From a virus, in the IMG/VR virus record IMGVR_UViG_3300023179_000488, positions 1 through 24,890 of that record: a stretch of 24,890 bases of DNA; one strand, given 5' to 3'. The translations under genes and the position numbers were made by a program. The notes beneath the pieces were generated by a model that saw nothing but the letters and a program-made list of their open reading frames with translations, ran no database searches and was not told the DNA's origin. This document shows positions 1 through 24,890 of the stretch, piece after piece (position 1 is the first letter of the stretch; every line of letters starts with the position of its first letter).

Positions 1-576
1 ACCTTGCAAGAGCGTATTAAGGCAAGGCGATCAACCGTCGATGATAGAGTAATCGCGGCGGCTAATATTGTGACGTCCAACACGCCTTGGGTCGCGTGGT
101 GCAATCTTAACACCGAGAGCGAATCCCTTGCGCGTGAAATTAAAGGCGCGGTTGAAGTTCGCGGGTCAGATAGCGAGGATAAAAAAGAGGCTATCTTAAA
201 CGATTTTAGCCTTGGCAACATTCAGTCGTTAGTCACCAAGCCATCGATCTGCGGCTATGGCATGAATTGGCAACATTGCTCAAACACAGCATTTGTTGGG
301 CTAAATGATAGCTTTGAGCAAGTATTTCAAGCCGTTCGTAGGTTTTGGCGGTTTGGTCAAAAAAGCCCTGTAAATGTGCATTTCATCGCGTCCGAAATCG
401 AGGGCGCAGTTGTTGCCAACCTTCGACGCAAAGAAGCCGACGCCGAACGCATGGCTGATAACATGGTTGCACACATGGCCGGCCTGACGGCTGCGAATAT
501 CAAGGGAGCGGTACGCGATAAAGCCGACTACAATCCGAAGCAAAAGATCATTATTCCATCATTCTTGGGGAACTAA
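1..576 (+). CDS. SNF2/DEAD-type helicase, C-terminal part (truncated by window edge)
   Basis: The reading frame is open from the first base, so this is the 3' end of a longer gene. The protein shows the C-terminal RecA-like lobe of a superfamily 2 helicase. A motif V-like segment GYGMNWQ is followed by an arginine-finger motif VI, QAVRRFWRFGQ, the form typical of SNF2-like phage helicases. The product should be an ATP-dependent DNA translocase acting in phage replication or recombination; the N-terminal Walker lobe lies outside the window. The methyltransferase gene starts one base after its TAA stop, so the two are probably co-transcribed. The family assignment is good, the exact substrate is unknown. 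Confidence 0.85.
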   Translation, partial: TLQERIKARRSTVDDRVIAAANIVTSNTPWVAWCNLNTESESLAREIKGAVEVRGSDSEDKKEAILNDFSLGNIQSLVTKPSICGYGMNWQHCSNTAFVGLNDSFEQVFQAVRRFWRFGQKSPVNVHFIASEIEGAVVANLRRKEADAERMADNMVAHMAGLTAANIKGAVRDKADYNPKQKIIIPSFLGN

Positions 577-577
577 C

Positions 578-1453
578 ATGAACGCAATCAATCAAGCATC
601 TGGCAAGAACTGGCACATATACAATGGTGATTGCATCGAAGTGATGCGCGGCCTGCCCTATAATTCAGTGCATTATTCGATATTCAGCCCGCCCTTTGCT
701 AGCCTCTACACCTACAGCAACTCGGATAGAGATTTGGGAAACTGCAAAGGGACGCCGGAGTTTTTCGACCACTTCAAATATTGCATGGCCGAACTATTCC
801 GCATCCTCAAACCAGGTCGGCTGATTTCAATGCATTGCATAGACATGCCAACGAGCAAGGTCCGCCATGGGTACATTGGGCTTGATGATTTCCCTGGCGA
901 TTTAATACGCTGCGGTCAAGCCGAGGGGTTTATCTATCACTCTCGCGTGTGCATTTGGAAAGACCCCGTGACCGCGATGCAGCGCACCAAGGCTATCGGC
1001 CTGCTGCATAAGCAGATCAAGAAAGACAGCGCGCTATCACGCCAGGGCATCGCGGATTATGTTGTGACCCTTCGCAAGCCTGGGGAAAACGACGAACCAA
1101 TCGCGCACACCAACGAGACTTTCCCCGTTGGCGTTTGGCAGAAATACGCCTCACCTGTTTGGATGGACATTGACCCATCCGACACGCTGCAATATCGCGC
1201 CGCGCGGGATGCGAACGATGAACGCCACATAGCGCCCCTGCAGCTCGGAGTTATCCGCCGATGCATCGAACTGTGGAGCAACCCTAAGGATGTGGTTTTC
1301 ACGCCATTCTTGGGCATTGGCAGCGAAGTTTATTCCGCCGTCGAAATGGGCCGGTATGGGGTCGGGGTGGAGTTAAAGCCTAGTTATTTCGCGCAAGCTG
1401 AAAAAAACATTAGTCAAGCGCAAGAGAGTTCCCGCGATTTATTTATTGCTTAG
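578..1453 (+). CDS. DNA methyltransferase, beta-class (N4-cytosine/N6-adenine type)
   Basis: This 291-residue protein is an S-adenosylmethionine-dependent DNA methyltransferase. The catalytic motif IV SPPF lies near residues 37-40, directly after a GDC..VM..LP segment. The cofactor-binding motif, FLGIGSE followed by VGVEL, lies near residues 243-266. Catalytic motif first and cofactor motif last is the beta-class order. The S-P-P-F form is most often seen in N4-cytosine enzymes, though phage enzymes of this type are variable, so the methylated base is not certain. It stands alone without a restriction endonuclease, and it sits between helicase and primase genes, which points to protection or marking of replicating phage DNA. 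A GGGG run eight bases upstream of the ATG serves as a weak ribosome-binding site. Confidence 0.9.
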   Translation: MNAINQASGKNWHIYNGDCIEVMRGLPYNSVHYSIFSPPFASLYTYSNSDRDLGNCKGTPEFFDHFKYCMAELFRILKPGRLISMHCIDMPTSKVRHGYIGLDDFPGDLIRCGQAEGFIYHSRVCIWKDPVTAMQRTKAIGLLHKQIKKDSALSRQGIADYVVTLRKPGENDEPIAHTNETFPVGVWQKYASPVWMDIDPSDTLQYRAARDANDERHIAPLQLGVIRRCIELWSNPKDVVFTPFLGIGSEVYSAVEMGRYGVGVELKPSYFAQAEKNISQAQESSRDLFIA

Positions 1454-1479
1454 TTTGGTCGCCACGATGGGAGATTACC

Positions 1480-1515
1480 ATGTCGTTAGTTTATGTGCCG
1501 GCGATGGCGGCGTGA
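1480..1515 (+). other. Possible 11-residue leader ORF ahead of the primase gene
   Basis: A well placed GGGAG motif precedes the ATG at 1480. The frame reads MSLVYVPAMAA and stops with TGA at 1513-1515, five bases before the primase ATG at 1520. The primase start has only a weak ribosome-binding site of its own, so ribosomes finishing this short frame could restart on the primase gene (translational coupling). It could equally be chance in a short intergenic stretch. There is no direct evidence that it is translated. Confidence 0.35.
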
Positions 1516-1519
1516 CCCC

Positions 1520-3955
1520 ATGAACCAACCTAGCCTTGATCCTCAGCCGATTGCTGCCGTTGATACCGAGGCGCCCAAGCCTGAGCGCGACGTTAAATCG
1601 TTTCCAGGGACCGCGGAAATCAAGTTACCGCCCAAAACCAAGCGGGTGATGGCGCACTATTACCACAACCCTGCCGGCGACAACGTGATGCTTGTGCTGC
1701 GCCTGCGTGATACGGTAACGGGCGAGAAAACCTATCGGCCCTACGTTAGCCATGACGGCGCAACACTGGTGTCGGGTGGCCATCCAAATCCTCGGCCGCT
1801 TTATCGCCTGCCGCAACTGATGAACGCGCCCGGCGCCAACGTGCTTGTGGTTGAGGGTGAGAAGGCTTGCGAGGCCGCCGAAGGGATGTTGCCGCCTGGA
1901 TTTGTCGCAACAACGTGGTCGGGCGGCGCATCGTCGGTCAAGAATACAGACTGGACGCCGCTGGCTGGACGCAACGTGGTGATCTGGCCTGACAACGACG
2001 CGCCCGGCAGCAAGGCCGCGGCTGAACTGTCGGACATCCTGACTGATCTGCGTTGCCCGCACGTCATCGTATCCATACCAGACTCATGGCCTGAGCATTG
2101 GGACCTAGCCGATGATCCGCCGAATGGCATGACCAAGGATCGGTTGACGCAAGCGATTGCCAACCGACTGGATGAGTGCCACCTGTCTGAGCCCCCGCCT
2201 GAGCGGTTGCCGGCGCGACTTAACGGTCACGCATCAGTCAAACCAGCATCCGACGCTGAGATGGGCATTGACGAGAACCGCCCCCCGTTTAAGGCGTTGG
2301 GTCACGACGGGCGCTGCGAGACATATACGTTTTTCACGCAGACATCGAACGGTTTGGTTGATCTCGGCCGCAAGGAGATATTCACCGAGACTGGCCTGCT
2401 GACCCTGCTGCCAGATCCCGTCGCGTGGATGCCGCTCAATTATGGGCAACGTCCTGAAGTGGCGCGCGACTGGAAGGGTATTGGCATGAACCTGGTGCGC
2501 GAGTGCCAGGAACTAGGGCCATGGAGTGAGTCTGGCGTGATACGCAAGGCGGGGATATGGGCTGACGCCGGTCGGGTGGTTGGCCACTTCGGGCGCGAGG
2601 TGTACGTCAACGGCGCGTCGGTAAGCCCCAACATGATTAACAGCAAGTACGTGTACCCGTTTAGCGGGACGCTCGTAAGCATCAAGGACGTGCCGGCGTT
2701 AAACCGAGATGAGGCCGCGGCGCTGCGTGCGATATGCCACAAGCTACGCTGGGACAATCCGTTTCACGCTGATGTGCTGGCTGGATTGATTGCGACGGCG
2801 CCGATCAGTGGTGCCCTAGGGTGGCGCACGCATGGGTGGCTAACCGGCGAGCGCGGCTGTGGCAAGTCGTGGGTGATCAACACGCTTTTTAAGGCGTGCT
2901 TTGGCAATTTCTGCGTCAACCTGATGGGTACGTCAACGGAAGCCGGTATACGCGGTCAAGTGGACGGGTCTGCGTTGCCAGTGCTGTTCGATGAAGCCGA
3001 ACGCAAGGACGGCGGTGAGTTTCGCATCGACAAGGTGGTGGAGTTAATGCGCGCGGCATCGAGCGCGACCACCGCGGGCGTGGCCAAGGGCTCCGCAGAC
3101 CATACCGGGCGGTTGTTTAAAATCAATTCAACGTTTATCTGCGCTGCCATCGGCGTGGGCAACCTTGGGCCCGCCGATCTATCGCGCATTATCGTCCTGA
3201 CTCTTAAGGGCGGACAAGCCAACGATGAGACTGAGCGCGCAACGATTAAGAACCATTTTGATGAACTCACGGTGCTGATGGACGCGCTGCCTGCCGACCT
3301 GCCCGCAAAGTTATTAAGGCGCATGATGGAGATGACGCCGACGGTGATTAAGAACGCCAAGCTGATGCGCGAACTGATCGCAACGCATTTTGCCGACGCG
3401 CGCACGGGCGACCAGGTTGGCGTTGTCCTCGCCGGCGCGTTTGCACTGATGTCTGATGAGGTGCTTGGGCGCGAAGAGGCCATGAACCGTCTGGCGTCAA
3501 TTGACTGGACCCTGTACCAGCAAGCACCTGAAACCCGTGAGGACGTGTCGCTTTGCAACTGGCTGGCATCGCAGATCGTCGATGTCGAAGGCCCGCAAGA
3601 CCAGCGTATGCAACGCTCAATAGGTGAATTGATAGCTGCCGCATGTAACGTGTCGGCCGACGGCGAGCGCATCATGGCGCACACGGCCAAAGCATACCTA
3701 CAACGCTACGGGATTCGCTATCGCTGCAACGTGGGCGATGAGCAGGGCGTGATGGTCGCCAAAGATCATTCGTGGTTGAACAAGCGATTCCGCGATTCAA
3801 ACTATCCCGGCACATACTTCGACATCATTGCCCGCCATCGCGAGGCCAAGAAAAGAGAACCCGGCGACCGTAGGCAACGATTCGCCGGCGCTGAGTGCGA
3901 TTGGGTGTGGCTGCCGTATCAGGTGTTCACGGGCGACAACGCTGGGATTGATTAG
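1520..3955 (+). CDS. TOPRIM primase-helicase fusion
   Basis: The product of about 811 residues combines primase and helicase functions for phage DNA replication. A TOPRIM domain is shown by VEGEK near residues 111-115 and PDND near 157-160, the conserved metal-binding acidic residues. A central ATPase follows, with Walker A GERGCGKS near 443-450 and Walker B VLFDEAE near 488-494. The start at 1520 (residues MNQPSLDPQP) is chosen over an in-frame ATG at 1493, whose extra nine residues are Arg-rich (MCRRWRRDP) and overlap a short upstream ORF that ends at 1515. The upstream genes are helicase and methyltransferase, so this completes a replication module. It ends just before a hairpin terminator at the convergent operon junction. 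Confidence 0.88.
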   Translation: MNQPSLDPQPIAAVDTEAPKPERDVKSFPGTAEIKLPPKTKRVMAHYYHNPAGDNVMLVLRLRDTVTGEKTYRPYVSHDGATLVSGGHPNPRPLYRLPQLMNAPGANVLVVEGEKACEAAEGMLPPGFVATTWSGGASSVKNTDWTPLAGRNVVIWPDNDAPGSKAAAELSDILTDLRCPHVIVSIPDSWPEHWDLADDPPNGMTKDRLTQAIANRLDECHLSEPPPERLPARLNGHASVKPASDAEMGIDENRPPFKALGHDGRCETYTFFTQTSNGLVDLGRKEIFTETGLLTLLPDPVAWMPLNYGQRPEVARDWKGIGMNLVRECQELGPWSESGVIRKAGIWADAGRVVGHFGREVYVNGASVSPNMINSKYVYPFSGTLVSIKDVPALNRDEAAALRAICHKLRWDNPFHADVLAGLIATAPISGALGWRTHGWLTGERGCGKSWVINTLFKACFGNFCVNLMGTSTEAGIRGQVDGSALPVLFDEAERKDGGEFRIDKVVELMRAASSATTAGVAKGSADHTGRLFKINSTFICAAIGVGNLGPADLSRIIVLTLKGGQANDETERATIKNHFDELTVLMDALPADLPAKLLRRMMEMTPTVIKNAKLMRELIATHFADARTGDQVGVVLAGAFALMSDEVLGREEAMNRLASIDWTLYQQAPETREDVSLCNWLASQIVDVEGPQDQRMQRSIGELIAAACNVSADGERIMAHTAKAYLQRYGIRYRCNVGDEQGVMVAKDHSWLNKRFRDSNYPGTYFDIIARHREAKKREPGDRRQRFAGAECDWVWLPYQVFTGDNAGID

Positions 3956-3991
3956 TCCACATTAACTGCCGCGTATCTGCCCCTGATCGCC

Positions 3992-4038
3992 AAAAAAGAA
4001 CCCCACCGTTGCGCCGGATGATCCGTGCAATGGTGGGG
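3992..4038 (-). terminator. Rho-independent terminator ending the 6892-4085 operon
   Basis: The arms CCCCACCGTTGC (4001-4012) and GCAATGGTGGGG (4027-4038) pair over 12 positions with one G-U wobble. The loop holds a further CGGA/TCCG stem. Read on the minus strand, the stem is followed by TTCTTTTTT (3992-4000), the expected U-tract. It lies between the ends of the convergent primase gene and the small minus-strand operon. On the plus strand it lacks a U-tract but may still slow polymerase. Confidence 0.85.
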
Positions 4039-4084
4039 CTAAGTGGGGATGGACGCCTGCGCCACTCCGGGGGAGGAGCCGGGG

Positions 4085-4270
4085 CTACGCTGACTGGTGC
4101 ATTCTAGCGCGGTCGATGCTGCGGCGCAAGGCCCATACATACGCGCTCATTTTAAACAATTCCGCTTCAAACGATGAGTCAGGGTTTACGTTCTTGCGTG
4201 CGCGGCGCCGGACCTCGCGCTTGACATCGGCCGCCTCACGCTCTAACTCGGACAAGTCGCTTAGGGTCAC
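4085..4270 (-). CDS. Small charged helical protein (hypothetical)
   Basis: The function of this 61-residue, Arg/Glu-rich and probably helical protein is not recognised. The chosen start is GTG at 4270, because GGAG lies seven bases upstream and the preceding gene stops at 4272-4274, giving a tight junction. A longer frame from ATG 4321 would overlap the upstream gene by 50 bases and lacks a ribosome-binding site. The sequence begins VTLSDLSELEREA and ends DRARMHQSA. It is the last gene of the leftward operon and is followed by the terminator at 3992-4038. Confidence 0.6.
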   Translation of the reverse strand: MTLSDLSELEREAADVKREVRRRARKNVNPDSSFEAELFKMSAYVWALRRSIDRARMHQSA

Positions 4271-4271
4271 G

Positions 4272-4649
4272 TTACTTCTCCGTGCATATGTCGGCCGTTG
4301 ACCGTGATGGCGAGTAGACAACGCCGGTCAACCCGCGGCTGACGACCAACTTAGGATCGCGCCGCTTCTCGGTGGCCAACCGCAGTGCGCTGGCATCTTC
4401 GAACGTCACGGGCGTTGCTGGATTCCACGAGTCGGACGTGGGTGGCCAAGGCGCAATGTAAAACTGCTGGTGCTTATAGCCTGGGCGCACTGTTTTCTTG
4501 CGGTAGGCGTCGCGCACGGAACTGATCGAGCGTTCCATTGCAATCGCAATCTCGGGAAACGATGCCTGATCCTCGTCGCGCATACGGATGATGTCGTCAA
4601 TCTCGCGCTGCGTGATGATCGCGGCTTGTTGCTTCGGCTTGCGTGCCAT
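4272..4649 (-). CDS. SANT/Myb-like helix-turn-helix protein
   Basis: The N-terminal half of this 125-residue protein resembles the compact SANT/Myb or GcrA-like helix-turn-helix seen in many phage proteins. TQREIDDIIRMRDEDQ is followed by FPEIAIAMERSISSVRDAY, where the IA..M.RS..SV.D.. segment would be the recognition helix. The C-terminal half (APWPPTSDSWNPATPVTF onward) is not recognised. Its likely role is DNA binding, perhaps transcriptional control of host or phage genes. A second SANT-like gene lies at 11093-11422 on the other strand, with similar architecture but little obvious identity. It follows the zinc-ribbon gene with a two-base gap, so translation is probably coupled. Confidence 0.6.
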   Translation of the reverse strand: MARKPKQQAAIITQREIDDIIRMRDEDQASFPEIAIAMERSISSVRDAYRKKTVRPGYKHQQFYIAPWPPTSDSWNPATPVTFEDASALRLATEKRRDPKLVVSRGLTGVVYSPSRSTADICTEK

Positions 4650-4651
4650 AG

Positions 4652-4894
4652 TTATTCCCCCTTCGATTGTTTACGTGCCATATCGGCGGCGTCAATCATG
4701 CGTGTGAACGCATCAACGGCCGCATTATACCGCATCTCGGCGCCAAACTCTTGGGCCAGCACCCAGCCATCAGCCATATGCGCGGCTTGGCACCTCTCGC
4801 AGAACGTCTGATCCTCGGCGTCGGTGTACATCATCGGGTCCTCATCGTAGTCGGTGATGATCGCCGCGCAGCCGTCGCAGGCAACGGTGCTCAT
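4652..4894 (-). CDS. Small zinc-ribbon protein (hypothetical)
   Basis: This is an 80-residue acidic protein with CDGC at residues 6-9 and CERC at 32-35, the two knuckles of a four-cysteine zinc ribbon. The C-terminal half is helical and ends KQSKGE. No enzymatic motif is visible. Such small zinc ribbons in phage early regions often bind protein or nucleic acid partners, but the target here is unknown. Its ATG overlaps the upstream stop (ATGA at 4891-4894), so it is translated with its neighbours in one operon. Confidence 0.65.
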   Translation of the reverse strand: MSTVACDGCAAIITDYDEDPMMYTDAEDQTFCERCQAAHMADGWVLAQEFGAEMRYNAAVDAFTRMIDAADMARKQSKGE

Positions 4895-5199
4895 ACCCCC
4901 GCTCCCGTCGCCTTAGCTATTGCCGCACGCGCCTTCAACACAACGCTGTCGGACGGCCATGAGCCCTCGGGCATCCCGATCACGGCTTGGCCATACGGTA
5001 GCAGGTCCTGTAGCGCCGCCAACAAATCAGGAGCGGATTCGATCAGCGCCGCATCAGCGTCAAGGTTCTCGCTTGATAGGCGGGGCGAGCCGCAGCACCC
5101 GCAGCCGCCTATAATTTCCTTCTCAGGCGATTTCAGCGCGAAATTACTGCCGTTAAAATCGCACTCAGTCTGCCAAGGTCCCGGCGTATGCGTACCCAT
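4891..5199 (-). CDS. HTPGPW-type phage protein (hypothetical)
   Basis: This 102-residue protein begins MGTHTPGPWQTE and carries the later block DADAALIESAPDLLAALQ, a combination seen in a widespread family of small phage proteins of unknown function. A GCGCCG cysteine cluster lies near residues 32-37. The start at 5199 is preceded by GGAG with a seven-base spacer, so the longer frame from 5220 is rejected. The family association comes from recognising the paired motifs and not from a search. It overlaps the next gene by four bases (ATGA). Confidence 0.7.
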   Translation of the reverse strand: MGTHTPGPWQTECDFNGSNFALKSPEKEIIGGCGCCGSPRLSSENLDADAALIESAPDLLAALQDLLPYGQAVIGMPEGSWPSDSVVLKARAAIAKATGAGV

Positions 5200-5200
5200 G

Positions 5201-5443
5201 TTACTGCTCCGTCTTTTCAAACGTCACTTCAACGTAGCGTGAGCCGCCAAAATTGTTGTTCACGGCATCCTGAACAGTTTTAATTGTCTCCATGTCGATG
5301 TCGCTGACGTTCAAGCGGAACGCTTGAGCAAAATCATCAACGTCAAACAGGTCAATCTCGGGGCCTGAAAACCAGTGAAACCCATCGTTGCACCCCATCG
5401 GTGCGGGCACGGTGCGGGCAAACAGTTCAATGCGAGTGATCAT
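5201..5443 (-). CDS. Hypothetical small phage protein
   Basis: The 80-residue product begins MITRIELFARTVPAP and is not recognised. It is a mixed alpha/beta sequence with an acidic middle (PEIDLFDVDDFAQAF) and a C-terminal strand-like segment RYVEVTFEKTEQ. The start at 5443 is chosen because AAGGG lies eight bases upstream; earlier in-frame ATGs at 5449 and 5494 are too close to that site or lack one. A 99-base gap separates it from the preceding gene and holds a possible internal promoter, so it may begin a sub-operon. Confidence 0.6.
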   Translation of the reverse strand: MITRIELFARTVPAPMGCNDGFHWFSGPEIDLFDVDDFAQAFRLNVSDIDMETIKTVQDAVNNNFGGSRYVEVTFEKTEQ

Positions 5444-5491
5444 GGCCATATCCCTTCGTGTTTCATCGCTGCGGACCTGCGCGACGACCAT

Positions 5492-5520
5492 CATGTACCA
5501 TGGCGCGGAACACGTGTCAA
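5492..5520 (-). promoter_or_regulatory. Candidate internal sigma70-like promoter
   Basis: On the minus strand a perfect TTGACA (5515-5520) is followed 17 bases later by TACATG (5492-5497), which matches only three of six positions of the -10 consensus. It lies in the only sizeable gap of the 6892-4085 gene array and would fire into the gene starting at 5443. The exact -35 and ideal spacing favour it; the poor -10 keeps confidence moderate. Confidence 0.4.
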
Positions 5521-5542
5521 CAGGCCCTAGGGTCGTAGCCGG

Positions 5543-5959
5543 TCAATCAGCCATCCAGTCCACGCCCGGCCGCAGGGACGGCGACTGCGGCGTTACGGTC
5601 TGCCGGCGCATGGCCAACCGCCTGCGGGCTGCAAAGTCCTCGCCGCGGGCAACCTGGTGCTCAACCAACCGCGCGCGCGCACGCTCCAGACGCTCGGCCA
5701 GCCGCTTCAACCGCAGCACCATCCACTTCGGCCGACGCCCACGGGGCTGCGCAGCTGCGACCGCTGCCATCTCGCGCTCCAGGCGCAACACCGCCGACTT
5801 CCAGCGCCCCACGCGGTAGGCAGGTGCCGGGATCAACAGTATCCCATTTACCTCAAGGTGCTTCGGGCGCCTGATGCGGCGCCGGGCTCTAGCCTGACGC
5901 TTGGTGAGCGGTGGCAGACCCTCGCGGCCTGGAACGGATCTAGTCACGGTTATAATCAT
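5543..5959 (-). CDS. Arginine-rich hypothetical protein
   Basis: This 138-residue protein is strongly basic, with Arg-rich stretches near the N-terminus (QARARRRIRRPKH) and in a predicted long helix (LKRLAERLERARARL). Such composition suggests nucleic acid binding, but no domain is recognised. The frame overlaps the upstream gene by 20 bases, and there is no clear ribosome-binding site before ATG 5959. Translation may be coupled, or the true start may be internal. The sustained open frame and the operon position support it being real. Confidence 0.5.
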   Translation of the reverse strand: MIITVTRSVPGREGLPPLTKRQARARRRIRRPKHLEVNGILLIPAPAYRVGRWKSAVLRLEREMAAVAAAQPRGRRPKWMVLRLKRLAERLERARARLVEHQVARGEDFAARRRLAMRRQTVTPQSPSLRPGVDWMAD

Positions 5960-6308
5960 ATGGTTCTGGCAGCCGCGGGTCTACAAACCCCATTGCGTCT
6001 AAACAATAATACTCAGGCTCGCGGCCAGCCGGCAGGATGTCGTTATTATACAAAACCAACCATTCTCTCTTTGAGATGGGCCCGCCACGTCGCAAAATAC
6101 CATTTAATGCAGAACGTAACCCCGCCATTTCATCTAACCTTTTTGCCAAGCGGGCGCGGTCAGCATCAACAATTGCCTTGATCATGTTCGGGTTGCTTAG
6201 GGTAGCACTCCGTTTCTCCAAAGCCCTCGCTTGAGCGATCACCCGATCTCTGTGCTCACGTATATGCTCCAGCATCGACGGTCCCAGCACCATGACTGCG
6301 CCTTTCAT
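5940..6308 (-). CDS. Hypothetical coiled-coil protein
   Basis: In this 122-residue protein an extended helical, charge-alternating N-terminal half (EHIREHRDRVIAQARALEKR onward) looks like a short coiled coil, and the C-terminal tail is Pro/Tyr-rich and ends PYDYNRD. No family is recognised. A strong AGGAG lies six bases before ATG 6308, and the ATG overlaps the TGA of the upstream gene (ATGA). It is the second gene of the operon driven from about 6940. Confidence 0.65.
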   Translation of the reverse strand: MKGAVMVLGPSMLEHIREHRDRVIAQARALEKRSATLSNPNMIKAIVDADRARLAKRLDEMAGLRSALNGILRRGGPISKREWLVLYNNDILPAGREPEYYCLDAMGFVDPRLPEPYDYNRD

Positions 6309-6892
6309 ATTCCGCTCCTACCTTCGGTCGCCGCGCGGGTTTGCGCACGCTTCTCAAGTTCCTTATGAATTCTTACTGCCATTTGCGGGCTGGTTGCGCA
6401 CCAGTCCAACATTTTGTAAGTCTGCGCCCATGCCGAAGCGGCCCACATCGTTTTCCTGTCAAACTCGCTGTGATTGTGCCACCATTTGCGCGTTGGCCAT
6501 TGCACCTTACGCTGCCCCTCACGCCGCGCAGATTTCATAGCAGCCCTTCTAAATTCAAGCTGCTCGTCGTAAGCCTTCTTGTAAAATTCGCGCAACTCCC
6601 ACCGAATGCCAGAAACCAAATCCTCAAGGATGTTCCGCCTATTGTCAAACTCAGCCTCGGCCTCAGCATACCCCAGCCATGACCTGCGACGCCGCCCCAA
6701 AACCAACTTCCGCTCAACCTGAAGCAACAGCATTTTGCGGCGAGCAGAACGCAAATTTCTCTCAGCAGTCACGACCAACGGGTCCGTTTGCGCTGCCCTC
6801 GATGCCGCCAATTGGTTCTCGGTCAATCCACTTTTGCGCCATGGTCGGTCGCCCGTCACACGCATAAACTTGGGCCTTTCTACGATTTCCAT
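6305..6892 (-). CDS. Hypothetical basic protein, first gene of leftward operon
   Basis: The 195-residue product begins MEIVERPKFMRV and is not recognised. It is basic, probably mostly helical, with Arg/Lys-rich blocks (RSARRKMLL, VLGRRRRSW) and a Trp-rich segment (WPTRKWWHNHSEF). The ATG at 6892 has AGGA at 6901-6904 with an eight-base spacer; upstream in-frame ATGs at 6898, 6916 and 6937 are worse placed. A promoter candidate lies about 45 bases upstream. The gene runs into the next with an ATGA overlap. Confidence 0.65.
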   Translation of the reverse strand: MEIVERPKFMRVTGDRPWRKSGLTENQLAASRAAQTDPLVVTAERNLRSARRKMLLLQVERKLVLGRRRRSWLGYAEAEAEFDNRRNILEDLVSGIRWELREFYKKAYDEQLEFRRAAMKSARREGQRKVQWPTRKWWHNHSEFDRKTMWAASAWAQTYKMLDWCATSPQMAVRIHKELEKRAQTRAATEGRSGI

Positions 6893-6936
6893 AACCATAA
6901 TCCTTTTAGGGTACATGTGAACGCGGAAGCTACGCA

Positions 6937-6965
6937 ATAGTAATTGATGTAACTAACTGATTCAA
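6937..6965 (-). promoter_or_regulatory. Promoter of the 6892-4085 operon
   Basis: On the minus strand TTGAAT (6960-6965) and TACTAT (6937-6942) are separated by 17 bases, a good sigma70-like arrangement. It lies about 45 bases ahead of the start at 6892. A perfect 12-base palindrome sits about 22 bases upstream of the -35 box, consistent with regulation. Confidence 0.6.
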
Positions 6966-6986
6966 CACAATTTCGGGGACGTATCT

Positions 6987-6998
6987 CGTTGTACAACG
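6987..6998. promoter_or_regulatory. Perfect palindrome CGTTGTACAACG (candidate operator)
   Basis: This 12-base perfect palindrome lies just upstream of the candidate promoter at 6937-6965. Its size and position fit a binding site for a dimeric regulator. The cognate protein is not known; the window encodes several small DNA-binding candidates. Confidence 0.4.
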
Positions 6999-7471
6999 GG
7001 TCATGCTAGAATAAACACACCCCCGTTTGCAATGAAATCAATGGGTTGAAGGCCGTCGGCTAGGGAAATCTTCTGTGTATTACTTTGAACTACTATACGA
7101 ATACAGACACCCCCCTATAACCATAACCCTTGTGTGGTATTATTCTAAGATCAATATATTTATATATTTACACTATAGTAGATATATAGTTGTAGTTATC
7201 GTATTGATATGTATAGGTTTTATGGTTGGTTAGGTGGTGCCCTTGGTTATACTCGACTGACGCAGATTCGGCGTTTATGGCTCTGCTCTGCGGTTCTCCG
7301 GGGCCCTAGTACCGTCTTACGCAACGGTGTCAGGGGAGGGCTTGGCGAGGGGTAAAATTAAAACGCGTTTCTAGGCCCGCCTGACGTGGTTGTGACGGGT
7401 GGGTGCTGGTCGTCTGTGGTCCGGGTCCGAGATCGCGCTGGGCGACGCGCTAATGTAATCTGTGGGGCCGT
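6999..7471. other. Gene-free region with AT-rich, inverted-repeat-bearing core
   Basis: No convincing gene is present on either strand. The core at about 7080-7230 is much richer in A and T than the flanks. It carries inverted repeats: AACCATAA (7119-7126) with TTATGGTT (7220-7227), CTACTATA (7090-7097) with TATAGTAG (7174-7181), and the palindrome ACTATAGT (7172-7179). From 7240 to 7471 the base composition returns to normal and only weak dyads are seen, such as AAACGCGTTT (7361-7370) and an ACCGT/ACGGT stem at 7311-7328. It must hold the end of the upstream leftward transcript. It may also serve as a regulatory region or replication origin. Confidence 0.5.
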
Positions 7472-7780
7472 CTAGCGGCGGTCGCTCGGTCCCAGTTTAT
7501 GGGTTCTATGCCGGGGCTTGGGTCGGGGGTATAGTTTCACCCCGTCCCAACGCTCGATGTGGGCGGGAATTCCGCGGGCTATGTCTCGGGCTAGGATGTC
7601 GCGCCAAGCGTCCAGGTGCGCGGCCGAGGCTATCGGGTGCCTGGTGCCGGCGCTGCCGCTTACGTAATACCATTTCGGCGGTGGGAATATCCGGGCGCGC
7701 GTCATTGGTAAGCCATTGTTGCGACTCGCTGGTAAGTGGTAAGTTGCCGGGCGTGGTGGTGTTCCATCGCCCGGCACCAT
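7472..7780 (-). CDS. Hypothetical small phage protein
   Basis: The 102-residue basic protein is not recognised. It contains FPPPKWYYVSGSAGTRHP followed by a helical segment HLDAWRDILARDIARGIPA and a basic tail. ATG 7780 lies two bases after the stop of the preceding gene and has no strong ribosome-binding site, so coupled translation is assumed; a shorter form from ATG 7705 (MTRARIFPPP) is possible. It is the last gene of the operon starting at 8855. No clear terminator with a U-tract follows it. Confidence 0.5.
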   Translation of the reverse strand: MVPGDGTPPRPATYHLPASRNNGLPMTRARIFPPPKWYYVSGSAGTRHPIASAAHLDAWRDILARDIARGIPAHIERWDGVKLYPRPKPRHRTHKLGPSDRR

Positions 7781-7782
7781 AA

Positions 7783-7953
7783 CTATAGGTTATCGTCGCG
7801 GCGCTGCTTAAACAGGTCCGGCGCTCTGTGGTGGTCGAACATCGGGAGCCCGTCCACGTCGGTCGGGCGTTCTAGTGGTCGGCCCTGCGCCGGTGATCGC
7901 GTGCTGCGCTTGGGGCTCTTGGCTAGCAGCTTAAGGCGTTCGGCGTCGGTCAT
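7783..7953 (-). CDS. Small basic hypothetical protein (56 aa)
   Basis: The frame begins MTDAERLKLLAKSPKRSTRS and ends FKQRRDDNL. The start at 7953 is supported by an AGAGGG site seven bases upstream and by an ATGA overlap with the preceding stop. A longer in-frame extension to 8046 would lie inside the neighbouring gene and is not supported. No domain is recognised. The basic, low-complexity middle suggests a flexible or nucleic acid-binding peptide. Confidence 0.55.
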   Translation of the reverse strand: MTDAERLKLLAKSPKRSTRSPAQGRPLERPTDVDGLPMFDHHRAPDLFKQRRDDNL

Positions 7954-8165
7954 GAGGGGTCCCTCTTGCTTGCCGCCCAAGCCTGCCGGGCTGCCTCGGT
8001 CGCCTTGGCGGCTCGAGCCTCGTGACGTTTGCCGCAGGTGAGGCATAGCGCGCGCCTATGGCGTGGGAACCATAGAACGGTAAACCCACGCTCGATGCGT
8101 TCGACGTGGCATCCTGAGCACGTGCCGGCGCGGTTGGCTGTGATCCATCGGAACGCGGGGATCAT
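7950..8165 (-). CDS. Small zinc-finger protein (71 aa)
   Basis: The product begins MIPAFRWITANRAG. It has two cysteine pairs, CSGC and CLTC, about 27 residues apart, forming a treble-clef or zinc-ribbon-like site, with a basic segment and a C-terminal Ala/Arg helix (KRHEARAAKATEAARQA). The start is at 8165 because it overlaps the previous TGA (ATGA) and has GAGG seven bases upstream. No HNH catalytic triad is evident, so nuclease activity is not claimed. A DNA-binding or adaptor role is plausible. Confidence 0.6.
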   Translation of the reverse strand: MIPAFRWITANRAGTCSGCHVERIERGFTVLWFPRHRRALCLTCGKRHEARAAKATEAARQAWAASKRDPS

Positions 8166-8419
8166 GCTGCTACCTCGCGCGATGTCTGGTGTGCAACGGT
8201 CGCGCGCCATGAGCCAAGGCCTAGTGCTCGGTCTAATGGCGTGATCAGTTCTGTGGCTCGGTGTAGGTGCCACCCTGCGCATTCTTTTTCGTGCCAAAGG
8301 GTCTGCATCATTACCAAGCCGGGACCAGGTTTGCCGCAAGCCTTGCCGCGCTGGCTGCGTCCGTCTATGATCAGGGCGTCCAAGCCAGTTACGCGGCACC
8401 ATTCTATGGTGTGGATCAT
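8162..8419 (-). CDS. Hypothetical small phage protein (85 aa)
   Basis: The product begins MIHTIEWCRVTGLDALI and contains HEKECAGWHLHRATELI, with Cys/His residues that could bind metal. No family is recognised. The ATG at 8419 overlaps the TGA of a tiny upstream membrane-peptide gene (8416-8418), so it is probably translated by coupling; its own ribosome-binding site is weak. A longer frame to 8581 would run inside two other genes and is rejected. Confidence 0.6.
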   Translation of the reverse strand: MIHTIEWCRVTGLDALIIDGRSQRGKACGKPGPGLVMMQTLWHEKECAGWHLHRATELITPLDRALGLGSWRATVAHQTSREVAA

Positions 8420-8496
8420 GGCGTCACCACGAGCAAAGCGTATAATAGCAGCGCGGCGCCAATGCCGCACAAGCTGCAAATAATATACTCGCGCAT
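8416..8496 (-). CDS. 26-residue single-pass membrane peptide
   Basis: This gene is too short for ordinary ORF calling. It begins MREYIICSLC and continues with a hydrophobic stretch (GIGAALLLYALLVVTP) to the TGA. One transmembrane helix covers nearly the whole product. Three features support translation: a strong GGAGG seven bases before the ATG, a TAATG overlap with the stop of the upstream gene at 8496-8498, and an ATGA overlap with the downstream gene. Tiny membrane peptides in phage early operons can regulate host membrane proteins or act as toxins or lysis regulators. Nothing here tells which. Confidence 0.65.
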   Translation of the reverse strand: MREYIICSLCGIGAALLLYALLVVTP

Positions 8497-8855
8497 TAAA
8501 CCGCCTCCGCTTCTTCGGGCTCGAAGGCTTCGATCTCGTCATGCACGCCGCTTGCCCAAATCTCAACGGCTGTCGAGACATAGGTGCAAGCCATCTGCGC
8601 CCATGACCGCCCGGTGACGATGGGGAGTTCGCCTAACGTTAATTCTATATACTCAAGCACATCGTCGCCATCGGCGTTCATCGTCTCCAGCGCCTTGTAA
8701 TACGTAACGGCGGGCATATACGCCCCCGATGCGCAGCCGCCCTGCACAATGGCTGCAACATCGGCGGGTGTGATGTCCTGATCAATCCAGCCAGGCACAT
8801 CAATGTCTAGGCCAGTGATCTCATTGATAGGTGTGTCAGTGTTCCAGAGGTCCAT
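8496..8855 (-). CDS. Conserved-looking acidic phage protein, first gene of operon
   Basis: The 119-residue acidic protein begins MDLWNTDTPINEI. It contains DVPGWIDQDITPADVAAI and GGCASGAYMPAVTYYKALE, a pattern I associate with small hypothetical phage proteins seen across tailed phages; its function is not known. The start at 8855 has an AGGATGG site nine bases upstream. A hairpin at 8874-8893 lies immediately ahead of that site in the transcript. A longer frame to 9035 has no ribosome-binding site. Confidence 0.7.
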   Translation of the reverse strand: MDLWNTDTPINEITGLDIDVPGWIDQDITPADVAAIVQGGCASGAYMPAVTYYKALETMNADGDDVLEYIELTLGELPIVTGRSWAQMACTYVSTAVEIWASGVHDEIEAFEPEEAEAV

Positions 8856-8873
8856 GCTAGTCCATCCTATAAC

Positions 8874-8893
8874 CGCCAGCTTAAGTGCTGGCG
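8874..8893 (-). promoter_or_regulatory. Leader hairpin beside the ribosome-binding site of the 8855 gene
   Basis: CGCCAGC (8874-8880) and GCTGGCG (8887-8893) form a perfect seven-base stem with a six-base loop containing TTAAG. In the minus-strand transcript it ends about six bases before the AGGATGG site. It has no U-tract and so is not a terminator. It could stabilise the 5' end or modulate translation. Confidence 0.45.
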
Positions 8894-9312
8894 TCTGCGG
8901 ACTGTCGCATAGTGTGCCTCGTGATGCAACGTGTATCATGCGGCGGAACATTACAAAGTCGTTAGTATATAGTCGGCTATGCTTAGGCCGTGATGCTCGA
9001 TGGTGCGCGCGTGTCGCCGTCGTCATCAAGTGCATAGCCTGCTATGTGTCAGTGATGATGACTCGCCGCGGTTCGACGACGCCGGCAATCCATCGGCGGA
9101 TTTAATGGGCGCGGCAAATCCCAGACCCCCACCCAGGCACAAAAAGGTAGGGGGTCAGTACCTAGATTCTATCTTAACCACTCTGTCTGTAATCTTGAAA
9201 TTTTGCAAAAAAAATTAAGTTTGCCCTAGGTTCTATTTTTGGGCTTGATTAAATGAACGTGCTTGGTGCATATTGATACTGCTTGCACAATTAAAACACA
9301 GAAAGGAATACC
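8894..9312. promoter_or_regulatory. Divergent control region between leftward and rightward operons
   Basis: No gene is supported here. Visible structures include a dyad at 9023-9058 (TCATCA and CATAGC pairing with GCTATG and TGATGA). A third GCTATG copy lies at 8976-8981. A hairpin spans 9124-9156 (GACCCCC with GGGGGTC). The near-repeat CCTAGRTTCTAT occurs at 9161-9172 and 9225-9236. The final 150 bases are AT-rich and lead to the excisionase-like gene. Promoters for both directions must lie here, but no box pair stands out clearly; TTGATT near 9245 with CATATT 18 bases later is one weak rightward candidate. Confidence 0.5.
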
Positions 9313-9525
9313 ATGAAAGCCAAGGAAACGACGAATATGACTAATAATAGGGACCAGTATTTACTGACGCTAAATGAGGCAGCGGCACGGCTTGGGATTT
9401 CGCGGGCTAGCATGTATCGTCTTTTGAACGCCGGGCGCATTAAGACGGTTCACGTTGGCAGGAGCCACCGCGTTTCAAACGCGACGTTGAACGATTTTAT
9501 TGCATCGCTTGGGTCGGGGGGTTGA
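9313..9525 (+). CDS. Excisionase/MerR-like helix-turn-helix protein
   Basis: In this 70-residue DNA-binding protein the block LTLNEAAARLGISRASMYRLLNAGRIKTVHVGRSHRVS is characteristic of the excisionase/AlpA/MerR winged helix-turn-helix family; only the helix ISRASMYRLL would read DNA bases directly. Proteins of this size act as excisionases or as small transcription regulators. AAGGA lies six bases upstream of ATG 9313; an internal ATG (MTNNRDQ) is an alternative. It heads the rightward operon from the divergent control region, followed by a strong promoter. Regulation of the switch region is therefore the likeliest role. No integrase is seen here to pair with it. Confidence 0.8.
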   Translation: MKAKETTNMTNNRDQYLLTLNEAAARLGISRASMYRLLNAGRIKTVHVGRSHRVSNATLNDFIASLGSGG

Positions 9526-9530
9526 GCCCC

Positions 9531-9558
9531 TTGACCCTAGGTTTTTCCGGCGTATAAT
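9531..9558 (+). promoter_or_regulatory. Near-consensus sigma70-type promoter
   Basis: TTGACC (9531-9536) and TATAAT (9553-9558) are separated by 16 bases. The -10 box is perfect and the -35 matches five of six. It lies between the excisionase-like gene and the gene at 9596, whose ribosome-binding site follows 27 bases after the -10. It probably drives the rightward small-gene operon and possibly the packaging genes beyond. Confidence 0.8.
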
Positions 9559-9595
9559 GTTTGTAACGTTGAGGTGTGACACTAGGGAGGATTTG

Positions 9596-9778
9596 ATGGC
9601 TGATTTGGTTACGACGTTCGGGTCGGTAGACCCTGAGCCACGCGTTGCTGCGTTGGAGGGGGAGGTTCGGGAGCAGGCGCGCCGTATATCTGTGTTGGAG
9701 CGCGACGTTGCGACGTTGCTGCGGCGTGTTGATGGGCTGGCGGCTGCGAATGCTCGTCTGGCCGCGGGGTTACGATGA
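9596..9778 (+). CDS. Small coiled-coil protein (60 aa)
   Basis: The frame begins MADLVTTFGSVDPEP. From about residue 18 to the end it is a continuous heptad-like helix (ALEGEVREQARRISVLERDV and onward), so it is probably an oligomeric coiled coil. GGGAGG lies five bases before ATG 9596, a strong site, and the near-consensus promoter is just upstream. Earlier in-frame starts would extend into the promoter. Function unknown. Its TGA overlaps the next ATG. Confidence 0.7.
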   Translation: MADLVTTFGSVDPEPRVAALEGEVREQARRISVLERDVATLLRRVDGLAAANARLAAGLR

Positions 9779-10080
9779 CCAAGCCACGTTATTGCCGCGA
9801 TTGCCGTTGGTATGTTCGTGACGGCTGGCCAGATCATAAAATTGTTGGTTCGGACGGTTGTGAGCGGCCGTTATTAACTGCTGGTGAGATTGAGGTTTCG
9901 CTATCGGCAAAGATGGAGCGTTATTTGGTTAACATTGACGGGCATCCAGAAACAAGAAGGTCGCATAGTTTGCTGTGCGGGCCGCAGGGTCAGTATTGGG
10001 AAGCCATGCCTGTACGTCGCGCCAAGCGTCGCAAGGCCAAGCGTCGTAAGGCTAGCGGAGCGTCGTTGCATGGTGCGTAG
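9775..10080 (+). CDS. Cysteine-containing phage protein with basic tail
   Basis: The 101-residue product begins MTKPRYCRDCRWYVRDGW, a CxxC-W pattern recurrent in small phage proteins. Further cysteines follow in GSDGCERP and LLCGPQGQYW, enough for one zinc site. The C-terminus is a repeated Lys/Arg tract (RRAKRRKAKRRKASG), suggesting nucleic acid contact. It starts with an ATGA overlap on the coiled-coil gene and overlaps the next gene by 11 bases. Function not recognised. Confidence 0.65.
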   Translation: MTKPRYCRDCRWYVRDGWPDHKIVGSDGCERPLLTAGEIEVSLSAKMERYLVNIDGHPETRRSHSLLCGPQGQYWEAMPVRRAKRRKAKRRKASGASLHGA

Positions 10081-10264
10081 AGGCCCGAGGCGTAAGGTTC
10101 CTGGCGAGCGTCAGTTGAACATCGACCTTCCCGGCGATGTGCTGGATCGGCTGCACGCGTATGCGGAGGCGGTTGACTGGCCGAGGAAGCGGGTTGTTGA
10201 GTTGGCGCTGCGCCGGTTCCTGCGGAGTGAGGGTGCTGCTGCGGGTGAGGGGGCGCCGGTATGA
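10070..10264 (+). CDS. Ribbon-helix-helix (CopG/Arc-like) DNA-binding protein
   Basis: In this 64-residue protein the segment RQLNIDLPGDVLDRLHAYAE gives a short beta strand followed by a helix, and AVDWPRKRVVELALRRFL provides the second helix: the layout of the ribbon-helix-helix fold, which binds operators as a dimer of strands. A basic N-terminal arm (MVRRGPRRK) precedes it. GGAG lies nine bases before ATG 10070; GTG at 10073 is an alternative. It probably acts as a small transcriptional repressor. Its operator is unknown. Confidence 0.7.
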   Translation: MVRRGPRRKVPGERQLNIDLPGDVLDRLHAYAEAVDWPRKRVVELALRRFLRSEGAAAGEGAPV

Positions 10265-10276
10265 GGTTGGTGACTG

Positions 10277-10507
10277 ATGCTGGCCGAGATGATTAAAGTC
10301 ACCAAGGTCGCGTGTGCTTTGGTGCGCGGGATCATCAAAGACGGCACACACATCGACGCTTGGCTCGATGCGTCTGGTGTGGACTTCAAAGAAGTTGATA
10401 TGACCAAGGAACAGATTTCCGAATGGATCAAGGATCATATCCGAAAAGACATTGGCCCTGCCTACGGCAATTCTAAATTTATGCACCGCCCGGATTATAT
10501 GAAATGA
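10277..10507 (+). CDS. Hypothetical small protein (76 aa)
   Basis: The frame begins MLAEMIKVTKVACAL and ends MHRPDYMK. It is mostly helical with acidic and basic residues mixed (DMTKEQISEWIKDHIRKD), and is not recognised. A GAGG site lies ten bases before ATG 10277; ATG 10289 is an alternative start. Its TGA overlaps the ATG of a 52-residue cysteine-rich gene (ATGA), consistent with an operon. Confidence 0.55.
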   Translation: MLAEMIKVTKVACALVRGIIKDGTHIDAWLDASGVDFKEVDMTKEQISEWIKDHIRKDIGPAYGNSKFMHRPDYMK

Positions 10508-10662
10508 CCCGTCCCGGCAAGTTTTGCTGCGTGTTGTGTTGTGTGGTATTTACAGCTCCTGCGGGCGGTGTAGACTGTCCTGTATGCACGAGCCGTTATG
10601 TTCGGTGGGTTGATTATGATGAGTGGTGTGATCGTTGGCAGCGGGGGCGCAAGGGGTCGTGA
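10504..10662 (+). CDS. 52-residue cysteine-rich protein
   Basis: This short gene begins MTRPGKFCCVLCCVVF, carries CPVC near residues 25-28 and ends RGRKGS. Cysteines at 8-9, 12-13, 25, 28 and 42 can form a zinc ribbon (CxxC plus CPVC) with extra thiols. It overlaps the previous stop (ATGA) and the next start (GTGA), the same coupling used throughout this operon. That packing, and the paired CxxC motifs, are the reasons to accept it. Function unknown. Confidence 0.6.
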   Translation: MTRPGKFCCVLCCVVFTAPAGGVDCPVCTSRYVRWVDYDEWCDRWQRGRKGS

Positions 10663-10847
10663 GTAACGATGCTGCCGCCCGGTATTACGTGAGCCCGATG
10701 ATGGTTGATGCGTCACGCCCGCGCGCTGGTTGGTATATTCAGATTGGGGATGGGATGCCGATAGGGCCGTTTCCCGATCAGGACCGCGCTGAGTTGGCGG
10801 TTGAGGCCGTCGAAGCCATGAGAAGCACGCCCGCAGGAGGGGCATAA
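10659..10847 (+). CDS. Hypothetical small protein (62 aa)
   Basis: The GTG at 10659 overlaps the previous TGA (GTGA) and follows an AAGGGG run. The product begins MSNDAAARYYVSPMMVD. It contains WYIQIGDGMPIGPFPDQDRA, a W-x-I...G...GPF pattern like small beta-sheet proteins that recur in phages, with a C-terminal helix. A TTG start at 10635 would lie inside the cysteine-rich gene and is rejected. Function unknown. Confidence 0.6.
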   Translation: MSNDAAARYYVSPMMVDASRPRAGWYIQIGDGMPIGPFPDQDRAELAVEAVEAMRSTPAGGA

Positions 10848-10848
10848 G

Positions 10849-11082
10849 ATGGCGACACGTTACGACGTATTGACGAGCCGCGCCGGCAAGGACGGCAAGA
10901 GTTATTACACGAAGATTGGGACCATGTGGCCGATGGAGAGTGGCGGGTTCAAGATCACGTTCGATGCCCTGCCCATTCCCCGCATATACGAGGGGAAACT
11001 GAGTGTTGAGGCGGTGGCGTGGGAGCCTCGCAAGGATGGCGCCAAGGGTGGTGGCGCTGCTGACGACGCGGTTCCATATTAA
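10849..11082 (+). CDS. Hypothetical small beta-rich protein (77 aa)
   Basis: The product begins MATRYDVLTSRAGKDGKSYY. It continues TKIGTMWPMESGGFKITFDA and LPIPRIYEGKLSVEAVAWEP, a strand-rich, OB-like pattern found in small proteins of phages and conjugative elements. The C-terminus is Gly/Ala/Asp-rich and acidic, which would suit a single-stranded DNA-binding accessory protein, but that is speculation. GGAGG lies upstream of ATG 10849, and one base separates it from the previous stop. Confidence 0.65.
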   Translation: MATRYDVLTSRAGKDGKSYYTKIGTMWPMESGGFKITFDALPIPRIYEGKLSVEAVAWEPRKDGAKGGGAADDAVPY

Positions 11083-11092
11083 GGGGGCGGTT

Positions 11093-11422
11093 ATGGGGAT
11101 GGTGGTTGAGCCTGACTGGACTGAGGATGAGATGGCCCGCTTGATGGAGATGAAGTGGGACGGTGAGGAGTGGATTGATATAGCGTCGGCGTTGGGAAGG
11201 ACTAAGAACGCGTGTTGTCAGAAGTACACGCAACTGCGGGTTCGGCAACAGCGCATCACGGACGAGCGGTTATCGAGCGTGTGGTTCGGCAAGGGTAGCA
11301 AGGGCGATGCTGTTTATCGCGCGATCAGTGCGAAGTTTACGCGGCCGCCGACTGAGATGGGCTCGCTGGTGGGCAATGCGACGGTGCTGTGTACGAACGT
11401 GGTTGAGGCGGAGGGCACGTAA
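11093..11422 (+). CDS. SANT/GcrA-like DNA-binding protein
   Basis: The first 50 residues of this 109-residue protein (EPDWTEDEMARLMEMKWDG then IDIASALGRTKNACCQKYTQ) form a three-helix SANT/Myb or GcrA-like DNA-binding domain. W-T-x-x-E opens the first helix, and IA..LGRT.NA...K is the recognition segment. The C-terminal half is not recognised. A GGGGG run precedes ATG 11093, so the longer frame from 11003 is rejected. It probably regulates transcription, and it is the plus-strand counterpart of the protein at 4272-4649. The stop overlaps the next start (TAATG). Confidence 0.7.
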   Translation: MGMVVEPDWTEDEMARLMEMKWDGEEWIDIASALGRTKNACCQKYTQLRVRQQRITDERLSSVWFGKGSKGDAVYRAISAKFTRPPTEMGSLVGNATVLCTNVVEAEGT

Positions 11423-11670
11423 TGCTCCCTGATACGCTTGATCCATGCTGTGAGATGGTTGATGACCCGGGGATTCCAGAGGGTGAGGTTCACGGCTACT
11501 CCCTAGATGGTCGGCTGTTGTGCGTTGTGGCTTACTTGCCGACGTTTACGCATACGGATTATGCCGAGGGCGACGTTGCGAAGTGGAAGGTGTCGCCTGG
11601 TTACTTGCGGCGATTGAAGTTGTTGGCGTGGTGGAAGATCATGGATTACCATGTAGAGGGGCGGGCGTGA
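11422..11670 (+). CDS. Hypothetical protein (82 aa)
   Basis: The product begins MLPDTLDPCCEMVDDP and contains HGYSLDGRLLCVVAYLP and YLRRLKLLAWWKIMDYH. Acidic at the start and aromatic/basic near the end, it is not assigned to a family. It shares the TAATG junction with the SANT-like gene and a GTGA junction with the small terminase gene, so it lies at the seam between regulatory genes and the packaging module. Confidence 0.6.
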   Translation: MLPDTLDPCCEMVDDPGIPEGEVHGYSLDGRLLCVVAYLPTFTHTDYAEGDVAKWKVSPGYLRRLKLLAWWKIMDYHVEGRA

Positions 11671-12200
11671 GCGGTGGTCTGACCGATGCGGCATCGGATC
11701 CGTTCGGCGGCGGCTGGCAGTCTGCGGCGGGCGATGAGTATTCCGCGCGCGATGCGACGTGGGTTATTGAGTATCTGAACAACGAGCGTGATCCGGCTGC
11801 GGCTAAAATTGCGTGCATCAAGGCAAAGATTAAAGACCTTGATTGCTCGCTTGCGGTGTCGGCCCAGCGCCAGCTTGCGCGTCCCGTCATCCAGGCTGCG
11901 ATCAAAGCCGCTCAAGCCGTGAAGGCTGCGCAACCTGAGCCCGAGATCACGCTTGGCACGTTGACCGCGCACGCCGAGGACATCCGAGAGCGCGCGATGG
12001 AAGATCGGCAGTATCCTGCTGCGTTGAACGCGGTGAAGTTGACGGCCGAGATGCACGGGTTCTTGGACAAGACCATAAATATAAATCACTCGATGAAGGT
12101 TGAGGAGATGGATACCGCGGCGCTGATGAAGATTGCGGCGGGTGCCAAGCCTGCGCTTGAGGTTCCGTACACCGAGGTTCCTGTTGAGGACGATGCGTAA
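11667..12200 (+). CDS. terS: Terminase small subunit
   Basis: The 177-residue protein starts at GTG 11667, which overlaps the previous TGA. It is helical throughout: an N-terminal segment (ATWVIEYLNNERDPAAAKIA), a central helical pair rich in Ala and Lys, and then ITLGTLTAHAEDIRERAMED followed by QYPAALNAVKLTAEMHGFLD. That last block resembles the conserved region of small terminase subunits, which bind pac/cos DNA and activate the large subunit. Its position just upstream of the large terminase, separated by one gene, strongly supports this. Length is normal for the family. Confidence 0.75.
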   Translation: MSGGLTDAASDPFGGGWQSAAGDEYSARDATWVIEYLNNERDPAAAKIACIKAKIKDLDCSLAVSAQRQLARPVIQAAIKAAQAVKAAQPEPEITLGTLTAHAEDIRERAMEDRQYPAALNAVKLTAEMHGFLDKTININHSMKVEEMDTAALMKIAAGAKPALEVPYTEVPVEDDA

Positions 12201-12202
12201 TT

Positions 12203-12706
12203 ATGGACAGGGGATATTTAAGAAGCATCGGTGTTTTTGTAGATGTTAGGGATGACAGCGATTATGTTCGAAGCCGGTTACTGGCCCGGTTTATTTATGA
12301 GCCAATTAAAGAATTAAACTATTCCGCATTAAGGGTGCGCGCATATCTAAACCGCGACATTATAGAAACAAAAACGCACATACAGGATGCGATTAAACTT
12401 TGCTTCAGAATTGATAAGCCCGCGAGGGCAATTAGACGGATTGCGCAAGCGCAAGAAATGGCTGACCGCGACTGGTGTATTTTTACAACCTACACCGGAT
12501 TGCCAGGGGGCCCAACGATGAAAGAGATTGGGAACCAATTTGGGATTTCGGCATCGAACGTTCATGCTCGAATTTGCAGGTTAGAAAAATCTTATTTAAG
12601 GGCTTTCAAAAACCTAAAGCGGGCGACACGCGTAACATTAGTTGCCGAAGAATCTTGGACGCCCAAACAACAATACGCCGAATTTGCTGAGTTAACTTCT
12701 GAATGA
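12203..12706 (+). CDS. Sigma-like helix-turn-helix protein between the terminase genes
   Basis: The C-terminal part of this 167-residue protein contains TMKEIGNQFGISASNVHARI followed by a basic helix, a helix-turn-helix like region 4 of sigma factors or a LuxR-type domain. The N-terminal part has basic and aromatic residues but no clear motif. The coding sequence is visibly richer in A and T than its neighbours and uses more AGA, ATA and TTA-type codons, which suggests separate acquisition. It has a weak ribosome-binding site (GAGGA, 11 bases upstream). Transcriptional control of late genes is a possible role. It ends with an ATGA overlap on the large terminase. Confidence 0.65.
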   Translation: MDRGYLRSIGVFVDVRDDSDYVRSRLLARFIYEPIKELNYSALRVRAYLNRDIIETKTHIQDAIKLCFRIDKPARAIRRIAQAQEMADRDWCIFTTYTGLPGGPTMKEIGNQFGISASNVHARICRLEKSYLRAFKNLKRATRVTLVAEESWTPKQQYAEFAELTSE

Positions 12707-14292
12707 CCGTTACGCAGGTTACGCCCGAGCAAGCTGCGCAAGAGTTGCTGCGGCGTAGGGCTGCTCAAGAATCTCTGTATGAGTTCTTCAAGGCGGCGTG
12801 GCCGATCATAGAGCCCGGTTATAATTACGTTGACGGCTGGCACGTACAAGCCATCTGCGAGCACCTTGAGGCAGTGTTCAACGGCGACATCAGGAACCTG
12901 CTGATCAACATGCCGCCTCGCGCACTTAAAACGTCGCTGACGGGCGTTGCGTTTCCGGCGTGGTGTTGGATCAATCGTCCGACTGAGAAGTTTGTTTATG
13001 CGTCCTACTCATTCACACTGGCCGAGGATGCCAGCATCAAGTGCCGCGCACTGATTCGGTCGAAGTGGTTTCAGTCGCGATGGGGCGGGATGTGGCAGAT
13101 CACAGAAGATCGAGACACAAAAGAATACTACACCAATACGGCGGGCGGTGAGCGCATCATATCATCGGTTGACGGCACACTGACGGGCCGCGGCGGTGAC
13201 GTTTTCGTTGGCGATGATCTTAACAACGTCAAGGACCAGTCCGACATAACGCTGGCCAACGCTTTGCATTTTTGGAAGTCGGTAGTCCCGACGCGATTGA
13301 ACGAGCCCAAGACTGGTCGCAAAATAGTCGTCCAACAGCGAACCAATGAGAAGGACGTATCTGGGCACATCATGGCCCATGAGAAGCGTTCGAATTGGGT
13401 GAAACTAATTCTGCCGTTGGAATTTGAGACTAAACGTTGCTGCGTGACGGTGCCGCTTAAGTCTACTGGCGACAAGCCATGGCATGACCCGCGCACGAAA
13501 GAAAATGAATCGCTGATGCCTGGTCGCTGGGGCGCGGCCGAGATTGCAACGCTCAAGGAATCGCTTGGCTCTGAGTATGCGGTGTCAGGCCAGCTTCAAC
13601 AGCGCCCGGCTCCCGCAGAGGGTGGCATCATTAAGAAGAAATGGTTTAATCACTGGAAGCAATCATCACCGCCAAAATTAAAATACACGGTGCTGTCGCT
13701 TGATACGGCGTTGTCTGAAAGAAAAGACTCAGCTTATAGCGCAGCAACAACGTGGGGCGTGTTTGAAGATGAAAACAAAATACCGAACGTGATCTTGCTT
13801 GCGGTCTGGCGGCGGCGCTGCGAGTATCCTGAGTTGCGTGAGCGGATATTTAGGCTGTCGAACGATTATCTTGATGACGGCGACATTCCGACCAAAGGCA
13901 AGCGCAAGCCTGACATGGTGCTGATCGAAGCCAAGGTGTCCGGCATATCGCTGATACAAGATTTGGCGCGCATGGGCATCACGGCCACACGGTTTAACCC
14001 TGACAAGCACGGCGACAAAAAAGAGCGCGTGCGTCGGATCACCCCCCTGCTTGAGTCTGGCCGCGTGTGGATGCCGGCGTTGCCGCCGACCTATGATAAG
14101 TTGCGGCACTATGCGGATTTGTTTGTTGAGCAATGCGGCGCGTTTCCCAACGCTGAGTCGCGAGACTTGGTGGACACGATGACCATGTGCCTTCTGCGGC
14201 TTTGGACAAGTGGGTTTGTGTGGCATCCCGGCGATGACGCGCCATCCGAGCCCGAGGACCGGAAGTACGCGCAAACGGGGGCTATATATTGA
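12703..14292 (+). CDS. terL: Terminase large subunit (ATPase and nuclease)
   Basis: The 529-residue motor that cuts concatemeric DNA and pumps it into the procapsid. The N-terminal ATPase has a variant Walker A LLINMPPRALKTSL near residues 66-79 and Walker B DVFVGDDL near 166-173. The C-terminal RNase H-like nuclease is marked by acidic motifs LSLDTAL, MVLIEAK and RDLVDTM. Residue order and length are standard. It starts with an ATGA overlap on the preceding HTH gene. The segment joins directly to the portal leader, as in most tailed phages. Confidence 0.95.
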   Translation: MTVTQVTPEQAAQELLRRRAAQESLYEFFKAAWPIIEPGYNYVDGWHVQAICEHLEAVFNGDIRNLLINMPPRALKTSLTGVAFPAWCWINRPTEKFVYASYSFTLAEDASIKCRALIRSKWFQSRWGGMWQITEDRDTKEYYTNTAGGERIISSVDGTLTGRGGDVFVGDDLNNVKDQSDITLANALHFWKSVVPTRLNEPKTGRKIVVQQRTNEKDVSGHIMAHEKRSNWVKLILPLEFETKRCCVTVPLKSTGDKPWHDPRTKENESLMPGRWGAAEIATLKESLGSEYAVSGQLQQRPAPAEGGIIKKKWFNHWKQSSPPKLKYTVLSLDTALSERKDSAYSAATTWGVFEDENKIPNVILLAVWRRRCEYPELRERIFRLSNDYLDDGDIPTKGKRKPDMVLIEAKVSGISLIQDLARMGITATRFNPDKHGDKKERVRRITPLLESGRVWMPALPPTYDKLRHYADLFVEQCGAFPNAESRDLVDTMTMCLLRLWTSGFVWHPGDDAPSEPEDRKYAQTGAIY

Positions 14293-14388
14293 CGCCGGCC
14301 GGGCCGTAAGCACAAAATCCAATTGCTTGCTATGTAAGCCGGGTGTATGTTGGGGGCTTACGTTGGTGCCATAAGCCCCTCTGGATGT
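14293..14388 (+). promoter_or_regulatory. Portal leader with mutually exclusive hairpins
   Basis: GTAAGCC (14334-14340) pairs with GGCTTAC (14355-14361). The same middle arm, as GGGGCTTA (14353-14360), pairs perfectly with TAAGCCCC (14372-14379). The two hairpins cannot form together. A third related arm, GTAAGC at 14306-14311, can pair with GCTTGC at 14325-14330 by one wobble. This arrangement resembles an attenuator or translational switch ahead of the portal gene. No U-tract follows, so termination is not implied. Confidence 0.45.
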
Positions 14389-16830
14389 ATGCCGCCCATT
14401 CGCCGTCGCACCCCCAACGCTGAATCTGACGCACCTAGCGCGGACGGTATGCCTATTCTTGAGGCATCGAATGAAAGTCTTGATCCCGTAGAGATCGACC
14501 TTGAGGCTCCCGAGCCAGAGATGTCTGATGGCGTCCAGGTTGAGGAAACCAAGGACGGCGGCGTTGTCATTGACCTTGAGCCAAAACAAGGCGATGCGAT
14601 GGACCCAGAGGCTCAGGTTCACGGCGCGAATTTAGCTGAGTATCTTGATGAGTCCACGTTAAGCGGTGTTGCCGAAAGTCTGATGCCAGCGGTTGACGCT
14701 GACGACGAAAGCCGCGCCGATTGGAAGTCCATGATGGCCGAGGGTATTAAGTACCTTGGCTTGAAGTTTGAAGATCGCAGCTTCCCGTTCCAGGGCGCGT
14801 CGGGTGTCTATGACACACTGATGCTTGAGGCGGTTATTCGGTGGCACGCCACGGCGACGGCTGAGTTGCTGCCGGCAAGCGGGCCCGTAAAAACGCAGAT
14901 TGTTGGCATCCCCAACGAGGAATCCGAGGCTCAGGCGTCCCGCGTCAAAGAGTTTATGAACTATTATTTGACGGAAGGCGCGCCCGAGTACGTCGAAGAA
15001 AACGATCAAATGCTGATGTGGCTGCCGCTCTGTGGCAGTGCGTTTAAGAAAACATATCAAGACCCGATATTGAATCGCCCGGTTTCATCGTTTGTCTCGC
15101 CCGACAATTTGATTGTTAATTTCGGCGCAAGCGACATTGATACCGCACCGCGCGTGACGCATGAGTTCCCGATCACCGAGCGCGACTTGAAGATGAAGCA
15201 GATTGCGGGATTCTACCGCGACTGCGAATTGGGCGTCCCTGATGATACGTCTACAGGCGAGGGCTCAAACCCGGTTAAGGAAGCCGTTGATCGCGTCCAG
15301 GGCACGATCAAAACAACGCCGTCTGATCCAACAATTGACGTGACTTACCGATTCCGCGAGATCCATGCGGACATTGACCTTGAGGGCTTTGAGCACAAGA
15401 TCGAAGGCGAGGATGATCCGTCTGGCCTGCCGCTGCCTTACATTGTGACCATCGACATCTCAAGTCGCAAAGTTATGGCCATCCGCCGCAATTGGCGTGA
15501 GGGCGACACGACGTACCAAAAGATTGGGTACTTCACGCACTTCAAGTTTGTGCCTGGCTTGGGCTTCTACGGCTACGGTTATGCTCACATTCTCGGCAAT
15601 CCGGCCAAGGGCGCGACGGCATTGCAGCGTCAAATGATCGACGCAGCTACGCTTGAGATGTTCCCAGGCGGCTTGCGCGTCAAGGGTATGCGCCTTGACA
15701 ACAACAACAAGATGATCGCGCCGTGTGAGTTTGCGGAGATCGACACGGGCGGCTTGCCGATCAATCAAGCCATCATGTCGATGCCATACAAGGGGCCATC
15801 AGAAGTATCGCTGATGCTGTGGGAGAAGTCCCGAGAAAGCGCGCAACGGCTTGCTGGTGGGTCAGAGATTGCAGTCGGAGATGGGCGGCAGGACGCGCCG
15901 GTTGGGACCACAGTTGCGTTGCTTGAGGCGGCCAACCGACCGCAATCAAGCACCATTAAAAACTGCCACCGCGCGTTCCGCCGTGAGTTTAAGCTGATCG
16001 CCGCATTGTTCGGCCAGTTCTTGCCAGAGACACCGTATCCGTTCCCGGTTGCCGGTGGCCAGAAGTCGATCATGCGGGCCGACTTCGCCAATGGCGTTGA
16101 CGTTATCCCGGTCAGCGACCCAAACATTGTGTCATCGACGCAGCGCATCATGCGCGCCGAGGCATTGCTGCGCTCCGCTCAGTCGGCGCCGACCATCCAT
16201 GACCAGTATGAGGCGTACAAGAATATGTACGTTGAGATGGGCGTTGACCCCGGCAAGATTGATAAAATCCTGCCCAAGCCGCAAGACGCCCAGCCGTCTG
16301 ACCCGTTGACCGAGAACCAAAACGCTTTGATTGGCAAACCGCTCAAGGCTGGCGAATACCAGGACCACGACGCCCACATTGCATCGCACCAGGTTCTTGC
16401 CGAGCAAGTGCCGGCGATCATGGCTCACATTGCCGAGCATCTTGGCATGAAGATGCGTGTGCAGGTGCAGAACGTCCTCGGTATTCAGTTGCCGCCGATG
16501 GGCGAGAAATTGCCGCCGCAGATTGAGAACCAAGTTGCGATGGCGGTTGCCAAAGCAATGCAAGCCATCAATCAGCCGCAGGGTGAAAGCCCAACGCCTG
16601 AGCAAATCGCGATGGAGCAAGTCAAGGTCGAAGGCCAGAAGGTTGTCGCCAAGATGGCAGAGATTAAAGCCAAGACGCAGACCGAGGCGTTCAAGGCCCA
16701 GATCACGTCAATCGACAAACAAAAAGATCGGCAGACCCGCCTCGACATTGCCGAGATCAACGATAGAAGCCGCCGTGCTCAACGCGCTGAAGCCGCGGCC
16801 AGTAGTTTTGCCCAGCGCAGGACATTTTAG
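14389..16830 (+). CDS. Portal protein (P22-type)
   Basis: The roughly 813-residue portal forms the dodecameric ring at the head vertex through which DNA passes. The block MMAEGIKYLGLKFEDRSFPF with GASGVYDTLM, followed by a region rich in Trp, His and Ala, is typical of P22-like portal proteins. The C-terminal 120 residues are a charged helical region (KVVAKMAEIKAKTQTEAF and following) like the barrel helix. The start is placed at 14389 (MPPIRRRTP); the alternative at 14347 adds 14 unlikely residues inside a hairpin loop. Neither start has a strong ribosome-binding site. Flanked by terminase and scaffold genes, as expected. Confidence 0.88.
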   Translation: MPPIRRRTPNAESDAPSADGMPILEASNESLDPVEIDLEAPEPEMSDGVQVEETKDGGVVIDLEPKQGDAMDPEAQVHGANLAEYLDESTLSGVAESLMPAVDADDESRADWKSMMAEGIKYLGLKFEDRSFPFQGASGVYDTLMLEAVIRWHATATAELLPASGPVKTQIVGIPNEESEAQASRVKEFMNYYLTEGAPEYVEENDQMLMWLPLCGSAFKKTYQDPILNRPVSSFVSPDNLIVNFGASDIDTAPRVTHEFPITERDLKMKQIAGFYRDCELGVPDDTSTGEGSNPVKEAVDRVQGTIKTTPSDPTIDVTYRFREIHADIDLEGFEHKIEGEDDPSGLPLPYIVTIDISSRKVMAIRRNWREGDTTYQKIGYFTHFKFVPGLGFYGYGYAHILGNPAKGATALQRQMIDAATLEMFPGGLRVKGMRLDNNNKMIAPCEFAEIDTGGLPINQAIMSMPYKGPSEVSLMLWEKSRESAQRLAGGSEIAVGDGRQDAPVGTTVALLEAANRPQSSTIKNCHRAFRREFKLIAALFGQFLPETPYPFPVAGGQKSIMRADFANGVDVIPVSDPNIVSSTQRIMRAEALLRSAQSAPTIHDQYEAYKNMYVEMGVDPGKIDKILPKPQDAQPSDPLTENQNALIGKPLKAGEYQDHDAHIASHQVLAEQVPAIMAHIAEHLGMKMRVQVQNVLGIQLPPMGEKLPPQIENQVAMAVAKAMQAINQPQGESPTPEQIAMEQVKVEGQKVVAKMAEIKAKTQTEAFKAQITSIDKQKDRQTRLDIAEINDRSRRAQRAEAAASSFAQRRTF

Positions 16831-16839
16831 GAGTCCACC

Positions 16840-17502
16840 ATGAAAGTCGGTAAGAACGCTCAACAGTACGCCAAGGGCCGTGCGGCCATGCCCGAAGTTA
16901 TGGCGATCAATAAAGACCGCCAAGGCGCGCAGAAGTTTATGGGCCCGAAGCCCATCAACGCTGCGGCGCAACGTTACGCCAAGGGCGGCAAGGTCAAGCA
17001 TGATGACGCCGCCCAAGACAAGGCGCTCATCAGCAAAATGATTAACTCGTCAATGCCGCGGTCGAAGATGGCCAAATATGCTGACGGCGGGAAGGTTAAT
17101 TCTCCTGAGATGCAAGATAAATTGCGTGAGGCAGAAAAAGAAAGCCGCAGAATAATGAGAAATGCCCAACTTAAAAAAGACTACATGGACGCGGGCAAGG
17201 AAGATTTGTGGAATGAAATTGGAGCCGATAGCAAAAAGCGCAGCCTACTGAACGATACGGATAAGGTGAAGGAAAAAGGCTATAGCAAAGGCGGCCCTGT
17301 TCTGAGCGGCGATGCTAAGTTTCAGCGCCCGAGCAAAGCAAAACCCGCGCTTGAGAAAGTGACCGGCAAGATGTTGAAGTCGGAAACCGGCAAAGACGTG
17401 AAGCCGATGAAGTTGGCCGCAGGCGGTGCCGCAAAATTACGCAGAAAGTCGCCTACGCCAAACGCCCCAAAGAAAGGCACGCTCGTCGGCGGCTTGATGT
17501 AG
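16840..17502 (+). CDS. Lys/Gly-rich repeat protein with YAKGG-like motifs
   Basis: In this 220-residue, Lys-rich, low-complexity protein a short motif of the form YAxGGxV recurs: YAKG near residues 10-13, YAKGGKV near 46-52, YADGGKV near 80-86, YSKGGPV near 148-154, and LAAGGAA near 192-198. Proteins with such KGG repeats are familiar in phages from environmental samples, but their function is not established. It lies just after the portal, with AGGAG six bases before its ATG. A virion-associated or DNA-binding role inside the head is possible. Mostly disordered composition. Confidence 0.65.
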   Translation: MKVGKNAQQYAKGRAAMPEVMAINKDRQGAQKFMGPKPINAAAQRYAKGGKVKHDDAAQDKALISKMINSSMPRSKMAKYADGGKVNSPEMQDKLREAEKESRRIMRNAQLKKDYMDAGKEDLWNEIGADSKKRSLLNDTDKVKEKGYSKGGPVLSGDAKFQRPSKAKPALEKVTGKMLKSETGKDVKPMKLAAGGAAKLRRKSPTPNAPKKGTLVGGLM

Positions 17503-17544
17503 AGACCACGCTGCTGGCCGACCCCCTGGCTGATGTGAGAAAAA

Positions 17545-17811
17545 ATGACCCTCGACCTGTTTCGACAGAACACACTCAACGCCTTACAGGCGGCGATTGA
17601 TAACAAGACGACGGCCGCCGTGAATATGCAAGCAAAGCAGTTCACGACGGTCGATCAGTACGCCATGTCGCAGGCAGAAACACTTGCGGAAGCAAGGGCA
17701 CTGTTGTTCGCGCAGCAGGTTATTCATGCAGAGTTTACCAAACTGATGAAGCCGCAACAGGCCGAGTCAAACGCTTCGACCCCCAAACCTAAGACAGAGG
17801 AAGTATACTAA
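17545..17811 (+). CDS. Small helical structural-region protein (88 aa)
   Basis: The product begins MTLDLFRQNTLNALQAA and is predominantly helical with Gln, Ala and Lys; the tail NASTPKPKTEEVY is likely disordered. No family is recognised. It sits between the repeat protein and the GroES-like protein, whose ATG overlaps its stop (TAATG). Its ribosome-binding site is weak. Position suggests a head assembly accessory, but that is inference. Confidence 0.55.
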   Translation: MTLDLFRQNTLNALQAAIDNKTTAAVNMQAKQFTTVDQYAMSQAETLAEARALLFAQQVIHAEFTKLMKPQQAESNASTPKPKTEEVY

Positions 17812-18323
17812 TGACAAATCAAGCACCACCGCTTCCGATTCGCGGCGCACTTCGCCCGCTTTCATTTATTGAGCCCCATGAAGAAACCGAGGCTCGCGAC
17901 TGGATCAACAACGAGTTTATTGCCCTGACCGGGAAGCCGTTTGACATGCGCGTTTGTGGCTACATGGTGGCCATTAAACTGCACATTCGCTCGGATGAGA
18001 TTAAAGAAGTTGACACCAAAAACGGCAAGGTCACTTTGTATCGGCCACAATCAACTGTCGATGCAGACAAGTATCAGTCTGTAAGCGGCGTTGTCGTCGG
18101 CATTGGTCCGCAGGCTTACAAGGGCACAATGGCCGATGGTAGCAGCAAGTATCCAGAAGGGCCTTGGTGCAAGGTGGGCGACATTGTGATGTTGCCGCGT
18201 TTTGAGTCCACACCGATCACGTTTCGCGGCGTTGTGATGGCAATGGTTGTTGATGACCGCATCCAAGCGATTATCAGCGATCCAAACGACGTTCAATCAA
18301 TCACCATGGCAGACCGGATTTAA
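17811..18323 (+). CDS. GroES-like (Cpn10-fold) co-chaperonin
   Basis: The 170-residue sequence matches the layout of a GroES-type beta-barrel: GYMVAIKL near residues 50-57, a poorly conserved mobile-loop region around 60-85, VVVGIGPQAY near 94-103, VGDIVMLPRF near 122-131, and VVDDRIQAII near 146-155 near the C-terminus. Phages such as T4 (gp31) encode co-chaperonins that replace host GroES for capsid folding, and GroES-like genes occur in many phage head modules. The 45-residue N-terminal extension is unusual. It lies between the portal and scaffold genes, exactly where a capsid-folding helper would be useful. Confidence 0.7.
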   Translation: MTNQAPPLPIRGALRPLSFIEPHEETEARDWINNEFIALTGKPFDMRVCGYMVAIKLHIRSDEIKEVDTKNGKVTLYRPQSTVDADKYQSVSGVVVGIGPQAYKGTMADGSSKYPEGPWCKVGDIVMLPRFESTPITFRGVVMAMVVDDRIQAIISDPNDVQSITMADRI

Positions 18324-18335
18324 GGGGCACAAAAC

Positions 18336-19439
18336 ATGGCAGATACAGTTGAAGGCGCGGCTGGCGAACAAGCCACGATCAATGGCCTTCCAAAAACCGA
18401 GGACGTCAAACTTGATCCGATTGAGATTGATGTTGGCGAAGATGGCGATGGCGCGGATGTCACCACCGAAGTCAGTCCAAGTGAAGAATCCAAATCTAAC
18501 GACGATGCTTCTAGCGATGACGCCGAGGATCGACCACGCCGGCGCGCGCAACCACGCATAGCCAAACTGGCCAATGAGCGCGATCAGTGGGCTGGTCGCG
18601 CGCAACAGCTTGAGAACGAACTCAAGGCTGAACGCGAAGGCCGGATCAAGGCAGAAGCAAAAGCTGCGAAGTCTGATGAGGCGGCGATGCTGAACTACGA
18701 GGCGCGCGTTCAACGCGACCTCGATGCAGCTAAGGCCGAGTATCGCGCTGCCGTTGAGCAGGCTGACCCTGACAAGCAAACTGACGCTAATGCGAAGTTG
18801 GCCGCGGCCGCTGCTGCGATGAACGACATCAACGCATGGAAAGATCAGCAAAAAGCCAATCCCCCTGCGGCCAAGTCAGAGCCAGAGAAAGCGGCGCCCG
18901 ATGCGCCCGCAAAACAACATCAAACTCAGCAACCGCCCGCAGACCTTCCAAAAGAAGTGAAGTCTTGGATTGCTGAGAATAAATCTTGGTGGTCGCCAGA
19001 TAGTCCTGACTTCGATGAAGAAGCGCACGTCACAACCATGCAATACGCCGCTGCGCTAGAGAACCAGTACAACCTGGAAGGCCGCGAAAATGAAGTCAAC
19101 GGCAAGGATTATTGGGACAAGATCAACCGATTTGTCTCAAAGAAATTTCCAGACTACGCGCCAAAGCGTAGCGGGACGCCGCCGATGAACGGCGGTTCGG
19201 CGGTCGCGTCATCGCGCGGCAGCACGCAAACACTTCCTGGTCAAAAGCAACCTGGGTCGTCAACAAAGATTCCGTTGACATCCGACGAGCGGCAATTGGC
19301 AAGATCGCTAACAGATCAGGGCGCGTTAAAGTATCCTATAGGCCACAAGCTATCAGGCCAGCGCATGAGCCACACCGATGCAGAGATTCACTTTGCAAGA
19401 CAGAAGCAAGCCAATCCACCACGCGCAGGTCGCGGGTAA
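18336..19439 (+). CDS. Scaffolding protein (predicted)
   Basis: This 367-residue protein has a very acidic, disordered N-terminus, a long central coiled-coil segment (AKLANERDQWAGRAQQLENE and following), an Ala/Pro/Lys-rich linker, and a short C-terminal domain. That composition fits a phage internal scaffold that guides capsid assembly and is lost before packaging. It lies directly upstream of the capsid genes, the standard place. There is no sign of a protease domain. An AAGGGG site precedes ATG 18336. Confidence 0.75.
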   Translation: MADTVEGAAGEQATINGLPKTEDVKLDPIEIDVGEDGDGADVTTEVSPSEESKSNDDASSDDAEDRPRRRAQPRIAKLANERDQWAGRAQQLENELKAEREGRIKAEAKAAKSDEAAMLNYEARVQRDLDAAKAEYRAAVEQADPDKQTDANAKLAAAAAAMNDINAWKDQQKANPPAAKSEPEKAAPDAPAKQHQTQQPPADLPKEVKSWIAENKSWWSPDSPDFDEEAHVTTMQYAAALENQYNLEGRENEVNGKDYWDKINRFVSKKFPDYAPKRSGTPPMNGGSAVASSRGSTQTLPGQKQPGSSTKIPLTSDERQLARSLTDQGALKYPIGHKLSGQRMSHTDAEIHFARQKQANPPRAGRG

Positions 19440-19454
19440 AACAGGAGATCACTC

Positions 19455-19934
19455 ATGGCAAATCAAACAAGATCATCTGAGTCGCGCGGCGCAACGGGTC
19501 GCAAGGCTGAACGTCGTCCAATGCCTAAACCGCATTGGCAATCAAAACTATACATTCCGGGCCACCTCATCCCGGCAGGAATGACGTACAAGTGGACGCG
19601 CGTTGCCACGCTCAACCAGCCCGACGGCAACAATTGGCAGAACAACATGATTGCTGGTTGGAAGCCGGTGCCGCGTGAGCGCCACATTGATTTGTTTCCA
19701 TACATTCCCATTCCCGGCGTTACGCAGGATGAGCAATACATCAACAACGGCGACCTGATTCTTTGCGAGCGCCCCACAAAAGACGTGATGGCCGAGAAGC
19801 GCGAGAAAGAGCGCGACACGTTTGAGCAAGTCAACAGCGTGCAATGGGCATTGGATGGCCAGATTGCAGCGCCCGTTGTCAACGAATCACGTACCGAGAT
19901 TGAGCGTGTGACGGCTGAGTTTCAAGGAGAGTAG
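19455..19934 (+). CDS. Hypothetical virion-region protein (159 aa)
   Basis: The product begins MANQTRSSESRG. It contains a strand-rich middle (PHWQSKLYIPGHLIPAGMTY, WTRVATLNQPDGNN, GDLILCERPTKDV) and a charged helical C-terminus. AGGAG lies nine bases before ATG 19455. I associate the pattern with unnamed proteins of phage head regions, with no known function. The gene is followed by a structured RNA and a promoter, so it may end the upstream transcription unit. Confidence 0.6.
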   Translation: MANQTRSSESRGATGRKAERRPMPKPHWQSKLYIPGHLIPAGMTYKWTRVATLNQPDGNNWQNNMIAGWKPVPRERHIDLFPYIPIPGVTQDEQYINNGDLILCERPTKDVMAEKREKERDTFEQVNSVQWALDGQIAAPVVNESRTEIERVTAEFQGE

Positions 19935-19938
19935 CCTT

Positions 19939-20020
19939 TGGGGTGCAGCCGGTTAAGGCTGTGCCCGCTCCTCTGTCAAGCGGGTGCGCCGCTTCGAGGG
20001 GTCGAGCCGGCTGCACCTCG
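19939..20020 (+). ncRNA. Multi-branched RNA element upstream of the capsid genes
   Basis: An outer stem pairs GGTGCAGCCGG (19942-19952) with CCGGCTGCACC (20007-20017), 11 perfect pairs, extendable by wobble and GC pairs at the base. Inside are two smaller hairpins: CCCGCT (19964-19969) with AGCGGG (19979-19984), and TCGA (19994-19997) with TCGA (20002-20005) around GGGG. The result is a three-way junction of about 80 bases. It is not followed by a U-tract, so it is not a simple terminator. It could be a cis-regulatory element, an RNA-processing site or a small RNA. Confidence 0.5.
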
Positions 20021-20033
20021 CCACAAAATCTGC

Positions 20034-20063
20034 TTGACGAAATTATAATGCGCACGCAATATA
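20034..20063 (+). promoter_or_regulatory. Candidate promoter for capsid genes
   Basis: TTGACG (20034-20039) is followed after 18 bases by AATATA (20058-20063), in an AT-rich stretch that also contains TATAAT at 20044-20049. The exact -10 cannot be decided. It lies in a long gap ahead of the genes at 20231 and 20857. The remaining sequence to 20230 shows an AGCCG/CGGCT hairpin near 20111-20129 and no gene. Confidence 0.4.
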
Positions 20064-20230
20064 GCGTACTATATATCTGGGTTGCGGTAGACCCCTGACG
20101 CACCTCAGACCCACGATAGCCGTCACGTTATCGGCTCCTGGCTATGGCCATGTATCGACGCCAGTTACGCATCTGGTCGGAACCTGCACCGATAAAGCAG
20201 CCCCCGAAGTCGAGAACAGGAGTCATAGCC

Positions 20231-20833
20231 ATGACATATGGCGTCAACGCAGCCCGAGGCCTTCAGCCGGTCAATACTGGTGGCGGCTATACGTGGAACG
20301 GCCAAGCCAACGAATATCCCATCACTGCCACTTACGCGTCGAGCATGTTTATCGGGGACCCGGTAACACTCGCCACTGACGGCACCGTGATCCGCGCAAC
20401 CGCATCGACCGCCGTCCTCGGCGTGTTCCAAGGTTGCCAATACATTCCGTCAACCAATTTCGCGGGCACTGTGAAGTACCCGTATTGGCCCGGCAATCCC
20501 GGCGTCCAAACCGGCACAACGCCTGTTGCGCTCGTCATTGACGACCCGATGGTGCAATACACCATTCAGGAAACTGATGCGGCTGGCGCCTCTGGTACGC
20601 CGCTGACCCAAGCATCGGTCGGCAACAACGCCAACTTCCTCTACACGGCAGGCAGCACCGCAAACGGTCTTTCTTCTGTTTCCATTAACAATGCATCAAC
20701 CGCAACAACCTTGGTGGCCAACCTCAAGCTGGTGCGTCTTGATCCAACTGTCGGCAATACGACGGGTGCGTTCGCGAACTGGATCGTCCAGATCAACAAC
20801 GACGTCTACAAAGCCGGCAGCGTTCGTCCGTAA
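20231..20833 (+). CDS. Predicted capsid decoration/stabilising protein
   Basis: The 200-residue protein begins MTYGVNAARGLQPVNTGGGY and is rich in Gly, Thr, Ala and Asn, with little charge. It has strand-rich blocks (SMFIGDPVTLATDGTVI, VLGVFQGCQYI), in the style of head decoration or surface proteins that appear just before the major capsid gene. CAGGAG lies eight bases before ATG 20231; the longer frame from 20144 extends into the leader and is rejected. A structural role is inferred from composition and position. Confidence 0.65.
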   Translation: MTYGVNAARGLQPVNTGGGYTWNGQANEYPITATYASSMFIGDPVTLATDGTVIRATASTAVLGVFQGCQYIPSTNFAGTVKYPYWPGNPGVQTGTTPVALVIDDPMVQYTIQETDAAGASGTPLTQASVGNNANFLYTAGSTANGLSSVSINNASTATTLVANLKLVRLDPTVGNTTGAFANWIVQINNDVYKAGSVRP

Positions 20834-20856
20834 CGGTTAGGGAATAGGAGCCCACC

Positions 20857-21762
20857 ATGACAATCAATACTGGCGCAATCGCCAACCTGCTCCGTCCCGG
20901 CCTCGCGGCCGTGTTCGGTGACTATCCGATGTATCCTGGCCAATGGTCAGAGATTTTCGAAAAACAAACGTCTGACAAAGCAGTTGAAATCGAAGTCGAA
21001 GTCAAATTGCTTGGTTTGGCGGCCATCAAGGCTGAAGCCGCAGCAACGACCTATCAAGACATGGGTCAGCGTTATGTAACCAACTACGTCCACCGCTATG
21101 TGTCGGTTGGTTTCATCATCACGCGTCAGGCGATGAAAGATAACTTGTATCAATCACGCTTCCCGCTGCAAGCCAAGGCGCTTCGCAACTCAATGATGCA
21201 GACCAAGGAAATCCTTGGGGCATCAGTGCTTAACAACGGCTTCTCGTCCAGTTTTCCAATCGGTGACGGGCAGGCTCTTTTCTCGACGGCGCACCCCATC
21301 GACACTGGTACGGTTTCAAACACGTTCTCAGTCCAATCCGACCTCAATGAAACGTCGCTTCAGGACAGCATCGTTGCCGTCCAGCGTTTCCGCGATGCGG
21401 CTGGCCTGCGCGTGATGACCAAGCCAACCAAGTTGATTGTGCCAACTGAATTGCAATGGACTGCGGCTCGCTTGCTTGAGTCGCAATTCCGCGTCGGCAC
21501 CGCCAACAACGACGTCAACGCCGTTTACAACACCTCGGCCGTTCCTCAAGGCTATCGCGTCAATCAGTTCCTGACTGACACAAACGCTTGGTTCTTGCTG
21601 ACCGACGCCCCCAACACGTTCAAATACTACGAACGTGAAGCGTTGGAAACGGACACCTACGAGGACTTTGACACGAAGAACGTCAAAGCTGCCGCCATCG
21701 AGCGGTATTCGTTTGGTGTGTCGAACTTCCGCGGCGCCTTCGGGTCGAGCGGTTCAACGTAA
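20857..21762 (+). CDS. Major capsid protein (HK97-fold, Mu gpT-like)
   Basis: The 301-residue protein would form the icosahedral shell. Features that match HK97-fold capsids of the Mu gpT kind are STAHPIDTGTVSNTFS, the following LNETSLQDSIVAVQRFRDAA helix, TKPTKLIVPTELQWTAARLL, and NAWFLLTDAPNTFKYYERE. Length is normal. AGGAG lies six bases before ATG 20857. It follows the scaffold and decoration genes, and a hairpin follows it, which would allow it to be made in excess. Confidence 0.85.
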   Translation: MTINTGAIANLLRPGLAAVFGDYPMYPGQWSEIFEKQTSDKAVEIEVEVKLLGLAAIKAEAAATTYQDMGQRYVTNYVHRYVSVGFIITRQAMKDNLYQSRFPLQAKALRNSMMQTKEILGASVLNNGFSSSFPIGDGQALFSTAHPIDTGTVSNTFSVQSDLNETSLQDSIVAVQRFRDAAGLRVMTKPTKLIVPTELQWTAARLLESQFRVGTANNDVNAVYNTSAVPQGYRVNQFLTDTNAWFLLTDAPNTFKYYEREALETDTYEDFDTKNVKAAAIERYSFGVSNFRGAFGSSGST

Positions 21763-21782
21763 GGGTCTGGTATGAAATGAGC

Positions 21783-21813
21783 ATGGCCCTTGCGCTTTAC
21801 GTGCAGGGGCCAT
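21783..21813 (+). terminator. Hairpin after the capsid gene (partial terminator)
   Basis: ATGGCCCTTGC (21783-21793) pairs with GCAGGGGCCAT (21803-21813), 11 pairs with one G-U. The sequence after it is TCATTTAAAA, a poor U-tract, so it may attenuate transcription and limit expression of later genes. It lies in the gap directly after the major capsid gene. Confidence 0.6.
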
Positions 21814-21835
21814 TCATTTAAAAGAGGGTGCAGAA

Positions 21836-22612
21836 ATGACGACCACAGACGACCAACTTAAACAGGGCCGCGCTTATTACGGCCCAGCTTCGGCAACGAC
21901 TGCTGCGGGGTACACGCTAGGTTACTCTGACACAGAAGCCGGGCGCGGCGTTCCGATGACGCCTGTTTTCCAATACATCATGTCAACGGCATCTTCGGCG
22001 TTGGCTAGCGGAATTTACTTTAGCACGGCATCTCAGGGCGGAACGCTTACGGCAACTGGTCCGCTGGTTTCTGGTGGCGTTGCTACAATCGACTTCCCAC
22101 GATGCTTGCAGATCACGGCCAGCACGAACCTTTCGACGGGTTTGATTACCATTCGCGGCACTGACGGCTATGGTCAGGCAATGACGTGGACTGGCATTGG
22201 CCCAACTGGCAACACCATTGGCAACACTGGATCGTTTGTCATCACCAGCAAGGCGTTTAAGACTGTTACGACCGCTTCGATTGTTGGCCTGGCTTCGGCC
22301 GGCTTGATTATCGGCACGTCAAACACTTATGGGCTGCCATATCGTATTTCTTCGACATCTCGCGTTGTCGGGGTTTATGTTGATGGTTTCTCGTTTGGTT
22401 CGTCGGCTGGAACCGTTACGGCTGGGTTTGCTGCCACTGGCACGCACACTGCATCAGCTGCTGACGTTCGCGGCACTGTTGCTTTGGCAACTGGCGCACT
22501 GGCCAACGACACTCGCAACTTCTCAATTGGTATTATCAGTCCGGCTTGGGGCGTTGCTCCTGGCACAGACACAGTGGAGAACACTTACGGCGCCACTCAA
22601 TTCTCTAACTAA
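21836..22612 (+). CDS. Predicted virion surface protein
   Basis: This 258-residue, Thr/Ser/Gly/Ala-rich protein with little charge begins MTTTDDQLKQGRAYYGPAS. It is strand-rich (FPRCLQITASTNLSTGLITI, SRVVGVYVDGFSFGSSAG), suggesting a beta-sandwich of head or tail surface type. GAGG precedes ATG 21836. It is placed between the capsid gene and a second hairpin terminator. No homologue is recognised, so a structural role is inference. Confidence 0.65.
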   Translation: MTTTDDQLKQGRAYYGPASATTAAGYTLGYSDTEAGRGVPMTPVFQYIMSTASSALASGIYFSTASQGGTLTATGPLVSGGVATIDFPRCLQITASTNLSTGLITIRGTDGYGQAMTWTGIGPTGNTIGNTGSFVITSKAFKTVTTASIVGLASAGLIIGTSNTYGLPYRISSTSRVVGVYVDGFSFGSSAGTVTAGFAATGTHTASAADVRGTVALATGALANDTRNFSIGIISPAWGVAPGTDTVENTYGATQFSN

Positions 22613-22621
22613 TAGATGACA

Positions 22622-22643
22622 CCGGCGCGGACCCCTGCGCCGG
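22622..22643 (+). terminator. GC-rich hairpin after gene 21836-22612
   Basis: CCGGCGC (22622-22628) and GCGCCGG (22637-22643) form seven perfect pairs with an eight-base loop. It is followed by CTTCTACC, a weak U-tract. It may act as an intergenic attenuator or stabilise the upstream mRNA end. Confidence 0.5.
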
Positions 22644-22689
22644 CTTCTACCTGCTACGCAACCACGTAACCTGACAGAGAGGATACACC

Positions 22690-23448
22690 GTGAACCAACC
22701 TATCCCGACCCCCCGCCCGCGCAAAGCCGTCAACATTGTTGCCATGGGTTCTAGCCGTGAGGATTTCATGGCTGGGATGCTGATCGAAGAACGTCCCGAA
22801 GTTTTCCTAAACGCTGAGACTTGGGTTATCAACTACATGGCGGCAATCATGCCGTGTGATCGCGTAATCCACGTCGATCCAGTCCATGCGTTCCTGCAAT
22901 ATCCGGTTGTCAAACAAATGTGCGACAACACGTTGAAGTCAGGCACTCCGTTTTACACGTCGGCGCCGCATCCGTCGTACCCAAACCACGTCATGTACCC
23001 GTTCGACAAGATTCATACGTTCTTCAAAAGCACGTATTTCAACACGACTGTTGCCTACGCATTGGCAATGGCCGTTGCCGAGGGCTACACGCACATTGGA
23101 TTGTTCGGCTGTGATTTCAGTTATCCAAACCTGCACCTGGCCGAAAGCGGTCGGGCTTGCGTTGAGTTCTGGATGGGCCAAGCCTCCGCGCGCGGCGTTC
23201 AATTTGCTATTGCTGGCCACTCAACCTTGATGGACATGCGCGAAACCGTTGAATGGCAAGGCAACAAAGTCCAGCAGCCGTATGGTTTCTGGGAAGATCC
23301 AAATATCCCGCCTGCTCAGGGCGGCAAGTTGATGCACCCCGAGAAGATGGTGAAATACGCCGCGGAATGGAAACCGTTTGGCGTTCAACAGCAAGAGGTC
23401 CTACCCAATGCGTCCAGCCCAATTCACCTTCACCGCGCCGTCGGTTAA
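22690..23448 (+). CDS. Rossmann-fold protein, DUF115/MptE- or glycosyltransferase-like
   Basis: The 252-residue protein starts at GTG 22690 with AGAGGA six bases upstream. An N-terminal strand-loop-helix NIVAMGSSREDFM, a central DRVIHVDPVHAF, and YTHIGLFGCDFSYPN late in the sequence fit a Rossmann-like fold of the DUF115/6-hydroxymethylpterin pyrophosphokinase MptE-like or sialyltransferase-like group. These enzymes transfer or bind nucleotide-linked groups, and related phage proteins are annotated only as hypothetical. Its place among structural genes raises the possibility of modification of virion proteins or sugars. Assignment rests on motif style and remains tentative. Confidence 0.55.
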   Translation: MNQPIPTPRPRKAVNIVAMGSSREDFMAGMLIEERPEVFLNAETWVINYMAAIMPCDRVIHVDPVHAFLQYPVVKQMCDNTLKSGTPFYTSAPHPSYPNHVMYPFDKIHTFFKSTYFNTTVAYALAMAVAEGYTHIGLFGCDFSYPNLHLAESGRACVEFWMGQASARGVQFAIAGHSTLMDMRETVEWQGNKVQQPYGFWEDPNIPPAQGGKLMHPEKMVKYAAEWKPFGVQQQEVLPNASSPIHLHRAVG

Positions 23449-24064
23449 TGCGATCTGCGCTACGCAGACCACGACCGCAACGAGCCAAGCGGTAGCGATA
23501 AACGGTAGTCTGCGTGACTATTCTGCGCTGGACTATCAGGTTCAAAGGGCGGTCGTTGGGGCAGGAATCCAGCGCACCATTACTATTACAAGCACCGGCA
23601 ATATCAGCACGTCAACGATTTCGATTAGCGGCGTGACTGTTAATGGTGTGTCGCTAACCACGACGGTAACTGGTCCAAACAACACCACCGCATCAACCAC
23701 GACTGAGTTTGCTGTGGTGACGGCGGTAAGCGTTGGCACGATTGCAACGACTGCGTTTACGATTGGAACGGGCTCAATTGGCACAACCAATTGGGTCCAG
23801 ACCGATACGTTCAAAACGCCGTTCGCGGTGACGGTTGCTTGCAACATCACGGCCACCACCACGATTGCATCCGTGCAAGATACGCCTGGCGACGTGAACG
23901 ACTCTGCTTTTGCTACGACCATGATTTTCACACACCCAACGATGTCTGCTATCAGTGTGAGTGCTGAGTCCAACTACGCTTATCCTGCTCGTTTCATTCG
24001 ATCAATTGTGAGCGGCATGACGACAAGCGGTAACTACGTGTTTACGTCTGCACAGGCAGGTTAA
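23408..24064 (+). CDS. Thr/Ser-rich virion protein
   Basis: The 218-residue protein begins MRPAQFTFTAPSVNAI. It is dominated by Thr, Ser, Ile and Val in alternation (GIQRTITITSTGNISTSTI and following), which predicts repetitive beta-strands as in phage head fibres or tail surface proteins. It overlaps the previous gene by 41 bases. GAGG lies nine bases before ATG 23408, and the longer frame from 23378 is rejected. Function inferred from composition. Confidence 0.65.
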   Translation: MRPAQFTFTAPSVNAICATQTTTATSQAVAINGSLRDYSALDYQVQRAVVGAGIQRTITITSTGNISTSTISISGVTVNGVSLTTTVTGPNNTTASTTTEFAVVTAVSVGTIATTAFTIGTGSIGTTNWVQTDTFKTPFAVTVACNITATTTIASVQDTPGDVNDSAFATTMIFTHPTMSAISVSAESNYAYPARFIRSIVSGMTTSGNYVFTSAQAG

Positions 24065-24065
24065 T

Positions 24066-24257
24066 ATGGGAATTGTATCTGGATTGCCCGACAATAACTA
24101 AGACCCATTGGCTGGTCGTGAGATTGATGGGGACGGATGGGTAATTGGTGCGCGCATGTACCTCATTACCGACGAAGGCCAAGACGTGACGTACTGGCAA
24201 TATGATACAACAACTGTTGTTTTTGAAGGCATGGGCAAAGTTAGTTATGGCGCGTGA
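24066..24257 (+). pseudogene. Small gene interrupted by an in-frame TAA
   Basis: ATG 24066 follows an AGG site and reads MGIVSGLPDNN, then TAA at 24099-24101. The same frame continues for 51 codons without another stop (DPLAGREIDGDGWVIGARMY, then a region with TYWQYDTTTVVFEGMG) to TGA at 24255-24257. That TGA overlaps the coding start of the next gene by 11 bases. The continuation has protein-like composition. It is either a disabled gene, a recoded stop, or two tiny ORFs, the second starting at ATG 24156 or an upstream TTG. A base error is also possible. Confidence 0.45.
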
Positions 24258-24501
24258 GCGTACCAACGAGATGAAGGGCATGACGGTATCTGGCGGTTAC
24301 AAACTGCCGGTGTCGAAGGGTGCTGGCTTGACTGCGAAGGGTCGCGCCGCGATCAATAGACGCACAGGCAGCAATCTCAAGCCGCCAGCGCCTAACCCGA
24401 AGTCGAAGGCTGACGCTGCCCGTAAGAAGTCGTTTTGCGCACGGTCGCAGGGCTGGACTGGAGAGCGCGGCAAGGCTGCACGTAAGCGGTGGGATTGCTG
24501 A
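24247..24501 (+). CDS. DUF6321-type basic protein
   Basis: The 84-residue strongly basic protein begins MARERTNEMKG. It has the pattern KGAGLTAKGRAAINRRTGSN, KAPxxNPK-like Pro/Lys-rich middle, then KKSFCARSQGW and a basic tail ending RKRWDC. I recognise this from a phage family annotated as DUF6321. Its function is unknown; small size, basic charge and co-location with virion genes suggest nucleic acid association. ATG 24247 is chosen over 24202, which would extend through the neighbouring frame. Its stop overlaps the next start (TGATG). Confidence 0.7.
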   Translation: MARERTNEMKGMTVSGGYKLPVSKGAGLTAKGRAAINRRTGSNLKPPAPNPKSKADAARKKSFCARSQGWTGERGKAARKRWDC

Positions 24502-24890
24502 TGACCCTTAGCGGCACATACGAGTTTGCCATTGCTACAGAGCAAGTGGATGTTCTTGCCGAGGCCTATGAGCGCATTGGGCGCGTAGCCTCGCAACTGT
24601 CTGGCAATGACTACGACTCTGCGCGCCGTTCTTTAAGTTACATCATGCAGTCGGATTGGTCGAACCGGCAGCCAAACCTTTGGACGATCACCCAAGTCAG
24701 TTCTGCGCTGACTCAGGGGCAGCAAAGTTTTGCGCTTCAAACCTACGACATCTACATCACCGAAGCATTTACGCGCACGACAAGCGGCGGCATCAACAAC
24801 GACCTGATCATTAGCCCGATGAGCCGTTCTGAGTACGCTGCGATTCCGAACAAGGCACAACAGTCAACGCGCCCGACACAGTTCTATCTC
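24501..24890 (+). CDS. P22 gp4-like head-completion/tail accessory protein (partial)
   Basis: The frame starts at ATG 24501 and is open to the window end, 130 codons so far. An early helical block DVLAEAYERIGRVASQLSGN is followed by RRSLSYIMQSDWSNRQPNLW and then QSFALQTYDIYITEAF, the pattern of proteins that plug or extend the portal (P22 gp4 or similar tail-accessory proteins). In such phages this gene follows the capsid block. The C-terminal part is outside the window, so length cannot be compared. Confidence 0.6.
   Translation, partial: MTLSGTYEFAIATEQVDVLAEAYERIGRVASQLSGNDYDSARRSLSYIMQSDWSNRQPNLWTITQVSSALTQGQQSFALQTYDIYITEAFTRTTSGGINNDLIISPMSRSEYAAIPNKAQQSTRPTQFYL

Follow-up and report, generated by a model that had tools for sequence, protein, structure and literature searches.

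A C4-like candidate antisense RNA between head-gene operons of a phage group, with loop complementarity to the ribosome-binding sites of two phage genes, one of them GroES-like

Known C4 RNAs have a role in phage immunity, and the small RNAs derived from 3′ UTRs in enterobacteria sit at the end of an mRNA and can target a gene carried on that transcript, typically being released by RNase E with help from Hfq. The C4 RNA is about 77 nt long and contains the stem-loops P1 to P3, has its RNase P cleavage site where P1 begins on the 5′ side, and covers ribosome-binding sites (RBSs) with its loops (PMC5320573). It has been reviewed as an RNase P substrate in which an extended stem replaces the T-loop (PMC10731613 / PMC11143913), and the determinants of bacterial RNase P comprise a 12-bp stem, a 3′ RCC(A) and the junction A(-2)U(-1)/G(+1), the slash marking the cut (PMC10731613; PMC11143913). 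The phi80-induced M3 RNA, the hisCD mRNA and pre-4.5S RNA are likewise non-tRNA, hairpin-type substrates of this enzyme (PMC10731613).

The element described here lies in a 24,890-nt stretch of viral DNA (IMG/VR record IMGVR_UViG_3300023179_000488), the whole of which is called the window. A gap of 296 nt between ORF 19455-19934 and ORF 20231-20833 holds the element, 3-5 nt 3′ of the stop codon, and the genes around it comprise terminase, portal, a GroES-like gene, head-region genes of no assigned role and a gpT-like major capsid protein (MCP). An initial annotation had described an 11-pair outer stem enclosing two hairpins at this place; the fold and its two hairpins were recovered there, with a longer outer stem and with the element proper confined to 84 nt. 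Its parts are as follows.

19937-19939, + strand: 5′ leader UUU (UAY in most relatives), a conserved edge with a predicted RNase P cut at 19939/19940
19940-20023, + strand: 84-nt structured element, candidate antisense RNA (fold z = -4.0; outer-stem covariation in 16 sequences)
19940-19953, + strand: P1 outer stem, 5′ arm (fold, covariation)
19957-19990, + strand: P2 hairpin, whose apical loop is predicted to bind the targets (fold)
19970-19978, + strand: apical loop CCUCUGUCA, predicted seed for both targets (fold, complementarity to RBSs)
19994-20005, + strand: P3 hairpin, UCGA-GGGG-UCGA (fold)
20006-20019, + strand: P1 outer stem, 3′ arm (fold, covariation)
20020-20023, + strand: unpaired GCCA tail (RCCA in relatives), RCC being invariant and conservation stopping after CCA

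The minimum free energy of the element is -51.9 kcal/mol (z = -4.0, 0/200 shuffles), and the full 125 nt of the initial annotation (19939-20063) give z = -3.2. The P1 outer stem has 14-15 bp around the two hairpins (19957-19990 and 19994-20005). Other identities were considered and rejected: ARAGORN gave no tRNA or tmRNA cloverleaf with a T-loop at default settings and only weak, inconsistent calls at relaxed thresholds; indels lying between the stem and the core alter the frame among members of the relatives termed T2 below, which argues against coding or stop-codon readthrough; and the strand order does not fit an HDV-like ribozyme, by reasoning from the sequence only.

About 140 related loci were gathered by means of ORF 20231 and the capsid protein. 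One of them, L002 (88% identical protein), bears the element with an identical core and with an outer stem that is changed but compensated, its P3 reading GCGA-GGGG-UCGC. A further group, T2, with 50-57% protein identity to the window and about 25 contigs, from which 14 distinct elements were aligned, carries at the equivalent place an element of the form GGGGUGG...CCACCCC-ACCA with the core CUUUCCCUUGCCGGAG. A MAFFT alignment pairs the window core with the T2 cores, and a scan with the window-core pattern matched L002 only. A model built from T2 alone found L002 at the syntenic place (E = 0.0012) and did not find the window, so that the window is tied to T2 via L002 and synteny. Inside the outer stem, the window and L002 differ in structure from T2, the members of which are mostly predicted to fold as a single rod.

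In the covariation set of 16 sequences (the window phage, L002 and the 14 T2 elements), the 15 outer-stem pairs are paired in 96.7% of cells and show both-side changes in 8/15, values reached by 0/500 shuffles; pairing falls to 55-57% when the partner is slid by one column, and slid controls overall give 38-57%. The G1:C pair is invariant in this set, and the core is invariant while identity in coding DNA between the T2 lineages L009, L018 and L042 is no higher than 71-73%. Judged from these alignments, the outer stem is kept through compensatory changes. The covariation that the initial annotation had proposed to search for is thus present, and the pattern that it had set against its own proposal, relatives whose changes break the stems without compensation, is not the one found.

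The P2 segment 19957-19966 is able to pair instead with 19941-19950, which raises the possibility of a bistable switch in which the 5′ arm would pair with either a proximal or the distal segment, perhaps with coupling to a ribosome located at the stop codon. Proximal pairing is possible in 94.2% of cells and is stable as a local hairpin, but its covariation is far less (both-side changes at 3 pairs, reached by 34/500 shuffles), it fails in part in L002, and the distal fold beats the best local fold by 4 kcal/mol in the window to about 15 kcal/mol in L002; a switch is accordingly regarded as very improbable.

Conservation at the edges, scored in 12 sequences, falls off sharply on either side of the element; the set leaves out L046 and L053, both reading ACCCA instead of ACCA. 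The 5′ edge has U(-3) at 1.0 and A(-2) at 0.83, followed by Y(-1), and the 3′ edge has RCCA at 0.70/1.0/1.0/1.0, the two positions that follow scoring 0.29 and 0.23. The RNase P substrate features in the element comprise a UAY/G start, a stem of more than 12 bp and an invariant RCC(A) tail, although the window reads UUU instead of UAY before the element, and the window and L002 each go without some conserved feature. These edges agree with the published RNase P determinants, and the 5′ end is probably cut by this enzyme. Regarding the RNA-processing site that had been suggested initially, the tRNA-precursor-like boundaries of the element speak for it, with cleavage as a prediction from sequence.

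The apical loop of P2 is complementary to two RBSs in the window, one upstream and one downstream of the element.

17793-17801, + strand: predicted target site 1, GACAGAGGA, within the RBS of the GroES-like gene; its 9 nt are complementary to CCUCUGUCA of the loop plus one flanking base
17811-18323, + strand: GroES-like co-chaperonin gene, candidate target 1 (PHROG 3188, E = 6e-5; synteny with annotated GroES in isolates)
22672-22683, + strand: predicted target site 2, TGACAGAGAGGA, within the RBS of gene X; the first 8 nt of the site, TGACAGAG (22672-22679), are complementary to the loop
22690-23448, + strand: gene X, candidate target 2, with a GTG start (T2 homologs weakly MptE-like)

When 38 gene starts of the window, hand-chosen from the ORF table rather than taken from a gene caller, were ranked, the GroES-like gene (9 nt) and gene X (8 nt) came out on top and the rest had at most 6 nt. 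Gene X was found by first seeking complementary sites, so that the result from the window, taken by itself, is post hoc, and better tests come from L002 and T2. The RBSs of the two genes in L002 are TGACAGAGAGG and TTGACAGAGAGGA, the window and L002 sites having GACAGAG in common, and T2 has the loop CUUGCC and GGCAAGG at both RBSs. The motif is found at the GroES site in 12/12 T2 and 2/2 window/L002 loci and at the gene X site in 10/10 and 2/2, respectively, and at neither of the control starts (MCP and ORF 20231) in element-bearing loci. Loop and both target sites thus differ jointly between the aligned lineages, which provides two natural versions, each being the control of the other. Composition-preserving shuffles of the loop reached 8 nt in both sites of the window in 8/20000 cases and 7 nt in both sites of T2 in 352/20000, the latter being a weaker test, and a 15-mer complement search returned the element itself as the sole match without mismatch. 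Since the seeds are short (7-9 nt) and RBSs are purine-rich, part of the match is expected; besides, there are only two loop versions, and common ancestry is a partial confounder for element, gene X and motifs.

Given the fold, the boundaries and the complementarity, it is likely that the element is a trans-acting C4-like antisense RNA on two phage genes. In the mechanism that we infer, transcription of the operon with the GroES-like gene would yield the RNA at its 3′ end, and the RNA would fold into the outer stem and inner hairpins. Host RNase P would probably make the 5′ cut, recognising the UAY/G junction together with the extended stem and the 3′ RCC(A), and the 3′ end would be trimmed. 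The P2 apical loop would then pair with two RBSs and block them, that of the GroES-like gene on the upstream side and, on the downstream side, that of gene X, a member of the capsid operon; repression would be the sign of the effect, and its logic could be one of feedback. The small RNA from the upstream transcript that the initial annotation had listed among its options gains ground from the C4-like anatomy and the loop-RBS complementarity in trans, the RNA itself being predicted.

Comparison with the C4 RNA of P1/P7 (Rfam RF01695) reveals both likeness and difference. The element is similar in its length of about 80 nt, its long outer stem around inner hairpins, its UAU/GG-type start and RCC tail, and a loop complementary to RBSs, here one loop for two target genes in both lineages. 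The two inner hairpins of C4 are present in the window, but only in part across the set, where T2 is mostly a rod, and C4 has two specificity loops (a′ and b′), whereas one clear seed loop is seen here; in L002 the duplex at gene X is extended. When 12 phage records were scanned with the C4 model, its best match coincided exactly with the T2 element in L163, at full length, with 16.6 bits against a gathering cut-off of 45 bits, and other GC-rich hairpin families score like C4 on that element, so that the match is a hint only; the window gave no RF01695 match, and no Rfam family reached the cut-off in the window, L002 and T2 loci, searched at gathering and relaxed thresholds. C4 has its target in an antirepressor system, whereas the candidate targets here are the GroES-like gene and gene X; the element lies between head-gene operons and not in an immunity/antirepressor operon, its neighbours being head genes, and no antirepressor match occurred among the genes scanned. 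Because it fails the Rfam threshold and lacks the immunity-operon setting, the element is not filed as a C4 member and is called a C4-like variant outside the Rfam families at cut-off.

The M3 RNA, hisCD mRNA and pre-4.5S RNA resemble the element in being of the hairpin type with pre-tRNA determinants in common; pairing with a GroES-like gene or gene X is not known for those RNAs. Enterobacterial 3′ UTR-derived RNAs are alike in being small RNAs at an mRNA end, but the edges of the element resemble an RNase P substrate. We lean slightly towards the broader proposal that a C4-type RNA outside the coverage of Rfam, set free from the operon's 3′ end and probably matured by RNase P, controls the GroES-like gene and gene X in the head-morphogenesis module through pairing of its loop with their RBSs, its loop and targets having co-evolved. 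If true, RNase P-matured antisense control would be a more general phage tool, beyond C4 immunity and tied to head assembly, and a structured 3′ UTR could set the co-chaperonin dose relative to the capsid genes.

Loci scored as element-less serve as further controls. Neither motif stands at the GroES site in 43/44 of them, the exception (L374) being a cut locus of the element-bearing genome G004, and the gene X loci that were scored as element-less and have the motif, L349 (G004) and L361 (G007), are cut loci of element-bearing records as well. Among element-bearing loci that extend far enough downstream, 34/34 contain gene X, as against 0/103 element-less ones, the cut locus L361 aside. A later scan added L413, which has gene X, no element by model R1 and an intrinsic terminator in the slot; its gene X RBS, CCCAAGGATAGG, has neither motif, indicating in this single case that the motif follows the element and not gene X as such. 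These results bear on a purely cis-acting processing or 3′-end element, at which an RNase P or RNase III cut would split the upstream from the capsid message or protect a 3′ end with no targets in trans. Such a role would suit both the position directly after a stop codon, in the terminator slot of relatives, and the RNase P-like edges; nevertheless, it leaves unexplained the loop match to the RBSs of two distant genes, differing together by lineage, and the case of L413, and we consider it unlikely.

When the RBSs of two near-complete T2 genomes (236 and 294 ORFs) were ranked by their match to the loop, gene X and GroES both stood near the top. The run is longer at a NeuB gene (Pfam E = 2e-60) in both genomes, and at a small ORF before GroES in one of them; NeuB was rejected as a third target, its RBS match not being kept in three other phages. 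Other exact GGCAAGGA sites in the T2 genomes appear by eye to be coding. The small ORF before the GroES-like gene in T2 (e.g., L047, L048 and L163) keeps CTGGCAAGGA in codons 5-8, a possible site for the T2 loop. NeuB-family genes (PF03102) occur in the element-bearing genomes G002, G003, G004, G005 and G009 (e.g., L397:15342-16043) and were not found in five element-less genomes. Together with the weak MptE-like match of the gene X homologs, NeuB may hint at nonulosonic acid chemistry; the AlphaFold model of gene X has low confidence (pLDDT 53).

In 53 relatives, a hairpin and a canonical intrinsic terminator followed by a promoter occupy the slot of the element, a count that leaves out the element-bearing L002, and a few of the other terminators called by the script lie outside the slot. 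The corresponding gap measures 14-78 bp in most isolates that share the gene order, and searches returned no DNA match to named phages and no named phage with the element. The initial annotation was right that no U-tract follows the structure in the window, and identity as an intrinsic terminator was rejected for this GC-rich hairpin, the sister phages having a U-tract terminator in the same slot. A terminator or insulator working without a U-tract, in place of the intrinsic terminator of the sister clade, would fit the shared slot and the very stable GC-rich stem, but the U-tract is missing though the phage has a canonical terminator near 4000-4040, and neither the conservation of core and RCCA nor the loop-RBS matches would be explained; this reading is improbable. 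That canonical terminator (window 3990-4040) belongs to a leftward operon, so that U-tract terminators are used elsewhere in the phage. Upstream of ORF 20231 homologs, the sister clade (e.g., L017, L021 and L013) shows a stop codon, CUCCGG with a covarying-looking hairpin, an intrinsic terminator and a promoter. In L008, an extra, apparently HNH-like frame follows directly after the CCA of the element (about 1150-1700, by eye).

The element is a single copy per genome except in one contig of G002, where the ends of G002:C1 (590-670 and 61435-61516) hold non-identical versions, suggesting a mixed-strain assembly. A packaging or replication signal, as DNA or RNA, had also been put forward initially, and a structured, single-copy element (bar that contig with its differing ends) would be compatible with it; no evidence for it was found. 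The element is absent in sister phages with the same head genes and in isolates with the same gene order, and the G-U pairs of the stem and the loop-RBS matches point to RNA. We give this reading next to no credence.

The initial annotation had also seen a promoter-like stretch just after the structure, of which one part was located.

20034-20039, + strand: TTGACG, a -35-like hexamer of a putative capsid-operon promoter (position kept in relatives; no call from the consensus scan)

No full sigma-70 promoter emerged from the consensus scan after the element in the window, and relatives carry TTGACA-N17-TAATTT or similar where the window has TTGACG. A capsid-operon promoter is therefore plausible mainly through the relatives, and weak in the window. 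A target in cis within the capsid leader was rejected, since the duplexes are mostly not better than those of shuffles. By eye, CTCCTG in the window leader (20134-20146) is complementary to CAGGAG (20216-20228) in the Shine-Dalgarno region of ORF 20231, and T2 leaders have similar CUCCG / CGGAG pairs. Small RNA hairpins are moreover repeated in the window leader (20118-20136 and 20160-20177) and in the capsid-operon leaders of relatives; they follow the pattern CGAY-[5-7 bp variable stem]-U(C/U/A)ACGU(U)A(U/C), with a self-complementary ACGU in the loop, and number 171 in 68/81 distinct leaders (shuffled control 0.05).
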